Source: Streptomyces spinoverrucosus (GTDB taxonomy: Bacteria; Actinomycetota; Actinomycetes; Streptomycetales; Streptomycetaceae). From it: a DNA stretch of 64,000 bases. The DNA is taken from the NCBI RefSeq assembly GCF_015712165.1, contig NZ_JADPZX010000001.1:2356001-2420000 (forward strand). The letters are read 5' to 3'. The notes under the pieces are model-generated. The model was not told the origin of the DNA. It made no database searches and worked only from the letters and a program-made list of their open reading frames with translations. A program made the translations under genes and the position numbers. Shown one piece after another: positions 1-64,000 of the stretch (position 1 is its first letter; each line of letters starts with the position of its first letter).

Positions 1-1355
1 CGTTCGTCCGGGACAGCGATCACCGCGGCCTCCAGGACGGCCGGATGCTCACAGAGGGCCTGTTCCACCTCGACGCTGGCGATGTTCTCGCCGCCGGAGA
101 TGATGACGTCCTTGCTGCGGTCCCGCAGCTCGATGTATCCGTCGGGGTGGATCACCCCGAGGTCGCCGGTGCGGAACCAGCCGTCGGGGGAGGCCTTTTC
201 GGTTGCGGCCGGGTCCTTCAAGTAGCCGAGCATGACGTTGTTGCCGCGCAGCGCGATCTCTCCCACCGACGCGCCGTCGCGCGGGACGTCGGCGCCGTTC
301 GCCGCGACGACGCGGACCGCGCAGGAGATCATGTTCCCCACGCCCTGCCGGGCCTTCAGCCGGGCCTGCTGGTGGGTGTCGAGCCCGTTCCACTCGGGAC
401 GCCAGTCGCAGATCATCGCCGGACCGAACGTCTCCGTGAGCCCGTACAAGTGGGTGACGTCGAAGCCCAGCTCCGCCATCCGCCGCAGGATCGCCGGACT
501 GGGCGGGGCCCCGCCGGTGGCTATCCGCACGGCCGGGGTGACGGGGGCTGCCTCCGGTGCGTACGCGATCATCGACAGCACGGTCGGGGCCCCGTTGAGA
601 TGGGTGACGCCCTCGTCGCGGATGAGCCGCCAGATCTCGGCCGGGTCGACCTTCGGCAGGCACACGTGGGTGGCCGCCGCGGCGGTCACCGCCCAGGGGA
701 AGCACCAGCCATTGCAGTGGAACATCGGAAGTGTCCACAAGTGCACGGCCGTTGGCGACAGCCCTGTGTGCCCCACCATGGCCAGCGCCTGCAGGTAGGC
801 GCCGCGATGGTGGTACATGACGCCCTTGGGCCTGCCGGTCGTGCCGGAGGTGTAGTTGACCGCCAGCAGGGCCCGCTCGTCCTGCGGGGTGATCGCGTGC
901 GGGACGGCGTCGGCGAGCAGCGACTCGTACGTTCCGTTGTCGCCCTCGCCCGCCCTGATGCGTACCGGCGGCGCGGTGACCAGCGCGAGGGCGGCGTCGA
1001 CGAGGTCGTCGAAGGCCGGGTCGTGGATCAGCACCGCCGCCTCGGAGTGCTCCAGGATGTACGCGATCTCCCGGGCGGACAGCCGGGTGTTCACCGCGAC
1101 GAGCGGCACCCCGGCCCAGGGCACGCCGAAGTGGGCCTCCAGCAGGACATGGGTGTTCGGCGCCAGCACGGCCACCGGGCGCCCGCCGGCCAGCGGGGTG
1201 AGCGCTCCGGCCAGGCGGCGGCACCGGTCGTGCAGTTGCGCGTACGTCCACCGCTGGTCGCCGTCCACCACCGCGAGTCGGTCGCCGTGTGCGGCGGCCG
1301 CACGGTCCAGGTAGGAAACGGGTGTGAGCGGTTCGAACGACAGGTCACCGGGCAT
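1..1355 (-). CDS. Acyl-CoA synthetase (AMP-forming), 3' end cut by window edge
   Basis: This is an adenylate-forming acyl-CoA ligase that activates a carboxylic acid as acyl-AMP and then acyl-CoA. About 451 codons are present and the C-terminal part lies beyond the left edge. The P-loop-like AMP-binding motif YTSGTTGRPKG is near residue 170, the adenine-binding region HLYGLTETFGP near 310, and the hinge region with GWFRTGDLG and ISGGENIASVEVE near the cut. The start is ATG at 1355, with GAGGTTCACCCG just upstream. It is the last gene of the minus-strand operon, 80 nt after the NAD(P)-dependent reductase, so it probably activates the acid made by the aldehyde dehydrogenase. The acid is not known; medium-chain or dicarboxylic acids are possible. 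Confidence 0.85.
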   Translation of the reverse strand, partial: MPGDLSFEPLTPVSYLDRAAAAHGDRLAVVDGDQRWTYAQLHDRCRRLAGALTPLAGGRPVAVLAPNTHVLLEAHFGVPWAGVPLVAVNTRLSAREIAYILEHSEAAVLIHDPAFDDLVDAALALVTAPPVRIRAGEGDNGTYESLLADAVPHAITPQDERALLAVNYTSGTTGRPKGVMYHHRGAYLQALAMVGHTGLSPTAVHLWTLPMFHCNGWCFPWAVTAAAATHVCLPKVDPAEIWRLIRDEGVTHLNGAPTVLSMIAYAPEAAPVTPAVRIATGGAPPSPAILRRMAELGFDVTHLYGLTETFGPAMICDWRPEWNGLDTHQQARLKARQGVGNMISCAVRVVAANGADVPRDGASVGEIALRGNNVMLGYLKDPAATEKASPDGWFRTGDLGVIHPDGYIELRDRSKDVIISGGENIASVEVEQALCEHPAVLEAAVIAVPDE

Positions 1356-1435
1356 CGGGTGAACCTCCTCTCGTATGCACGGTGCGGCGGATCCCGGTCC
1401 CGTCCGGGAGTGACCACACATCGGAGATCGGCTTC

Positions 1436-2464
1436 TCAGCGGCGCCAGGCGCCCTTGCTGGCAAGGGCGGCGACGGGAAGGTCGGCCATGGTCCGCAAGC
1501 CCGGCGCGGCCCCGACGGCAGCGACCACGGCGTTGCTCGCCACGGCCACGGTGGACAGGAAGCTCTCGTATCCGCCCGGCACCCTGACCTCGACGGTCTG
1601 CTCGTCGCCTTCGATGACGCAGGCGTCGCCGTCCTCCATGGGGTCGCCGGGCTGGAAGAGCCCGAAGTGGATGCCGAGTTCGATGACGGCCTCACCGCCG
1701 CTCAGCCCACGTGCGCCGTGCAGCACGGCGGCCACCGTCCCCGGCTCGATCCGGATGTGCTCGCCGCTCCGTGGCTCGGCGGCCAGCAGCGCGGGGCGGG
1801 GCGCATCGACGACGATCTCGTCCAGGTCCCGGCCGAGACCGGCCGCCAGCGCCGCCACCGACTGCTCGAAGCCGACATGCCCGATCACCCGGCCGGCGCC
1901 CTGCTCGGCTGCGAAGCGCTCCTCGGTCAGGCCCAGACCGAATTTCGTCAGGATGGCGCCGTAGCGCGACATGTCGGCGGTGCGCCGGATCCGCACCCGC
2001 CGCACCCGCTGGGTCAGGCTGCTCAGCAGCAGCGGCAGGGTGTCCATGATCATGCCCGGGTTGCAGCCGGTGCCGAGCACCGCGACCCCGTGCTCCACCG
2101 CGAGCTTGTCGAGCCGGCCGGAGACCTCGGGATGGCTGAGGAACGGATGACCGAGTTCCTCGCAGATGCTCACCACGTTCATCCCCCGCCGCACCAGCGC
2201 CGACAGCACCGGCTCGACAGCGTCCAGCATCGAGGTGGTGGCAACCATCGCGACATCGGCCAAGGGCAGTGCGTCGGGGTCCGCGACGACGGCGGTCCCG
2301 GACGGCGTGCCGCCCAGCAACTCTCCGAGATCGCGGCCGACCCGCTCCGGGGAGATGTCCGCCGCCCCGACCAGCGTGCAGTCCCTGCGGCCCGCCAGCG
2401 CCCGCCCGATCGCCAGGCCCGTGGCTCCCAGCCCTACCAGAGCAATGCGCGTGGTGTCCGTCAT
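1436..2464 (-). CDS. NAD(P)-binding reductase, DapB / 2,4-diaminopentanoate dehydrogenase-like
   Basis: This 342-residue protein opens with a Rossmann motif (ALVGLGATGLAIGRAL, residues 8-23). It carries the segments NVVSICEELGHPF and GTGCNPGMIMDTLP, which resemble the NAD(P)-dependent amine dehydrogenases related to dihydrodipicolinate reductase (2,4-diaminopentanoate dehydrogenase type). Such enzymes deaminate or reduce an amine or imine on a short chain. The start is ATG at 2464, behind a good ribosome site (GAAGGCGG), and lies 14 nt after the aldehyde dehydrogenase stop, so the two are cotranscribed. The substrate cannot be told from sequence. Together with the gamma-glutamyl ligase and hydrolase genes it points to amine catabolism. 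Confidence 0.7.
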   Translation of the reverse strand: MTDTTRIALVGLGATGLAIGRALAGRRDCTLVGAADISPERVGRDLGELLGGTPSGTAVVADPDALPLADVAMVATTSMLDAVEPVLSALVRRGMNVVSICEELGHPFLSHPEVSGRLDKLAVEHGVAVLGTGCNPGMIMDTLPLLLSSLTQRVRRVRIRRTADMSRYGAILTKFGLGLTEERFAAEQGAGRVIGHVGFEQSVAALAAGLGRDLDEIVVDAPRPALLAAEPRSGEHIRIEPGTVAAVLHGARGLSGGEAVIELGIHFGLFQPGDPMEDGDACVIEGDEQTVEVRVPGGYESFLSTVAVASNAVVAAVGAAPGLRTMADLPVAALASKGAWRR

Positions 2465-2478
2465 GTGTCCGCCTTCCA

Positions 2479-3984
2479 TCATGTGAGAGCGATCCAGGTG
2501 GTCTTCAGGGCGGTGAACTTCTCCAGGCCGTGGACGCTCTTGTCGGAGCCGTGGCCGGAGAGTTTGCGCCCGCCGAAGGGCACGGACGAGTCGCCCTCCT
2601 CGAAGCAGTTGACCCACACCACGCCCGCCTCGATGGCACGGGACATGCGGTGGGCGCGGGCGAGGTCGGCGGTCCACACCGAGGAACCGAGGCCGTAGTC
2701 CGAGTTGTTCGCGATCCGGACGGCCGACTCCTCGTCGGAGAAGGTGAGTACGGACAGCACCGGCCCGAAGATCTCGTGCTGGGCGAGCCGGCTGTCGGGG
2801 TCGACGTCCACGAACACGGCCGGGTCCATGTACCAGCCGGGGCCGGTGCGCGGACTGTCGGAGCCGTGGACCAGCTTGGCCCCGCTGCTGATGCCCGAGG
2901 TGACTTCGGCGAGGACCTCGCGGCGGTGCCGTTCGCTGGAGAGCGGGCCGAACTGGGTCGCCGGGTCGAGCGGGTCGCCGATGCGAAGTGCTGCCAGGTG
3001 CTCGACCACGCCCGCGACGACGGTGTCCCGGATCGACTCGTGGACGATCAGCCGCGATCCGGCGGTGCACATCTGGCCGGAGTTGAAGTGGATCGCCCAG
3101 GCGGCCGTCTCGATGGCCTTCGCCATGTCCGGCGCGTCCGGAAAGATGATGTTCGGCGACTTCCCGCCGAGCTCCAGCCACACCGGCTTGGCGTTGGACT
3201 CGGCCGCGTACCCCAGCAGTTGCTTGCCGACGTCGGTGGAGCCGGTGAACGTCAGGGTCGCGACGTCGGGGTGCCGCCCCAGCGCGGCGCCGGTCACCGA
3301 CCCGCTGCCGGTGACGACCTGGAACACCCCGGCCGGCACACCGGCCTGGTGCGCCAGTTCGGCTGCCCGCAGCATGGACAGCGGCGACTGGCTGGCGGGC
3401 TTGAGCACGACGCTGTTGCCCGCGACCAGCGCGGCGGGCACCTTGAAGGTCGACAGTGTCATGGGGAAGTTCCACGGGGTGATCGCGGCGATCACCCCGA
3501 GGGGTTCCCGGGTGACCAGGGCCACCGCCTCGCCGCGGCCCCGCGGTGACTCGTCCATCAGCTTGTCGGCGAGTTCGCCGTACCACCGGATGAGGTTGAT
3601 CGTGGTGCGCAGTTCCACGGACCGGGCCGTGACGACCGGCTTGCCCATCTCCATGGCCACCAGGAGCGCGAGTTCGTCCCGGTGCCGGTCCAGCAGATCG
3701 GCCCAGCGGATCAGGATCTCGCCCCGCTCACGGGGCTCGAGCCCCGCCCAGCGGCGGTCCAGGAAGGCCTGCCGGGCGCCCCGGACTGCTCGGTCGACAT
3801 CGCCTTCGTCGGCGGCCGGAAGGTGTACGAGAACCGAGCCGTCACGTGGCGTGACCAGCGGCAGGGTGGCTCCGCCCCGGGCCTGCGCCCACTCACCGTC
3901 CACCCACATGGCCGCCGGAAGGCGGGTGGATTCCAGCAGGTCCAGCCAGTCCTGCCGCGTCGTCGGGGTCGGAGTCCGCGTCAT
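2479..3984 (-). CDS. NAD(P)+-dependent aldehyde dehydrogenase
   Basis: A 501-residue aldehyde dehydrogenase of the usual family length. It has the cofactor motif FTGSTDVGKQLL (G-S-T-x-V-G), the catalytic Glu motif LELGGKSPNI, and the nucleophilic Cys in NSGQMCTAGSRL. It oxidises an aldehyde to the acid. Within a gamma-glutamylation pathway the natural substrate would be a gamma-glutamyl-aminoaldehyde, as for PuuC, before the hydrolase releases glutamate. The start is taken as ATG 3984; an in-frame ATG at 3996 adds four residues, and neither has a strong ribosome site. It lies 47 nt downstream of the class I GATase gene and 14 nt upstream of the reductase gene. Confidence 0.88.
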   Translation of the reverse strand: MTRTPTPTTRQDWLDLLESTRLPAAMWVDGEWAQARGGATLPLVTPRDGSVLVHLPAADEGDVDRAVRGARQAFLDRRWAGLEPRERGEILIRWADLLDRHRDELALLVAMEMGKPVVTARSVELRTTINLIRWYGELADKLMDESPRGRGEAVALVTREPLGVIAAITPWNFPMTLSTFKVPAALVAGNSVVLKPASQSPLSMLRAAELAHQAGVPAGVFQVVTGSGSVTGAALGRHPDVATLTFTGSTDVGKQLLGYAAESNAKPVWLELGGKSPNIIFPDAPDMAKAIETAAWAIHFNSGQMCTAGSRLIVHESIRDTVVAGVVEHLAALRIGDPLDPATQFGPLSSERHRREVLAEVTSGISSGAKLVHGSDSPRTGPGWYMDPAVFVDVDPDSRLAQHEIFGPVLSVLTFSDEESAVRIANNSDYGLGSSVWTADLARAHRMSRAIEAGVVWVNCFEEGDSSVPFGGRKLSGHGSDKSVHGLEKFTALKTTWIALT

Positions 3985-4031
3985 GATCAACACCATTCTC
4001 TGGTCGGCGGGGGTTTCGTTTGCTGTCCCGG

Positions 4032-4817
4032 TCAGCGGGGCTGTCCGGTGGAGACCGACTGCCCGGCGCGCCTCTGGAGCGCCTGCCCGGCGGCGTCGAC
4101 CAGCCAGCCGAAGACCGGGTCCGGCGTCTGCTGCCACTCGGGGTGCCACTGCACACCGAGTACGGGATGGCCGGGCATCTCGGTGCACTCGACGACGCCG
4201 TCGGCGGCGCGTCCGGACACCGCCAGCCCGTTTCCGCAGACCTCGACGGCCTGGTGGTGCCAGGAGTTGACCTGCGCGCGGGAGCCGTAGATCGACGCGG
4301 CCAGCGATCCTGGGGAGAACCGCACGACGTGGTCGCCGGCCCCGTCGGTGAGGGCTGCCTGCCGCGAGTAGTGCTCGACGACGCTCGGGGGTATGTCGGC
4401 GACGAGCCGCCCGCCGAAGGCGACGTTGAGCAGTTGGTGGCCCCGGCACACCCCGAGCACGGGCACACTCGCGGCGACCGCGCCGTGGATCAGCAGGGCC
4501 TCGTAGGCGTCCCGCTCGATGTCGTGGGCCATGCTGTTCAGCCTCGGGTCCGCGCCGGTTGCCTCCCCCGCGTCGCCGCCCCAGCGGTTGGGATGGATGT
4601 CCTGGCCGCCGGTGACGAGCAGGCCGTCCAGGCGGCGCATCGTCTCGATGGACCCCGCCTCGAAGGGCAGGTGCACCGGGATGCCGCCGGCTTCGGCGAC
4701 ACAGCGGGCGTAGTCGGAGAAGTACTGGTCGACATGACGGCCGGCGTATCTGGCGTCCATGCCGCTGAGCAGGCTCGCGCTCAGCCGACGGCCGGTGATA
4801 CCGATGAGGGGGCGCAT
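4032..4817 (-). CDS. Gamma-glutamyl-gamma-aminobutyrate hydrolase-like class I GATase (peptidase C26)
   Basis: This 261-residue protein belongs to the PuuD / peptidase C26 branch of the glutamine amidotransferase fold. The nucleophilic elbow GVCRGHQLLN supplies the Cys and VQWHPEW supplies the His. LLVTGGQDIHPNRWGG is the typical substrate-side segment of gamma-glutamyl-GABA hydrolases. The expected reaction is hydrolysis of the gamma-glutamyl amide after aldehyde oxidation, returning glutamate and the free amino acid. Its ATG shares one base with the TGA of the alcohol dehydrogenase gene (TGATG), so translation is coupled. Its pairing with a glutamine-synthetase-like ligase in the same operon is the main argument for a gamma-glutamylation pathway. 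Confidence 0.85.
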   Translation of the reverse strand: MRPLIGITGRRLSASLLSGMDARYAGRHVDQYFSDYARCVAEAGGIPVHLPFEAGSIETMRRLDGLLVTGGQDIHPNRWGGDAGEATGADPRLNSMAHDIERDAYEALLIHGAVAASVPVLGVCRGHQLLNVAFGGRLVADIPPSVVEHYSRQAALTDGAGDHVVRFSPGSLAASIYGSRAQVNSWHHQAVEVCGNGLAVSGRAADGVVECTEMPGHPVLGVQWHPEWQQTPDPVFGWLVDAAGQALQRRAGQSVSTGQPR

Positions 4818-5923
4818 CAGACCTCCCCGATGTCGGCGACCACGCGGGTCGCCCGTCCTTGTGCCAGCAGCTCGAAGCCCTCGTTGATCCCGGGGAGCGT
4901 GACGTGCTCGGACACCATGTCGTCAAGCAGCAGCCGGCCCTGGAGATAGAGGTCGACGTAGCGCGGGATATCCGTCTTGAACTGGTTCGAGCCCATGAAG
5001 GAGCCCTGCAGGCGCTTCTCCTGAAGGAACAGTTCCGGCCCGCTGACCCGGATCGGCGTGTGCTCCGGCACCATGCCGACGACCGTGGCGAGTCCGCCGG
5101 GGCGCAGCATCGCGAAGGCCTGTTCCACCGTCGTACTCCGCCCGACCGCCTCGAAGGCGAAGTCGGCGCCGCCACCGGTGATGTCGCGTACGGCCTCGAC
5201 CGGGTCGGACTCGCCCGCGTGCAGGGCGTGCGTGGCGCCGAACCGCTCGGCTGCCTTGAGCTTCTCCGGGATCAGGTCCACGGCGATGATCTGCGTCGCG
5301 CCCGCGATCCTGGCGCCCTGGATGGCGGCCGTGCCGATCCCGCCGGTGCCGATCACCACCACGCTGCTGCCCGGCTCCACGCGGGCGCCGCGGAAGACCG
5401 CGCCCAGACCCGTGGTCACCGCGCAGCCGAGGATGCTTGCCGGGGCCATCGGCATGTCGGAAGGGATCCGTACGAGGGCGTTCTGATGGACCACCATCGC
5501 CTGGGCGAAGGCGCCGATCCCCGCCGTCGGCCGCACCGGGCGCCCGGCGGCGTTCACCAGCCGGGGACCGGGCCGCTGGTGGGAGAGCCGGGACCGGTTC
5601 TCGCACAGCGTGAGGCGGCCGCCGGTGCAGTAGCGGCATCGGCCGCAGAAGACCGACAGACAGGTGACGACGTGGTCGCCGACCCGCAGCCCCACCACAT
5701 CGGCCCCCACCGCCTCCACCACACCCGATGCCTCGTGACCGAGCACGATCGGCGGTTCCGACGCGAAGGTTCCGTCGATCTCGTGCAGGTCCGAGTGGCA
5801 CAGGCCTGCGCTGACCACTCGTACCAGGACCTCGTCCGGTCCCGGTACATCGAGCCTCAGCTTCTCGATCTCCAGCCGGCCGGGCGCGGTGTTCAGTACC
5901 GCCGCGTCGACGAGCGCCGTCAT
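4817..5923 (-). CDS. Zinc-dependent alcohol dehydrogenase (class III-like MDR)
   Basis: A 368-residue medium-chain Zn alcohol dehydrogenase. GLCHSDLHEIDG and GHEASGVVEAVG give the catalytic zinc site. The structural zinc site is a four-Cys lobe, CGRCRYCTGGRLTLC (C-x2-C-x2-C-x7-C). The NAD fold starts at VIGTGGIGTAAIQGA. It would oxidise an alcohol to the aldehyde used by the neighbouring aldehyde dehydrogenase. Starts and stops overlap on both sides (TGATG with the upstream synthetase and with the downstream hydrolase), showing tight operon structure. The closest named group is the formaldehyde or S-hydroxymethyl-thiol type, but length and motifs alone do not settle the substrate. Confidence 0.85.
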   Translation of the reverse strand: MTALVDAAVLNTAPGRLEIEKLRLDVPGPDEVLVRVVSAGLCHSDLHEIDGTFASEPPIVLGHEASGVVEAVGADVVGLRVGDHVVTCLSVFCGRCRYCTGGRLTLCENRSRLSHQRPGPRLVNAAGRPVRPTAGIGAFAQAMVVHQNALVRIPSDMPMAPASILGCAVTTGLGAVFRGARVEPGSSVVVIGTGGIGTAAIQGARIAGATQIIAVDLIPEKLKAAERFGATHALHAGESDPVEAVRDITGGGADFAFEAVGRSTTVEQAFAMLRPGGLATVVGMVPEHTPIRVSGPELFLQEKRLQGSFMGSNQFKTDIPRYVDLYLQGRLLLDDMVSEHVTLPGINEGFELLAQGRATRVVADIGEV

Positions 5924-7295
5924 CACGGCAGCTCGAAGTAGCGGTTGGACTCCCACGTGGTGAGGTCGGCGTCGGGGTCGCCGCCGGTGGTGTGGAATTG
6001 CAGCCACTCCCAGCGCCTGGTGCCCAGCCAGTAGTCGACGAGATCCTGACCCAGCACGCCCGCCAGCAACTCGTCGGCTTCCAGCGCGGCGGCGGCCTTG
6101 CTGATGCTGTCCGGGATCCTCGCCGTCCCCGGGGGCAGGCACCAGGCCATCTGCTCGAACGGTGCCGGCGGGTCGATCTTGCCCTCCAGGCCGGCCAGAC
6201 CGCCGGCCAGCACCGCCGCGAGTACGAGGTAGATGTTCGCGTCCGCGCCCGGGGTCCGGTACTCCAGCCGGGAGTACTTCGGGTGACCGGTCACGGCGCG
6301 GACGGCCGCGCTCTTGTTGGCGATACCCCAGGTGACCGTGGTCGGGGGCCGTCGAGGTCGACCAGGCGGCGGTAGGAGGTGATCTGCGGCAGCGCGAAGG
6401 ATGTCGCTCCCGGCAGCGTGGCCATGACGCCACCGAGGAAGTGGGTCATGACCTTCGAGGGGCCGGACTCCTCGTAGAAGACGTTCTGTCCGTCCTGCTC
6501 CAGGGATACGTTGACGTGTGACGCCTGCCCGTAGCCGGCCGTCGGCTTGGCCATGAAAGTGACGCAGTGGTCCAGTCCGAACGCCACTTCGCGCATGACC
6601 TGCCGGGTGCGGGCCCAGGAGTCGGCGACGGTCACGGGGTCGGCCGGGGCGAGGTTGAGCTCGATCTGCCCTGCGGCGGCCTCGTCGTTCCACGCCTCCC
6701 AGTCGATGCCGAGCTCGTCCAGCCGGCGGGCGACCGCCGACATGTAGTCGTCCCAGTCCTTGGACTTGGCGAGGTGGTACGCCGATCCCGCGGCCCCGCC
6801 CAGCGGGGTCAGGTCCTGGTAGTTCTTCCGGCGGGCCTCGTGGACGGACTCCTCGAAGACCGTGGCCTCGATCTCGATCGCCGCCTTGGCCCGGTAGCCC
6901 AGGCCGTCCAGCCGGTCCGTCAGGCGGCGCAGGGTGTTGCGCGGACAGGCCGGGAGCGGCTGCCCCTCCTTGTCCCGGAAATCTCCGAGGACGGCCGCGC
7001 GCCCCGGAGCCCATTCGACGATGGTCGAGGGGTCCAGGTGCAGCAGGATGTCGGGCAGGTCGCCACGCCAGGACGGCATGGCGAAACCGAACACCGGGAC
7101 GTTGCCCAGGTCGAGGCCGAAGGCCACGTCGGCGAACGCGAAGCCGGACGTCAGGCCGGACTCCAGCTTGCGCGGCGAGACGTTCTTCCCGATGAACGCC
7201 CCTTCGAGGTTGGTGCCCTCGACCCTGACGGAGGTGATGTTCCGTTCGCGGAGCCAGTCACCGATGTTCTCGGGCGTGTCAAGCATGTCAGGCAT
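5923..7295 (-). pseudogene. Glutamine synthetase-like gamma-glutamyl-amine ligase, disrupted by a -1 frameshift
   Basis: Two reading frames together encode one glutamine-synthetase-family protein of about 457 residues. The first frame (start ATG 7295) carries the beta-grasp region, AAIEIEATVFEE, GQIELNLAP and MAKPTAGYGQASHVNVSL, then reads out of family after SYRRLVDLDGP. The C-terminal half (TWGIANKSAAVRAV, SRLEYRTPGADANIYL, to NRYFELP) continues in the next frame. The break is at a run of five G (five C in the coding strand) at 6344-6348; one more C restores DGPPTTVTWG. The protein would ligate glutamate to an amine, as GlnA3/PuuA-type enzymes do, rather than make glutamine. It overlaps the SCP2-like gene by 8 nt and the alcohol dehydrogenase start by 1 nt. 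Either the gene is inactivated or the base was lost in sequencing. Confidence 0.85.
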
Positions 7296-7914
7296 GGAAC
7301 CTCACCTTCAGGGACGCGCCGGCCATCACGGACAGCTGGGGAAGGGTGCCGCGGACGGACACGGCTCCGGTGAAGACCGCGTCGAGGAAGGTGTCGGTCC
7401 CCGTGAACACCCGGGCGAGCGTGTGGGAAGGGCCGCTGATCACGTAACGCGGCAGACCGTCACCGAGGACGTACTCGCTCTGCTCGTCCTCGCAGGTGAC
7501 CACGAGTTGCCCGGGCATCCCCGGATCCGAGCCGGTGAACTCCCAGAAGCCGGTGGCGGCGTCCCGCCACGGTGGCAGCGGCGGTTCCAGCACGCTGTGC
7601 ACGTCGTCGGCCAGGGGGGCCGTCGGTTCGGATCCCCGTACCTCGACGATGGTGAAGCGGTCCGCGAGATCCACGATGAGCACGAGATCGCGATCGGCGG
7701 CGGCCCCGTGGTCGACCCTGCACTCGCCGTCGGCGAAGCGGATCGTCACCGCCTGGGGGTCGTCCTTCGACCGCACGACGACGGTGCCGCTCAGGCCCCG
7801 CAGCACCGGCAGCAGCTCCGGGACACGGGCGCTGGCACGAAGCGTCCGTGCGACCGACAGCACCAGCGGAGTGGGATCGTCCTCGGTTACGACAGAGACA
7901 GCCGATCGGGTCAT
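7288..7914 (-). CDS. SCP2-like small-molecule-binding protein
   Basis: A 208-residue soluble protein with no known catalytic motif. Its C-terminal part (FTGTDTFLDAVFTGAVSVRG, then LPQLSVMAGASLKVRF) resembles the end of sterol-carrier-protein-2 domains, and the middle has the alternating beta pattern of that fold. ATG 7914 is preferred over GTG 7923 because AGGAAG sits 8 nt before the ATG and is too close to the GTG. It overlaps the synthetase start by 8 nt and follows the monooxygenase by 49 nt. A role in binding a hydrophobic pathway intermediate is plausible but only inferred from the fold resemblance. Confidence 0.5.
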   Translation of the reverse strand: MTRSAVSVVTEDDPTPLVLSVARTLRASARVPELLPVLRGLSGTVVVRSKDDPQAVTIRFADGECRVDHGAAADRDLVLIVDLADRFTIVEVRGSEPTAPLADDVHSVLEPPLPPWRDAATGFWEFTGSDPGMPGQLVVTCEDEQSEYVLGDGLPRYVISGPSHTLARVFTGTDTFLDAVFTGAVSVRGTLPQLSVMAGASLKVRFHA

Positions 7915-7963
7915 GGCCGGCACTTCCTGTTCATGGTCAACTGGTCAGCTCACTCGGGGGGTT

Positions 7964-9562
7964 TCAGGCGGCCGAAATCGTCGTCGCGGACGCGGCAGCG
8001 GCGGTGCGGGAGAAATTCGGCGCCCGGGTGACGAGGTGATAGCTCTTCGGGTCGAAGCGCCGGGTGCGCCACCAGTACTCGGCGTTCATGCCCGGCCACA
8101 GGGTGTCGATCCGGCCGCCCTCGCCCTGGTACCAGCCCTCGCAGCCGGAGCCGTAGACGCTTCCGGACAGCCGGCTCTGCGTCTTCCAGTACGAGCGGCG
8201 CTGCACGTCGAGCCGTACGTCCAGCGCGGACAGCCCGCGCCGGCGCATCAGCTCCAGCGCGCCGGTGATGTACCGGACCTGGCACTCGATCATGAAGGCG
8301 TACGATCCCGCGCCGATCGCGGTGTTGGGCCCGGAGATCAGGAAGAGGTTCGGGTAGCCGGAGACGGTGATACCCAGGTGGGTCTGGGCGCCGTCCGACC
8401 ACGCGTCGTGGAGTTCGGTCCCGCCGGTGCCGAAGACCTTCATCGGCATGAAGCCCTCGACCGCGAAGCCGGTATTGAAGACGATGGTGTCGACCGGCCG
8501 CTCCACGCCGTCCGGACCGACCACCGCGCGGGGCCGCACTTCGGTCAGCGCGCTGGGGATCAGCTCCACGTTCTCCCGCAGCAGCGCCGGGTACCAGTCG
8601 TCGGACATGATGCGCCGCTTGCACCCGACGCTGTAGTCAGGGGTGACCGCCCGGCGCAGCTCCGGGTCCGGGATCGAACGCTCGATGAACTCCTCGGCGT
8701 ACCGCTGCTGCTTGCCGACCGTCTCGTTCTGCTTCTCGAAGGCGTACGCCACCTTGTCGTTGCCCCAGAAGCGGCGCCAGCGCTGCGCCTTGAGCACGAA
8801 CGGCAGGTGCCGGTAGACCGCCGCCTCGATCCGGCCGATCGGCCGGTCGTCGCGCGGGAACACCCAGGGCGCGGAGCGCTGGTAGACGTACACCTGCTCC
8901 GCGTCCCGGGCGATGCACGGCACGAGCTGTGCGGCGCTCGCACCGCTGCCGATGGCGGCGATACGGCGCCCCGAGGCGTCGAAGGAGGCGTCCCACTCGG
9001 CCGAGTGCAGTACCTGGCCCTCGAACTGGTCCAGGCCGGGGATGCTGGGGATGGCCGGTGTGCTGAGGTGCCCGGTCGCGTTGACGACGACGTTCGCGGT
9101 GTACGTCGCGCCCGAGCGGGTGGAGATCTGCCACAGCTGCTCGTTCTCGGCGTACCGCATCTCCGTGACGTCGGTGCCGAACCTGATGTGGCGGCGGATG
9201 CCGTACTTCTCCGACAGGCCGATCAGGTACCGCTGAAGCTCGGCGCCGCCGGCGTACAGGCGGGACCAGCCGGGGTTCGGCTCGAAGGACAGCGAGTACT
9301 GGAGGATCGACGTGTCGACGGCGATCCCGGGGTAGGTGTTCGCCCGCCAGGTGCCGCCTACCTCCTCGGCACGCTCAAGGACGGCCAGGGAGTCGACCCC
9401 TATCTCCTTGAGCTTGATCGCGGCACAGATCCCGCCCATCCCGGAGCCGATGACGACGACCGCGTAGCGGCCGCCCGGCGCGGGGGCGGTGTGCCGGCTC
9501 CGGCTCTGGCCGGGTACCGAGTCCGGTCGGCCCGGTTGCGCCGTCGCGCGAGCGAGATCCAT
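7964..9562 (-). CDS. Flavin-containing monooxygenase, Baeyer-Villiger type
   Basis: This 532-residue FAD/NADPH monooxygenase has the N-terminal FAD motif VVIGSGMGGICAA (around 35-47) after a short Ala/Pro leader. It has the Baeyer-Villiger-type fingerprint FEGQVLHSAEWD (F-x-G-x3-H-x3-W-D), a second Rossmann motif IGSGASAAQLVP, and the C-terminal motif FNTGFAVEGF. It would insert oxygen into a ketone or oxidise an amine nitrogen. The start is ATG 9562 with GAGAGGA about 8 nt upstream. It lies between the PhyH-type dioxygenase (55 nt gap) and the SCP2-like gene (49 nt gap). In an amine-degradation operon N-oxygenation is as likely as Baeyer-Villiger chemistry; the sequence does not distinguish them. 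Confidence 0.87.
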   Translation of the reverse strand: MDLARATAQPGRPDSVPGQSRSRHTAPAPGGRYAVVVIGSGMGGICAAIKLKEIGVDSLAVLERAEEVGGTWRANTYPGIAVDTSILQYSLSFEPNPGWSRLYAGGAELQRYLIGLSEKYGIRRHIRFGTDVTEMRYAENEQLWQISTRSGATYTANVVVNATGHLSTPAIPSIPGLDQFEGQVLHSAEWDASFDASGRRIAAIGSGASAAQLVPCIARDAEQVYVYQRSAPWVFPRDDRPIGRIEAAVYRHLPFVLKAQRWRRFWGNDKVAYAFEKQNETVGKQQRYAEEFIERSIPDPELRRAVTPDYSVGCKRRIMSDDWYPALLRENVELIPSALTEVRPRAVVGPDGVERPVDTIVFNTGFAVEGFMPMKVFGTGGTELHDAWSDGAQTHLGITVSGYPNLFLISGPNTAIGAGSYAFMIECQVRYITGALELMRRRGLSALDVRLDVQRRSYWKTQSRLSGSVYGSGCEGWYQGEGGRIDTLWPGMNAEYWWRTRRFDPKSYHLVTRAPNFSRTAAAASATTISAA

Positions 9563-9617
9563 GTGTCTGTTCCTCTCAGTGTCCGAGCGGGGCAGGCTTT
9601 TGCCGTCGGGGGGCCGG

Positions 9618-10484
9618 TCAGAGCTTCAGGTACTCGGCCAGCTCGACGTAGTCGACCTGCCACAGGCCCGGGCAGCCCTTGGGGTACTGGGACCGGAAGC
9701 CGAGCAGGCCCTGCACCCGCTCAGGCAGCGAGCGGACGATCTCGTGGTCGACGATGAAGGGGTACGCCTCCTCCGGGGTGAGGAAGCTGGGCTGGAAGGC
9801 CCAGGCCACACCGCGCCGGTAGAAGTCCGTCGTCCGGTTCTGGCCGCCGCCGTGGACGACCTTGCCGTTGATGAACAGCACGTCGCCGCTCTTCATCTCG
9901 GCGGGGATCGTCATCTCCGGGGTGCCGCGGTCCTCGTAGTCCGGCCAGTGGTTGCTGCCGGGGATGACGCGCGTGGCGCCGTTCTCCTCGGTGAAGTCGG
10001 TCAGCGCGACCAGAAAGTTGATCATTGTCTCGGGGCCGGCCGGCCCCATGCCGATGAACGGGTAGTTGTTCTCCAGATCACGGTGGAGCGGCTGCGCCTT
10101 GTTCCCCGGCCCGATCTCGATCACCTGCGCGGTGTTCATCCAGTACGCCCCGGACTCTTCCAGAAAGACCGCGTCCGCCAGGGCGGCGACGATCTCGTGG
10201 TTGAGGATCTCCTCGCGGAAGGTCTTGCTCAGCGTGACGAGGTTGGTGAGCCGCTTGGTGTTCTTGCCGTGGAAGTCGGCGATGCCCTCGTCACCGGGGT
10301 TCTTGGCGCCTGGCTCCAGCGCGTGCATCGCCGGGTCGATCTCGGCGTTGAAGCGGCGGACCTGGTCCTGGGACAACAGCTGCTGGATGATCACTCCGCC
10401 GTCCTCGGACACGATGTCCAGAATGTCGGCGACCGGAGTCGCTGCCGGGACGGAGCGCAGTTTCACGTTCGTGCTGGTGGTCAT
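9618..10484 (-). CDS. PhyH-family Fe(II)/2-oxoglutarate dioxygenase
   Basis: A 288-residue phytanoyl-CoA-dioxygenase-like enzyme. The iron ligands are the HxD in PLHRDLEN and a distal His in NGKVVHGGGQNRT; ATRVIPGSNHWP is the typical segment between them, and an Arg shortly after the second His could bind 2-oxoglutarate. It hydroxylates an aliphatic carbon of an unknown substrate. ATG 10484 was chosen because AAGGGGT lies about 6 nt upstream; the frame stays open further upstream but has no family resemblance there. It is the first gene of the nine-gene minus-strand operon, and its promoter must lie in the long gap to its right. Confidence 0.85.
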   Translation of the reverse strand: MTTSTNVKLRSVPAATPVADILDIVSEDGGVIIQQLLSQDQVRRFNAEIDPAMHALEPGAKNPGDEGIADFHGKNTKRLTNLVTLSKTFREEILNHEIVAALADAVFLEESGAYWMNTAQVIEIGPGNKAQPLHRDLENNYPFIGMGPAGPETMINFLVALTDFTEENGATRVIPGSNHWPDYEDRGTPEMTIPAEMKSGDVLFINGKVVHGGGQNRTTDFYRRGVAWAFQPSFLTPEEAYPFIVDHEIVRSLPERVQGLLGFRSQYPKGCPGLWQVDYVELAEYLKL

Positions 10485-10593
10485 CTCGTACCCCTTGTGC
10501 ATACCGGGTGGGCGGTTGGAGGGACGTGCGGGGAGGCTCGGATACCGGCTGACGGAGTGCCGGCGTGGGACAAGAAAGTCAGGCGAGCCGTTT

Positions 10594-10609
10594 TTGGTCG
10601 TAAGACCAA
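10594..10609. promoter_or_regulatory. Perfect inverted repeat, candidate operator upstream of the dioxygenase operon
   Basis: The arms TTGGTC and GACCAA are perfect complements around a 4-base GTAA spacer. It lies 110 bases upstream of the PhyH start, in the leader or promoter of the minus-strand operon. The TGGTC/GACCA core resembles operators of FadR-type GntR proteins, but the nearest regulators here are TetR proteins, so the binding protein is unknown. Confidence 0.45.
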
Positions 10610-10787
10610 GTCCGATGACCACATCGTGATGCTGGTATGAACTGATGTCAACGGTCGATGTGGCGGAAATTCGAGAGCGTCCCAGCCCCGTAATCTGGGG
10701 GTACCAGTGGATTCAGGAGAGGCTGGGCGAAGCACCGGGCCCGGGTGACACTCTTCGATTGCGACGCTCCACCTCCGCTTCAACCAG

Positions 10788-10807
10788 CCAACTAGCGGAA
10801 AAGTTGG
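10788..10807. promoter_or_regulatory. Inverted repeat in the divergent control region
   Basis: The arms CCAACT and AGTTGG are separated by 8 bases. The right arm runs into AGTTGGTCACTTGATC, whose complement shares GATC-n3-TGACCAA with the sequence at 14151-14163 upstream of the permease. It is a candidate binding site for the TetR protein encoded at 11317. Confidence 0.35.
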
Positions 10808-11316
10808 TCACTTGATCTAGAGGGAATCGGACGCGATGGGGACTTCGCGGGAGGTGGCTGTGATGGCCCTGTCGGCGGCGAGTCGGGCGAACGCAACACT
10901 CGACTGGTAACACAACGTTTACCGGGGGGCATCCACGTCAGGCACAGGCCCAGAAGCCCCGCCTGGTCTTGCCGCCGAGCAGGCCGGCCCGACATCGGGC
11001 CAGGAGCGGCGGAGGTGCGCAGCCACGCACCTTCCCATGTCGATGTCCTCGGTCGTGGCGATACCCGACTCGATTCCGTGCCCATCGGACAAGCGGCCCG
11101 GTCGCCGCCACCCACGCCGACGGTGTCAACGGAGTGTATGAGGCTGGGGTCCGAAACCTGGTCAACGGTCCGAGTCGGTCCGAACGGTTGGTGAAGCCGG
11201 GCCATGCACCCCGGCAATGCACTGCTTCTGACCAGGCGCGCGTCATGGGCATGCGACTTAGTCACGATACCCTGACAGGCGACAGTCACCTCCGTACACG
11301 TAGATAGGGTTCTGCC

Positions 11317-11913
11317 ATGGCGCGACTCCGAGCCACCCAGCGCCGCGAGGTCTTCATCCAGGCGGCCGTCGACGTGATCGCGGAATTCGGGGTGGACGGT
11401 GCCACCACCCGCCGGATCGCGGCGCAGGCCGGCGCGCCTCTCGCGAGCCTGCACTACTGCTTCAGCTCCAAGGAGGAGCTCTTCTTCGCGATCTACGAGC
11501 AGCAGATCGCCACGCTGGAGAACACCATCTGGCATGTACGCGAACGAGCCGGCCTGGGCCGCACCGCGGCCAGCCTGCTCCGGCAGCTCATGGGCTACTA
11601 CCAGTCTGCCGAGAAGCATGCGCACGCCCAGGCCGAGCTGTTCTTCTGGGTCCTGCGCCAGGAGGGGGAACTTGCCTCCAAGGCCTACCAGATCCATCTC
11701 GAAGTGATGATCAAGACCCTCAACAAGGGGATGCGCGAGGGTGACGAGGCGAAGCTCGTGGAGCCACTGGCCCGCATGATCGCCGCCGTGAGTGACGGGC
11801 TGGTCTACCAGTGGCTGGCGTTCCGGGACCCCGACCACCTGATGGTCGACATCGACCTGGCCACCGAGGCGATGGAGCGGCTGGCCGACGGACACCGGGC
11901 CGGGCGGCCCTGA
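11317..11913 (+). CDS. TetR-family transcriptional regulator 1
   Basis: A 198-residue TetR/AcrR-type repressor. The N-terminal helix-turn-helix spans about residues 10-56 (AAVDVIAEFGVDGATTRRIA, then GAPLASLHYCFSSKEELF); the C-terminal helices form the ligand and dimer domain, with no assignable ligand. The ATG at 11317 fits the usual TetR length. It is divergent from the minus-strand catabolic operon and is the best candidate for its local regulator. It is convergent with the second TetR gene, with a 15-base gap. Confidence 0.88.
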   Translation: MARLRATQRREVFIQAAVDVIAEFGVDGATTRRIAAQAGAPLASLHYCFSSKEELFFAIYEQQIATLENTIWHVRERAGLGRTAASLLRQLMGYYQSAEKHAHAQAELFFWVLRQEGELASKAYQIHLEVMIKTLNKGMREGDEAKLVEPLARMIAAVSDGLVYQWLAFRDPDHLMVDIDLATEAMERLADGHRAGRP

Positions 11914-11928
11914 CCACTGCCCCCGCGC

Positions 11929-12516
11929 TCACGACCGCGGGGACGCCCCGACCATACTGAGGGCGAACTCTCCGTACTGCCAGGCCACGGTGTCCTCGGT
12001 CAGTTCGCCGTCGTCCCGGAACCAGGTGGCCACGCCCATACCGAGATCCAGGATCGCGTACGAGGCCAGCCGGGCCGACGCGACACTGAAGCACCCCGCC
12101 GCAACACCCTCCGTCACCAGGTCGCGGAATCCCGCCTCGTACTCCGCGCGGCGGGTCAGGATCTTCGTACGGTGGGGCTCGGCCAGGCTGCGGATCTCGC
12201 GATTGCCGACGAACGCCTCCTGCCGATGGCGGGCGTGGTAGCGCACGTGGGCCTCGGTGGCGCGCCGCAGCCGCTCGGTGGGATCACTGCTGCTGTCGAC
12301 GGCCACCCGGTGCAGCGCCAGCAGGTTGTCCATGGTGTCCGTCATGATCTGCACGAGCAGATCCTGCTTGGACGCGACGTGCTTGTACAGGCTCGGTCCG
12401 CGGATCCCCACCGCCGCGCCGATGTCGGCCATCGTGGTCGCCCCGTAGCCGAGCCTGGTGAACAGGTCCAGCGCCGCGGCGCGGATGCCCTCGGTCCGCG
12501 ATCCCGCCACGGTCAT
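11929..12516 (-). CDS. TetR-family transcriptional regulator 2
   Basis: A 195-residue TetR protein with HTH at residues 8-52 (AALDLFTRLGYGATTMADIG, then GPSLYKHVASKQDLL). It resembles the TetR proteins that often control acyl-CoA dehydrogenase genes, and it is divergent from such a gene (the remnant at 12669). The 152-base gap between them contains a perfect 9-bp-arm inverted repeat at 12635-12658 and a smaller palindrome GGCTAGCC at 12561-12568, which are likely its operators. The ligand is probably an acyl-CoA, by analogy only. Confidence 0.88.
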   Translation of the reverse strand: MTVAGSRTEGIRAAALDLFTRLGYGATTMADIGAAVGIRGPSLYKHVASKQDLLVQIMTDTMDNLLALHRVAVDSSSDPTERLRRATEAHVRYHARHRQEAFVGNREIRSLAEPHRTKILTRRAEYEAGFRDLVTEGVAAGCFSVASARLASYAILDLGMGVATWFRDDGELTEDTVAWQYGEFALSMVGASPRS

Positions 12517-12634
12517 CCCCGCTCACCCCTCGGTTGTGTACTCCCATGCCAGTGCAGACCGGCTAGCCAAGAGTAGCAGGAGCGTCATCGGATCGAATGC
12601 CTGGCTCTTGTCATCCGGTCTGTGCCGCCTTACA

Positions 12635-12658
12635 GTCGGCTAACCCTCATTAGCCGAC
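12635..12658. promoter_or_regulatory. Probable TetR operator in front of the acyl-CoA dehydrogenase remnant
   Basis: The arms GTCGGCTAA and TTAGCCGAC are perfect complements around a CCCTCA spacer. The repeat ends 10 bases before the ATG at 12669, directly abutting the ribosome site AGGAG, so a bound repressor would block expression. The divergent TetR gene starts 118 bases away. A related half-palindrome GGCTAGCC lies at 12561-12568. Confidence 0.7.
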
Positions 12659-12668
12659 AGGAGTACTC

Positions 12669-13205
12669 ATGACTGTCGATCTCTTCCCGGGTCCGGTCGT
12701 GGCGAAGCTCGCCGACCCCGGCGCCCGCTTCATTCGGGAGACCGTGCTCCCCGTCGAGGACCGGCACAGGAGAGTCGTCCGGGCGGGGTTTTTCGCCCCC
12801 CATGTCGCGGCCGAGTACGGCGGTCACGGACTGGACATGCGGGGCCGCACCGTGGTGTTCGAGGAGGCGGGCTACTCACTGCTCGGCCCGCCGGCGCTGA
12901 ACATCGCCGCTCCCGACGGGGGCGACATGCGCCTGCTGGAGGCCGTCGCGACCCCCGAGCAGCAGGAGCGCCATCTGCGCCCGCTCGCCACCGGCGAGAT
13001 CCGGTCGTGCTTCGCGATGACCGAACCGGCCCCCGGTGCGGGATCGGACCCGGCCGCGCTGACCACGCGCGCCGAACGGGTTCCGGGCGGCCGGCGCATC
13101 GACGGCCGCACCGGCACCACCCTCGCCGTCGACGGCGGAATGTCCTGTCACTGTCCGGTGACCCCTGAGCCCTGCACGTCGCGCACCGTCCCGGAGGCAC
13201 CGTGA
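12669..13205 (+). pseudogene. Acyl-CoA dehydrogenase N-terminal remnant, apparently fused to an SDR tail
   Basis: Only 178 codons remain of a gene family that is normally about 400 codons. Residues 1-146 match the N-terminal and beta-barrel entry of acyl-CoA dehydrogenases ([18 protein letters not shown], and [16 protein letters not shown], the FAD/substrate loop). At about residue 147, where the family continues with a WW-T-S-G type segment, the sequence switches to [14 protein letters not shown], which looks like the C-terminal end of a short-chain dehydrogenase/reductase. The catalytic Glu domain is absent. The start is ATG 12669 with AGGAG at proper spacing. Its stop overlaps the start of the hydrolase gene (GTGA). 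A deletion joining two former neighbours is the simplest explanation; the product should be inactive. Confidence 0.7.
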
Positions 13206-14152
13206 AACTCGATCCCGACGCGCAGGCGTCGGCCGACCTGCTCAAGGAGCTGCTTCCGCGACCGCTGCACCGGCTGGGCGTCGCGGGTGCACGAGAGTGG
13301 GTCCGCGCACGCGCCTCCGACCTTCCGCCTCCGGTCATCCACGAGGTGTACGACCGGACCGTCCCCGGCGCGGAAGCCGAGATCCCGGTCAGGGTGTACC
13401 GGCCCGGCCCCGAGGCCGGACTGCCGGTCCTGGTATACCTCCACGGAGGCGGCTGGACGGTGGGCGGTCTGGACGGCGTGGACGCCCTGTGCCGCACGCT
13501 GTCGACGGCGGCGGGCTGTGTCGTCGTCTCGGTGGACTACCGTCTCGCGCCCGAGCACAAGTTCCCCGAGCCGCTCGACGACTGCTTCCGCGCCCTGACC
13601 TGGGTGTCCTCCCACGCCGCCGAACTGGGCGCAGACTCGTCCCGCATCGCGATCGGCGGCGACAGCGCCGGCGCCAACCTCTCCGTGGCCGTGTGCCTGC
13701 TCGCCCGCGACCGGGGCGGCCCACCCATCGTCTTCCAGTTGCTGGCCTACCCGCCCACCGAGTACGGCGTGCCACGCCCGTCCTGGACCGAGTACGCCGA
13801 CGGTCCATTGATCACCAGCGACGACGTCCTGTGGTTCTGGGACCAGTACCTGCGCGACGAGGCCGACCGCGCCGACCCGCTCGCCGTGCCCGCGAACGCT
13901 CGCGACCTGCGAGGCCTCCCGCCGGCGTTCATCATCACCGCGGAGTGCGACCCGCTGCGCGACGACGGGGAGGACTTCGCCCGCCGGCTACGAGAGGACG
14001 GCGTACGAAGCGCCGCCAAGCGCTACCCGGGCGTCTTCCACGCTTTCTTCACCGAGGTCGGAACCATCGCACGGGCGAAGGAGGCGGTCGACGACGCCGC
14101 CGGGCACCTCGTCCGCGCGTTCGGGGCGGACACCCAAGATGACAGTTCTTGA
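13202..14152 (+). CDS. Alpha/beta hydrolase, hormone-sensitive-lipase family esterase
   Basis: A 316-residue esterase of the HSL (family IV) type. The oxyanion-hole motif HGGGW is at about residue 82, the nucleophile motif GDSAGAN near 155, the catalytic Asp in [12 protein letters not shown] near 250, and the His in GVFHAFF near 280. It would hydrolyse a small ester or lactone; a lactone or ester from the Baeyer-Villiger-type monooxygenase is an attractive but unproven substrate. The start is GTG 13202, overlapping the preceding stop by 4 bases, so it is translationally coupled to the acyl-CoA dehydrogenase remnant. Confidence 0.88.
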
Positions 14153-14739
14153 TCGCATGACCAAGTTGATTGGCTCCGGCGGCAGCTTGCCCAGGTGATC
14201 GAAGGCAGGCTGTGCCGGTCACCCGGTACAGGGAGGCCCTTCCCCGCGAGTGCAGAAGCACTCGGCATTCCTTGAATTGCGTTTCCCGCACATTTCGGCG
14301 GGCGGTGCACTTACCGCGTGCCCTAGATCGGCAAATCGCGTTGACGTGGATGAATGCAGCCCAGGCGAGGTCGCGATGAGCGCGGCCCGCCAATGCCGTT
14401 GACCTCACCGTAATACGGGCCGAGTTGGCACCGGACCTCGTTGCTTCCGGAGTGCCATGCCCTGTCGGAGTTAATCGCAATCTTCGGAGAAGATTCCTCT
14501 TCTTGCCCCTGTCAAGCGAAACAAAGAATTTACCACACCCCCGTCTTGCCCAGTTGGGACATTCGACCTAGTCTTTCGACCAATTCGGTCGGCTGTGCTG
14601 AACCCAACTCACCCAGTCCGGACTGATCTCATCCTGGAGCCGGCCCGAGACACGAACTCCAAGGGCAGCCCGCTCAGATCTCAACCCTCACCGCCGAAGC
14701 CCCTGTCCAGGGGCAGGGGCCACCGTCAGGAGACAACCC
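14153..14739. other. Intergenic region upstream of the permease gene
   Basis: No gene is supported in these 587 bases. The segment 14480-14600 is less GC-rich than its surroundings and contains a promoter-like pair (listed separately) followed by an inverted repeat CGACC-AATTC-GGTCG at 14577-14591. A TGACCAAGTT element at 14158-14167 repeats a motif of the other control region of the cluster. Confidence 0.55.
14546..14574 (+). promoter_or_regulatory. Candidate vegetative promoter for the permease operon
   Basis: TTGCCC at 14546-14551 and TAGTCT at 14569-14574 are separated by 17 bases, close to the streptomycete housekeeping pattern (TTGACn, TAnnnT). The inverted repeat at 14577-14591 would overlap the transcription start, the usual place for a repressor site. 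It lies about 165 bases upstream of the permease ATG. Confidence 0.4.
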
Positions 14740-16203
14740 ATGAGTTCCGTGAGACCAGCGACCGAGACGGAGGTGCCGTCCGTGGGAGTCGCTTCAGAGC
14801 CCCAGTTGCGCGGCAACCTCAGCATGTTCCACCTACTGTTCACCGTGCTGGCCTTCAACGCACCCATGGCGGTCGTCGTCGGCTTCATCCCGCTCGTCGT
14901 CGGCTACGGCAACGGCATCGGCGCACCGGTGGCCTTCGTGGCGGCAGGCGTGATCCTGGCCCTGTTCGCCGCCGGCTTCACCACGATGGCCCGGCATCTC
15001 CCCAATCCCGGTGGGTTCTACGCCTACATCACCGCAGGCCTGGGCCGGGTCGTCGGGCTGGGCTCCTCGTTCCTGGCACTCCTGTGCTACTACGCCATCA
15101 CCCTGTCCTGCTACGCGTATTTCGGTCTGGTGCTCAAGTCGCTCATCCAGGACAGGTACCACGGACCGGCGATCAGCTGGTGGCTCTGGGGCCTGGCGCT
15201 GGTGGCGGCCGTCGGCGTGCTGGGCTATTTCAAGCTCGACGTGTCAGCGCGGGTCCTGTCCGTGGTGCTGGTGTGCGAGGTCGTCATCGTCCTGGTCTAC
15301 GACGCCAGCGTGGTGGCCAAGGGCGGCGCCTCGGGTTTCAGCCTCTCCTCCTTCACCCCGGACGCGGCCCTCTCGGGGTCGACGGGTCTCGCGCTGCTGT
15401 TCGCCGTCCTCTGTTTCGGCGGGTTCGAGGCGACCACCATCTTCCGCGACGAGGTGCGCGACCCGGACCGCACCGTGCCCCGGACGACGTACCTGTTCAT
15501 CGGCCTGGTGACGCTCCTGTACGCCGGCAGCGCGTGGCTGCTGATCCAGGCGTACGGCACCGACAAGGTGGTGGCTGCCACGGCTGCCGACCCGACGCAG
15601 TCGTTCATGGACAGCGCCGCCGCGTACAGCGGGCGCGTCTTGGTTGACCTGGCCACCGTGCTGCTCACCACGAGCATCTTCGCCGCGGCGCTGTCCAGTC
15701 ACAACATCACGGCTCGCTATCTCTACAACCTCGGCGCGGACGGAATCCTGCACAAGGGGCTCAGCAAGGTGCACCCCCGCCAGGGCGCCCCCTACCGCGC
15801 GTCCCTGGTCACCACCGTGGCGACGGTCCTCGGCCTGGCGCCCTTCGTCATCTTCGCGGCCGACCCCACCCTTCTGTACGCGACCCTGAGCGGCATCTTC
15901 GGCTACGCACTGATCGTCCTGCTGCTGGTCACCGGAGTCGCGATCCCCGTCTACCTCCGGCGGACCAGGCCGAGCGACACCAACGTCTGGAAGTCAGTGG
16001 TCGCGCCCGTCCTCGCTCTCACCGGTCTCGCCGTGTCGCTGGTCCTGGCGACGCAGAACTTCAGCACCCTCATCAGTGGCTCCGAGAGCCTGACAAACGG
16101 GATGTTCGCCCTGGTCTATGGAACGTTCGTAGTGGGCGTCATCACTGCCTTGGTCTACCGCCGGTCCCGCCCCGACGTCTACGAGCGCATCGGCCGGCAG
16201 TAG
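14740..16203 (+). CDS. APC-superfamily amino acid/amine permease
   Basis: A 487-residue integral membrane protein with about twelve hydrophobic segments, starting near residue 32. Family signatures are PNPGGFYAYITAGLGRVVG in helix 3 and the consensus-like FGGFEATTIFRDEVRDPDRT between helices 6 and 7. The family imports amino acids, polyamines or other amines by proton symport. The ATG is preceded by GGAGAC. It lies 69 bases upstream of the imine-reductase-like gene and near the gamma-glutamylation operon, suggesting it imports the amine that the cluster degrades. Confidence 0.88.
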   Translation: MSSVRPATETEVPSVGVASEPQLRGNLSMFHLLFTVLAFNAPMAVVVGFIPLVVGYGNGIGAPVAFVAAGVILALFAAGFTTMARHLPNPGGFYAYITAGLGRVVGLGSSFLALLCYYAITLSCYAYFGLVLKSLIQDRYHGPAISWWLWGLALVAAVGVLGYFKLDVSARVLSVVLVCEVVIVLVYDASVVAKGGASGFSLSSFTPDAALSGSTGLALLFAVLCFGGFEATTIFRDEVRDPDRTVPRTTYLFIGLVTLLYAGSAWLLIQAYGTDKVVAATAADPTQSFMDSAAAYSGRVLVDLATVLLTTSIFAAALSSHNITARYLYNLGADGILHKGLSKVHPRQGAPYRASLVTTVATVLGLAPFVIFAADPTLLYATLSGIFGYALIVLLLVTGVAIPVYLRRTRPSDTNVWKSVVAPVLALTGLAVSLVLATQNFSTLISGSESLTNGMFALVYGTFVVGVITALVYRRSRPDVYERIGRQ

Positions 16204-16272
16204 GCACCGAGCAGCCGCCACTCCGACCCGCAGGGCCTGTACGAAAATGAACGACAGAGGAAGGTGGACACC

Positions 16273-17151
16273 TTGTCCGACGTAAGTGTTCTCGGTCTCG
16301 GCCTGATGGGGACGGCGGTCGCGTCCGCGATCGTGGAAGGCGGTCGGGAGGTCACGGTGTGGAACCGCACCGCCACCAAGGCGGAGAAGCTCCGCGAGCG
16401 GGGTGCCGGAGTGGCGGAGTCGGCGGTCGCCGCCGCCCAGGCGAGCCCGGTGGTCATCTCGGTCCTCACCGACAGCGCGGCGCTGCGCACAGTCCTGGGC
16501 GACGACGTCCGGCTCGACGGACGGACGATCGTCAACCTCGCGACGGGAACACCCCACCACGCGATCGAGACCGACGCGTGGGTCAGGGAGCGCGGTGGCC
16601 GCTATCTGCACGGGACCATCGCCGCGTACCCCAAGGACATCGGCCGGCCGGGTGGAGGTGTCGTCTTCTCCGGGCCCGCGGAGATCTGGAACGAGCTGGA
16701 GCCGACCCTGCTGCTGCTCGGCGGCACCACCAACCACGCGGGCGACAACGTGGGCGACGCCTGTGCCCTGGACCTCGGCATGCTCATCTTCTACATGGCT
16801 GCGGAAGGCGCCTTCCAGGAAGCACTGGCGTTCGCGTCGGCGTACGGCGTCTCGCCCCGGAGGCTGCTCAACCACACGCTGCCGACCGTGGCGATCCTGG
16901 AACGCGAACTCCGCGACTCGGTGGACCGCGTCGAGAAGGGCGACTACAGCACGGACGAGGCGACCATCGACACGTTCTTCGCCTGTATGGAACTGGCCAC
17001 CACATCCTCCTACGACATCGGCCTGCGTGGCCCGATGACGGAAGGTGCGCGCAAGCTCTACCAGCGCGCAGTGGAGGCCGGGCGCGGAGCCGACCTGCCC
17101 GCGGCGCTGTTCCCGCTTCTCCTGGAGAAGCCCGCGCCGCAGGCAGACTGA
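16273..17151 (+). CDS. NAD(P)-dependent imine reductase / beta-hydroxyacid dehydrogenase-family protein
   Basis: A 292-residue protein with an N-terminal NAD(P) fold (VSVLGLGLMGTAVASAIVEG) and a helical C-terminal domain containing GDACALDLGMLIFYMAAEG, the pattern of the imine reductase (IRED) branch. IREDs interconvert cyclic imines and amines. TTG 16273 is preferred because GGAAGG lies 8-9 bases upstream; GTG 16264 overlaps the ribosome site. It follows the permease with a 69-base gap. In this context it could process a cyclic imine formed from the imported amine. A 3-hydroxyacid dehydrogenase role is the alternative. Confidence 0.75.
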   Translation: MSDVSVLGLGLMGTAVASAIVEGGREVTVWNRTATKAEKLRERGAGVAESAVAAAQASPVVISVLTDSAALRTVLGDDVRLDGRTIVNLATGTPHHAIETDAWVRERGGRYLHGTIAAYPKDIGRPGGGVVFSGPAEIWNELEPTLLLLGGTTNHAGDNVGDACALDLGMLIFYMAAEGAFQEALAFASAYGVSPRRLLNHTLPTVAILERELRDSVDRVEKGDYSTDEATIDTFFACMELATTSSYDIGLRGPMTEGARKLYQRAVEAGRGADLPAALFPLLLEKPAPQAD

Positions 17152-17178
17152 CCGCGCCACCGTCGGCGGCGTCCCCGA

Positions 17179-17207
17179 GCCCCCGCTTCCTGCCCTGACG
17201 CGGGGGC
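17179..17207 (+). terminator. Stem-loop after the imine-reductase-like gene
   Basis: GCCCCCGC and GCGGGGGC are perfect 8-bp arms around a 13-base loop, 27 bases after the stop codon. There is no T-run, as is common for streptomycete terminators. Confidence 0.55.
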
Positions 17208-17322
17208 CCACCGTCATCCGAGAAGATGCGCGACGTGCAGCACGGCCAGGGCCTGTGTGATGTCGTGATCAATGTTGCCGGTCGGGTCCGCCGGGAGAGC
17301 GGATCCGGTAGGAACGAGGACT

Positions 17323-17688
17323 GTGACGCGCAGGCAACTCGCCGATGATCGGTGGGAGTTGATCGAGCCGTATGTGCCGATCGGTGAGTACGGCCCGTAT
17401 CCCGAGCGGCTGCGGGACCAGTTCGAGGGGGTGATCCGGCGGTTCCGGTCCGGTGCCCAGTGGCGTGAGGTGCCGGGCGAGTTCGGGCCTTGGGCCACCG
17501 TCGACGGACGCTTTCGGGTCTGGCGGAACGCCGGTGTGTTCACCGCCCTCCTGGAGGGTCTGATCACCGAGGCCGCCCGCCAGGGGAAGGCTGACTTGTC
17601 CCTGGTCGGCGTGGACTCCACGACCGCCCGCGGCCACCACGACGCCGCCGGGATGCGGATCGGCAAGGAGGTCATGGACAGGCCATAG
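17323..17688 (+). pseudogene. Truncated IS5-family transposase
   Basis: The N-terminal 121 residues of an IS5/IS4-type transposase of the Streptomyces kind: RQLADDRWELIEPYVP at the start, then RRFRSGAQWREVPGEFGPW (the DUF4096-like region) and GVDSTTARGHHDAAG, which holds the first catalytic Asp. The frame ends with an unrelated tail (IGKEVMDRP) at the point where the second insertion sequence begins, and the rest of the catalytic domain is missing. The start is GTG 17323, with AGGAACGAGG upstream. It is non-functional on its own. Confidence 0.8.
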
Positions 17689-17738
17689 CCACATGTCGTC
17701 GTCAACACTGCCCTTGCCGGAAACCTCATCCGGCCTGG

Positions 17739-18836
17739 TCACGCAGCATGCTGGTACTCGTGAAGGAGGCCGCCGAGTCGGTCGGTTCGATGTATGTCGA
17801 GGCGGGCGATTTCGTCCGGATCGGTGATCGGTTCGGGGGGCGGGTGCAGCGGGCGGGCGTTCGCGATGCCCTGGTGCGGCCGGTGCGCGTTGTAGAACTG
17901 CTCGAACTCCCGCAGCGCGTGGAGGAGATGCCGCTGGTTCCAGATCAGGGTGCGGTCCAGCAGTTCACGGCGGCAGGTCTGCACCCATCTCTCCATGATG
18001 GAGTTCATGCGGGGCATCCGGATGCCGCTGAGCACGATCTCGATCCCCGCGTCGGCGAGGATCGTGTCGAACAGTTCGGGGAACTTCCCGTCCCGGTCCC
18101 GGATCAGGTAGCAGGCCTGGCAGCCGGCGTCCTGGAGATCCATGACGAGATTCCTCGCCGCCTGCACGACCCAGAAGGCGGTCGGGTGCGCGGTCACACC
18201 CAGGATCCGGATGCGCCGGTCGGTGTGCTCGATGAGCGCGAACACGTACAGCCGCGCCCCGGACAGGGTGACGGTTTCGAAGAAGTCGCACGCGAGGAGC
18301 GCGTCCGCCTGGGAGCGCAGGAAGTCCGCCCAGGTACTGGACGTCCGCTCGGGCGCCGGCGGGGTCCCGGCGTCCTTGAGGATCTCCCAGACCGTGGACG
18401 CCGCCACTTTCACGCCGAGGACGAGCAGTTCACCGTGCAGGCGTCGGTAGCCCCAGGTCGGGTTCTCGCGGGCCAGGCGCAGGATCAGCGCCCGGATCGA
18501 GCGGACGGTGCGCGGCCGTCCGGGCCGCTTGGGGCGGCAGATGCGGGCGTGCCGCTGCTTCACCAGGTTGTGGTGCCACCGCAGCACCGTGTCCGGACGT
18601 ACCAGAAGCCGGAGACGACGCAGCACCTGGCGCGGCAGCGGTGCCAGGAGCGCGGCGAGGAAGCCCCGATCCTCGGGGGCAAACTTCACCCTTCTCGGGC
18701 CGAGTTGGCGCTCAAGGACCGTGATCTGGTGGCGTAGGGCCAGGATCTCGGCGTCCTTGGCGCGGTCGCTCATCGGGAGCAGCCAGAGCGCGGCGAAGGC
18801 ATTCGACACGGTCAGACAGGCGAGACGCAGGAGCAC
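17739..18836 (-). mobile_element. Integrase-core transposase (IS3/IS481-like, rve domain), apparently complete
   Basis: A 365-residue transposase. The N-terminal helix-turn-helix region includes ILALRHQITVLERQL; the C-terminal retroviral integrase fold has DDE candidates in LLACDFFETV (D), LIRDRDGKF (D) and NSIMERWVQTCRREL (E), followed by FYNAHRPHQG, a hallmark of this group. The start is GTG 18836; an internal ATG at MSDRAKDAEI may be the real one. It lies immediately beside the truncated IS5-type transposase, indicating successive insertions at one site. Clear terminal inverted repeats were not found by eye. Confidence 0.82.
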
Positions 18837-19198
18837 GAGTGGTCATCATGCCGTGGCAACTGGCAGCGGCCGCAAGCGGGATGACCTGCGCGGACGAGAT
18901 TCTCGGCACGCACAGTGTCTCCACCACGCTGCGCATACCGCATGCCCGCGTCGTACCGCAGGGATCACGAAACGTCACGACCTGCGACGTCTACGAGTTC
19001 AACCTGAGTACCGGCCCGACCTCCTCGACGGCTTCATCGCCGAGACCGGCCTCACCTGGACACCGCCATGACGTCACCCCGAAGCGAAAACCTCAGAAGC
19101 GCCGAACATAAACGTAAATGCGAAGTCGAACTCTTCCCTCATTGGAGTTGAACTCCGACGACGTCGAACCTACGCTGCCAATGAAGTAGAACCGCGTC
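18837..19198. other. Region between the transposase and mutM, possible gene remnant
   Basis: Nothing recognisable is encoded here. One plus-strand frame ends at 19071 with EYRPDLLDGFIAETGLTW, which has protein-like composition and could be the 3' tail of a gene cut by the insertion sequences, but no start or homology is evident. From about 19080 the DNA turns AT-richer, as in an ordinary intergenic spacer. Confidence 0.35.
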
Positions 19199-20074
19199 TC
19201 ACCTGGGAAAACGTGCTCCGCTGCTCTTCGGAATGGGCTGACACTTCGGGCAGAAGTAGGAGGAGCGGTTCATGAACGGGGCTCTTCTGATCCTCGTTCC
19301 ACACCGGTTACATGCCTGGTCAGAGCGCCCATACACGTTCAAATCTCTGCTGAAATAACCCGACTCGCCGTTGACGTTGACGTACAGGCTGTCGAAGCTC
19401 GTGCCGCCCACGGACAGGGCGGCGTTGAGTACGTCCCTGATGTGGCCGAGGAGTTCGAGCGTGCGGGGGCGGGTGAAGGTGGACGTCGGGCGGTCGTAGT
19501 GGAGGCGAGCGCGCCAAAGGGCCTCGTCCGCGTAGATGTTGCCGACGCCGCTGATCAACGACTGGTCCAGCAGGGCGCGTTTGATGGTGCTGCGCTTGCG
19601 ACGCAGCGCCTGGTGGAACACCTCGTCGTCGAACAACGGGTCGATGGGGTCGCGGGCGATGTGTGCGATGACGTCGGGCAGGCCGTCGGCGGTGGTGTCG
19701 TGCAACGACAGGCCGCCGAAGGTGCGCTGGTCGACGAAGCGCAGTTCGGTGCCGAGGGCGTCGGCGAACCGGACGCGGATGCGCAGGTGCTTCTCGTCGG
19801 GTACCGCGTGCGGCTGGACCAGGAGCTGGCCGCTCATGCCGAGGTGGGCCAGGATCGCCTGGTCGGTGTCCTCCAGCGGCAGCCACAGGTACTTGCCGCG
19901 CCGGCTCGGGGTGCCGACGCGGTGGCCCTTCAGGCGGTGCGCGAAGTCGTCGGCGCCGGCGAGGTGACGGCGTACGGCGCGCGGGTGCAGCACCTCGACG
20001 TCGGTGACGGTCCGGTGGGCGACCCACTGCTCCAGGCCACGCCGGACGACCTCCACCTCGGGCAACTCGGGCAT
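19199..20074 (-). CDS. mutM: Formamidopyrimidine-DNA glycosylase (Fpg/MutM)
   Basis: This base-excision-repair enzyme removes 8-oxoguanine and formamidopyrimidines and nicks the strand. The 291-residue protein begins MPELPEVE, with the catalytic Pro2 and Glu3. It has [13 protein letters not shown] in the helix-two-turn-helix and a C-terminal zinc finger ([10 protein letters not shown] to FCPKC). The spacing to rnc is 110 bases, interrupted by a strong hairpin at 20109-20139. Downstream lie the insertion-sequence scar and the accessory cluster, not the usual Streptomyces neighbours. Confidence 0.96.
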
Positions 20075-20108
20075 CGCGCCTCCCCCGTCCCAATCCGTCG
20101 TACGAGCC

Positions 20109-20139
20109 GAGCGCCCGCCCCGGGCTGGGGCGGGCGCTC
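20109..20139 (-). terminator. Strong hairpin between rnc and mutM
   Basis: GAGCGCCCGCCCC pairs perfectly with GGGGCGGGCGCTC over 13 bp around a 5-base loop. It sits between the rnc stop and the mutM start in the direction of transcription. It has no T-run, so it may attenuate, terminate or act as an RNA-processing site rather than be a strict terminator. Confidence 0.6.
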
Positions 20140-20184
20140 GGGTGTGCTGTTGTGTTCCGCAGGTGCCTGTTCCGGCGGAGCCGG

Positions 20185-21051
20185 TCAGCCCGACGCCGAG
20201 GGGGCGTCCGTGCTGTCACCGGCGGTGCCTTCCCGCGCGGCGCCGTCCCTCAGCGGGACCGCGGCCACGGCCGGTGCCGCGCCCGTGGCCGCGGCGGCCT
20301 TGGCGCGCTCGTCCGCCGCCGCGCGGATGGACCGCCAGGCGGATTCGGCGGCCTGCTGCTCCGCCTCCTTCTTGCTGCGGCCGGTGCCGGTGCCGTACGA
20401 GACGCCTCCGACGCGGGCGGCAGCAGTGAAGGTCTTCTCATGGTCGGGGCCGGTCTCCGTGACCAGGTACTCGGGCACGCCGAGCCCCTCGGTCGCGGTG
20501 AGCTCCTGGAGGGACGTCTTCCAGTCCAGGCCGGCTCCGAGGTTCGAGGACTTCTCGATCAGCGGGTCGAACAGGCGGTGCACCAGCTCCGCCGCCGAGT
20601 CCAGGCCCTGGTCGAGATAGACCGCGCCGATCACCGCTTCCAGGGTGTCGGCGAGGATCGATGCCTTGTCCCGGCCGCCCGTGCCCTCTTCACCGCGGCC
20701 GAGCCGGATGAAGGAGCCCAGGTCCAGCGTCCGCCCCACGTCCGCCAGCGCACGAGAGTTGACCACCGCGGCCCGCAGCTTGGCCAGCTGGCCTTCGGGC
20801 AGGTCGGGGTGGGTGCGGTACAGCGTGTCCGTGACGACGAGGCCGAGCACGGAGTCCCCGAGGAACTCCAGCCGCTCGTTCGTCGGCAGACCGCCGTTCT
20901 CGTACGCGTAGGAACGGTGGGTCAGCGCTCGCACCAGAAGGGCGGACTCGACCTTGTAGCCGAGCCGCCCTTCCAGAAGCGTGTGGGACGAGGCCTGGTT
21001 GTCCGGTCCACCCCCGCTCGCGCGGGAAGACTGCTTCTTCGGCGTGGACAC
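20185..21051 (-). CDS. rnc: Ribonuclease III
   Basis: A double-stranded-RNA endonuclease needed for rRNA processing; in Streptomyces it is also the global antibiotic regulator AbsB. The 288-residue protein has the signature [16 protein letters not shown], the second acidic site [15 protein letters not shown], and a C-terminal dsRNA-binding domain ([15 protein letters not shown] to [18 protein letters not shown]). A low-complexity Ala/Pro tail follows. The start is taken as GTG 21051 (STPKKQ), with GAGAGG upstream; GTG 21063 is an alternative. It follows rpmF by 19 bases, as in other streptomycetes. Confidence 0.96.
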
Positions 21052-21070
21052 AGTGCCTCTCACCAGCCGC

Positions 21071-21244
21071 TCAGACCTCGAGGACCTGGCGCTTGTTGTA
21101 GGTGCCGCACGACGGGCACGCGATGTGCTGCTGCTTGGGCTCGTGGCAGCGCTCGCACGCAACCAGGGTGGGGACCGCAGCCTTCCACTGCGACCGGCGG
21201 TGGCGCGTGTTGCTGCGCGACATCTTCCGCTTCGGAACAGCCAC
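21071..21244 (-). CDS. rpmF: 50S ribosomal protein L32
   Basis: This 57-residue ribosomal protein begins [19 protein letters not shown] and ends in a Cys4 zinc ribbon (CERCHEP and CPSCG). It starts with GTG at 21244 and lies 2 bases after the yceD-like gene stop, the usual order in bacteria. Confidence 0.96.
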
Positions 21245-21246
21245 GG

Positions 21247-21894
21247 CTACTTCTCCTGCTTCTCGTCGACGCCCGCTTCGGCGCCGCTCATCTCGTCCTT
21301 ATCGCCGTCTTCGAGTGAATCGGCGAGTCCCTGCAATGCCGCCCAACGGATGTCGACGGCGTTGTGGTGGTGGTCCGGGTCGTCCGCGAGACGTGCTCCG
21401 CACTCGGCGCACAGTCCCGGGCAGTCTTCCTGGCACACCGGCTGCATCGGCAGTGCGAGCACCACCGCATCGCGCAGCAGAGGTTCGAGGTCGAACAGGC
21501 CGTCCTCGAGAAAGAGCCTGTCCTCGTCGTCCTCGGCGTCGTCGCCCGGTTCCGCATGGTGCACGCGGCCCCGGTCGTCGGCGTCAGGGTACGAGAACAT
21601 CTCCTGGAAGTCCGCTTCGAGCTCCAGCCCGACCGGCTCCAGACACCTTACGCACTCCCCCTCGGCCCGTGCACGGGCGGTGCCTGTGACAAGCACACCT
21701 TCCATGACGGACTCCAGACGGAGTTCGAGCTCCACCGGCGTGCCTTGCGGCACTCCGATGACGTCCTTCAGACCGAGGTCCCTCGGGGCGTCGACCGTGC
21801 GGGTCAGGCGCTGCAGCGCACCAGGCCGCCGCCCCAGCTCGTGCGTATCGAACACGAGAGGGTTGCGGTGGTCGAGGCGGGCGTTCAGAGCCAT
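21247..21894 (-). CDS. YceD/DUF177 family protein
   Basis: A 215-residue member of the DUF177 family, which lies next to rpmF in most bacteria and is linked to 23S rRNA accumulation. It has the typical paired cysteines in [10 protein letters not shown] and in [17 protein letters not shown], and ends in an acidic tail. The start is ATG 21894. It is translationally close to rpmF (2 bases) and was probably cotranscribed with it and rnc. Confidence 0.9.
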
Positions 21895-22021
21895 TCCTGC
21901 TTTCGATCTTGTGAGCTCACGGACGCCGCCCTCGGTGTTCCCGGGCAGCGCTGATCGCGGACGTACGCGCGACCGAAGAGCCAGGATACTGGACCTTTCG
22001 CCGACGGCCCAATCGGCGGTG

Positions 22022-23056
22022 TCAGCCGTTGCCGCGGCCCTGTTCGTACGCGCGCAGCTGCTCCGCGCTGATCATGCTCGTGTCGAAGAGGCTGGTCTCG
22101 TCGAGCGCCTGGGGCTGCGCGTAGCTCTGCTGGTGCGGATCGTAGGCGGGCTGCTGCGGGTACGCGGCGTACGGATCGGCCTGCTGGTAGCCGTACGGGT
22201 CCTGCTGGGCGTACTGCTGCTGGTAGCCGTAGGGATCCTGCTGGGGCTGCTGGAGCGGCTGCTGCTGGTAGGCGTAGGCGTCCTGGGTGGCGTACGGCTG
22301 CTGGGCCGGGATCTCCGGGGCCTGCGCGGGCTCGGCCGGGGCGTCGGACATGGCGGCGAGGTCGGCGAGGTAGTCGGCGTCGCTGCTGTGCTGGACGGTG
22401 GCGGTGTCGAGGGAGCCGAGGTCGTCGGTGGCGATCCGGCCGTGCAGCTTCTGCCGGCCGCGGCCGACCGCCTCCAGGGTCTTGGCGAGGACCGCCTCGA
22501 AGGCGCCCAGCTTGACGTCGACGTACTCGTCGGCGGTACGGCGCAGCGTCTCCGGGTCGTGGCTGCGCTCGGGGGCGTCCTCGTCCTCGTAGCCCTGCTC
22601 GTCGAGGCCGGGGCCGGTGCCGAGCAGCTTCTCGCGGCCGCGGCCGACGGAGCCGAGGGTCTTGGTGAGGACGACCTCGAAGTTGGCGAGCTTGGAGTCG
22701 ACGTAGTCGTCGGCCTCGGCGCGGATCTCCTCGGCCTCCTGGCGGGCCTCGGCCAGGATCCGGTCGGCCTCGGCCTGGGAACGGCGGGCGACCTCGGTGT
22801 CGGAGATCAGCGAGCCGCGCTCGGCGTGCGCGCCCTGGATGATCCGCTCGGCCTCCTGGCGGGCCTGCTCGACCATCTGCTCGCGGCCGCCGATCAGCTC
22901 CTGGGCCTGGGCGAGGGAGTCGGGCAGCGCCGCGCGCACCTCCTCCAGCATGGCGAGCAGGTCGGCGCGGTTGACCACGCAGGAGGCCGACATGGGCATG
23001 CCCCGGGCACTGGAGACCGCCGAGACGATCTCGTCGAGCTTGTTCTGTACGTCCAC
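22022..23056 (-). CDS. DivIVA-like coiled-coil cell-division-initiation protein
   Basis: A 344-residue cytoplasmic protein with two related coiled-coil blocks. Each contains a DDYVDSKLANFEVVLTKTL-like unit ending VGRGR-KL, at about residues 118-143 and 175-203. Between and before them are long Ala/Glu/Arg helices. The C-terminal third is Gln/Tyr/Pro rich (repeated DPYGYQQ) and probably disordered. Streptomyces annotate this rpmF-coaD neighbour as a cell division initiation protein, related in style to DivIVA polar scaffolds. The start is GTG 23056. Its exact function is unknown. Confidence 0.75.
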   Translation of the reverse strand: MDVQNKLDEIVSAVSSARGMPMSASCVVNRADLLAMLEEVRAALPDSLAQAQELIGGREQMVEQARQEAERIIQGAHAERGSLISDTEVARRSQAEADRILAEARQEAEEIRAEADDYVDSKLANFEVVLTKTLGSVGRGREKLLGTGPGLDEQGYEDEDAPERSHDPETLRRTADEYVDVKLGAFEAVLAKTLEAVGRGRQKLHGRIATDDLGSLDTATVQHSSDADYLADLAAMSDAPAEPAQAPEIPAQQPYATQDAYAYQQQPLQQPQQDPYGYQQQYAQQDPYGYQQADPYAAYPQQPAYDPHQQSYAQPQALDETSLFDTSMISAEQLRAYEQGRGNG

Positions 23057-23129
23057 CGGTTGCTCGCCACTCTCTACAGCTGTGTTGGAGACGGACGGGA
23101 CGACTGTAGCCCGTTGCGGTGCAACCCGT

Positions 23130-24223
<1,094 letters not shown>

Positions 24224-24317
24224 CTTGGGTCCTCGGTCGTGGGTTGTTGTGGATTCAGTGTGGCAGGTGGAGGGGCTGGGGGTGCCTATCGGCGTGGGTG
24301 CGCATTGTTGTGGGCGG

Positions 24318-24360
24318 CTGCGGGTTCGTTGTGGCTTCTCGCGCAGTTCCCCGCGCCCCT
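24318..24360. repeat. Dispersed Streptomyces intergenic repeat, copy 1
   Basis: The segment begins CTGCGGGTT and ends with a 22-base block (24339-24360) containing GCGCAGTTCCCCGCGCCCCT, identical to positions 37806-37827. It lies between recG and rsmD. Elements with this core are known to recur in intergenic regions of streptomycete chromosomes. Confidence 0.7.
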
Positions 24361-24393
24361 GGGGGCGTTGCCCTGCCCGGCGACGACAAGAGT

Positions 24394-27300
24394 TCACCCC
24401 TTCTCCAGATACTGCTCCCTCTCCTCGTCCAACAGGGCGTCCAGGGCCGTGCGCAGGGCCGGTAGGCCGGTCAGGTCGGGGTCGGTGGTGACCACCTTGG
24501 TGGCCTCCTCCCGGGCCTCCGCGATGATCTCCTCGTCCTCGATGACGGCCAGCACCCGCAGGCTGGTACGGGCGCCGGACTGGGCCTGGCCGAGGACGTC
24601 GCCCTCGCGTCGCTGTTCGAGGTCGATGCGGGAGAGTTCGAAGCCGTCGAGCGTGGCGGCCACCGAGTTCAGCCGCTGGCGGGCTGCGCTCGCCTCGGGC
24701 ATCTCGGTGACCAGCAGGCACAGTCCGGGTGCCGAGCCACGGCCGACGCGGCCGCGCAGTTGGTGGAGCTGGGAGACGCCGAAGCGGTCGGCGTCCATGA
24801 TCACCATCGCGGTGGCGTTCGGCACGTTCACGCCGACCTCGATGACTGTGGTGGCCACCAGGACGTCCGTCTCTCCGGCGGCGAACCGGCGCATGACGGC
24901 GTCCTTGTCGTCGGGCTGCATCCGGCCGTGCAGGACCTCGACCTTGAGTCCCTGGAGTGGGCCCTTGGCGAGGTGGTCGGCCACGTCGAGGACGGCGAGC
25001 GGGGGGCGCTTCTCGGCCTCGTCCTCGGGGGACTTCTTCTTTTTCGCCGCCTTGGGGTCGTCCTCCTCGTCGCCGATGCGCGGGCAGACGACGTACGCCT
25101 GATGGCCCTGGGAGACCTCCTCGCGCACCCGCTCCCAGGTCCGGGCCAGGAAGTGCGGCTTGTCGGCGGCGGGGACGACATGGCTGGCGATCGGGGAGCG
25201 GCCGGCCGGGAGCTGGTCGAGGACCGAGGTCTCCAGGTCGCCGAAGACGGTCATGGCGACCGTGCGCGGGATCGGCGTGGCGGTCATGACCAGCAGGTGG
25301 GGCGGCTGCTTGCCCTTGCCGCGCAGGGCGTCGCGCTGCTCGACGCCGAAGCGGTGCTGTTCGTCGACGACGACCAGGCCGAGGTCGTGGAACTGGACCT
25401 TGTCCTCGATCAGCGCGTGCGTGCCGATCACGATCCCGGCCTCGCCGGTGACGAGATCGAGCAGCGCCTGTCGGCGGGCGGCGGCGCCCATGGAGCCGGT
25501 CAACAGCACCACCTTGGTGGCCTGCTCAGCGCCACCCAGCATCCCGCCCTCGGCCAGTTCGCCCATCATCTCCACGACCGAGCGGTGGTGCTGCTGGGCG
25601 AGCACCTCGGTGGGCGCGAGCATGGCGGCCTGCCCGCCCGCGTCGACGACGGCGAGCATGGCGCGCAGGGCGACCATGGTGTTGTGGGTCACCGTGAAGT
25701 TGTCGGTGACGTAGGCATGGCTGGGGTGGGCGACACTGATGCACTGGACCGGCTTGCGTCCCACATATTCGACTGCACGGATGCCGCGGCGGAAGGTGTT
25801 GTATTTCGGCCGGTGCCGCACCCGGTCTGCCTTGCGGGACAGTCGGAACGGAGCGTACTCGTCGGGCAGTGCGACGGAGACCTCGAAGGCGGTTCGCTTC
25901 AGCAGGATCCGTGCTCGGCCTCCCAGCGAACGCACAAGCCAGGCAACATCATCTGCGAGCCGGCGTGAGGCCGAGCAGAACGAGATGCTGAGGCCACTCG
26001 CCTGAATGGTGCCGTCAGTGTCCAGGAGCCCCTGCAGCAGAGCGAGACGGTTCTTGATCGAGGTGTTCTTGAACTCGGTGGGGATGAACTTGCCGTGTGA
26101 GGTCAACCCCCACAATCCCAGAGTACGGAGGGCCTGGATGATGGGGTTGCGTACGCCGCCCGTGCGACGGGTGAGCTGGATCGTGTGGTCACACCGAGAG
26201 CCCGTAACCGGAACAAGGCGGCAGTCGGGAGCCACGGCCGACGCCGCGGCATCGCGGATCTCGGCGTCGACGGTGGACAGCCTCAAGTTGTGTCGGAACG
26301 AGCCGCCGCCCAGCAGCAGACCGAAGAGGTAAGGGTCGAGCGGCAGCTGCGAATCGTCCCCCAGGTCGACCGGGGTCGCCGCCGGGAGGTACCACTTCGA
26401 AGATCCGTTGGCCTTGAACGTGTCGAGACGGATCTCCCGCGTCGTCATGACCTTGGGAGCCTGGCCACGGTGCCATCCGCAGCTCGTACCGACGATCCAG
26501 AGATGCTCGTCGTCGCACTCGACAGAACTTCCGTCAGAGAGGACCAGCCGCCAGACATCACGCTCTCCCTGCGGGAAGACACCGTCGACCAGCGCGATCT
26601 CCCCGTCCGGAACGACAACCTCGTCTCCGACCGCCAGGTCCCCCATACGACGGAATCCGGTTGGTGTGAGCACGAGCGAGTCGAGCGGCTGGGCCTTCCC
26701 CGATCCGACCTCGCCCTGGAGCAGTCGGTGCATCGGGTGCTCGGTGGCCAGGTCGCCGAAGATCTCCTCGGAGACCTTCCGCTGGCCCTCGGTGAGGGTG
26801 AACGGCAGCCGGTCGTCGAAGGCGGCGAGGAGGCCGTCCGGCGTGGGCCTGCGGGGCACCGCGGGGAGCTGGGCGTCGGCGTGCCGGCGGCGGGCGAGGG
26901 CGACCTGGAGGACGAAGGCCTCGTCCCACTTGAGGCGGTCGCGGGCGTCGGCGATGTCCGCCTTGGTGTGCGGGCGGTGGATCTTCAGCAGCGCCTCGGG
27001 GAGGGAGACCAGGCCGCGGCCCTCACGGAGGGGGTCCGGGAGGGGGTCGAGGGCCTCCTGGGCGCTGGGGAGCACGGTCTGGATCGCCTTGCCGATCTTC
27101 CAGGACTCCAGCTTGGCGGTGGCCGGGTAGATCGGGATCAGGGCGCCCGCCCAGGTGTCGATCGCCTCCTCGGCGTCCCCCTTCAGCAACTCGTACGCCG
27201 GATGTGCCAGTTGCAGTCGGCGGTTGAAGACGGAGACCTTGCCCGCGAACATCGCGCGCGTGCCCGGCAGCAGTTCCTTGTGGGGTTTGTGCACGCCGTG

Positions 27301-27615
27301 GCCGAAGAAGACCAGTTGGAGCCGGCCGCTGCCGTCGGTGATCGTCACTTCCAGACGCTGGCCCTTGCCGCGGGGCGCCTTGGCGGAGGCGAAGCTGTGC
27401 AGACGGGCGTCGGCGACCTGGGCGACCACGGTGACGTGCTCGTCCAGGGGGAGGTCGGCGAGGTGGGTGAGCTGGCCCCGCTCCTCGTATCTGCGTGGGT
27501 AGTGATGCAGGAGGTCGCCGACGGTGTGCAGGCCGAGATGCTCGGCCATCACCTTCGCGGTGGCGGGGCCGAGCACCTTCTTGAGTGGTTCTTCCAGTGC
27601 GGGCACGAGATCCAT
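24394..27615 (-). CDS. recG: ATP-dependent DNA helicase RecG, containing an intein
   Basis: The branch-migrating helicase that remodels stalled forks and Holliday junctions. The 1073-residue precursor has the N-terminal wedge/OB domain (RRYEERGQLTHLADLP, VTITDGSGRLQLVFFG), then the helicase domain: Walker A at GEVGSGK/T, DEQHRFG (motif II), MTATPIPRTVAMT (III), TVIEVGVNVPNA and QLRGRVGRG (V/VI). The Walker A Lys and Thr are separated by a 338-residue insertion with all marks of an intein (25681-26694). Without it RecG is 735 residues, the normal size. The start is ATG 27615 (MDLVPALEEPL). Active helicase requires the insertion to be spliced out. Confidence 0.96.
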   Translation of the reverse strand: MDLVPALEEPLKKVLGPATAKVMAEHLGLHTVGDLLHHYPRRYEERGQLTHLADLPLDEHVTVVAQVADARLHSFASAKAPRGKGQRLEVTITDGSGRLQLVFFGHGVHKPHKELLPGTRAMFAGKVSVFNRRLQLAHPAYELLKGDAEEAIDTWAGALIPIYPATAKLESWKIGKAIQTVLPSAQEALDPLPDPLREGRGLVSLPEALLKIHRPHTKADIADARDRLKWDEAFVLQVALARRRHADAQLPAVPRRPTPDGLLAAFDDRLPFTLTEGQRKVSEEIFGDLATEHPMHRLLQGEVGSGKAQPLDSLVLTPTGFRRMGDLAVGDEVVVPDGEIALVDGVFPQGERDVWRLVLSDGSSVECDDEHLWIVGTSCGWHRGQAPKVMTTREIRLDTFKANGSSKWYLPAATPVDLGDDSQLPLDPYLFGLLLGGGSFRHNLRLSTVDAEIRDAAASAVAPDCRLVPVTGSRCDHTIQLTRRTGGVRNPIIQALRTLGLWGLTSHGKFIPTEFKNTSIKNRLALLQGLLDTDGTIQASGLSISFCSASRRLADDVAWLVRSLGGRARILLKRTAFEVSVALPDEYAPFRLSRKADRVRHRPKYNTFRRGIRAVEYVGRKPVQCISVAHPSHAYVTDNFTVTHNTMVALRAMLAVVDAGGQAAMLAPTEVLAQQHHRSVVEMMGELAEGGMLGGAEQATKVVLLTGSMGAAARRQALLDLVTGEAGIVIGTHALIEDKVQFHDLGLVVVDEQHRFGVEQRDALRGKGKQPPHLLVMTATPIPRTVAMTVFGDLETSVLDQLPAGRSPIASHVVPAADKPHFLARTWERVREEVSQGHQAYVVCPRIGDEEDDPKAAKKKKSPEDEAEKRPPLAVLDVADHLAKGPLQGLKVEVLHGRMQPDDKDAVMRRFAAGETDVLVATTVIEVGVNVPNATAMVIMDADRFGVSQLHQLRGRVGRGSAPGLCLLVTEMPEASAARQRLNSVAATLDGFELSRIDLEQRREGDVLGQAQSGARTSLRVLAVIEDEEIIAEAREEATKVVTTDPDLTGLPALRTALDALLDEEREQYLEKG
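25681..26694 (-). mobile_element. Intein with LAGLIDADG-type homing endonuclease domain, inserted in the RecG P-loop
   Basis: The element covers precursor residues 308-645, between Lys and Thr of GSGKT. The N-terminal splicing block is AQPLDSLVLTPTGFRRMGDL; residue 1 is Ala, not Cys or Ser. Block B ends ECDDEHLW, block F has VQCISV, and the C-terminus is FTVTHN followed by Thr+1. The combination of non-nucleophilic first residue, Trp after the block B His, block F Cys and Thr+1 is the WCT signature of class 3 inteins, where the block F Cys starts splicing. Two dodecapeptide motifs are visible: LFGLLLGGGSF (about residue 432), where Gly replaces the usual Asp, and LLQGLLDTDGTI (about 527), intact. 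Splicing should be possible; homing activity is doubtful. Confidence 0.88.
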
Positions 27616-27798
27616 TGCACACCACGGCACTGACAACGGCGTAGGCATCCCGGCGACAGATCCGTATACGTCTCGGGAATCCCCTGGTCAGACGGCTCGT
27701 TCGGGCTCTAGGATGACGCGCTCCGGCCATCCTTTCGCGGTCACCGCCTCACCGGGACCGCCCGACCCCGCGCCGAAGCGCTTCCCCCCACCGGCGCT

Positions 27799-29649
27799 GT
27801 GACGATGGACTCCCAGACCTCAGCGGCATCACAGGCATCTTCCTCACCTCATACGTTCCAGGTCGACCTGCGTGGCTTGGTGGACCTGCTCTCCCATCAC
27901 CTCTACTCCAGCCCCAAGGTCTACCTGCGCGAGCTGCTGCAGAACGCGGTCGACGCCATCACCGCCCGCCGGGCCGAGCAGCCCGACGCCCCGGCGCGGG
28001 TGCGGCTGCACGCCGAGGACGGCAGCCTGCGGGTGGAGGACTCCGGGGTCGGGCTCACCGAGTCCGACGTGCACAACCTGCTGGCGACCATCGGGCGCAG
28101 CTCCAAGCGGGCCGACGGCCTCCAGGAGGCGCGCTCGGAGTTCCTCGGGCAGTTCGGCATCGGGCTGCTGGCCTGTTTCGTGGTGGCCGAGCGGATCCGC
28201 GTGGTCAGCCGCAGCGCCCGTACGCCGGACGCCCGGCCCGTGGAGTGGACGGCGACGGACGACGGCTCGTACACCGTGCGGACCCTGCCGGACGCGGCCC
28301 GGCCCGAGCCGGGGACCACCGTGTACCTTCAGGCGCGGGCGGGCGCCGGAGAGTGGCTCACCGAGGAGCGGGTGCTGGCGCTGGCGCGGGACTTCGGCTC
28401 GCTGCTGCCGTACGACGTGCGGGTGGGCGACGAGGAGGTCACCGACCTGCCGGCGCCCTGGGACCGGCCCTACCCCTCCCCCGCAACGCGGCGGGTGGCC
28501 CTGGCCCGGCACTGCCACGAGCTGTTCGGCTTCACCCCGCTGGACTCGATCGAGCTGAACGTGCCGCTCGCGGGGATCCGCGGGGTGGCGTACGTCCTGC
28601 CGTCCGCGGTCAGCCCGGCGCAGCGCGCCCGGCACCGCGTCCACCTCAAGGGCATGCTGCTGACCGAGCGGGCCGAACAGCTACTGCCCGACTGGGCGTT
28701 CTTCGTGCGCTGTGTGCTCGACACCGACAGTCTGCGGCCCACCGCGTCGCGCGAGTCGCTGTACGAGGACGAGACCCTGGCGGCCGTGAGGGAGGCGCTG
28801 GGCGAAAGGATTCGGTCCTGGCTCACCGGTCTCGCGGCCGGTGACCCGGAGCGGCTGGCGGCCTTCCTGTCGGTGCACCACCTGGGGGTGAAGTCCCTGG
28901 CGCGGCACGACAAGGAGATGCTGCGCACGATGCTGCCGTGGCTGCCGTTCGAGACGACGGACGGGCAGCTGTCACTGGAGGAGTTCGCGCTGCGCCACCC
29001 GGTGGTGCACTTCACGCGCACGGTCGAGGAGTACCGGCAGGTCGCCCCGATCGCGTCCGCGCAGGGCGTCGGGGTGGTCAACGGCGGCTACACGTACGAC
29101 AGCGAGCTGGTCGAGGCGTTGCCGTCGGTGCGGCCGGGCACGGTCGTCGCCGAGCTCGACGCGAACACCGTGACCGCCCACCTGGACGCCGTCGAACCGG
29201 CCGAGGAGCTGGCCCTGGCGGGCTTCCTGGCGGCCGCGCGGGCCACGCTGGACCCGCTGGGCTGCGATGTGGTCCTGCGGGCCTTCCACCCGCTGTCCGT
29301 GCCCGCGCTGCACCTGGACGACCGGGCGGCCCGGCACGAGCAGGCCCGGGCGGCGGCCGAGGAGGAGGCCGACGACCTGTGGGCGGGCATCCTCGGCTCG
29401 CTGCGCGGCAGCGCCCCCCGCGCGCGTCTGGTGCTCAACCACCTCAACCCGCTGATCCGCAAGGTCAGTTCGCTGAACGATCCGGAACTCGTCGGCACCG
29501 CCACGGAGTCGCTGTACGGCCAGGCCCTGCTGATGGCGCAGCGTCCGCTGCGGCCCGCCGACTCCGCCCTGCTCAACCGGGCGTTCATCGGCCTGCTGGA
29601 ATGGGCCACCCACAGCGACTCCGACTCCCCGGGGGACGGTCACCGATGA
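27799..29649 (+). CDS. HSP90-family (HtpG-like) chaperone
   Basis: A 616-residue GHKL ATPase of the HSP90 family. The Bergerat fold motifs are LRELLQNAVDAI (around residue 50), VEDSGVGLTESDV (around 87) and EFLGQFGIGLLACF (around 117); PTASRESLYED falls in the middle domain. The C-terminal part (residues about 400-600) is shorter and less recognisable than classical HtpG. Start GTG 27799; ATG 27805 is two codons further, and neither has a clear ribosome site. It is divergent from recG and overlaps the following TPR gene by 4 bases, so the two are coupled and probably act together. Confidence 0.85.
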   Translation: MTMDSQTSAASQASSSPHTFQVDLRGLVDLLSHHLYSSPKVYLRELLQNAVDAITARRAEQPDAPARVRLHAEDGSLRVEDSGVGLTESDVHNLLATIGRSSKRADGLQEARSEFLGQFGIGLLACFVVAERIRVVSRSARTPDARPVEWTATDDGSYTVRTLPDAARPEPGTTVYLQARAGAGEWLTEERVLALARDFGSLLPYDVRVGDEEVTDLPAPWDRPYPSPATRRVALARHCHELFGFTPLDSIELNVPLAGIRGVAYVLPSAVSPAQRARHRVHLKGMLLTERAEQLLPDWAFFVRCVLDTDSLRPTASRESLYEDETLAAVREALGERIRSWLTGLAAGDPERLAAFLSVHHLGVKSLARHDKEMLRTMLPWLPFETTDGQLSLEEFALRHPVVHFTRTVEEYRQVAPIASAQGVGVVNGGYTYDSELVEALPSVRPGTVVAELDANTVTAHLDAVEPAEELALAGFLAAARATLDPLGCDVVLRAFHPLSVPALHLDDRAARHEQARAAAEEEADDLWAGILGSLRGSAPRARLVLNHLNPLIRKVSSLNDPELVGTATESLYGQALLMAQRPLRPADSALLNRAFIGLLEWATHSDSDSPGDGHR

Positions 29650-32615
29650 GTGAGATCAGGGACTTCGACGCGCTGCGCCGGGCGATGGCGGAGAACTCCG
29701 AGCAGCCGGAGGGACCCGCACGCAACGCGCGCGCGGAGCGGTTGCTGGTGGAGGCCGAGAAGCTGAACATCCCGCTCGCCGTGATCGAGGCGCTCGGGCA
29801 CCAGCTGAAGGTCTACAACTACAGCTCCGAGAAGGACAAGATGTTCGTCCCGTTCGCGCGCCTGCTGCGCATGTGGGACGAGCGCCCCGAGGACTTCGAC
29901 GAGTACGAGACCCACTCGCTGCACTGGGTCTTCAAGTGGATGTCGGCCGGGATGCTCGACCAGCCGCACATCCCGCTGGCCTCCATCGAGAAGTGGCTCG
30001 GCGAGATGGAGCACCGCTACCGCCTCGCCGGGCACTCCGAACGGGCCGTGCGCGGCGCCGAGTTCAGTGTGGCCGCGCACGTCGGGGACGTGGAGCGCGC
30101 GGAGCGGGCGTACGCGGCGTGGCTGGCCGCGGACCGGGACAGCATGGCCGACTGCCACGCGTGCGAACTGAACGGACAGGGCTGGTGGCAGGCGGAGCGC
30201 GGCCGGCCCGCCGAGGCACTTCAGCTGTGGGCGCCGGTGCTGGGCGGTGAGTTCACGTGCGCCCACGAGCCGCACAGCGTCCTGGCGTCGTCCCTGGTGC
30301 CGCTGCTGCGGCTGGGCCGCCTCGACGATGCGCGCGCCCACCATCTGCGGGGCTTCCGGCTCGTGCGGTCCATGGAGAGCATGCGCGGCGCCTACGCGGA
30401 CCACGTCGAGTTCTGCGCGCTGACCGGTAACGAGGCGCGCGGTCTTGAGCTGCTGGCGGAGCGGCCGGCGTACTTCACGGACACCGGGCACCCGCGCAGC
30501 AGGATGGACTTCATGAGCGTGGTCACCCTGCTCATGGACCGGCTCACCGAGCTGGGCCACGGCGACCAGCAGGTGCCGGGCCCGGCGGGCCGGGCGTGGA
30601 CCGCGCGCGAACTCGCCGCCCACGCGCGCGGGGAGGCCCTCGCCCTGGCGGCGCGGTTCGACCAACGCAACGGCACCCAGCACGTCAGCGAGCGGGTACG
30701 CGCGCGTATGGAGCGGCGCCCGCTGGTCGAGCGGCTCGTCCTTGGAGTGCGCTCGGAGCGGCTGGCGCACCCCGTGCGTCCGGTCGCCCCGGCCCCCGTG
30801 ACGCCGGCGTCCGCCACGACCGGGCAGGAGCCGGACCTGGCCGCGCTGCTGGCCGAGGCGCGGCGGCTGTCGGACAGCCTGCAGCCGAACGCCGTCGAGG
30901 CCTGGGCGGCCGTCGCGCGGGCCGCGGAGGGAACCGACCTGGACGCCCGTGACCGGGCGGAGATCGCCGACCACGAGGCGATGGGCCTGGGCCCCGAGGG
31001 CGCCGAGCTGTTCGAACGCGGCGCCGAGCTGTACGCCGAGGCGGGCGACCCGGGCGAGGCCCTGGCGGCACGCGCGCGTGCGGCGTACGTCCGCGCGCTC
31101 GCCGGTCATGTCGACAAGGCCGTCGAAGCGGTCGCCGGACTCTACGACGAGGTTCTCGCCCTCTATGCCGAGGACGGCACCGGCGTACGGCAGATCGCGT
31201 CCGTGCTGATGGGGCGGGCGCGGATTCTGATGCGGCGGGTGCACGAGGCCGACGACGCCGGGGCCGGCGCCTCGCAGGAGACTGTCCTGGCGGAGGCCGA
31301 GGCCGCCGCCAGGGAGGTGCTGGCGCTCGTCGAGGGCCACACCGGGAACGACGTCCGGCTCGCCGCACGGGCGGCCGAGGCGCGGGCGATGCTCGCCGAG
31401 CTGGCCGTGCACCACGGGGACGTCGAGAAGGCCGCCGACCTGTTCGCGCGGGCCGCTGCGGCGTACGTGGAGGCGGGGCTGCCGTGGTTCGCGGTGGAGT
31501 ACGAGGCCCGGCTGGCCGGCCTCGCCCAGCACCTCGGGGACACCGGGGAGGCCGAACGGGCGCTGCGGGCGGCCCTGGAGCACGGCGGACCGCACCTGGA
31601 GGCCACCGGGCGGGCCCAGCTGCACCTGCAGCTGGCCGAGGTCCTCGGCGGCCGGGGAGAGTCCGCGGAGGCCGCCGAGCACGCCCTGGACGCGGCGCAC
31701 TGGGCCGACGAGGCGGGCGAGGGGCCCACCTTCGGCGTGTGGGCGCGGCATCTGCTGGGCGGGTTCCTGCTGCGGCAGGGGCGGTGGGCCGAGGCCGCGG
31801 AGGTACTGGAGTCGGCGCTGCCCGACCTGAGCGCCGAGACGCACGGCGACGGCGCGATCGTCCAGACGCAGTGGTGGCTCGGCGACTGCCTCAGCGAGCT
31901 CGGCGAGCACCGGGCAGCCGCCGAACGCCGCCTGCAGGCCGCCGAGATCGCCCGGCACTGGCCCGAGCAGCACGACCACGCCACCCTGGCCCACCTCGCC
32001 GCCGAGTCCCTGGGGCACGCCGGGCTGCCCGCCGAGTCGGACCAGGCCTACGCGCGCGCGGGCGAGCTGTGGCGCTCACTGGGCAACGTCCATGGTCTCG
32101 TCCGCTCCCTGCGCGCCCGCGCGTGGCTCGCGCTGCGCACGGACGACTGCGGCGGCGGCGAGACCGCACGGGAGTTGATGGCGGCCGCCGTCCACGAGTG
32201 CGTCAGTGCCCTGAGCACCGCGGCCGACGAGGAGTCGCGGCAGCGGCTCACCGTCGAACTCGGCCACACCCACCGCCAGTTCGGTGACCTGCTCGCCCGC
32301 TCGTCGGCCGAGGACGCCGAGGACGGCTCGATCCGGGCCATGTTCGAGGAGGCCCTGACCGAAGTGGAGGAGGCCGTCTCCGTGTTCGCCTCCCTGGGTG
32401 CCGACGCCCGGCACGCCCGCACCGGCGCCGAACTCGCGGCGGGCTGGCTGGCGGCCGACCTGGGCCGCAGCGGCGAGGCAGCCGCACGCGCGCGTGCGGT
32501 GCTGGAGGCGTACGCCGACGCCACCGAGGACGACGAGGCGGCACAGGAGCGGCGAGCGGAGGCGGAACAGATGCTGCGGGTGGTGCGAGAAGGGCGGGAA
32601 CAGGAGGATTGTTGA
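29646..32615 (+). CDS. Large TPR-repeat protein paired with the HSP90-family gene
   Basis: A 989-residue, Ala/Glu-rich, all-helical protein made of tetratricopeptide-like repeats (for example AVARAAEGTDLDARDRAEIA, EGAELFERGAELYAEAGD and GDVEKAADLFARAAAAYVEA) running from about residue 400 to 970. The first 350 residues form another helical domain containing HSLHWVFKWMSAGM and ADCHACELNGQGWW. No signal peptide or catalytic motif is seen. The ATG overlaps the HSP90-family stop (ATGA). TPR proteins are classical HSP90 partners, so a co-chaperone or client-adaptor role is likely but inferred. Confidence 0.75.
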   Translation: MSEIRDFDALRRAMAENSEQPEGPARNARAERLLVEAEKLNIPLAVIEALGHQLKVYNYSSEKDKMFVPFARLLRMWDERPEDFDEYETHSLHWVFKWMSAGMLDQPHIPLASIEKWLGEMEHRYRLAGHSERAVRGAEFSVAAHVGDVERAERAYAAWLAADRDSMADCHACELNGQGWWQAERGRPAEALQLWAPVLGGEFTCAHEPHSVLASSLVPLLRLGRLDDARAHHLRGFRLVRSMESMRGAYADHVEFCALTGNEARGLELLAERPAYFTDTGHPRSRMDFMSVVTLLMDRLTELGHGDQQVPGPAGRAWTARELAAHARGEALALAARFDQRNGTQHVSERVRARMERRPLVERLVLGVRSERLAHPVRPVAPAPVTPASATTGQEPDLAALLAEARRLSDSLQPNAVEAWAAVARAAEGTDLDARDRAEIADHEAMGLGPEGAELFERGAELYAEAGDPGEALAARARAAYVRALAGHVDKAVEAVAGLYDEVLALYAEDGTGVRQIASVLMGRARILMRRVHEADDAGAGASQETVLAEAEAAAREVLALVEGHTGNDVRLAARAAEARAMLAELAVHHGDVEKAADLFARAAAAYVEAGLPWFAVEYEARLAGLAQHLGDTGEAERALRAALEHGGPHLEATGRAQLHLQLAEVLGGRGESAEAAEHALDAAHWADEAGEGPTFGVWARHLLGGFLLRQGRWAEAAEVLESALPDLSAETHGDGAIVQTQWWLGDCLSELGEHRAAAERRLQAAEIARHWPEQHDHATLAHLAAESLGHAGLPAESDQAYARAGELWRSLGNVHGLVRSLRARAWLALRTDDCGGGETARELMAAAVHECVSALSTAADEESRQRLTVELGHTHRQFGDLLARSSAEDAEDGSIRAMFEEALTEVEEAVSVFASLGADARHARTGAELAAGWLAADLGRSGEAAARARAVLEAYADATEDDEAAQERRAEAEQMLRVVREGREQEDC

Positions 32616-32669
32616 ACGAAAGACGCCCGCATGCTCCTCGGCGTCATCGATCAACAACCTTCTTCGCGC

Positions 32670-34367
32670 TCACTCCACCCCGATCAGCAGCAGAGCCCCC
32701 TGCCGCCCACCCCGGTACACCACCGTGTCGACGGCGAGGTAGGCCTCCCGCACCCGCGCCTGAAGGTGCTCGGCGACGGACTCCGGGGCCTCGTCGCCCA
32801 GCACCAGGGTCACCAGCTCCCCGCCGGCCGCGAGCATCCGGTCCAGCACGGTCTCGGCGATGGCCGTGACGTCCGCCCCGATCACGGCCACGTCCCCGTC
32901 GATGAGCCCGAGGACGTCACCGGCCTGGCAGATGCCGGCCATCGTCCAGGCCTGGCGTTCCGCCACGGCGACCTCGCCGTAGCGGGTCGCTCCCGCCGCC
33001 GAGGTCATGGACACCACGTCCTCGTCGAAGCGGCGCTCCGGCGCGTGCACCGCGAGCGCCGCGATGCCCTGGACCGCGGAGCGGGTGGGGATCAGGGACA
33101 CGCGGATGCCCTCCGCGCGCACCTGCTCGACCGCCGCGGCGGCGGTGTGCCGCAGCTCGGGATCGTTGGGCAGCAGCACGACCTCGCGCGCGTGGGCCCG
33201 CCGCAGGGCCTCGACAAGCTCCCCGCTGGCGGGCGGCTCCCCGGGACGCGCGAGCACCGTCGTGGCGCCCGCCTCGGCGTACAGCCCGGCCAGCCCCTCG
33301 CCGGGCACCACGGCCACCACGGCCCGCTGGACGCGTTCCCGAGGGCGCCCTTCCCCGCGTACCGTGTGCACGTCGTCGGCACCGAAGTGCGTGATCCTGA
33401 TGCGGTACGGCCGGCCGGCCTCGACGCCCGCCTCCACGGCGGCGCCGGCGTCGTCCACGTGCACATGGACGTTCCACAGTCCGTCACCGCCGACCACGAC
33501 GAGTGAGTCCCCGAGGGCGTCGAGCCGCTCCCGCAGCCGAGCCACGGCCAGGTCGTCGGCCTCCAGGAGGTAGATCACCTCGTACGCCGGACCGCCGTCC
33601 TCGGCGCCGTCCGCGCACTCCGTCGCGCCCAAGGCGCCCTGGCTGCCGAGCGGCACCTGCACGCGCGCGTGCCGCGTGTCGGCCGTCACCGCCACCGCCC
33701 CCGGCAGCTCCCCCGTGAACGTCTCCACCAGCGCCGCCAGCACCGCCACCAGCCCGCGCCCCCCGGCGTCCACCACCCCGGCACGCTCCAGGACGGCCAG
33801 CTGCCCCGGCGTCGCGGCAAGGGCCGCACGGGCCCCGTCGTAGGCGGCCCGCGCGACCGTCCCGCAGTCGCCCTCCGCTCCCCCGGCCGCGTCGGCGGCG
33901 GCCGAGGCGACCGACAGGACCGTGCCCTCCACGGGGTGCGCCACGGCCTGGCGGGCGGCGTCGGCCGCGCGGCGCAGCGCGAGCCGCAGGCCCTGTCCGT
34001 CGGTGTGAGCGTTCTCACCGTCGACGGCGAGCACCTGCGCCATACCGCGCAGCAGCTGCGCGAGGATCGTCCCGGAGTTGCCCCGCGCGCCGATCAGCGC
34101 CCCGTGGGCCATCGCCCGCGCGGCCTCGGCCAGCGAGGGACGCCCGTGGCTGGACGCGTCGACCTCGTGGGCGGCGAAGACCGCCTCGACCGCGGTCACC
34201 GCCGACTCGACGGTCAGATACAGGTTCGTGCCGGTGTCCCCGTCCGCGACCGGGTACACGTTGATCGCGTCGATCTCCTCACGCGCGCGTCCCAGCGCCT
34301 GAAGCGCGAGACCGCACCAGGTGCGCACCGCGAGAGCATCGAAGAATGTCTGCGGCCCCTGCGCCAC
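32670..34367 (-). CDS. DAK2-domain / FakA-like kinase family protein
   Basis: A 565-residue protein with an N-terminal DAK2 domain (NVYPVADGDTGTNLYLT at about 40-56 supplies Mg-ATP-binding Asp residues; GARGNSGTILAQLLRGM near 108) and a C-terminal FakA/DegV-associated domain (residues about 330-560; GVEAGRPYRIRITHFG, SVIPTRS-like SLIPTRSAVQGIAALA). FakA phosphorylates fatty acids bound to FakB. Start GTG 34367, five bases after GAGGAGG. It is divergent from rpmB and next to recG in streptomycetes, except that here the HSP90/TPR pair lies between. Confidence 0.85.
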   Translation of the reverse strand: MAQGPQTFFDALAVRTWCGLALQALGRAREEIDAINVYPVADGDTGTNLYLTVESAVTAVEAVFAAHEVDASSHGRPSLAEAARAMAHGALIGARGNSGTILAQLLRGMAQVLAVDGENAHTDGQGLRLALRRAADAARQAVAHPVEGTVLSVASAAADAAGGAEGDCGTVARAAYDGARAALAATPGQLAVLERAGVVDAGGRGLVAVLAALVETFTGELPGAVAVTADTRHARVQVPLGSQGALGATECADGAEDGGPAYEVIYLLEADDLAVARLRERLDALGDSLVVVGGDGLWNVHVHVDDAGAAVEAGVEAGRPYRIRITHFGADDVHTVRGEGRPRERVQRAVVAVVPGEGLAGLYAEAGATTVLARPGEPPASGELVEALRRAHAREVVLLPNDPELRHTAAAAVEQVRAEGIRVSLIPTRSAVQGIAALAVHAPERRFDEDVVSMTSAAGATRYGEVAVAERQAWTMAGICQAGDVLGLIDGDVAVIGADVTAIAETVLDRMLAAGGELVTLVLGDEAPESVAEHLQARVREAYLAVDTVVYRGGRQGALLLIGVE

Positions 34368-34631
34368 CTGCGCCTCCTCTGCTGGACGTGGGTCGCAGCG
34401 TAGCCCCGGGGCCGGTGCCCGCCGGAAGAGGGCGGGGGCGGGCCCCTGATCAGCCATGGTAATTTCGTTGTACGGACGCAGCCGTTGTATGCTGCTCCGG
34501 TTGCCCGATCCTGATCGGGCCATTCCCCTGGCAACGCCACTCAGATCTCAGATCGCTCGCAAGGGCATAAGATCTCGATCCCGGCATGCCGGGATCAACC
34601 GTAAGTGCATCTGAAGTCTTTGGAGTGACCC

Positions 34632-34817
34632 GTGGCTGCCAACTGCGACGTCTGCGGCAAGGGGCCGGGCTTCGGCAACAACATCTCGCACTCGCACCGC
34701 CGTACGTCCCGCCGCTGGAACCCGAACATCCAGCGTGTGCGTACCGTGGTCGGCGGGACGCCGAAGCGCGTGAACGCTTGCACCTCGTGCATCAAGGCCG
34801 GCAAGGTCTCGCGCTGA
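34632..34817 (+). CDS. rpmB: 50S ribosomal protein L28
   Basis: A 61-residue ribosomal protein beginning [17 protein letters not shown] and ending [14 protein letters not shown]. The four Cys (CDVC and CTSC) are the zinc-binding form of L28. Start GTG 34632 behind TGGAGTGA. It is followed by a strong terminator. Confidence 0.96.
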
Positions 34818-34857
34818 CGCACAGCTAAGCGCGCGGCCACTGCTGGTTCGCTGCATC

Positions 34858-34888
34858 AGCCGGTCCACCTCGGGTGGACCGGCTTTTT
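34858..34888 (+). terminator. Rho-independent terminator of rpmB
   Basis: AGCCGGTCCACC pairs perfectly with GGTGGACCGGCT over 12 bp around a 3-base loop, followed by TTTTT. It is the clearest intrinsic terminator of the window. Confidence 0.93.
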
Positions 34889-34905
34889 GCTGTGCCGGGC
34901 CGCGT

Positions 34906-34937
34906 AAACGCTTACGCGAGCGCTTACGCGAGCGTTT
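34906..34937. repeat. Interlaced short repeat between rpmB and thiD
   Basis: The unit TTACGCGAGCG occurs twice in tandem (34913 and 34924), flanked by AAACGC and GCGTTT, and GTAAACGC/GCGTTTAC elements recur up to the thiD stop at 34957. The array can fold into alternative hairpins and may serve as the thiD terminator. Confidence 0.55.
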
Positions 34938-34956
34938 ATGCGGCTCTCCGCCGCGT

Positions 34957-35772
34957 TTACGCCTTCCCCTCGTCGCTCCCCGCCGTGCGGAACCGCCACC
35001 CGTGATCCACCGGCCCGATCCCGCCCCCCAGCGCGAATCCGCCCGCGATCGCCCCGGTGACGTACTCCTTCGCCGCCCGCACCGCCTCCGGCACGGCCAG
35101 CCCCTTCGCCAGCCCGGACGCGATCGCCGAGGCCAGCGTGCAGCCCGTCCCGTGCGTGTGCCGGTTGTCGTGACGGGGTGCGCGCAGCCAGTGCTCCTCG
35201 GAGCCGTCGGTGAGCAAGTCCACCGCCTCCCCCGGCAGATGCCCGCCCTTGATCACGACCCAGCGCGGCCCGTACGCCAGCAGGGCGGCCGCCGCCTCGC
35301 GCATCCGGTCCTCCGACTCGACCCGTAGCCCGGTCAGTTGGGCGACCTCGTCGAGGTTCGGCGTCAGCACGGTCGCGGCCGGCAGCAGCTTCGTCCGTAC
35401 GGAATCCAGCGCGGAGGCCGCCAGCAGCGAGTCGCCGTGCTTGGAGACGCCCACCGGGTCGACGACCGCGGGCGCGTCGGTTCCGGCGATCAAATCCGCC
35501 ACCGCCTCGACGAGTTCCGCCGAGGCCAGCATCCCGGTCTTCACGGCCTGTACGCCGATGTCGTCGACGACACTGCGGTACTGGGCCCGTACGGCCGCCA
35601 CGGGCAGCTCCCAGGCGCCCTGCACGCCCAGGGAGTTCTGCGCGGTCACCGCCGTGATCACGCTCATACCGTGTACGCCGAGGGCGAGCATCGTCTTCAG
35701 GTCGGCCTGGATGCCCGCGCCCCCGCCGGAGTCGGACCCGGCCACGGTCAGCACCCTGGGTGGCGCGTTCAT
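34957..35772 (-). CDS. thiD: Bifunctional hydroxymethylpyrimidine kinase / phosphomethylpyrimidine kinase
   Basis: Thiamine-pathway kinase phosphorylating HMP twice. The 271-residue ribokinase-fold protein shows [20 protein letters not shown] at the N-terminus, [17 protein letters not shown], and the anion-hole motif [14 protein letters not shown] near residue 208. Its ATG overlaps the thiL stop by 4 bases (ATGA), so the two thiamine genes are translationally coupled. No TPP riboswitch was recognised upstream of this pair. Confidence 0.95.
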
Positions 35773-36734
35773 GACTCGATGCCTCCGAAGTGGTCCCAGC
35801 CACCCTTGCTGGTCCAGGGCGCCCCGTCGACGGTGACCTGGGGCAGCGCGGACGGGTTGAGCACCTCGCCGATCACCTTCCAGCGGGCGGGCAGCTTCAC
35901 GTCCGGCGGGAAGGTCGCCACGATCGCGTGGTCCTCTCCCCCGGTCAGCACCCACTGGAGGGGGTCGACGCCCACCGCCTGCCCGATGTCGTGCATCTGC
36001 GAGGGGATGTCGATCGCGCCGGAACGGACGTCGATACGGACCTTGCTGGCCTCCGCGATGTGCCCGAGGTCGGCGATCAGCCCGTCGCTCACGTCGCACA
36101 TCGCCGTCGCGCCCAGCGCGGCCGCCGCCGGGCCCGCGTGATACGGCGGCTCCGGGCGCCGGTGCGCCTCGACGAAGGCGCGCGGCGAGCGGAACCCACG
36201 CGAGAGCACCGCGTACCCGGCCGCCGACCAGCCCAGCCAGCCGGTCACCGCGACGAGGTCACCGGGCTGTGCGCCGGCCCGCGTCACGGGCTCCTGGTTG
36301 CGCAGGTCGCCGAGCGCGGTGATCGACACCGTGATGGTGTCCCCTCGTACGACATCACCGCCGACCACGGACGCGCCCGCCACCTGGCACTCGTCGCGCA
36401 GCCCGTCCATCAGCTCGGTCGGCCAGGTGACCGGGAGTTCGGCCGGCACGACCAGGCCGAGCAGCAGCGCGGTCGGTACGGCGCCCATGGCCGCGATGTC
36501 GGCGAGGTTCTGCGCGGCCGCCTTGCGCCCGACGTCGTACGCCGTGGACCAGTCCCGGCGGAAGTGCCGCCCCTCCAGCAGGATGTCGGTGCTGGCCACG
36601 ACCCGGCGGTCCGGCGCGGCGACCACCGCGGCGTCGTCGCCGGGGCCGACCCGCACCGCCGGGGTGGTGGTCAGACGGGAGGTGAGCTCCCTGATGAGCC
36701 CGAACTCCCCGAGCTCACCAACAGTGCCCTTCAT
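35769..36734 (-). CDS. thiL: Thiamine-monophosphate kinase
   Basis: A 321-residue ThiL, which makes thiamine diphosphate from thiamine monophosphate with ATP. Signatures are GELGEFGLI at the N-terminus, [10 protein letters not shown] (Mg/ATP Asp pair), GGDVVRGDT, and [11 protein letters not shown] and [12 protein letters not shown] in the C-terminal half. ATG 36734 is preferred; the upstream extension is a 21-base tandem repeat without family resemblance. It is the first gene of the thiL-thiD operon. Confidence 0.95.
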
Positions 36735-36810
36735 TGCCCTTACGCCCCTTCTGTCCCTGTGCGTGCCCGGTCGCGGGTCATCAGTGTCCTCGATACGGTC
36801 GAAGTGTCCG

Positions 36811-36852
36811 CCAACCGGTCCCCCATGACCGCCAACGGGTCCCCCATGACCG
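36811..36852. repeat. 21-base tandem duplication upstream of thiL
   Basis: Two copies of a 21-base unit start CCAAC at 36811 and 36832 and share GGTCCCCCATGACCG, differing at one base. It lies in the divergent region between thiL and the Lrp-type gene and is probably non-coding. Confidence 0.7.
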
Positions 36853-37003
36853 TCGAGGCGGTCGCCGTGTCCGTCAACATCCGTCGTGTCCGCGCCCCGG
36901 CACACGCGCCCCGGTTACCGCAGGTCTCCCCGCAGCGTGCGGCGACGCGATACCGTGGCGTTCCTTTTCCCCACATGATCCTCGTGGCCGCCCTGGAGGT
37001 TCC

Positions 37004-37237
37004 GTGGTACAGGCGTACATCCTGATCCAGACGGAGGTCGGCAAGGCGTCGACCGTCGCCGAGACGATCAGCAAGATCCCTGGGGTGATCCAGGCCGAGG
37101 ACGTCACGGGACCGTACGACGTCATCGTGCGCGCCCAGGCCGACACCGTCGACGACCTGGGCCGCATGGTGGTTGCGAAGGTCCAGCAAGTGGACGGCAT
37201 CACCCGCACCCTGACCTGCCCGGTCGTCCATCTGTAG
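37004..37237 (+). CDS. Stand-alone Lrp/AsnC ligand-binding (RAM) domain protein
   Basis: A 77-residue protein made only of the effector-binding domain of Lrp/AsnC regulators (VQAYILIQTEVGKAS, ISKIPGVIQAEDVTGPYDVIV, QQVDGITRTLTCPVV). There is no helix-turn-helix. Start GTG 37004, behind GGAGGTTCC. Such proteins bind amino acids and assemble as decamer-like rings, possibly modulating full-length Lrp proteins. It is divergent from thiL and 20 bases ahead of the lipoprotein gene. Confidence 0.85.
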   Translation: MVQAYILIQTEVGKASTVAETISKIPGVIQAEDVTGPYDVIVRAQADTVDDLGRMVVAKVQQVDGITRTLTCPVVHL

Positions 37238-37257
37238 TCCCCGTCTACCCTTGGCCG

Positions 37258-37755
37258 GTGAAGTTCTCCCGTCACCGGCTCATCGGTCTGCCCGCGTTCG
37301 CCCTGCTGATCACCGCCGCGGGCTGCTCCTCAGCAGACGACAGTTCGAGCGTCGCGGTTCCCAGTCCGTCTGAGGCGGTCACCAAGCTGTGCCGGAACCT
37401 GGACAAGGCGCTGCCCCGCACGGTGGACGGTCTGAGCCGGAACGACCCCGAGCCCGAGTCCGCGCTCACGGCGGGTTGGGGAAGCCCGGTGATCATACTG
37501 CGGTGCGGGGTGGTGCGGCCGCCGAAGATGATCGACCCGAAGGTGGCCGAGGGCCGGGATGCCGACGCCGTGGCCGGGGGTGTGAACGGCGTCGACTGGC
37601 TACAGGAGGCGCAGGACGGGGGGTACCGCTTCACCAGCGCGAACCGTAAGGCGTATGTCGAGGTGAGCGTGCCTGAGGGGCGGGACAGTGCGGCGGTGCT
37701 GGTCGACTTGGCGTCGGCGGTGAAGTCGGCGATTCCTGTGGGGATCGCCGACTGA
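37258..37755 (+). CDS. DUF3515-family lipoprotein
   Basis: A 165-residue secreted lipoprotein. The signal peptide (residues 1-22) ends in the lipobox TAAGC, with Cys23 as the lipidation site, followed by a Ser-rich linker. The body contains CRNLDKALPRTVDGLSR, WGSPVIILRCGV and NGVDWLQEAQDGGYRF, typical of DUF3515, common in actinobacteria next to ddl and thiL. Function unknown. It starts at GTG 37258 and runs convergently towards ddl. Confidence 0.8.
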   Translation: MKFSRHRLIGLPAFALLITAAGCSSADDSSSVAVPSPSEAVTKLCRNLDKALPRTVDGLSRNDPEPESALTAGWGSPVIILRCGVVRPPKMIDPKVAEGRDADAVAGGVNGVDWLQEAQDGGYRFTSANRKAYVEVSVPEGRDSAAVLVDLASAVKSAIPVGIAD

Positions 37756-37784
37756 GCGCCGTGGCGTGTGCTGTTGCCGGCCGA

Positions 37785-37827
37785 CTGCGGGTTGTGCGGG
37801 GCTGGTCGCGCAGTTCCCCGCGCCCCT
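37785..37827. repeat. Dispersed Streptomyces intergenic repeat, copy 2
   Basis: It begins CTGCGGGTT and ends with the same 22-base block (37806-37827) as copy 1 near recG. It lies between the lipoprotein gene and ddl, at their convergent 3' ends. Confidence 0.7.
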
Positions 37828-37836
37828 AAGGGTGTT

Positions 37837-38994
37837 TCACCTGAGGCCCGTCGACCTGCGCAGCGCCGCCTGGATCAGGCGGTCCACCAGTTCCTCGTAC
37901 GTCACTCCGCTTGCCTGCCACATCTGCGGATACATCGAGATCGGCGTGAAGCCGGGCATCGTGTTGATCTCGTTGATCACGAAGTCGCCGGCCTCGGTGA
38001 GGAAGAAGTCCGCGCGGACCAGGCCCTCGCAGGACGCCGCCTCGAAGGCCTCGACGGCGAGCTTCTGGACCTCGGCGGTCTGCTCGGCGGTGAGCGGGGC
38101 CGGGACGACGCCGGGGGTCGAGTCGATGTACTTGGCCTCGAAGTCGTAGTACGCGTGCGTGTCCGGCGGCGGGATCTCCGCGGGGACCGACGCGCGGGGG
38201 CCGTCCTCGAACTCCAGGACGCCGCACTCGATCTCGCGGCCGCGCACCGCCGCCTCGACGATGATCTTCGGGTCGTGGCGCTGGGCCTCGGCGACGGCCT
38301 CGTCGAGGCCCTCGAACGACTCGACCTTGGTGATGCCGATCGACGAGCCCGCGCGCGCGGGCTTCACGAACAGCGGCCAGCCGTGCTCACCGGCGAACTC
38401 CGCGATCCGCCGCCGCGCGCCTGCCTGGTCCTGCTGCCACTCGCGCGGCCGGATCACCAGGTACGGGCCCACCCGCAGCCCGAACGAGGTGAACACCCGC
38501 TTCATGTACTCCTTGTCCTGGCCGACGGCCGAGGAGAGCACGCCGGAACCCACGTACGGGACGCCGGAGAGCTCCAGGAGGCCCTGGAGGGTGCCGTCCT
38601 CGCCGTACGGGCCGTGCAGCACCGGGAAGACCACGTCGACCTCGCCCAGGGCCTTGGGCACGGAACCCGGCTCGCTGTAGACGACTTCGCGGTTGGCGGG
38701 GTCGACGGGGAGCACGACGCCGCCCTCGCCCGAGTCGGCGAGGTCCTCGACGCTGGGCGTGCGGCGGTCGGTGATCGCCATCCGCTCCGGCTCGTCGGCG
38801 GTGAGCGCCCACCGGCCGTCCTGGGTGATGCCGATCGGCAGGACCTCGTACTTGGTCCGGTCGATGGCCCGCAGTACGGCGCCGGCGGTGACCACGGAGA
38901 TCCCGTGTTCGGAGCTGCGCCCGCCGAACACGACGGCCACACGCGGCTTGCGGGACGGCTGCTCGGGGCTCTGGGGGAGGTTCTCGGTGCTCAT
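37837..38994 (-). CDS. ddl: D-alanine--D-alanine ligase
   Basis: An ATP-grasp enzyme making the D-Ala-D-Ala dipeptide of peptidoglycan. The 385-residue protein shows VVFGGRSSEHGISVVTA (substrate loop), VFPVLHGPYGEDGTLQGLLE, KPARAGSSIGITKV, and FVINEINTMPGFTPISMYP, where a Glu and Asn bind Mg. The binding-loop residues are of the D-Ala-D-Ala type (Tyr in the HGPYGEDG-adjacent region), not of a vancomycin-resistance D-lactate ligase, though this was judged only by eye. ATG 38994. It runs in the same direction as gpsA, 59 bases behind it. Confidence 0.95.
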   Translation of the reverse strand: MSTENLPQSPEQPSRKPRVAVVFGGRSSEHGISVVTAGAVLRAIDRTKYEVLPIGITQDGRWALTADEPERMAITDRRTPSVEDLADSGEGGVVLPVDPANREVVYSEPGSVPKALGEVDVVFPVLHGPYGEDGTLQGLLELSGVPYVGSGVLSSAVGQDKEYMKRVFTSFGLRVGPYLVIRPREWQQDQAGARRRIAEFAGEHGWPLFVKPARAGSSIGITKVESFEGLDEAVAEAQRHDPKIIVEAAVRGREIECGVLEFEDGPRASVPAEIPPPDTHAYYDFEAKYIDSTPGVVPAPLTAEQTAEVQKLAVEAFEAASCEGLVRADFFLTEAGDFVINEINTMPGFTPISMYPQMWQASGVTYEELVDRLIQAALRRSTGLR

Positions 38995-39053
38995 ATCGCG
39001 TTGAGAGTACCCGGTGGTAGGGGCCGGAGACAGCGTCCGTACGGCCGCGTCGC

Positions 39054-40064
39054 TCAGCGTCGTTCCGGCTTCGCGCTGCGCGACATCAGCTCCTTGAGAG
39101 CGACCACCGGAGGCTTGCCCTCGTGCACGATGTCGACCACCGTCTCGGTGATGGGCATGTCGACGCCGTGCCGCCGGGACAGATCGAGCACCGACTCACA
39201 GGACTTGACGCCCTCGGCGGTCTGCTTGGTGACCGCGATGGTCTCCTGCAGGGTCATGCCCTTGCCGAGGTTGGTGCCGAAGGTGTGGTTGCGGGACAGC
39301 GGCGAGCAGCAGGTGGCCACCAGGTCGCCGAGGCCCGCGAGTCCGGAGAAGGTCATCGGGTCCGCGCCCATCGCCAGCCCCAGCCGGGTCGTTTCCGCGA
39401 GGCCTCGCGTGATGAGGGAACCCTTGGCGTTGTCGCCGAGGCCCATGCCGTCCGCGATGCCGACGGCGAGCCCGATGACGTTCTTGACCGCGCCGCCGAG
39501 TTCGCAGCCGACGACGTCGGTGTTGGTGTAGGGGCGGAAGTACGGCGTGTGGCAGGCGGCCTGGAGCCGCTGGGCGACGGCCTCGTCGGTGCAGGCGACC
39601 ACGGAGGCGGCCGGCATCCGGGCGGCGATCTCGCGCGCGAGGTTGGGGCCGGTGACGACGGCGACCCGCTCCGCGGGGACCTTGGCGACGTCCGCGATGA
39701 CCTCGCTCATCCGCATGGCGGAGCCGAGTTCGACGCCCTTCATCAGCGAGACCAGGACGGTGTCGGGGGCCAGCAGGGGCGCCCAGTCCGCGAGGTTGCC
39801 GCGCAGGGTCTGCGAGGGGATGGACAGGACCGTGAAGTCGGCGCCGGCGGCCGCCTCGGCGGGGTCGGTGGTGGCGCGCAGGTTCTCGGGGAGTTCGAAG
39901 CCCGGGAGGTAGTCGGGGTTGGTGCGGCCGGAGTTGATGGCCTCGGCGACCTCCGCGCGACGCGCCCACAGGGTGACCTCGCACCCCGCGTCGGCGAGCA
40001 CCATGCCGAACGCCGTGCCCCACGAACCGGCGGCGAAGACCGCCGCCTTGACCGGCTTGCTCAC
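39054..40064 (-). CDS. gpsA: Glycerol-3-phosphate dehydrogenase [NAD(P)+]
   Basis: It reduces dihydroxyacetone phosphate to sn-glycerol-3-phosphate for phospholipid synthesis. The 336-residue protein has the N-terminal AVFAAGSWGTAFG, TGPNLAREIA, the catalytic Lys region GGAVKNVIGLAVG, and GLAGLGDLVATCCSPLSRNHTFG. The first Gly of the usual nucleotide-binding GxGxxG is Ala here. Start GTG 40064 overlaps the acyltransferase stop (GTGA), coupling the two steps of phosphatidate synthesis. Confidence 0.95.
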   Translation of the reverse strand: MSKPVKAAVFAAGSWGTAFGMVLADAGCEVTLWARRAEVAEAINSGRTNPDYLPGFELPENLRATTDPAEAAAGADFTVLSIPSQTLRGNLADWAPLLAPDTVLVSLMKGVELGSAMRMSEVIADVAKVPAERVAVVTGPNLAREIAARMPAASVVACTDEAVAQRLQAACHTPYFRPYTNTDVVGCELGGAVKNVIGLAVGIADGMGLGDNAKGSLITRGLAETTRLGLAMGADPMTFSGLAGLGDLVATCCSPLSRNHTFGTNLGKGMTLQETIAVTKQTAEGVKSCESVLDLSRRHGVDMPITETVVDIVHEGKPPVVALKELMSRSAKPERR

Positions 40065-41281
40065 TTGCCCTGCCCCTCTTCCCCACCGGCCTGCCCGGCC
40101 GCTTCCCGCCCGACTCGCCCGCCGGTTCCATGACCGGTTTCCCGACCAGACTGCCCGGCCGCTTCCCGACCAGACTGCCCGGCCGCTTCCCGACCGGAAT
40201 CCCCAGCGAATCCCAGACCAGACTGCCCGGCAACCCCCAGACCGTGATCCCCAGCAGAGCCCCGCCCGGACGCCCCCGACGCCTCCCGACCCAACTCCCC
40301 GGCCATCTCCCGACCGGCGTCCCGGGTTTCCCGGCCGGCCTCACCGGCCACATCCAAGCCGGAATCCCCAGCGGACCCCCGCCCGGACGCCCCCGACGCT
40401 TCCGCATCGGAATCCCGGCCCGACTCCGCGGCCGCGTCCCGCACGTTTCCCCGACCCGGTTCCCCAGCCGTATCCCGCCCGTTTTCCCGACCCTGTTCCC
40501 AGGCCGCCGCGCGGTCCGCCTCCGTGGCAACTGCCCGGGCCTGCGTCTGCGCCTCCGTCCGGCGGCGCTGTTCGATGCGTTCGCGCTTGGGGTCGTACGG
40601 CGTCTGCGGGGCCTGCTCGCCGCGGATTTCCTCCAGCTGCCGGGTGATCGCGGCCATGATGACCTCGGTGGCCTCCTTGAGGACCTCCGCGGTCATGTCC
40701 TTGCCGTAGAAGCTCGAGAGGTCCACCGGCGGTCCGGCGAGCACGTGGTGGGTCTTGCGCGGGAGGAGGTTGGGCTTCTTGGCGTACGGCGGCAACAGTT
40801 CGTTCGCGCCCCACTGGGCGACCGGGATGACCGGGCACTTGGTCTTCAGCGCGACCCGCGCGGCACCGGTCTTGCCGGTCATGGGCCAGCCGTTCGGGTC
40901 CCGGGTGATGGTGCCCTCGGGGTAGAAGGCGACGCACTCGCCGCGCTCCACGGCGTCGATCGCGGCCCGGAAGGCGCTCAGCGCGTCCGTACTCTCCCGG
41001 TAGACGGGGATCTGCCCGGTGCCGCGCATCGCGGCGCCGACGAATCCCTTCTTGAAAAGCCCGCTCTTCGCCAGGAATCGCGGAACCCGTCCGGTGTTGT
41101 ACTGAAAGTGCGCGTACGCGAAGGGGTCGACGTGCGAATTGTGGTTCACCACGGTGATAAAGCCGCCCTCGGCCGGAATGTGCTCCATTCCACGCCAGTC
41201 CCGCTTGAGCAGAACCACCAACGGCGGTTTACAGATCACCGCTGCGAAGCGGTACCAGAAGCCGATTCTGCGGCGGGGCAC
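40061..41281 (-). CDS. plsC: 1-acyl-sn-glycerol-3-phosphate acyltransferase with repetitive C-terminal tail
   Basis: The first 235 residues form a PlsC acyltransferase: NHNSHVDPF (the HX4D catalytic motif) near residue 46, AFYPEGTITRD near 118 and PVIPVAQWGANE. From about residue 250 to 406 a low-complexity tail follows, built of Gly-Arg-Glu-Ala-Ala-Gly-Gln-Ser octads and related units, encoded partly by a 24-base tandem repeat (40141-40195). The tail is hydrophilic and probably disordered. Start GTG 41281, six bases after AGGAAGG. It is coupled to gpsA by a GTGA overlap. Confidence 0.9.
   Translation of the reverse strand: MPRRRIGFWYRFAAVICKPPLVVLLKRDWRGMEHIPAEGGFITVVNHNSHVDPFAYAHFQYNTGRVPRFLAKSGLFKKGFVGAAMRGTGQIPVYRESTDALSAFRAAIDAVERGECVAFYPEGTITRDPNGWPMTGKTGAARVALKTKCPVIPVAQWGANELLPPYAKKPNLLPRKTHHVLAGPPVDLSSFYGKDMTAEVLKEATEVIMAAITRQLEEIRGEQAPQTPYDPKRERIEQRRRTEAQTQARAVATEADRAAAWEQGRENGRDTAGEPGRGNVRDAAAESGRDSDAEASGASGRGSAGDSGLDVAGEAGRETRDAGREMAGELGREASGASGRGSAGDHGLGVAGQSGLGFAGDSGREAAGQSGREAAGQSGRETGHGTGGRVGREAAGQAGGEEGQGK
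40141..40195. repeat. 24-base tandem repeat within the plsC tail
   Basis: Units starting CCCGACCAGACTGCCC occur at 40141 and 40165, with a partial third at 40189. Each encodes one Ser-Gly-Arg-Glu-Ala-Ala-Gly-Gln octad on the minus strand. Replication slippage here could change tail length between strains. Confidence 0.8.
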
Positions 41282-41424
41282 ACGGACACCTTCCTGCTAG
41301 GGCCTGGGGGCCGCACAAGTGTCGCCCCAGGCCGCCGGTCTGTCGAGAACACCGTACGCCCCGAGTCTCAGCGCGCCGGGAGGCCCGGGGGACAATGGCC
41401 GCGACAAGAGAGGGACGAACGCTC

Positions 41425-42063
41425 GTGCAGTGGACCTTGGTGATACCCCTGAAGCCTCTGGCGCGAGCCAAGAGCAGGCTCTCGGACGCCGCCGACGACG
41501 GGCTGCGCCCGGGCCTCGCCCTCGCCTTCGCCCAGGACACGCTGGCCGCGGCGCTGGCCAGCCCGGCAGTGCGGGATGTGGCAGTGGTCACGGACGACGC
41601 GCTGGCAGGTCGGGAGCTGGCCGCGCTGGGCGCCCGGATCATCACCGACGAGCCGGGCGGCGGCCTGAACGCGGCTCTGGCGCACGGAGCGACGGCCGTA
41701 CGGGCACAACGTCCCGAAAGCCCGGTCGCGGCCCTGAACGCCGATCTCCCGGCGCTACGGCCGGCGGAATTGGCCCGGGTCCTCGACGCGGCCGCGCAAT
41801 TCCCCCGTGCTTTTCTCGCGGACGCCGCCGCAATCGGTACGACGCTGCTGGCGGCAGGTCCGGGCCGGGAATTGCTCCCGGCATTCGGCACGGATTCGCG
41901 AGCCCGCCATCGCGGCGGCGGAGCGGTGGAACTCCGTCTCGCGGACGTGGATTCCGTACGTCAGGACGTGGACACCGCGGACGATCTGCGGGCGGCACTC
42001 GCGCTCGGAGTGGGACCGCGCACCGCGGCGGCGACCACGCGGCTGCTCATCCCCGAGCAGTAG
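41425..42063 (+). CDS. cofC: 2-phospho-L-lactate (or phosphoenolpyruvate) guanylyltransferase of F420 biosynthesis
   Basis: A 212-residue nucleotidyltransferase, MQWTLVIPLKPLARAKSRLS at the N-terminus, AVVTDDA, LNADLPALRP (metal Asp) and VDTADDLRAAL at the C-terminus, the CofC/FbiD family. It makes the guanylated C3 acid for coenzyme F420. GTG 41425 is preferred over ATG 41395 because the family starts at QWTLVIP and GAGAGGG precedes it. Divergent from plsC. Confidence 0.9.
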   Translation: MQWTLVIPLKPLARAKSRLSDAADDGLRPGLALAFAQDTLAAALASPAVRDVAVVTDDALAGRELAALGARIITDEPGGGLNAALAHGATAVRAQRPESPVAALNADLPALRPAELARVLDAAAQFPRAFLADAAAIGTTLLAAGPGRELLPAFGTDSRARHRGGGAVELRLADVDSVRQDVDTADDLRAALALGVGPRTAAATTRLLIPEQ

Positions 42064-42072
42064 GCTGCCGTC

Positions 42073-42276
42073 ATGCACGCCACCGCTTACACGTACGACG
42101 CCGAGACGCGCAGCGGGCAGGTCCTGCTGGATGACGGCACTCCGGTGCCCTTCGACGCCGCCGCGTTCGACGCGGGCGGGTTGCGGCTGCTGCGGCCCGG
42201 GCAGCGGGTCCGGATCGAGGTGGAAGGGCCCAAGGACAGCCCGAGGATCACACTGGTGACACTGCAGACGCTTTGA
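42073..42276 (+). CDS. Small cold-shock-domain-like protein
   Basis: A 67-residue beta-rich protein (ETRSGQVLLDDGTPVPFDAAAFDAG and GQRVRIEVEGPKDSP) that resembles a degenerate cold-shock/OB domain. The RNP motifs are not conserved. ATG 42073, 9 bases after cofC, so probably cotranscribed. Role unknown. Confidence 0.7.
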   Translation: MHATAYTYDAETRSGQVLLDDGTPVPFDAAAFDAGGLRLLRPGQRVRIEVEGPKDSPRITLVTLQTL

Positions 42277-42321
42277 CCTGCCGGGCACAAGACCCCTCTG
42301 ACCTGCCCCTGAACACGCCGC

Positions 42322-42350
42322 GGGCCGGGCTCCGACACGGAGTCCGGCCC
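42322..42350. terminator. Bidirectional hairpin between the convergent CSD-like gene and hupS
   Basis: GGGCCGGGCTCCG and CGGAGTCCGGCCC form a 13-bp stem with one G-T pair around a 3-base loop. It lies between two converging genes and can serve both. Confidence 0.75.
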
Positions 42351-42377
42351 GGCGCGTGAGTTACCCGGCGCCCTCGT

Positions 42378-43016
42378 CTACTTGCGGGCGGCGGTCTTCT
42401 TGGCGGTGGTCTTGCGGGCCGTCGCCTTCTTGGCGGGGGCCTTCTTGGCCGTGGCCTTCTTCGCCGGGGCCTTCTTGGCCGTCGCCTTCTTGGCGGTGGT
42501 CTTCTTCGCGGCGGTGGTCTTGGCGGCCGCCGTGGTCTTCTTGGCGGGCGCCTTCTTCGCCGTGGTCTTCTTGGCGGCGGCCGCCTTCTTGGCCGGTGCC
42601 GCCTTCTTCGCTGCGGCCTTCTTCGCGGCCGCCTTGGTGGTCTTCTTGGCCGCGGCCTTCTTGACCGTGGCCGCGGCGCCGCCGGTCAGGCTGCCCTTGG
42701 GCGCCTTCTTGACGGCCACCTCGCCGCCGCGCGGGAGCTTCTTCGAGCCGCTCACCAGGTCCTTGAAGCCCTGGCCCGCGCGGAACCGCGGCACCGAGGT
42801 CTTCTTGACCCGAACCCGCTCGCCCGTCTGCGGGTTGCGCGCGTAGCGAGCCGGGCGGTCGACCTTCTCGAAAGAGCCGAAGCCGGTGACCGAGACCCGC
42901 TCACCTGCGACGACCGCGCGGACGATGGCGTCCAGTACATGGTCGACAGCATCGGCGGCCTGCTGACGGCCGCCCATCTTGTCGGCAATCGCTTCTACGA
43001 GCTGCGCCTTGTTCAC
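42378..43016 (-). CDS. hupS: HU-family nucleoid protein with Lys/Ala-rich tail (HupS)
   Basis: A 212-residue DNA-binding protein. The first 94 residues are an HU domain ([50 protein letters not shown]). From about residue 120 the protein is nearly all Lys, Ala and Thr in [18 protein letters not shown] repeats, an H1-like tail known from streptomycete and mycobacterial HU proteins. HupS is important in spore nucleoid compaction. Start GTG 43016. Confidence 0.95.
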
Positions 43017-43154
43017 GTCTTCCCCTTCGGAGACATCGCCAGAACGAAAGTGTTCAAGCTTTTTCGCACGTTAGGCAGATATATACCGCAAATCAAACAC
43101 GAAACGGGCTAATCACCCTTGTGCCGCAACCGACTCGGCTGCCTCTGACGTGAT

Positions 43155-43385
43155 TCAGCCTTCCTCTTCGGGGAATCGCCCCGCGTCGAGGTCGGCGGTG
43201 AACCGCTCCAGACGCTTTGTCGCATCGGCGAGGTCGTGCTTGGCCGCGGCCGTGATGACCAGCAGCTTCCGGGTCAGCGCCATCCGTACGCCCTCCGGGA
43301 CTTGCAGTGCGCGCACCCTTGCGTGCGCTTCCTTGAGTTGGTCCGCGACTGCCGCGTAGAGCTCGAGTTGGCCGTCGTGTTCCAT
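43155..43385 (-). CDS. Small conserved helical protein
   Basis: A 76-residue protein, helical and charged (ELYAAVADQLKEAHARVRALQ, KHDLADATKRLERFTADLDA). No domain is recognised; it may form a coiled coil. ATG 43385 begins the plausible coding region. It lies between hupS and leuD, as in other streptomycetes. Confidence 0.65.
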   Translation of the reverse strand: MEHDGQLELYAAVADQLKEAHARVRALQVPEGVRMALTRKLLVITAAAKHDLADATKRLERFTADLDAGRFPEEEG

Positions 43386-43569
43386 GCACAGATTGTGCCA
43401 TCTGGGGCGAGTTGTCGCCTGCCCGGGGTGCAACTGGCGCCTCAAACGGCCCTTCGGCGCGCCGCCGAAGCCAGGTTGTCAAGGCTCGCGTACCCCAACA
43501 ACAACCGTCATAACGTGGGAAGTTGAAGGAACACCCGGTGCCGGGTGCGGCCATCCGGGTGTGAAAAAA

Positions 43570-43606
43570 GGCTGCACCCCCGATCGGGCCGATCGGGGGT
43601 GCAGCC
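43570..43606 (-). terminator. Terminator of the leuCD operon
   Basis: GGCTGCACCCCCGATC pairs perfectly over 16 bp with GATCGGGGGTGCAGCC around a 5-base loop. On the minus strand it is followed by a T-run (AAAAAA at 43564-43569 on the plus strand), about 50 bases after the leuD stop. Confidence 0.92.
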
Positions 43607-43654
43607 GGGGTGTTGGGGGTGGCCGAAAGTCGACCGCCGCGAGGAACCGAAGGT

Positions 43655-44248
43655 TCAGACCTTCAGCGTGCGCGGCTTGTAGGCGGGACGCCCCGCCTCG
43701 TAGGTGGCGATGTCGTCCTCGTTCTGCAGCGTGATCGAGATGTCGTCCAGCCCGTTCAGCAGCCGCCAGCGGGAGTTCTCGTCCAGCTCGAAGGAGGCGG
43801 TGATGCCCTCCGCCCGCACCTCGCGCTCGACCAGGTCGACGGTGATCTCGGCCTGCGGGTCCCGCTCCGTGAGCTCCCACAGCGCGTCGACGACCTTCTG
43901 CTCCAGTACGACCGTGAGCAGGCCGTTCTTCAGCGAGTTGCCGCGGAAGATGTCGGCGAAGCGGGAGGAGATCACGGTCTTGAAGCCGTAGTTCTGCAGC
44001 GCCCAGACGGCGTGCTCGCGGGAGGAGCCGGTGCCGAAGTCGGGGCCGGCGACCAGCACGGTCGCGCCCTGCCGCTCGGGCCGGTTGAGCACGAACTCCG
44101 CGTCCTTGCGCCAGGCCTCGAACAGCCCGTCCTCGAACCCGTCCCGGGTCACCTTCTTGAGCCAGTGGGCGGGGATGATCTGGTCGGTGTCGACGTTGCT
44201 GCGGCGCAGCGGGACGGCCCGGCCGGTGTGCGTGGTGAAAGCTTCCAT
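43655..44248 (-). CDS. leuD: 3-isopropylmalate dehydratase small subunit
   Basis: A 197-residue partner of LeuC in leucine synthesis, isomerising 2- to 3-isopropylmalate. Motifs include [35 protein letters not shown] and [17 protein letters not shown], the swivel-domain substrate loop. ATG 44248, 5 bases after leuC. The operon ends in the hairpin at 43570-43606. Confidence 0.96.
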
Positions 44249-44253
44249 GATCC

Positions 44254-45684
44254 TCAGACTCCAGCGGGCGTACGGGTCTCGACGTCGGACAGGTCGGCCG
44301 GGGAGGCCAGGTGCCCCAGGACCGCGGTCGAGGCGGCGACCTGCGGCGACACCAGGTGTGTACGGCCGCCCTTGCCCTGCCTGCCCTCGAAGTTGCGGTT
44401 GGAGGTGGACGCCGAGCGCTCACCGGGAGCCAGCTGGTCGGGGTTCATGCCCAGACACATCGAGCAGCCCGCGTGCCGCCATTCGGCGCCGGCCTCCTTG
44501 AAGACCACGTCCAGGCCCTCGGAGACGGCCTGCAGACCCACACGCGCGGAGCCCGGAACGACCAGCATCCGTACGCCGTCGGCGACTTTGCGGCCCCGCA
44601 GCAGATCCGCGGCGGCGCGCAGGTCCTCGATGCGGCCGTTGGTGCAGGAGCCTACGAAGACGGTGTCCACCTTGATGGACCGCAGCGGCTGTCCGGCCTC
44701 CAACCCCATGTACTCCAGGGCCTTTTCGGCGGCCAGGCGCTCCGAAGCGTCTTCGTACGAAGCGGGGTCGGGGACGAACGCCGAAAGCGGCGCGCCCTGG
44801 CCGGGGTTGGTGCCCCAGGTGACGAACGGCGACAGTTCGGCGGCCTCGATCACGACCTCGGCGTCGAACTCGGCGTCGTCGTCGGTCCTCAGGGTCTTCC
44901 AGTACTCGACCGCGGCGTCCCAGTCGGCGCCCTCCGGGGCGTGCGGGCGGCCCTTGAGGTAGGCGAACGTGGTCTCGTCGGGGGCGATCATGCCCGCGCG
45001 GGCGCCGGCCTCGATCGACATGTTGCAGATGGTCATCCGGGCCTCCATCGAGAGCTGCTCGATGGCGGAGCCGCGGTATTCCAGGATGTAGCCCTGGCCA
45101 CCGCCCGTACCGATCTTCGCGATGATCGCCAGGATCAGGTCCTTGGCGGTGACGCCCTCGGGGAGCTCGCCGTTGACCGTGATCGCCATGGTCTTCGGGC
45201 GGGCCAGCGGCAGCGTCTGCGTGGCCAGCACGTGCTCGACCTGCGAGGTGCCGATGCCGAACGCCAGCGCGCCGAAGGCGCCGTGCGTGGAGGTGTGTGA
45301 GTCACCGCAGACCACGGTGGTGCCGGGCTGGGTCAGTCCCAGCTGCGGTCCCACCACGTGGACGACGCCCTGCTCGACGTCGCCCAGCGGGTGCAGACGC
45401 ACGCCGAACTCGGCGCAGTTCTTGCGCAGCGTCTCCAGCTGGGCCCGGGAGACCGGGTCCGCGATGGGCTTGTCGATGTCGAGGGTGGGGGTGTTGTGGT
45501 CCTCGGTGGCGATGGTCAGGTCGAGGCGGCGCACCTTCCGGCCGCTCTTGCGAAGGCCGTCGAAGGCCTGCGGGCTGGTCACCTCGTGCAGCAGGTGCAG
45601 ATCGATGTAGAGGAGGTCGGGCTCGCCCTCGGCGCGCCGGACGACATGGTCGTCCCAGACCTTCTCCGCGAGTGTCCTACCCAT
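44254..45684 (-). CDS. leuC: 3-isopropylmalate dehydratase large subunit
   Basis: A 476-residue aconitase-family subunit holding the [4Fe-4S] cluster. The cluster cysteines are in [14 protein letters not shown] (near 345) and [12 protein letters not shown] (near 407-411); [20 protein letters not shown] is the substrate region. ATG 45684 is preceded by GGAGGG. Divergent from ndgR, whose product probably binds the palindrome at 45850-45876. Confidence 0.96.
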
Positions 45685-45849
45685 CGCTTTCCCTCCGGCC
45701 GGCAAAACGTGTGCCGACCCAACTAGAGATCTTGAGGAAGCGGCGCCGTTGACGCCCCTGGTCCCGGACGTCCGCCGCCAGGCCCTTTTCTCCACCGGGC
45801 CGCTGTGACTTCGTGACATCCAGGGTGGCGCGTTCCACCGAAAATTGAA

Positions 45850-45876
45850 CTTGCGTTTCACAGAGTGAGACGCAAG
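45850..45876. promoter_or_regulatory. Probable NdgR operator between leuC and ndgR
   Basis: CTTGCGTTTCA and TGAGACGCAAG form an inverted repeat with one mismatch and a 5-base spacer (CAGAG). It ends 9 bases before the ndgR ATG, suggesting autoregulation as well as control of leuCD. NdgR/AreB is known to bind this divergent region in other Streptomyces. Confidence 0.75.
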
Positions 45877-45885
45877 TATCGTTGC

Positions 45886-46602
45886 ATGGACAACAGTAGC
45901 GGCGTCGGCGTTCTGGACAAGGCGGCACTCGTCCTGAGCGCTCTGGAGTCCGGTCCGGCCACCCTCGCGGGTCTGGTCGCGGCCACCGGACTGGCACGAC
46001 CCACGGCTCACCGCCTGGCCGTGGCTTTGGAACACCACCGTATGGTGGCGCGCGACATGCAGGGTCGTTTCATTCTCGGCCCGCGTATGGCCGAGCTGGC
46101 CGCGGCAGCCGGCGAGGACCGTCTCCTCGCCACCGCCGGGCCGGTGCTCACCCACCTCCGTGACGTCACGGGCGAGAGCGCGCAGCTCTACCGCCGCCAG
46201 GGCGACATGCGCATCTGCGTCGCCGCCGCGGAGCGCCTGTCCGGACTGCGGGACACGGTCCCGGTCGGCTCGACGCTCACGATGAAGGCGGGCTCCTCCG
46301 CCCAGATCCTCATGGCCTGGGAGGAGCCGGAGCGCCTGCACCGTGGGCTGCAGGGCGCCCGTTTCACGGCGACGGCCCTGTCCGGCGTACGACGCCGGGG
46401 CTGGGCCCAGTCCATCGGGGAGCGCGAGCCGGGCGTGGCGTCCGTCTCCGCACCCGTGCGCGGCCCGTCGAACCGCGTGGTGGCCGCCGTCTCGGTCTCC
46501 GGCCCCATCGAGCGTCTGACCCGCCACCCGGGCCGGATGCACGCCCAGGCCGTCATCGACGCCGCGGCCCGCCTCTCGGAGGCCCTGCGCCGCTCCGGCT
46601 GA
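45886..46602 (+). CDS. ndgR: IclR-family regulator NdgR (AreB)
   Basis: A 238-residue IclR regulator. The N-terminal winged helix ([19 protein letters not shown] to [16 protein letters not shown]) is followed by an effector domain ([43 protein letters not shown]). NdgR is known to control leucine and other amino acid genes and antibiotic production in Streptomyces. ATG 45886 lies right after the operator, with little room for a leader. Divergent from leuCD. Confidence 0.93.
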
Positions 46603-46667
46603 CGCCCGTAAGCGCCCAGGGGGCCGGCCTCAACGCCGCGGCAGACCCCCAGGGCGCTCCACGCCCC

Positions 46668-47171
46668 TCAGACGGACTTCGGCGAGACCTCACCCGACCG
46701 CAGCCGCTCGGCCGCCCGCTCACCGCGCCGCCCGACCGGCACCACCCCGGTCGCACTGCCCAGCCCGAAGGCGGGCATGTTCACGTAGACCGACTCATAG
46801 CCCCCGGCCGGCACGGCGTACGTCTCGTGCCAGAAGCCGACCTTGCCCTTCCCCTCGCGCATCCGGCGGTTGAACGCCGCCCATGCGGGCCGGTGCTCCT
46901 TGTCCGCCGCCGAGGCGTACGCGAAGAGCTTGTCGGTCGACTCCCAGTACTGCACCAGGTACACGACCCGCGGCCCCAGCAGCGTCTGCACCCCGAGCAG
47001 CCCCTGGCCCCGCTCCCGCGACAGCTCCCGCAGCATGCGCGGCATGGCCCGCGCCACCGGCCACCAACTGCGCACCGCCAGAAGGCTGTTGAAGCGTATC
47101 CCGATCAGGAACACCACGACGTCCCCGTGCGCGTCGGCGGTCATACGCCCCGCGATCGGCTTGTCCCCCAT
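46668..47171 (-). CDS. DUF4188-family (monooxygenase-like fold) protein
   Basis: A 167-residue protein with VVVFLIGIRFNSLLAVRSWWPVA, LLGVQTLLGPRVVYLVQYWES and AGKVGFWHET-like KGKVGFWHETYAV, the pattern of DUF4188, a dimeric ferredoxin-like fold. Function unknown, perhaps a small-molecule enzyme. ATG 47171. Divergent from a MerR gene with a shared operator, so expression is probably inducer-dependent. Confidence 0.75.
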   Translation of the reverse strand: MGDKPIAGRMTADAHGDVVVFLIGIRFNSLLAVRSWWPVARAMPRMLRELSRERGQGLLGVQTLLGPRVVYLVQYWESTDKLFAYASAADKEHRPAWAAFNRRMREGKGKVGFWHETYAVPAGGYESVYVNMPAFGLGSATGVVPVGRRGERAAERLRSGEVSPKSV

Positions 47172-47207
47172 GACGAACCCACCTTTCCCCAACACCGCGG
47201 AGATGTT

Positions 47208-47236
47208 GGATAGTGCTGCTATCCATGCTTGGATAG
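47208..47236. promoter_or_regulatory. Probable operator of the MerR regulator
   Basis: GGATAG and CTATCC are perfect arms around TGCTG (47208-47224), and a third GGATAG lies at 47231-47236. The site is between the divergent DUF4188 and MerR genes, in the position expected for a promoter-spacer operator. Confidence 0.6.
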
Positions 47237-47302
47237 TGACACTCTCCAAAGCGGGGCGCAAGAGAGAAAGAGCAGCGGAAACAGCAAGGGAGTCGAACGG
47301 CC

Positions 47303-47950
47303 ATGAGGCTGTCGGAGCTGAGCAGGCGCAGCGGCGTCGCCACCGCCACGGTGAAGTTCTATCTGCGCGAGGGACTGCTGCCGCCGGGCCGCCGGATCAC
47401 CGCCACCCAGTCCGAGTACGAGGAGACACACCTGCGCCGGCTGCGTCTGGTGCGGGCGCTGATCCAGGTCGGCGGGGTCTCCGTGGCCTCCGCCCGCGAG
47501 GTGCTCGCCGCGCTGGACGACGATTCCCTGGACCACAACGAACGCCTCGGCGCCGCCGTCTGGTCCCTCCCGTACGGCAAGCCCGCGGACACGGACGACG
47601 CGGCCACCGAGACGGCCAGGCACCGCGCGGACCAGCTGCTGGAACTGCTCGGCTGGGGCTACGGTCCCGTGACCGACGTGACGCCCCCGGCGTACGGGAT
47701 GCTGGTCACCGCGATCGCCACGCTGGAACGGCTCGGATATCCGTGCGGCATCGAGGACTTGGAGCCGTACGCCCGCGCCCTGGGACAGCTCGCCGTCAAC
47801 GATCTGGATCTGGTGGAGCGCTACGGCGGGACGGCGGACGAGCAGGTGGAGGCGGCCGTGGCGCTGACCGTGCTGTACGAGCCGGTGCTGCTCGCGCTGC
47901 GCAGACTGGCGGAGGCGGAGGAGTCACGCCGCAGGTTCGGCAGCCAGTGA
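47303..47950 (+). CDS. MerR-family transcriptional regulator
   Basis: A 215-residue regulator with an N-terminal MerR helix-turn-helix (MRLSELSRRSGVATATVKFYLREGLLPPG) and a helical C-terminal domain for an unknown ligand. No metal-binding Cys cluster is present, which argues for an organic inducer. ATG 47303. Divergent from the DUF4188 gene, its likely target. Confidence 0.9.
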   Translation: MRLSELSRRSGVATATVKFYLREGLLPPGRRITATQSEYEETHLRRLRLVRALIQVGGVSVASAREVLAALDDDSLDHNERLGAAVWSLPYGKPADTDDAATETARHRADQLLELLGWGYGPVTDVTPPAYGMLVTAIATLERLGYPCGIEDLEPYARALGQLAVNDLDLVERYGGTADEQVEAAVALTVLYEPVLLALRRLAEAEESRRRFGSQ

Positions 47951-48001
47951 CGGCCGGACATGCCGATGGGCCCCCACCGAAGTGGAGGCCCATCGATTGC
48001 G

Positions 48002-48074
48002 TACCCCCGACCGGATTCGAACCGGCGCTACCGCCTTGAGAGGGCGGCGTGCTAGGCCGCTACACAACGGGGGC
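48002..48074 (-). tRNA. tRNA-Glu (CTC)
   Basis: A complete 73-nt cloverleaf on the minus strand: acceptor GCCCCCG, anticodon loop CTCTCAA (anticodon CTC) within a CCGCC/GGCGG stem, T-loop TTCGAAT. The acceptor's first pair is a G-T wobble. Last gene of the tRNA cluster. Confidence 0.95.
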
Positions 48075-48102
48075 ATGGACTCTGCGTTTCCGCAGGTCCG
48101 AG

Positions 48103-48174
48103 CTGGTCTACCTGGACTCGAACCAAGACTAACTGAACCAGAATCAGTCGTGCTGCCAATTACACCATAGACCA
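48103..48174 (-). tRNA. tRNA-Gln (CTG)
   Basis: A 72-nt cloverleaf on the minus strand: acceptor TGGTCTA/TAGACCA, anticodon loop TTCTGGT (anticodon CTG) in an ACTGA/TCAGT stem, T-loop TTCGAGT. Confidence 0.95.
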
Positions 48175-48194
48175 ATGTGGTTTAGACCAGTCAG

Positions 48195-48267
48195 TACCCC
48201 CGACCGGATTCGAACCGGCGCTACCGCCTTGAGAGGGCGGCGTGCTAGGCCGCTACACAACGGGGGC
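48195..48267 (-). tRNA. tRNA-Glu (CTC)
   Basis: Identical in sequence to the tRNA-Glu at 48002-48074 over the mature region; 73 nt, anticodon CTC. Confidence 0.95.
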
Positions 48268-48297
48268 CCTAGCGATCCCGAGAGGACTCGGAACCAG

Positions 48298-48370
48298 TAC
48301 CCCCGACCGGATTCGAACCGGCGCTACTGCCTTGAGAGGGCAGCGTGCTAGGCCGCTACACAACGGGGGC
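48298..48370 (-). tRNA. tRNA-Glu (CTC), anticodon-stem variant
   Basis: A 73-nt tRNA-Glu. It differs from the other two copies by a compensatory pair in the anticodon stem (CTGCC/GGCAG in place of CCGCC/GGCGG), so the fold is kept. Confidence 0.95.
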
Positions 48371-48410
48371 TTTGCGGATGTGATCCGCGATTGCAGATGA
48401 GCTCTGCGAG

Positions 48411-48482
48411 CTGGCCTACCTGGACTCGAACCAAGACTAACTGAACCAGAATCAGTCGTGCTGCCAATTACACCATAGGCCA
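48411..48482 (-). tRNA. tRNA-Gln (CTG), acceptor-stem variant
   Basis: A 72-nt tRNA-Gln with acceptor TGGCCTA/TAGGCCA, a compensatory change from the copy at 48103-48174. First gene of the cluster in the direction of transcription. Confidence 0.95.
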
Positions 48483-48573
48483 CTGGAACGCAAGCCCCTG
48501 AGGGGATCTTGTTCTAGTTCGCGCCTCCGGTTTCCGGCCTCTCGGCCCGCTCCCCGGCGGCGCAGGAAGAACA

Positions 48574-49302
48574 TTACCTGAAGGTGGACGGGGCTCCAAA
48601 ACGGGTATCCGCGCCGAGGATCGCGGGGAGTTCGGCGAGGGTGGCGATCCGGTGCGGGCCGACGGGGGCGTCGGCCCAGGTGTGCGCGCCGTTGCGATCG
48701 ATCCACACGGACACCAGTCCGGCGTCGGCCGCGCCCCGCCAGTCGATCTCCGGGTGGTCGCCGACGTACGCCACGAGGTGCGGCGGCAGGTCCAGTGCCT
48801 CGCACGCCGCGAGGAAGGCACCGGCCTCGGGCTTGGAGACGCCGAGCTCGGCGGCGCACAGGATGACTTCGAAGCGGTCGTGCACGCCGAGCACGCGCAG
48901 TTTGCGGTCCTGGACGTGGAGGCTGGAGTTGGACAGCACCGCGTGCCGGTGGCTGGCGGCGAGGGTGTCCAGGACGGGCAGTACGTCGGGGAAGAGCGCC
49001 CAGGCTGCCTCGTAGTGCCCGAGGTACCGCTCGAACCAGGCCTCCGCCTCGGCGTCGGTGAGTTCCTGGCCCAGGAACACCCGCACCCGGTCCCGCCGCT
49101 GCTCCTCGAAGGACACCTCACCGGCCGCGAACCGCGCCCACTGGCTGTCGGTGATCGCCCGCCAGCGCGTGAGGGCCTGCTCGACGCTTTCGTACCCGTC
49201 GAGCAGGTCCTCGGCCACCAGATGTGCGCGCATGCCCGCGCGGTCCGCGGTGGTGTAGTCGAACAGGGTGTCGTCGACGTCCCAGACAACGGCTTTGATC
49301 AC
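48574..49302 (-). CDS. HAD-superfamily hydrolase
   Basis: A 242-residue haloacid-dehalogenase-fold phosphatase: VVWDVDDTLFDY (motif I, nucleophile Asp), VLSNSSL (motif II), SKPEAGAFLAACE (motif III Lys) and YVGDHPEIDWRGAADAG (motif IV). A cap domain lies between I and II. Substrate unknown. Start GTG 49302. Divergent from the RelE-like gene and upstream of the tRNA cluster. Confidence 0.87.
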   Translation of the reverse strand: MIKAVVWDVDDTLFDYTTADRAGMRAHLVAEDLLDGYESVEQALTRWRAITDSQWARFAAGEVSFEEQRRDRVRVFLGQELTDAEAEAWFERYLGHYEAAWALFPDVLPVLDTLAASHRHAVLSNSSLHVQDRKLRVLGVHDRFEVILCAAELGVSKPEAGAFLAACEALDLPPHLVAYVGDHPEIDWRGAADAGLVSVWIDRNGAHTWADAPVGPHRIATLAELPAILGADTRFGAPSTFR

Positions 49303-49327
49303 CCTGACAGACTGGCACACTGGGGCC

Positions 49328-49612
49328 ATGAGCGTGTATCGCGTCCAGTTCACCGTCGAGGCCCGTGCGGCTTACGACGCCCTGCCTCCCTCGCGCCAGG
49401 ACCACCTGGACAGGGCTGTGCGGGTACTGGCGCGTGACCCGTTCCGGAAGCACTCGACCGCACAGTTGGGCCCCGACGAGCATCTGCGCAAGGCGTACGT
49501 CGCCCCTGGCGTGATGCTGGAGTACATGGTGGCCGGCGCGATCATGGTCATCGTCGTACTGGAGATCTTCGACGAGAGCGCCTATCTGATCGACGAAGCC
49601 GACGCACAGTGA
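49328..49612 (+). CDS. Orphan RelE/ParE-like protein
   Basis: A 94-residue protein of the RelE/ParE toxin fold: VYRVQFTVEARAAYDALP, DPFRKHSTAQLG, LRKAYVAPGVMLEYMVAG and IMVIVVLEIFDES. No antitoxin gene is adjacent: a divergent HAD gene lies on one side and gltX on the other. ATG 49328. It may be a domesticated or inactive toxin. Confidence 0.75.
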   Translation: MSVYRVQFTVEARAAYDALPPSRQDHLDRAVRVLARDPFRKHSTAQLGPDEHLRKAYVAPGVMLEYMVAGAIMVIVVLEIFDESAYLIDEADAQ

Positions 49613-49615
49613 CCG

Positions 49616-49662
49616 ACACGCGAGGGGCGGTACCCGGATGCCGGGTACCGCCCCTCGCGTGT
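49616..49662. terminator. Long hairpin between the RelE-like gene and gltX
   Basis: A perfect 22-bp stem (49616-49637 with 49641-49662, core GCGAGGGGCGGTACCCGG) around a 3-base loop. It begins at 49616, right after the RelE-like stop, and serves both converging genes. Confidence 0.9.
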
Positions 49663-49669
49663 GCGTGCC

Positions 49670-51154
49670 TTACGCCGTCAGCCTGGCCAGCGCCGCGTCG
49701 ATGCGGGCCAGGGTCCGGTCCTTGCCCAGGACCTCCAGGGACTCGAAGAGCGGCAGGCCGACCGTGCGGCCGGTGACGGCGACACGGACCGGGGCCTGGG
49801 CCTTGCCGAGCTTGAGGCCGTGGGTCTCGCCGGCCTCCAGGACGGCCGTCTTCAGCGACTCGGGGCTGGTCCAGTCGGCCGCGTCGAGCTTCTCGCGGGC
49901 GGTGCGCAGCAGGGCGTCGGAGCCCTCCTTCATGGCCTTGGTCCAGCTGGCCTCGTCGAAGACCGGCTCCGCCAGGAACAGGAAGTCGACGTTGTCGGTG
50001 ATCTCGGACAGCACCTTCAGGCGGGTCTGCGCGTGCGGCGCGATGGCCTGCCACTTCACCTCGTCGAAGGCCTCCGGGGCCCACGGGGCGAACGGGGCCT
50101 GCAGCCACGGGCGGCAGCGCTCCGTGAAGTCCTTCACATCCAGCAGCCGGATGTGGTCGCCGTTGATCGCCTCGCACTTCTTGAGGTCGAAGCGGGCCGG
50201 GTTGGGGTTCACGTCCGCGACGTCGAAGGCCGCGATCATCTCGTCCATCGTGAAGATGTCCTGGTCGGCCGAGAGCGACCAGCCCAGGAGGGAGAGGTAG
50301 TTGAGCAGGCCCTCCGGGAGGAAGCCGCGCTCGCGGTAGAGGTTGAGCGACGACTGCGGGTCACGCTTGGAGAGCTTCTTGTTGCCCTCGCCCATCACGT
50401 ACGGCAGGTGGCCGAACTCCGGGGTCCGCTTGGCGATGCCCAGTTCGATCAGCGCCTTGTACAGGGCGATCTGCCGCGGGGTGGAGGAGAGCAGGTCCTC
50501 GCCGCGCAGGACGTGGGTGATCTCCATCAGGGCGTCGTCGACCGGGTTCACGAGCGTGTAGAGCGGGGCTCCGTTGGCTCGTACGATCCCGTAGTCCGGG
50601 ACGTTCTCCGGGGTGAAGGTCAGCTCGCCGCGGACCAGGTCGGTGAAGGTGATCGTCTCGTCGGGCATGCGGAAGCGGACGATCGGCTCGCGGCCCTGGG
50701 CCCGGTACTGCTCGACCTGCGCCTCGGTCAGCTCGCGGCAGTGGCCGTCGTAGCCGGAGGGCCTGCCGGCGGCGCGGGCGGCCTCGCGGCGGGTGTCCAG
50801 CTCCTCCTGGGAGCAGTAGCAGCGGTAGGCGTGGCCGGCGTCCAGCAGCTTCTGGGCGACGTCCTTGTAGAGGTCCATGCGCTGCGACTGGCGGTACGGC
50901 GCGTGCGGGCCGCCGATCTCGGGGCCCTCGTCCCAGTCGAAGCCGAGCCAGCGCATCGAGTCGAGCAGCTGCTCGTAGGACTCCTCGGAGTCGCGGGCCG
51001 CGTCGGTGTCCTCGATGCGGAAGACCAGGGTGCCGCCGTGGTGCCGCGCGAACGCCCAGTTGAACAGGGCGGTGCGAACCAGGCCCACGTGCGGGTTACC
51101 GGTGGGCGAGGGGCAGAAACGGACGCGTACGGGGGAGCCGGGTGCGCTAGCCAC
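49670..51154 (-). CDS. gltX: Glutamyl-tRNA synthetase
   Basis: A 494-residue class I synthetase with the HIGH-like [19 protein letters not shown] (HVGL), a KLSKRD signature for KMSKS, and the zinc-region CYCSQEEL. As actinobacteria usually lack GlnRS, it probably charges tRNA-Gln as well, with GatCAB making Gln-tRNA. GTG 51154 overlaps the FAH-family stop by 8 bases; TTG 51163 is an alternative. It is next to the tRNA-Glu/Gln cluster. Confidence 0.95.
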
Positions 51155-51923
51155 GCTTGACAACCTTGTTGGTGAGAGTGCCGATGCCTTCGATGCTGAC
51201 GGAGACCTCGTCGCCGACAGCGAGGGGGCCGACCCCTGCCGGGGTGCCCGTGAGGATCACGTCGCCGGGGAGCAGCGTCATGGCCTCGGAGATGTTGACG
51301 ATCAGATCCTCGATCGGGTGGATCATCTCGCTGGTGCGGCCGAGCTGGCGTTGCTGTCCGTTGACGGTCAGCTGGATGGTCAGGTCGCTCGGTTCCAGGT
51401 CGGTCTCCACCCAGGGGCCGAGCGGGCAGGAGGTGTCGAAGCCCTTGGCCCGGGCCCACTGCTTCTCGCGCCGCTGGACGTCGCGGGCGGTGATGTCGTT
51501 GGCGCAGGTGTAGCCGAGGATGACGTCCCGCACGCGCTCGCGGGGGACCTCGCGGCACATGCGGCCGATGACGACGGCGAGCTCGGCCTCGTGGTGGAGT
51601 TCCTCGGAGAAGGAGGGGTACTGGATCTCGTCGCCGGGGCCGATCACCGAGGTGGACGGCTTGAAGAAGGCGAACGGGGCGTCGGGCACCTCGTTGCCCA
51701 GCTCGCGGGCGTGCTCGGCGTAGTTGCGGCCGAAGGCCACGACCTTGTTGGGGAGGACCGGCGGCAGCAGCCGTACCTTGCTCAGCGGCACCTTGGTGCC
51801 GGAGAGCTCGAAGTCCGCGAACGGGATGCCCTTGATGATGTCGAGGACGAGCTCGTCCGGCTTGTCACCCTCGACCGCGCCGAAGGCGACGTTCCCGTCG
51901 ATGGAGAACCTGGCGATGCGCAC
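51147..51923 (-). CDS. Fumarylacetoacetate hydrolase-family protein
   Basis: A 258-residue FAH-fold enzyme. [43 protein letters not shown] (metal Glu residues) and [14 protein letters not shown] are typical; [24 protein letters not shown] is the C-terminal signature. Likely an acylpyruvase or a 2-hydroxyhepta-2,4-diene-1,7-dioate isomerase-type enzyme. Start GTG 51923 with AAGGAT ahead. Cotranscribed with gltX. Confidence 0.9.
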
Positions 51924-52030
51924 GAGATCCTTGCGCCCCTTACCTGAACTGGCTGGAGTCTGACGCTCCAGGCTATCTCGGCAGGGCCTGCCCGGCGGGT
52001 CAGGGCGGGGCGGTGCCTGCCCTGTGGGGC

Positions 52031-52066
52031 GGGGCGCCCTGCGCACTGGCTCGCGCGGGGCGCCCC
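52031..52066 (-). terminator. Hairpin after the small ANPRRT peptide gene
   Basis: GGGGCGCCC and GGGCGCCCC form a 9-bp stem; an inner GCGC/GCGC stem (52041-52044 with 53-56) extends it. It follows the stop of the small peptide gene (52082) on the minus strand. Confidence 0.65.
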
Positions 52067-52081
52067 GTGGTGTGTTCGGTA

Positions 52082-52258
52082 CTACTCGGCCGCCGCGGCT
52101 CCGACGGGGGCCTCCATCAGGACCGTGCGTCGGGGGTTGGCGGTCTGGGTGGGGAGGTCGACGGAGTGCTCCGGGTGGTCCGGGGTCGCCAGCTCGTCGG
52201 CGTCGTCGAGGTGCGCCAGGGTGGTGCGCCGCGGGTTGGCTATCGTGCGGAACATCAT
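52082..52258 (-). CDS. Small protein with duplicated ANPRRT motif
   Basis: A 58- or 59-residue peptide that starts MMFRTIANPRRTTLAHL, has an acidic middle (DDADELATPDHPEH), repeats the motif as TANPRRTVLM near residue 40, and ends GAAAAE. No cysteine, signal peptide or membrane segment. Start ATG 52258; GTG 52270 or ATG 52255 are possible. It lies alone upstream of the FAH-family gene and is followed by a hairpin. I do not recognise the family; the repeated motif suggests binding to a repetitive or dimeric partner. Confidence 0.6.
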   Translation of the reverse strand: MMFRTIANPRRTTLAHLDDADELATPDHPEHSVDLPTQTANPRRTVLMEAPVGAAAAE

Positions 52259-52860
52259 CGTCGTCTTCACGGTTGTACTGAACCCTGTCGTGTACGGGGC
52301 GCCGGAAGCGCCGGTTGGCAGAATGTCGCCTCTTGTAAAGCGTCAGGCTAAACATCCGATTCCCCGCCGATGGCACGAAGCGGCCTGGAGCTCCGTGTGA
52401 GTTTGCTCACGAACTCGCGCTCAAATCGGTCAATTCAGGCTCGCAACTCATGCCAACGAAACGGACATTGACCCACTGAAGCTCTCATTCCGCTCCTGAT
52501 CATGGCGACTGGGACACCCCGCACACCCCGGCGACTCGTTCGGTTATGTCCGCTATAAGGCGGAGGTCGCTCTACGTGTCGTGACGTCACCCTCACGTGG
52601 TGTCACGGAGGTCACAGCCTGACCAACTGGCCTTGTTGGAGATCCTGCACTGTGCTGGAATTCCACGGACCGCCGCAGGATCGAGCCGGCGCGCAGGGGG
52701 CGCGAAACAGCGTCGCTCCTGACGAGTGAGCGGCGAGAAGGGGGAGTCCAGCGCCGGTCACTCACGACCACCCGGGTGCGTATTCAGGGCGTGCCCGACA
52801 TCGCCGACACCGTCCTTCCGTTCACGCGGAGGGGCGCCTGGTCCAGAGGTTGCGACGCTA
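52259..52860. other. Divergent control region upstream of conservon 1
   Basis: No gene is seen here. Several GTCAC/GTGAC half-sites cluster at 52580-52615, including the perfect palindrome GTGACGTCAC (52581-52590), and GTGAG-TTTG-CTCAC lies at 52397-52410. It should contain the promoters of the conservon and of the small peptide gene. Confidence 0.5.
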
Positions 52861-55800
52861 GTGCAGGGACGTTTCAAGAGGGATGGCAGCGGTTCGGCGG
52901 AGCCGGAGCCGCACGGCGGGACTGGCCCCATGGCCGGCAGCTCCTCGCCCCAGCACGCCCAGGGCCAGGGCCCGGCCCCGTCCGGCGACGGCGGTCCGCG
53001 CTCCGGGCGCACCGGCGCGTCCACGGCCTCCGGTCGCCCCGGCGCCTCGGCGTCCCCGGGCTCTTCCACCCCCGCTCCGACGGTGAAGCCGTCGCAGGGC
53101 GCGACCGGCCCCGGGCCGCGAATAGCCCTGCGCAACTGGCGCATCTCCACCCGCCTGGTGGCGCTGCTCACGCTCCCGGTGGTCGCGGCCACCTCGCTCG
53201 GCGCGCTGCGCATCAGCCAGTCCATGGACGACATCGAGCAGCTCGACAACATGAAGCTGCTCACCGAGATGACCAAGCAGGCCACCGAGCTGGCCGCCGC
53301 CCTCCAGGAGGAGCGCGACCAGTCCGCCGGCCCGCTGGCGCACGGCTCGACCACCAGCCCGATCACGGTCAAGGGCTTCCAGGACAAGACGGACCGGGCG
53401 CTGGAGAACTTCCTCAACGCCTCCGAGGAGGTCGACGCCGCCAGCAAGGACGGCAACCTCCAGGGCGTGCGCGACAGCGTGGTCGGTCTCGCCCGTGACC
53501 TGAACGGCCTCAACGAGATCCGCAACAACGCCTACGAGGCCGAGGGCAACTCCACGCAGACCGTGGAGGCCTACCACCGCCTCATCACGCACCTGCTGGA
53601 CCTCTCGCAGGACATGGCGGAGGCGACCAGCAACCCCGACATGATCCAGCGCACCCGCGCGCTGTCCGCGTTCTCCGCCGCCAAGGAGTACGCGTCGATC
53701 CAGCGCGCGGTCCTGGCGGCGGCCCTGCCCGCCAACAGCAAGACCTTCGGCGAGCTCTCCGAGAACGACCGGCTCTACGCCCAGTCGGCGCTGGAGAGCC
53801 AGGTCTCCGAGCTGCGCAGCTTCTCCAGCATCTACGGCGACGGCGCCGAGGAGCTGCTGGGGCCCATCGACCAGAACAACGCCACCATCGAGGCCACCGA
53901 CAAGTACGCCAGCCGCGCGCTGAACCGCCAGGACGGTCTTCGGGGCCTGGAGAAGCGGTCGTACCGGGACTGGCTGGACGACAGCTCCACCAAGATCCAG
54001 CAGATGAAGAACATCGAGCGCACGCTGCTGGAGCAGATGGAGCAGAAGGCGCGCGAGCTGCGCAGCGAGTCGGAGCGCGAGGCGATCATCTCCGGTGCGC
54101 TGGTGCTGGTCGTGCTCGGTGTCTCGCTGGTCGGTGCCTTCGTGGTGGCCCGGTCCATGATCCGGTCGCTGCGGCGGCTGGAGGACACCGCGACCAAGGT
54201 CGCCCAGGACCGGCTGCCCGAGCTGGTCAAGCAGCTGTCCGAGTCCGACCCGCAGGACGTCGACACGTCCGTGGAGTCGGTCGGTGTGCACTCCCGCGAC
54301 GAGATCGGCCGGGTGGCCGCGGCCTTCGACGACGTGCACCGCGAGGCGGTCCGCCTCGCCGCCGAGCAGGCCCTGCTGCGGGGCAACGTCAACGCGATGT
54401 TCACCAACCTCTCGCGCCGCTCCCAGGGTCTGATCCAGCGCCAGCTGTCGCTGATCTCCGAGCTGGAGTCGCGTGAGGCGGACCCGGACCAGCTGGCCTC
54501 GCTGTTCAAGCTGGACCACCTCGCCACCCGTATGCGCCGGAACGGCGAAAACCTCCTCGTCCTCGCCGGTGAGGAGCCCGGCCGGCGCTGGACCCGGCCG
54601 GTCCCGCTGGTCGACGTGCTGCGTGCCGCCGCGTCCGAGGTGGAACAGTACGAGCGCATCGAACTGGCCTCGGTGCCGACCACCCAGGTGGCCGGCCGCG
54701 TGGTCAACGACCTCGTGCACCTGCTCGCCGAGCTGCTGGAGAACGCCACCTCGTTCTCCTCGCCGCAGACCAAGGTCAAGGTCACCGGTCACGCGCTGCC
54801 CGACGGCCGCGTGCTGATCGAGATCCACGACACCGGTATCGGCCTGTCCCCCGAGGACCTCGCCCAGATCAACGAGCGGCTCGCCTCGCCGCCCACCGTG
54901 GACGTCTCCGTCTCCCGCCGCATGGGTCTGTTCGTGGTCGGCCGCCTGTCGCAGCGCCACGGCATCCGCATCCAGCTGCGCCCGTCCGACTCCGGTGGTA
55001 CGACCGCGCTGGTCATGCTGCCGGTCGACGTGGCCCAGGGCGGCAAGAAGCCGCAGGGCAATCCCGGTCAGGGCGGCCCCGGTGGCGGTGGCGGTCCGGC
55101 CGCCGCGCAGGCCGCCGCCGGTGCGGCCGCGGCCCGGCGTGGCAACGGCCCGTCGCTGGGCGCCGGTGCGCCCGGTGGTGGTGCCCTGGGCGCCGGTGCG
55201 TCCGGCGGTGGCCGGCTCGGCGCCGGTCAGGGCCCGCGTGCCGCGCTGCCGGGCCGCGACTCGGGCGGTGCCCCGGGTGCGCCGGGCGGGGCGCGTGGAC
55301 CGCAGACTCCCCCGGCCCCGCAGCAGGGCCGGCCGGCCGGTGTGGGCAACGCCCAGACGCCGGTTCCCCCGCAGGGCCAGGAGGCCCGCGGCCCCGTGGC
55401 ACCGCAGCGCGGCGACGCGAACGCCGGTGGCGGGCGCGGCCGGCGTGGCCGTCAGCCGCAGCTGCCGCCGCGTGGCGGAGCGCGGGCCGAGCTGCCGGGC
55501 GGCAACGAGCCGCAGCAGCGCCCGAGCTGGAGTGACGAGAACGCGCAGCCGCCGGTGTCGCGCGCCGCGCTGGACACCCCGCGCGGCCACGACGAGCAGC
55601 GGGACCCGTCGCAGACGGCCCCGATGCCGCGCATCGACGACCGGCAGGGCCCGGGCTCCACCTCCGAGTTCCCCCGCGTCGACGACCGCCAGGGCCCCGG
55701 CGCGAACGGATCGCAGAACAACGGCCAGTTCGTCCGCTCGGACGTCTTCGGCGGCCCGTCCGGCCCGGCCGGTCCCTCCGCGCCGAGCAACCCGAACAAC

Positions 55801-56679
55801 CCGTCCGACACGGGCCAGTTCGCCGCACCGCAGGGCTACGACAACGGCTCCACCGGCCAGTACCCCGCGCCGCAGCGGCAGGACAACGGCGCGACCGGCC
55901 AGTACGCCGCGCCGCAGGGCTACGACAACGGGTCCACGGGTCAGTTCCCGGCTCCGTCGGGCTACGACAACGGGGCTACCGGCCAGTACGCCGGGTACGA
56001 CGGCTCCTCCACGGGTCAGCACTCGCTGCCCGGCGGCCGCCAGAACTCCTCCGGCACCGGCCAGTTCGAGCGCCCGCAGGGCGACTTCGCCGGCCACCGG
56101 CCGCCGGCCCCGCAGCGTCCGCAGCAGCGGCCCGGCCGCCCGGAGCCGGAGGCGCTGCCGCCGGCGTCGGGTCCCGGTGACGGGCGTACGCCGCTGTACG
56201 ACACGCTGGAGACGAACTGGTTCCGCGGCCAGGCAGGCCAGGCGGGTCAGCCCGGTCAGCCCGGTCAGCAGTCGCAGCCGGGTCAGCAGTCCCAGCCGAG
56301 CCGGCCCGAGCGCCCGCAGGGCAACGGCGCCGCGCCGGCCCCGCAGCAGCCGCAGGGCCCCTCGGCTCCACAACGTCCCGCCGCTCCCGCCTGGCGCAGC
56401 TCGCCGAACGACGACCTCGTCCGGCAGGCCGAGCGCGTCCGGCAGCCTGCCGCGGGCGGTGTCACCACGTCCGGCCTGCCGCGTCGAGTGCCCCGGGCGA
56501 ACCTCGTCCCGGGCACGGCTCAGCAGCAGCCGCACCAGAGCGGTCCGCAGGTCTCGCGCGCCCCACAGGACGTGCGCGGTCGGCTGACCAACCTCCGTCG
56601 GGGTATCGCACAGGGCCGTCAGGCCGGGTCCGGCCAGACGGGCAGTTTCCCGAGCCCCACTCACCAGCAGGAGCGTTAG
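52861..56679 (+). CDS. cvnA1: Conservon histidine-kinase-like sensor (CvnA), first copy
   Basis: A 1272-residue membrane sensor. A disordered Ser/Pro/Gly head is followed by TM1 (about 100-118), an extracellular sensing region with long helices (QATELAAALQEERDQSAGPL), TM2 (about 408-430), a HAMP-like linker and a GHKL ATPase domain: ELLENATSFSSPQTKV (N-box, about 624) and DTGIGLSPEDL (G1, about 656). LDHLATRMRRNGENLLVL holds the candidate phospho-accepting His. Residues 727-1272 are disordered, rich in Gly, Pro and Gln with GYDNGSTGQ repeats, and end with GLPRRVPRANLVPG. Start GTG 52861. Conservons resemble eukaryotic GPCR-like signalling modules in organisation. Tail function unknown. Confidence 0.9.
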   Translation: MQGRFKRDGSGSAEPEPHGGTGPMAGSSSPQHAQGQGPAPSGDGGPRSGRTGASTASGRPGASASPGSSTPAPTVKPSQGATGPGPRIALRNWRISTRLVALLTLPVVAATSLGALRISQSMDDIEQLDNMKLLTEMTKQATELAAALQEERDQSAGPLAHGSTTSPITVKGFQDKTDRALENFLNASEEVDAASKDGNLQGVRDSVVGLARDLNGLNEIRNNAYEAEGNSTQTVEAYHRLITHLLDLSQDMAEATSNPDMIQRTRALSAFSAAKEYASIQRAVLAAALPANSKTFGELSENDRLYAQSALESQVSELRSFSSIYGDGAEELLGPIDQNNATIEATDKYASRALNRQDGLRGLEKRSYRDWLDDSSTKIQQMKNIERTLLEQMEQKARELRSESEREAIISGALVLVVLGVSLVGAFVVARSMIRSLRRLEDTATKVAQDRLPELVKQLSESDPQDVDTSVESVGVHSRDEIGRVAAAFDDVHREAVRLAAEQALLRGNVNAMFTNLSRRSQGLIQRQLSLISELESREADPDQLASLFKLDHLATRMRRNGENLLVLAGEEPGRRWTRPVPLVDVLRAAASEVEQYERIELASVPTTQVAGRVVNDLVHLLAELLENATSFSSPQTKVKVTGHALPDGRVLIEIHDTGIGLSPEDLAQINERLASPPTVDVSVSRRMGLFVVGRLSQRHGIRIQLRPSDSGGTTALVMLPVDVAQGGKKPQGNPGQGGPGGGGGPAAAQAAAGAAAARRGNGPSLGAGAPGGGALGAGASGGGRLGAGQGPRAALPGRDSGGAPGAPGGARGPQTPPAPQQGRPAGVGNAQTPVPPQGQEARGPVAPQRGDANAGGGRGRRGRQPQLPPRGGARAELPGGNEPQQRPSWSDENAQPPVSRAALDTPRGHDEQRDPSQTAPMPRIDDRQGPGSTSEFPRVDDRQGPGANGSQNNGQFVRSDVFGGPSGPAGPSAPSNPNNPSDTGQFAAPQGYDNGSTGQYPAPQRQDNGATGQYAAPQGYDNGSTGQFPAPSGYDNGATGQYAGYDGSSTGQHSLPGGRQNSSGTGQFERPQGDFAGHRPPAPQRPQQRPGRPEPEALPPASGPGDGRTPLYDTLETNWFRGQAGQAGQPGQPGQQSQPGQQSQPSRPERPQGNGAAPAPQQPQGPSAPQRPAAPAWRSSPNDDLVRQAERVRQPAAGGVTTSGLPRRVPRANLVPGTAQQQPHQSGPQVSRAPQDVRGRLTNLRRGIAQGRQAGSGQTGSFPSPTHQQER

Positions 56680-57102
56680 TTGAGTCCGATGAGCCAGGCG
56701 GCACAGAACCTGAACTGGTTGATCACCAACTTCGTGGACAACACCCCCGGGGTGTCCCACACCGTCGTCGTGTCCGCCGACGGTCTCCTCCTGGCGCTGT
56801 CGGAGGGCTTTCCGCGCGATCGCGCCGACCAGCTGGCGGCGGTCGCATCGGGGCTCACCTCACTGACGGCCGGGGCGTCCCGGATCTTCGAGGGCGGCAA
56901 CGTGGCGCAGACCGTCGTGGAGATGGAGCGGGGATTCCTCTTCCTCATGTCCGTCTCGGACGGCTCGTCGCTCGCCGTTCTCGCGCACCCTGACGCGGAC
57001 ATCGGCCTCGTCGGCTACGAGATGGCGCTGCTGGTAGACCGGGCGGGAGCGGTGCTCACCCCGGACCTGCGCGCCGAACTGCAAGGAAGTCTGCTCCACT
57101 AA
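56680..57102 (+). CDS. cvnB1: Conservon roadblock/LC7 protein (CvnB), first copy
   Basis: A 140-residue roadblock/LC7 (MglB-like) protein: AAQNLNWLITNFVDNTPGVSH, VVSADGLLLALSEGFPRDRAD, SRIFEGGNVAQTVVEMERG. It probably acts on the GTPase CvnD. TTG 56680 is preferred because AGGAG sits 6 bases upstream; the second copy has GTG at the same place. ATG 56689 is the alternative. Nearly directly after cvnA1. Confidence 0.92.
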   Translation: MSPMSQAAQNLNWLITNFVDNTPGVSHTVVVSADGLLLALSEGFPRDRADQLAAVASGLTSLTAGASRIFEGGNVAQTVVEMERGFLFLMSVSDGSSLAVLAHPDADIGLVGYEMALLVDRAGAVLTPDLRAELQGSLLH

Positions 57103-57213
57103 CGTCCCAGGATCCACCCGTCTCACCAAATCACCGTCCGGCCGCCACAATCCCCCCACCGGCCACCGTCAGACGGCACGACTGACCAACTTGCTGTCCC
57201 GCCCGGAGGATTC

Positions 57214-57612
57214 ATGACCCCGCCCACCGCCTCTCATGATCCGTACACAGATCCGTACGGGGACGAGGGCGACCAGCCGCTGGTACGTCCGTACGCGATG
57301 ACCGGCGGCCGGACCCGGCCGCGCTATCAGCTCGCCCTGGAGGCGCTGATCAGCACCACGGCCGACCCGGCAGCGCTCATGGGACTGCTCCCGGAGCACC
57401 AGCGCATCTGCCACCTGTGCCGCGAGGTGAAGTCGGTCGCCGAGGTCTCGGCGCTGCTCGCCATGCCGCTCGGTGTGGCGCGGATCCTTGTCGCGGACCT
57501 GGCCGAGGCCGGACTCGTGGCCGTCCACCAGCCGGGCGGCGACGAGGCCAACGGCGGTGCGCCCGACGTGACACTGCTCGAAAGGGTGCTCAGTGGCCTT
57601 CGCAAGCTCTGA
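57214..57612 (+). CDS. cvnC1: Conservon DUF742 protein (CvnC), first copy
   Basis: A 132-residue protein of the DUF742 family: PLVRPYAMTGGRTRPRYQLALE, LPEHQRICHLCREVKSVAEVSALL, and GVARILVADLAEAGLV (a winged-helix-like part). It probably links sensor and GTPase. ATG 57214, GGAGG upstream. Overlaps cvnD1 by 20 bases. Confidence 0.92.
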   Translation: MTPPTASHDPYTDPYGDEGDQPLVRPYAMTGGRTRPRYQLALEALISTTADPAALMGLLPEHQRICHLCREVKSVAEVSALLAMPLGVARILVADLAEAGLVAVHQPGGDEANGGAPDVTLLERVLSGLRKL

Positions 57613-58168
57613 ACCGAGAGGTGCCACCACCTCTGCCAAGATCGTGGTGGCGGGCGGCTTCGGCGTGGGCAAGACCACGTTCGTGGGCGCCGTCTCGGAG
57701 ATCAACCCGCTGCGCACCGAGGCGGTCATGACGTCCGCGAGCGCGGGCATCGACGACCTCACGCACACCGGGGGCAAGACCACCACGACGGTGGCGATGG
57801 ACTTCGGCCGTATCACGCTGGACCAGGACCTGATCCTGTACCTGTTCGGTACGCCGGGTCAGGACCGCTTCTGGTTCATGTGGGACGACCTGGTGCGCGG
57901 CGCCATCGGCGCGGTGGTCCTGGTGGACACCCGCCGGCTGGCGGACTGCTTCCCGGCGGTGGACTACTTCGAGAACAGCGGCCTGCCGTTCGTGGTCGCC
58001 CTCAACGGCTTCGACGGGCAGCAGCCGTACGCGCCGGAGGAGGTCCGCGAGGCGCTGCAGATCGGTCCGGACACCCCGATCATCACCACCGACGCCCGGC
58101 ACCGGGCCGACGCCAAGTCCGCGCTGATCACGCTGGTGGAGCACGCTCTGATGGCCCGGTTGAAGTAG
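57593..58168 (+). CDS. cvnD1: Conservon small GTPase (CvnD), first copy
   Basis: A 191-residue Ras-like GTPase: Walker A GGFGVGKTTFVGAVSE, G3-like FGTPGQDRFWFMW, G4-like LNGFDG. The Gln of the usual DxxGQ is in PGQDRF, as in MglA-like proteins. GTG 57593, within the end of cvnC1, indicating coupling. Output of the module. Confidence 0.93.
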   Translation: MAFASSEPRGATTSAKIVVAGGFGVGKTTFVGAVSEINPLRTEAVMTSASAGIDDLTHTGGKTTTTVAMDFGRITLDQDLILYLFGTPGQDRFWFMWDDLVRGAIGAVVLVDTRRLADCFPAVDYFENSGLPFVVALNGFDGQQPYAPEEVREALQIGPDTPIITTDARHRADAKSALITLVEHALMARLK

Positions 58169-58557
58169 CACTCAAGTGAGCGGCTTCGTACGGCAGTTGC
58201 CGTAGGGGTCGTCATCGTGACAGCGGAGCCGGCTGTGGCCTTTGACACGGTCGGCTTCGGTGTTCATAACGTTTCGGCAGAGGAATCCGGTGGTACCGCC
58301 ACGCGTCGCGGTCACATGGTCTCGCTGCGCGCACAAAAGCCCCGTCTTTTGACGGGGCTCGCTCTTTATGACCGTTTTATCTAGGGCTTACCTCGGGGGG
58401 AATCAGCCCTTTCCCATGTTTGGAAGAGCGCAGGTCGACGTGCTGGAATGCCTGAACTGCCCAAAGGTCAAAGACGTACTCAGTGGTCGATGGCGATCTG
58501 GGCTCTGAGACACTGCGGCACGACGTAGGTGCCCGCCGCCGAGAGGTTGTTGGTCGA
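58169..58557. other. Spacer between conservon 1 and conservon 2
   Basis: It holds the terminator of the first operon (58336-58357) and must hold the promoter of the second, in the about 200 bases after it. No gene is seen. An in-frame start for cvnA2 exists upstream (58483), but without a ribosome site. Confidence 0.55.
58336..58357 (+). terminator. Terminator of conservon 1
   Basis: AGCCCCGTC and GACGGGGCT form a perfect 9-bp stem around TTTT. A short T-containing tract (CTCTTTAT) follows. About 170 bases after cvnD1. Confidence 0.82.
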
Positions 58558-61500
58558 GTGAGGCGAAGCAACAAAGGTCCCGAGCCGCCCGCCCGGGGCA
58601 ACTTCACCCCGCCGCCGCGCGGAGCGGCGCCCGCCCCTGCTGTGCCCGGTTCGGAGCAGGTGGCCGCGCCCGCTCCGAGCGGCGGCCGTTTCTCCCCGCG
58701 CAACTGGCGCGTGGCGACCCGGCTGAACGCGATCCTGCTCATCCCCGTGCTGGTCGGCCTGGTCATGGGCGGCTTCCAGGTGAAGGGCTCGATCGACACC
58801 TGGCAGGAGGCCGAGGACGCGGAGAACACCGCGCGTCTGGTCCGGGCCGCCCTGACTTATGGCGACGCGCTCTACAACGAGCGTGACGTCACCGCGTCCC
58901 CGCTGTTGCTGGGCCGCGACCAGGCCACCGTCACGCAGGCGCGCAAGCAGACCGACGAGGCCGCCGACGCCTTCGACGAGGCCGCCCAGAACATGCCGCA
59001 GAAGGCGGGTCTGGAGCGCCGGCTGAGCCTGCTCCGTGAGGCGGAGCCCAAGCTCCAGGAGCTGCGACAGGTCGCCTACACCTCCCGGCTCACCGGCGTG
59101 CAGACGGAGGAGGGCTACGTCCAGGTCGCCCACCCGCTGATGGAGTTCGCCAACGAGCTGGGCCTGGGCACCGGAAACATCACCAGCTACGGCCGGACCG
59201 TCTACGCGATCTCGCTGACCAAGGCGGCGCTGTCGCTGGAGCGCTCCATCGGTATGCACCTGCTGGTCAAGCCGGGCCCGAAGGACACCGACCTGGCCAA
59301 GCAGCGCGTGGCGCTCTCCTCGTACGCCTACCTGGAGGGCATCGCCGTCGAGGAGTACATCGGCGGTGGTACCGAGGCCGACGCGCAGAAGCTGGAGGAC
59401 GCCGAGGCCAGGATCAAGGCGGACGGCCAGCAGCAGGCCAAGGAAGCCCTGGCCAAGGACCCGGACTACAAGGCGCCGCCGTCCGACCCGACCGTGATGG
59501 TCGCGGCCGTCGCGGGTCTGACCACCACCGACGCCTCCGCGCGGGACGCACTCGCCCAGCAGGGCATCACCGCCGAGAACTGGTGGGCGGTGAACACCCT
59601 CAAGTACAACGCGTACCGCCAGATCGAGTCGGACCTGGCCGACACCGCGGTGAACGAGGCCGCGAGCATCGCCGACGACGCCAAGCAGGACGCCATCATC
59701 ACCGGCGCCATCGTCGTGGTCGCCCTGCTCGCCGCGTTCATCCTGGCCGGCATGGTGGCCCGCCAGATGAGCCGCTCGATGCGCCAGCTGCGCAACGCCG
59801 CCTTCGGCATCGCCGAGCAGCGCCTGCCGATGCTGGTCGACCAGCTCTCGCGCACCGACCCGGGCCGCGTCGACACCCGCGTCTCGGCCATCCCGATCAC
59901 CTCCACGGACGAGATCGGCGAGGTCGCCCGGGCCTTCGACCAGGTGCACCGCGAGGCCGTCCGGCTCGCCGCCGAGCAGGCTCTGCTGCGGGGCAACATC
60001 AACGCGATCTTCACCAACCTCTCGCGTCGCAACCAGTCGCTGATCGAGGGCCAGCTGACCCTGATCACCGACCTGGAGAACAACGAGGCCGACCCGGACC
60101 AGTTGGAGAACCTCTTCAAGCTGGACCACCTGGCGACCCGTATGCGCCGCAACGGCGAGAACCTCCTGGTCCTCGCCGGCGAGGAGCCCGGCCGCCGCTG
60201 GGACCAGCCGGTCCCGCTGGTCGACGTGCTGCGCGCCGCCTCCTCCGAGGTGGAGCAGTACGAGCGCATCGAGATATCCGGCGTGCCCGAGGCCGACATC
60301 CACGGCCGTGCCGTGACCGACCTCGTGCACCTGCTGGCCGAGCTGCTGGAGAACGCGACCACGTTCTCCTCCCCGCAGACCAAGGTCCGCGTCACGGCGA
60401 CCCGTCTCCCCGACGGCCGCGTGATGATCGAGATCCACGACAAGGGCATCGGCCTGACCGCCGAGGACTTCGCGGACATCAACCACAAGCTGGCCAACCC
60501 GCCGACCGTGGACGCCGCGATCTCCCAGCGCATGGGCCTGTTCGTGGTCGGCCGACTGTCCGACCGGCACGGCATCCGCGTCCAGCTGCGCCCCTCCGGC
60601 GAGCAGGCCGGCACCACCTCGCTGGTCATGCTCCCCGACGCCATCACGCACGGCGGTGGCGGCGAGCAGGCGCCGGACCGCGAGGAGTTCACCGTCTCGC
60701 AGATCATCCCGGAGCAGCAGTTCCAGGGTGAGAGCTTCAGCCAGCCGATGCGTACGGCCGCCGAGCTCGGCTTCGACGACAGCCGCTACACCGAGGTCCC
60801 CGACGACATCCGCGAGCTGGACCCGGTGGGCCGCTCCCTGATGCGCGAGGAGCGCCGCGCGGCCCTGGAGGCCCAGACCCACGGCCAGCAGCCCGGCCAG
60901 GAGCCCACCGAGGCCCAGGCGTACGCCGACGGCGGCTACGACGGCCGACAGGGCCAGCAGGCCTACGACAACGGCGGCCGGCCGTACGACGCCGGTCAGC
61001 CCGGCTACCCCGACCAGGCCGCGGCCTACGGTCAGCAGTCGGCGTACCAGGACCAGACGTCGTACGAGGACCCGCAGCAGCGGTCGTACGACGAGCAGTA
61101 CTACGCGCCGAACGGGATGCCGCAGGGCGATGGTTTCCAGGCCAACGGCGGCTACCCGGAACCCGGTTATGCGGAGCCTGCCCAGGAGGCGCCCGCGGCG
61201 GTGCCGTCCGGGTCGTCGGAGAGCTTCTCGGCCTTCGAAGAGCAGTCCTACCAGGGCGACTGGCAGCAGCGGGACGGCTACCAGAACGGGTACGCCGACC
61301 AGTACGCTCCCGAAACGGAATCTGCGCAGGCCGCTGACGCGAGTGCGCGGGACCGCGTAGGCTTCGACCGTCCGGGACCGGGCAACACCGCAGCGCACGC
61401 GCTGACCGACGCCGGGCTTCCCCGCCGGGGATCCACCGGTGACGGCCAGGCGGCCGGCCGGCCCGCGAACCGGGACGCGGCGGCCCCTTCGGCGGAGAAC

Positions 61501-61803
61501 AACGCCGACGACGGCTGGCGCTCGGCGAACGACGAGCGCTGGCAGCAGGCCTCGCAGCTCCGCAAGCCGAAGGCGGGCGGGGTTACCTCCTCCGGCCTGC
61601 CGCGGCGGGTGCCCAAGGCCAATCTGGTCGAGGGTGCCGCGGAGTCGACCCCGCAGGGCGGCCCACAGGTCTCCCGCGCCCCCGAGGACGTCCGGGGCAG
61701 GCTGAGCAACCTGCGCCGGGGTGTCCAGCGGGGACGCAGCGCAGGAAGTGAAACGAACGGCCAGGGCTTCGGTCCTGACAGCACCTACAACCAGGAGCGT
61801 TAG
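58558..61803 (+). CDS. cvnA2: Conservon histidine-kinase-like sensor (CvnA), second copy
   Basis: A 1081-residue paralogue of cvnA1. TM1 is at about 57-73, the periplasmic-side region (nitrate-sensor-like helices) to about 375, TM2 at about 379-401, then HAMP-like and GHKL ATPase domains (ELLENATTFSSPQTKV, about 594; DKGIGLTAEDF, about 628). LDHLATRMRRNGENLLVL is identical to cvnA1. The tail from about 700 is Tyr/Gln/Gly rich but lacks the GYDNGSTGQ array; it ends GLPRRVPKANLVEG. Start GTG 58558; GTG 58483 is possible but weak. Confidence 0.9.
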   Translation: MRRSNKGPEPPARGNFTPPPRGAAPAPAVPGSEQVAAPAPSGGRFSPRNWRVATRLNAILLIPVLVGLVMGGFQVKGSIDTWQEAEDAENTARLVRAALTYGDALYNERDVTASPLLLGRDQATVTQARKQTDEAADAFDEAAQNMPQKAGLERRLSLLREAEPKLQELRQVAYTSRLTGVQTEEGYVQVAHPLMEFANELGLGTGNITSYGRTVYAISLTKAALSLERSIGMHLLVKPGPKDTDLAKQRVALSSYAYLEGIAVEEYIGGGTEADAQKLEDAEARIKADGQQQAKEALAKDPDYKAPPSDPTVMVAAVAGLTTTDASARDALAQQGITAENWWAVNTLKYNAYRQIESDLADTAVNEAASIADDAKQDAIITGAIVVVALLAAFILAGMVARQMSRSMRQLRNAAFGIAEQRLPMLVDQLSRTDPGRVDTRVSAIPITSTDEIGEVARAFDQVHREAVRLAAEQALLRGNINAIFTNLSRRNQSLIEGQLTLITDLENNEADPDQLENLFKLDHLATRMRRNGENLLVLAGEEPGRRWDQPVPLVDVLRAASSEVEQYERIEISGVPEADIHGRAVTDLVHLLAELLENATTFSSPQTKVRVTATRLPDGRVMIEIHDKGIGLTAEDFADINHKLANPPTVDAAISQRMGLFVVGRLSDRHGIRVQLRPSGEQAGTTSLVMLPDAITHGGGGEQAPDREEFTVSQIIPEQQFQGESFSQPMRTAAELGFDDSRYTEVPDDIRELDPVGRSLMREERRAALEAQTHGQQPGQEPTEAQAYADGGYDGRQGQQAYDNGGRPYDAGQPGYPDQAAAYGQQSAYQDQTSYEDPQQRSYDEQYYAPNGMPQGDGFQANGGYPEPGYAEPAQEAPAAVPSGSSESFSAFEEQSYQGDWQQRDGYQNGYADQYAPETESAQAADASARDRVGFDRPGPGNTAAHALTDAGLPRRGSTGDGQAAGRPANRDAAAPSAENNADDGWRSANDERWQQASQLRKPKAGGVTSSGLPRRVPKANLVEGAAESTPQGGPQVSRAPEDVRGRLSNLRRGVQRGRSAGSETNGQGFGPDSTYNQER

Positions 61804-61804
61804 T

Positions 61805-62227
61805 GTGAGCCCGATGAGCCAGGCGGCACAGAACCTGAACTGGTTGATCACCAACTTCGTGGACAACACCCCCGGGGTGTCCCACACGGTGGTGGTCTCC
61901 GCCGACGGACTCCTTCTGGCGATGTCCGAAGGCTTCCCCCGCGACCGCGCCGACCAGCTCGCGGCCGTCGCCTCCGGTCTGACCTCACTGACCGCCGGCG
62001 CCTCGCGCATCTTCGAGGGCGGCAGCGTGAACCAGACGGTTGTGGAGATGGAGCGAGGATTCCTCTTCATCATGTCCATTTCCGACGGGTCGTCGCTCGC
62101 GGTTCTTGCGCACCCCGAAGCGGACATCGGCCTCATTGGGTACGAGATGGCGCTTCTGGTCGACCGTGCGGGCACGGTCCTGACTCCGGATCTTCGTGCG
62201 GAGCTCCAAGGAAGCCTTCTCAACTAA
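61805..62227 (+). CDS. cvnB2: Conservon roadblock/LC7 protein (CvnB), second copy
   Basis: A 140-residue roadblock protein, almost identical to cvnB1, differing mainly in conservative changes such as GGSVNQTVVEMERG. GTG 61805 with AGGAG 7 bases upstream, right after cvnA2. Such conservation suggests both partner with similar GTPases. Confidence 0.92.
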   Translation: MSPMSQAAQNLNWLITNFVDNTPGVSHTVVVSADGLLLAMSEGFPRDRADQLAAVASGLTSLTAGASRIFEGGSVNQTVVEMERGFLFIMSISDGSSLAVLAHPEADIGLIGYEMALLVDRAGTVLTPDLRAELQGSLLN

Positions 62228-62321
62228 AAGACAGACGGTGCGATTTCGCGTCCCGTGGCCGTAAGGTTTCGGGACGCGGCTCCACAGCGATGGGTGCCCG
62301 GCACAGTCGGAGGAGGAGAAA

Positions 62322-62891
62322 GTGGCAACACCCCCAAGCGGTTCATCAGGCAACTGGTCGTACGGCCCTGGCCAGGGGCAGAACGACGGTTCCCCGAACC
62401 GGTACAACTTCCCCTCCGCACCGAGCCACCGGCAGCCGTACGCGCCACAGGGGCCCGGCCCCGCGCCGTACGACCAGCCGAACGCGCCGCGCATCCAGCC
62501 CGTGCAGCCGCAGCGCCGCACCCCTGAGCCGGCGCCCGCCGGGGCGTCGAACAACCCCCTGGTGCGCCCGTACGCGATGACGGGCGGCCGCACCAGGCCG
62601 CGGTACCAGCTCGCCATCGAGGCGCTGGTGCACACCACCGCGGCTCCGCACCAGATGCAGGGCCAGCTGCCCGAGCATCAGCGGATCTGCAACCTCTGCC
62701 GGGAGATCAAGTCGGTGGCGGAAGTCTCCGCCCTCCTGACGATCCCTCTCGGCGTGGCCAGGATCCTCGTCGCCGACTTGGCGGAGGCGGGCCTGGTCGC
62801 CATCCATCAGCCCGGCGGCGACGAGAACGCCGGCGGCCAGCCAGACGTGACACTGCTCGAAAGGGTGCTCAGTGGACTTCGCAAGCTCTAG
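62322..62891 (+). CDS. cvnC2: Conservon DUF742 protein (CvnC), second copy
   Basis: A 189-residue DUF742 protein. The domain from about residue 80 matches cvnC1 (RPYAMTGGRTRPRYQLAIE, LPEHQRICNLCREIKSVAEV), but a 75-residue Pro/Gln/Ser-rich head is added (YAPQGPGPAPYDQPN). GTG 62322 behind GGAGGAGAAA. Overlaps cvnD2 by 20 bases. Confidence 0.92.
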   Translation: MATPPSGSSGNWSYGPGQGQNDGSPNRYNFPSAPSHRQPYAPQGPGPAPYDQPNAPRIQPVQPQRRTPEPAPAGASNNPLVRPYAMTGGRTRPRYQLAIEALVHTTAAPHQMQGQLPEHQRICNLCREIKSVAEVSALLTIPLGVARILVADLAEAGLVAIHQPGGDENAGGQPDVTLLERVLSGLRKL

Positions 62892-63453
62892 CGGCGGTCC
62901 TTCCCGCTCCACCACCTCCGCGAAGATCGTGGTGGCGGGCGGCTTCGGCGTGGGCAAGACCACGTTCGTCGGCGCCGTCTCGGAGATCAACCCGCTGCGC
63001 ACGGAGGCCGTCATGACGTCTGCTTCGGCAGGCATCGACGACCTCACCCACACCGGAGACAAGACGACCACGACGGTCGCCATGGACTTCGGCCGTATCA
63101 CGCTGGACCAGGACCTGATCCTGTACCTCTTCGGTACGCCCGGCCAGGACCGCTTCTGGTTCATGTGGGACGACCTGGTGCGCGGCGCCATCGGCGCGGT
63201 GGTGCTCGTGGACACCCGGCGCCTGGCCGACTGTTTCCCCGCGGTGGACTACTTCGAGAACAGCGGCCTGCCGTTCGTCATCGCCCTCAACGGCTTCGAC
63301 GGCAACCAGCCGTACAACCCCGACGAGGTGCGCGAGGCCCTGCAGATCGGCCCCGACACCCCGATCATCACCACCGACGCCCGCCACCGCGCGGACGCCA
63401 AGTCGACGCTGATCACGCTGGTCGAGCACGCTCTGATGGCGCGCCTGCGGTAG
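62872..63453 (+). CDS. cvnD2: Conservon small GTPase (CvnD), second copy
   Basis: A 193-residue GTPase, over most of its length identical to cvnD1 (GGFGVGKTTFVGAVSE, FGTPGQDRFWFMW, LNGFDG). The 5' end lies within cvnC2. The two GTPases differ mostly at the N-terminus and in residues near 140-150, so cross-talk between the modules is plausible. Confidence 0.93.
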   Translation: MDFASSSGGPSRSTTSAKIVVAGGFGVGKTTFVGAVSEINPLRTEAVMTSASAGIDDLTHTGDKTTTTVAMDFGRITLDQDLILYLFGTPGQDRFWFMWDDLVRGAIGAVVLVDTRRLADCFPAVDYFENSGLPFVIALNGFDGNQPYNPDEVREALQIGPDTPIITTDARHRADAKSTLITLVEHALMARLR

Positions 63454-64000
63454 CCGTACGACCTCGAAGGGCCCTTTCCGCCAGGAGGGGGCCCTTCTTC
63501 GTGTCGAGGAAGAAGTCCCGGACGTCCTGGGCGAGCAGCTCGGGCACTTCCATCGCGGCGAAGTGGCCGCCGCGCTCGAACTCCGACCAGTGCCTGATGT
63601 CGTACAGCCGCTCGGCCAGCGGTCGCACCGACTGGGTGATGTCGTGCGCGAACACCGCGACGCCGACCGGCACTTGGCACGGCACGGCCTGCCCCCGCGG
63701 AGCGTCGTGGTGCAGCCGCGCCGAGGAGGCCGCGGTGGCGGTCAGCCAGTACAGCGAGACGTCGGTGAGCATCCGATCGTCGCTGATCGGCGCGCGCGGG
63801 TCCGTCCACTGCGCGAAGCGCTCGGCGATCCAGACCAGTTGGCCGACCGGCGAGTCGGTCAGCGCGTAGCCGATGGTCTGGGGGGTGAGGGCCTGCAGCG
63901 CCTGGTACGGCGGACGATGGGCCATCAGCTGCCTGACCTTGTCCAGCCGGGCCTCGTCCGTCGCGGACAGCTCGACGCCGGCGTCCGGGTCCGGCCGGGT
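63413..64000 (-). CDS. Epoxide hydrolase-like alpha/beta hydrolase, 5' end cut by window edge
   Basis: The visible part corresponds to the C-terminal region of an epoxide-hydrolase-type enzyme: LTPQTIGYALTDSPVGQLVWIAERF, PVGVAVFAHDI and RHWSEFERGGHFAAMEVPELLAQDVRDFF, with the catalytic His in GGHFAAMEVP. After DFF the frame runs on for about 30 residues (KKGPLLAERAL) through the hairpin and 41 bases into cvnD2 on the other strand. This tail is odd and may mean a natural stop was lost. Confidence 0.8.
   Translation of the reverse strand, partial: TRPDPDAGVELSATDEARLDKVRQLMAHRPPYQALQALTPQTIGYALTDSPVGQLVWIAERFAQWTDPRAPISDDRMLTDVSLYWLTATAASSARLHHDAPRGQAVPCQVPVGVAVFAHDITQSVRPLAERLYDIRHWSEFERGGHFAAMEVPELLAQDVRDFFLDTKKGPLLAERALRGRTATAGAPSERARPA
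63466..63497. terminator. Hairpin between conservon 2 and the epoxide-hydrolase-like gene
   Basis: GAAGGGCCC and GGGCCCTTC pair perfectly over 9 bp around a 14-base loop. It is 13 bases after the cvnD2 stop. On the other strand it lies inside the hydrolase tail reading frame. Confidence 0.75.

Follow-up and report, generated by a model that had tools for sequence, protein, structure and literature searches.

A predicted class 3 intein with a LAGLIDADG endonuclease domain in the Walker A motif of Streptomyces spinoverrucosus RecG

The reading frame of the RecG helicase of Streptomyces spinoverrucosus is split at its ATP site by a segment of 338 residues, which raises the question of whether this segment is a lasting part of the protein or an intein and, if the latter, by which chemistry it would leave. 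From a stretch of 64,000 nucleotides (the window; contig NZ_JADPZX010000001.1), we conclude with high confidence that the Walker A motif of RecG is interrupted between its Lys and Thr by a class 3 intein that contains a LAGLIDADG homing-endonuclease domain.

The RecG reading frame and its insert

The open reading frame scored 1125 bits with the NCBIfam RecG profile NF008167, against a cut-off of 995; the match falls into two stretches, of which the one over residues 654-1084 is the better. This places the protein in the RecG helicase family; the score with the general RecG profile TIGR00643 was 643.3 bits, under the cut-off of 659.4. The first ATG is at position 27648 and, as the database copy of the protein (P0003) has 1073 residues, translation may begin 11 codons further on. 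The insert comprises 338 codons with zero stops and continues the RecG frame at either end; its junctions read ...LLQGEVGSGK / AQPLDS...FTVTHN / TMVALRA..., the flanks being the RecG Walker A motif. A sequence-only reading had put the break exactly between Lys and Thr of GSGKT and had named Ala1, EHLW in block B, VQCISV in block F and a terminal THN followed by Thr; the in-frame translation bears out the position, and all of these motifs are present (Table 1).

Table 1. Features of the interrupted recG gene (window coordinates; fractions refer to the set of RecG inteins described in the text).
Feature	Position	Strand	Evidence or remark
RecG open reading frame	27648-24394	minus	1084 aa, open throughout
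RecG N-extein, residues 1-318, ending at Walker A Lys	26695..27648	minus	ORF translation, Pfam/NCBIfam; start possibly 11 codons downstream
Predicted class 3 intein with LAGLIDADG endonuclease domain, 338 aa	25681..26694	minus	translation, conserved residues, profiles, structure model
RecG C-extein, 428 aa + stop, first residue Walker A Thr (+1)	24394..25680	minus	translation, NCBIfam
Ala1, no N-terminal nucleophile	26692..26694	minus	185/185 RecG inteins
Cys60, near-invariant non-catalytic Cys adjoining block B	26515..26517	minus	184/185 RecG inteins
Block B DxxHxW: Asp61, His64, Trp66 (W of WCT)	26497..26514	minus	185/185 each
Block C, first LAGLIDADG motif, Gly130 replacing catalytic Asp	26302..26328	minus	Asp in 159/185
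Block E, second LAGLIDADG motif, Asp227 intact	26011..26037	minus	LAGLIDADG_3 E=9.7e-7; Asp in 163/185
Cys318, block F nucleophile (C of WCT)	25741..25743	minus	185/185
Block G Thr336-His337-Asn338 (T of WCT, penultimate His, terminal Asn)	25681..25689	minus	185/185; [HN]N end required by extraction

Class 3 inteins are defined by a missing first nucleophile together with Trp B12, Cys F4 and Thr G5 (excerpts of PMC3196547; also PMC7664689). The insert begins with Ala instead of Cys, Ser or Thr and holds the full triplet (Trp66, Cys318, Thr336), the block B His64, the terminal His337-Asn338 and a +1 Thr. A set of 185 different RecG inteins was drawn from 121 proteins plus those fetched loci in which the junction could be recognised; the extraction pattern consisted of a GSGK-like flank and an HN or NN end followed by Thr, and made no use of Trp, Cys or Thr336. 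Ala1, Asp61, His64, Trp66, Cys318, Thr336, His337 and Asn338 were identical in 185/185, and 169/185 were 338 or 339 residues long. The three WCT positions and the His of block B were also invariant across 34/34 aligned inteins, five non-RecG host families included. Given these shared key residues and the 67 of 90 RecG loci without the insert, chance was discarded as its origin. Block B of DnaBi1 has DxxH instead of TxxH as well (excerpts of PMC6195587).

Profile comparison of the insert revealed class 3 DnaB inteins at E-values of 5.8e-23 and 1.5e-22 and native gp41-1 at 9.3e-14, so that it stands nearer to known class 3 inteins than to others by profile score. In the predicted structure (pLDDT 93.6), a Hint splicing domain surrounds a LAGLIDADG endonuclease, and among mini-inteins the class 3 DnaB mini-inteins ranked top structurally, by a narrow margin. 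LAGLIDADG_3 was the single Pfam family above cut-off on the insert. Two results were counted against an intein: Hint_2 reached E=0.059 only, and PF14890 (Intein_splicing) had zero matches across the strain's own genome, having matched in 6/14 control genomes. The intein profile check proposed with the sequence-only reading found the splicing blocks by profile and by fold, and the claim of a class 3 (WCT) intein in the RecG P-loop is supported by both kinds of test; judged by sequence and predicted fold, the segment is an intein of class 3. A search of the genome for a second such intein (limit E 10) returned one other row, with E=0.11 and an internal stop.

Among the neighbours tested, genes for a formamidopyrimidine-DNA glycosylase, a cytidylyltransferase-like protein and a Cons_hypoth95 protein lie on one side of recG, and DAK2/FakA-like and AIR synthase-related genes on the other; we take the cytidylyltransferase-like neighbour to be CoaD-like and the Cons_hypoth95 neighbour to be RsmD-like. 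Elsewhere, the window contains five tandem tRNA genes, Glu(ctc) and Gln(ctg), at 48001-48482, and, at 52726-61803, two large histidine kinases that have NIT (nitrate/nitrite-sensing) domains. Small ORFs of like orientation follow each kinase, a layout presumably as in conservon operons.

Distribution and spread of the intein

The intein was matched in 122/392 genomes of the genus at E <= 1e-3. At >=60% identity, the level seen in RecG, a hand count among the matches listed gave 71/392 genomes, own included, with 45 unbroken matches and 26 in pieces. A protein search yielded 3296 related proteins among 8000 scored and, among the matches listed, 120/120 had the same junction. RecG loci were extracted as a non-random set of 90, namely the best matches of a search plus some chosen carriers; 23 were occupied and 67 empty. 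The outcome that would have spoken for an unspliced domain in close relatives was absent: where RecG has the segment, it is present as an intein, and empty sites are numerous.

On the extein tree, presence changed 18 times across the 90 rows and 17 times across the 89 genus rows. Among the 22 carriers within the genus, pairwise distances in the intein correlated with those in the extein (r=0.84) at a median intein/extein ratio of 1.8, and G002 and G018 were joined in the intein tree (99/96), being separate in the extein tree. A simple recent sweep was rejected because of this within-genus correlation and because third positions were 1.5 times more different in the intein. Pure vertical descent was not accepted either, in view of the 17 presence changes and the G002/G018 conflict; repeated loss could be part of the explanation for the patchy presence and this conflict. 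Met at +2 was found in 22/22 occupied versus 49/67 empty genus sites (Fisher p=0.0047); we do not take it to indicate target choice or co-conversion, since the median p on independent pairs of the tree was 0.125.

In a class sample (394 genomes, E <= 1e-30), identity outside the genus was <=46% among the matches listed. Genome G441 (locus L213; 4% contamination), which belongs to a different class within the phylum, has a RecG of 805.6 bits (cut-off 718) with an intein at the same site. A RecG-like gene on a Rhodococcus plasmid (L211; NZ_CP120357.1), with 647.7 bits below the NCBIfam RecG cut-off of 718, also bears an intein at this site, with WCT present. Compared with the window, the L213 intein is 58% identical and its exteins 44 and 52%; for L211, the values are 53% for the intein and 34 and 47% for the exteins. 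Among 12 loci compared, only these two have inteins closer to the window than both exteins, the intein of L074 being closer than the N-extein only. Inteins more alike than their exteins suggest horizontal transfer, in either direction, as the best reading of this reversal. On a protein tree with several long branches, L211 and L213 grouped with RecG inteins (97/94), away from inteins of other host genes, and the L213 intein adjoined that of G037, from another family of the order (98/91). The Rhodococcus plasmid might serve the RecG intein as a vehicle. Its intein-bearing RecG-like helicase gene (L211:2603-6280) is followed by two tyrosine recombinase genes. Intein relatives occurred in 734/50697 phage records, all at <60% identity, and viral contigs held 2 relatives at 30% identity.

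Nine weaker matches in the genus were opened, with hosts named by Pfam in six cases and by junctions in three, and comprised four PhoH, two T4SS TraG-like, one UvrD-like, one DnaB and one AAA protein. Six rows of the 34-intein alignment belong to such hosts of other Streptomyces: PhoH (two), DnaB, UvrD-like, T4SS TraG-like and AAA. In both PhoH proteins (L122:462-2672 and L128:1840-5145), the WCT intein sits outside the P-loop at MRGR/A...THN/TL and has a Cys at the position equivalent to Cys60 of the RecG intein. The WCT intein of the AAA-domain protein (L126:3303-4445) starts with Phe1-Cys2 if the site is GTGK/T; Phe in first place is unusual in this class. A large ORF from another actinomycete family (L245, G1208) carries a WCT intein of 46% identity at GAGK/T; its host gave zero NCBIfam matches at 1e-10.

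Endonuclease decay, splicing and rival explanations

Positions 130 and 227 are presumably the catalytic Asp positions of the two LAGLIDADG motifs. Both Asp are retained in 144/185 RecG inteins; in the window, Asp is present in block E and replaced by Gly in block C, a combination shared with 10 others. The sequence-only reading had left this missing Asp unmentioned. As Asp130 is now Gly, homing is probably lost or weak in this genome. Moreover, 13/185 RecG inteins are shorter than 330 residues, with 17-80 positions missing, the first and last of which fall within residues 71-292.

Comparing the window with locus L013, 57 codons differed in the splicing part (residues 1-100 and 291-338), 6 of them amino-acid-changing, versus 109 codons with 36 amino-acid-changing in residues 101-290 (Fisher p=0.0013). 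L014, L018 and L023 pointed in the same direction, and mean column conservation was 0.91 (residues 1-100), 0.83 (101-290) and 0.93 (291-338). At the codon level, this shows purifying selection to be stronger on the splicing part than on the endonuclease. Splicing would thus be maintained while the endonuclease decays, and the homing-cycle view expects splicing to be kept during such decay.

By analogy with the known class 3 pathway, RecG would be made as a precursor with a broken ATP site. Cys318 of block F would attack the upstream Lys-Ala bond to give a first branched intermediate, the N-terminal half of RecG would move onto the side chain of the +1 Thr, cyclisation of Asn338 would free the intein, and an acyl shift would leave an ordinary GSGKT P-loop. 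Sequence and structure model together indicate that the segment almost certainly excises itself and rejoins RecG, whose activity would depend on this splicing. The intein family may have entered empty recG alleles by endonuclease homing, with splicing being kept in this genome by selection on RecG.

The loss of one catalytic Asp would also fit a decayed, non-splicing intein that leaves RecG inactive in the strain, like the Arthrobacter Arth_1007 intein, and such a pseudogene has been described (PMC3196547). We consider this very improbable here: the splicing residues are intact, the 1084-codon frame is open, amino-acid changes in the splicing part are few, and the described pseudogene is, in excerpts of PMC3196547, without Cys F4 and His B10, both present in our insert. 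Class 1 or class 2 chemistry, with a different residue initiating, has a negligible probability, although class 2 inteins likewise have no N-terminal nucleophile (PMC3196547); the complete WCT triplet and the DxxH block B are class 3 marks, the top profile matches are DnaB inteins of class 3, and class 2 is reported in KlbA genes only in the excerpts of that source. A permanent extra RecG domain, never removed, would account for the continuous frame, yet it would leave the Walker A motif split, the segment has a Hint fold carrying the splicing residues, and it is cleanly absent from 67 of the 90 RecG loci; the probability of this reading is negligible. A self-splicing class 3 intein is the reading retained.

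The intein might also act as a conditional switch, in which Cys60 and Cys318 form a reversible disulfide or bind a metal and oxidative stress delays splicing. Cys60 lies four residues before the catalytic His64 and is itself no splicing residue; the window intein has four further non-catalytic Cys, which are kept in 149 to 170 of 185. In DnaBi1, the nucleophile Cys118 pairs with Cys48 as a disulfide under oxidation (excerpts of PMC6195587). The DnaBi1 Cys48 position aligns with Val47 of the RecG intein, so that any pairing of Cys60 with Cys318 would be arranged differently. A splicing domain outlasting endonuclease decay is compatible with a switch role but no proof of it, and we hold this reading to be unlikely. 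If true, oxidative stress would hold RecG inactive, comparable to Cys48-Cys118 in mycobacterial DnaB.

Relation to known systems

An S. avermitilis RecG intein is, we assume, listed in InBase. The sequence-only reading knew of no described class 3 intein in a streptomycete RecG. A 2018 review of proteins that carry inteins already names RecG as a host in its Table 1 and also states P-loop insertion of inteins in helicases (PMC5874633, seen in excerpt), so the RecG intein is not undescribed as a kind; no paper naming a Streptomyces class 3 RecG intein was found among the listings and excerpts searched. RecG inteins and class 3 inteins are thus both already known. What the present locus adds is a chromosomal repair helicase that, in a large antibiotic-producing genus, apparently relies on class 3 splicing (71/392 genomes, by the hand count among the matches listed). 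Natural alleles with the intein, without it and with a damaged endonuclease occur in close relatives and offer a good setting for the question of regulator versus parasite, and the plasmid copy suggests one route of spreading.

Closest are the RecG inteins of other Streptomyces (e.g. P0058 from S. avermitilis; loci L013-L092), which occupy the GSGK/T site of the same gene with 67-88% identity among 80 loci kept, and from which the window copy differs by Gly130, both catalytic Asp being the common state. The Rhodococcus plasmid intein shares the site and the WCT residues, but is plasmid-borne and set in diverged exteins. Inteins in PhoH, DnaB, UvrD-like, TraG-like and AAA proteins of Streptomyces (L122-L126, L128) have the WCT residues at 30-44% identity; those of PhoH and TraG-like proteins, unlike the RecG intein, are inserted away from a P-loop GK/T. 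The mycobacterial class 3 DnaB inteins Msm DnaBi1 (6bs8) and Mch DnaB1 (6rix) have the same WCT triplet, block B His and Ala1, and the predicted Hint fold of the insert lies within 1.5-2.1 A of theirs; Msm DnaBi1 is without an endonuclease domain, in contrast to the RecG intein with its LAGLIDADG domain.
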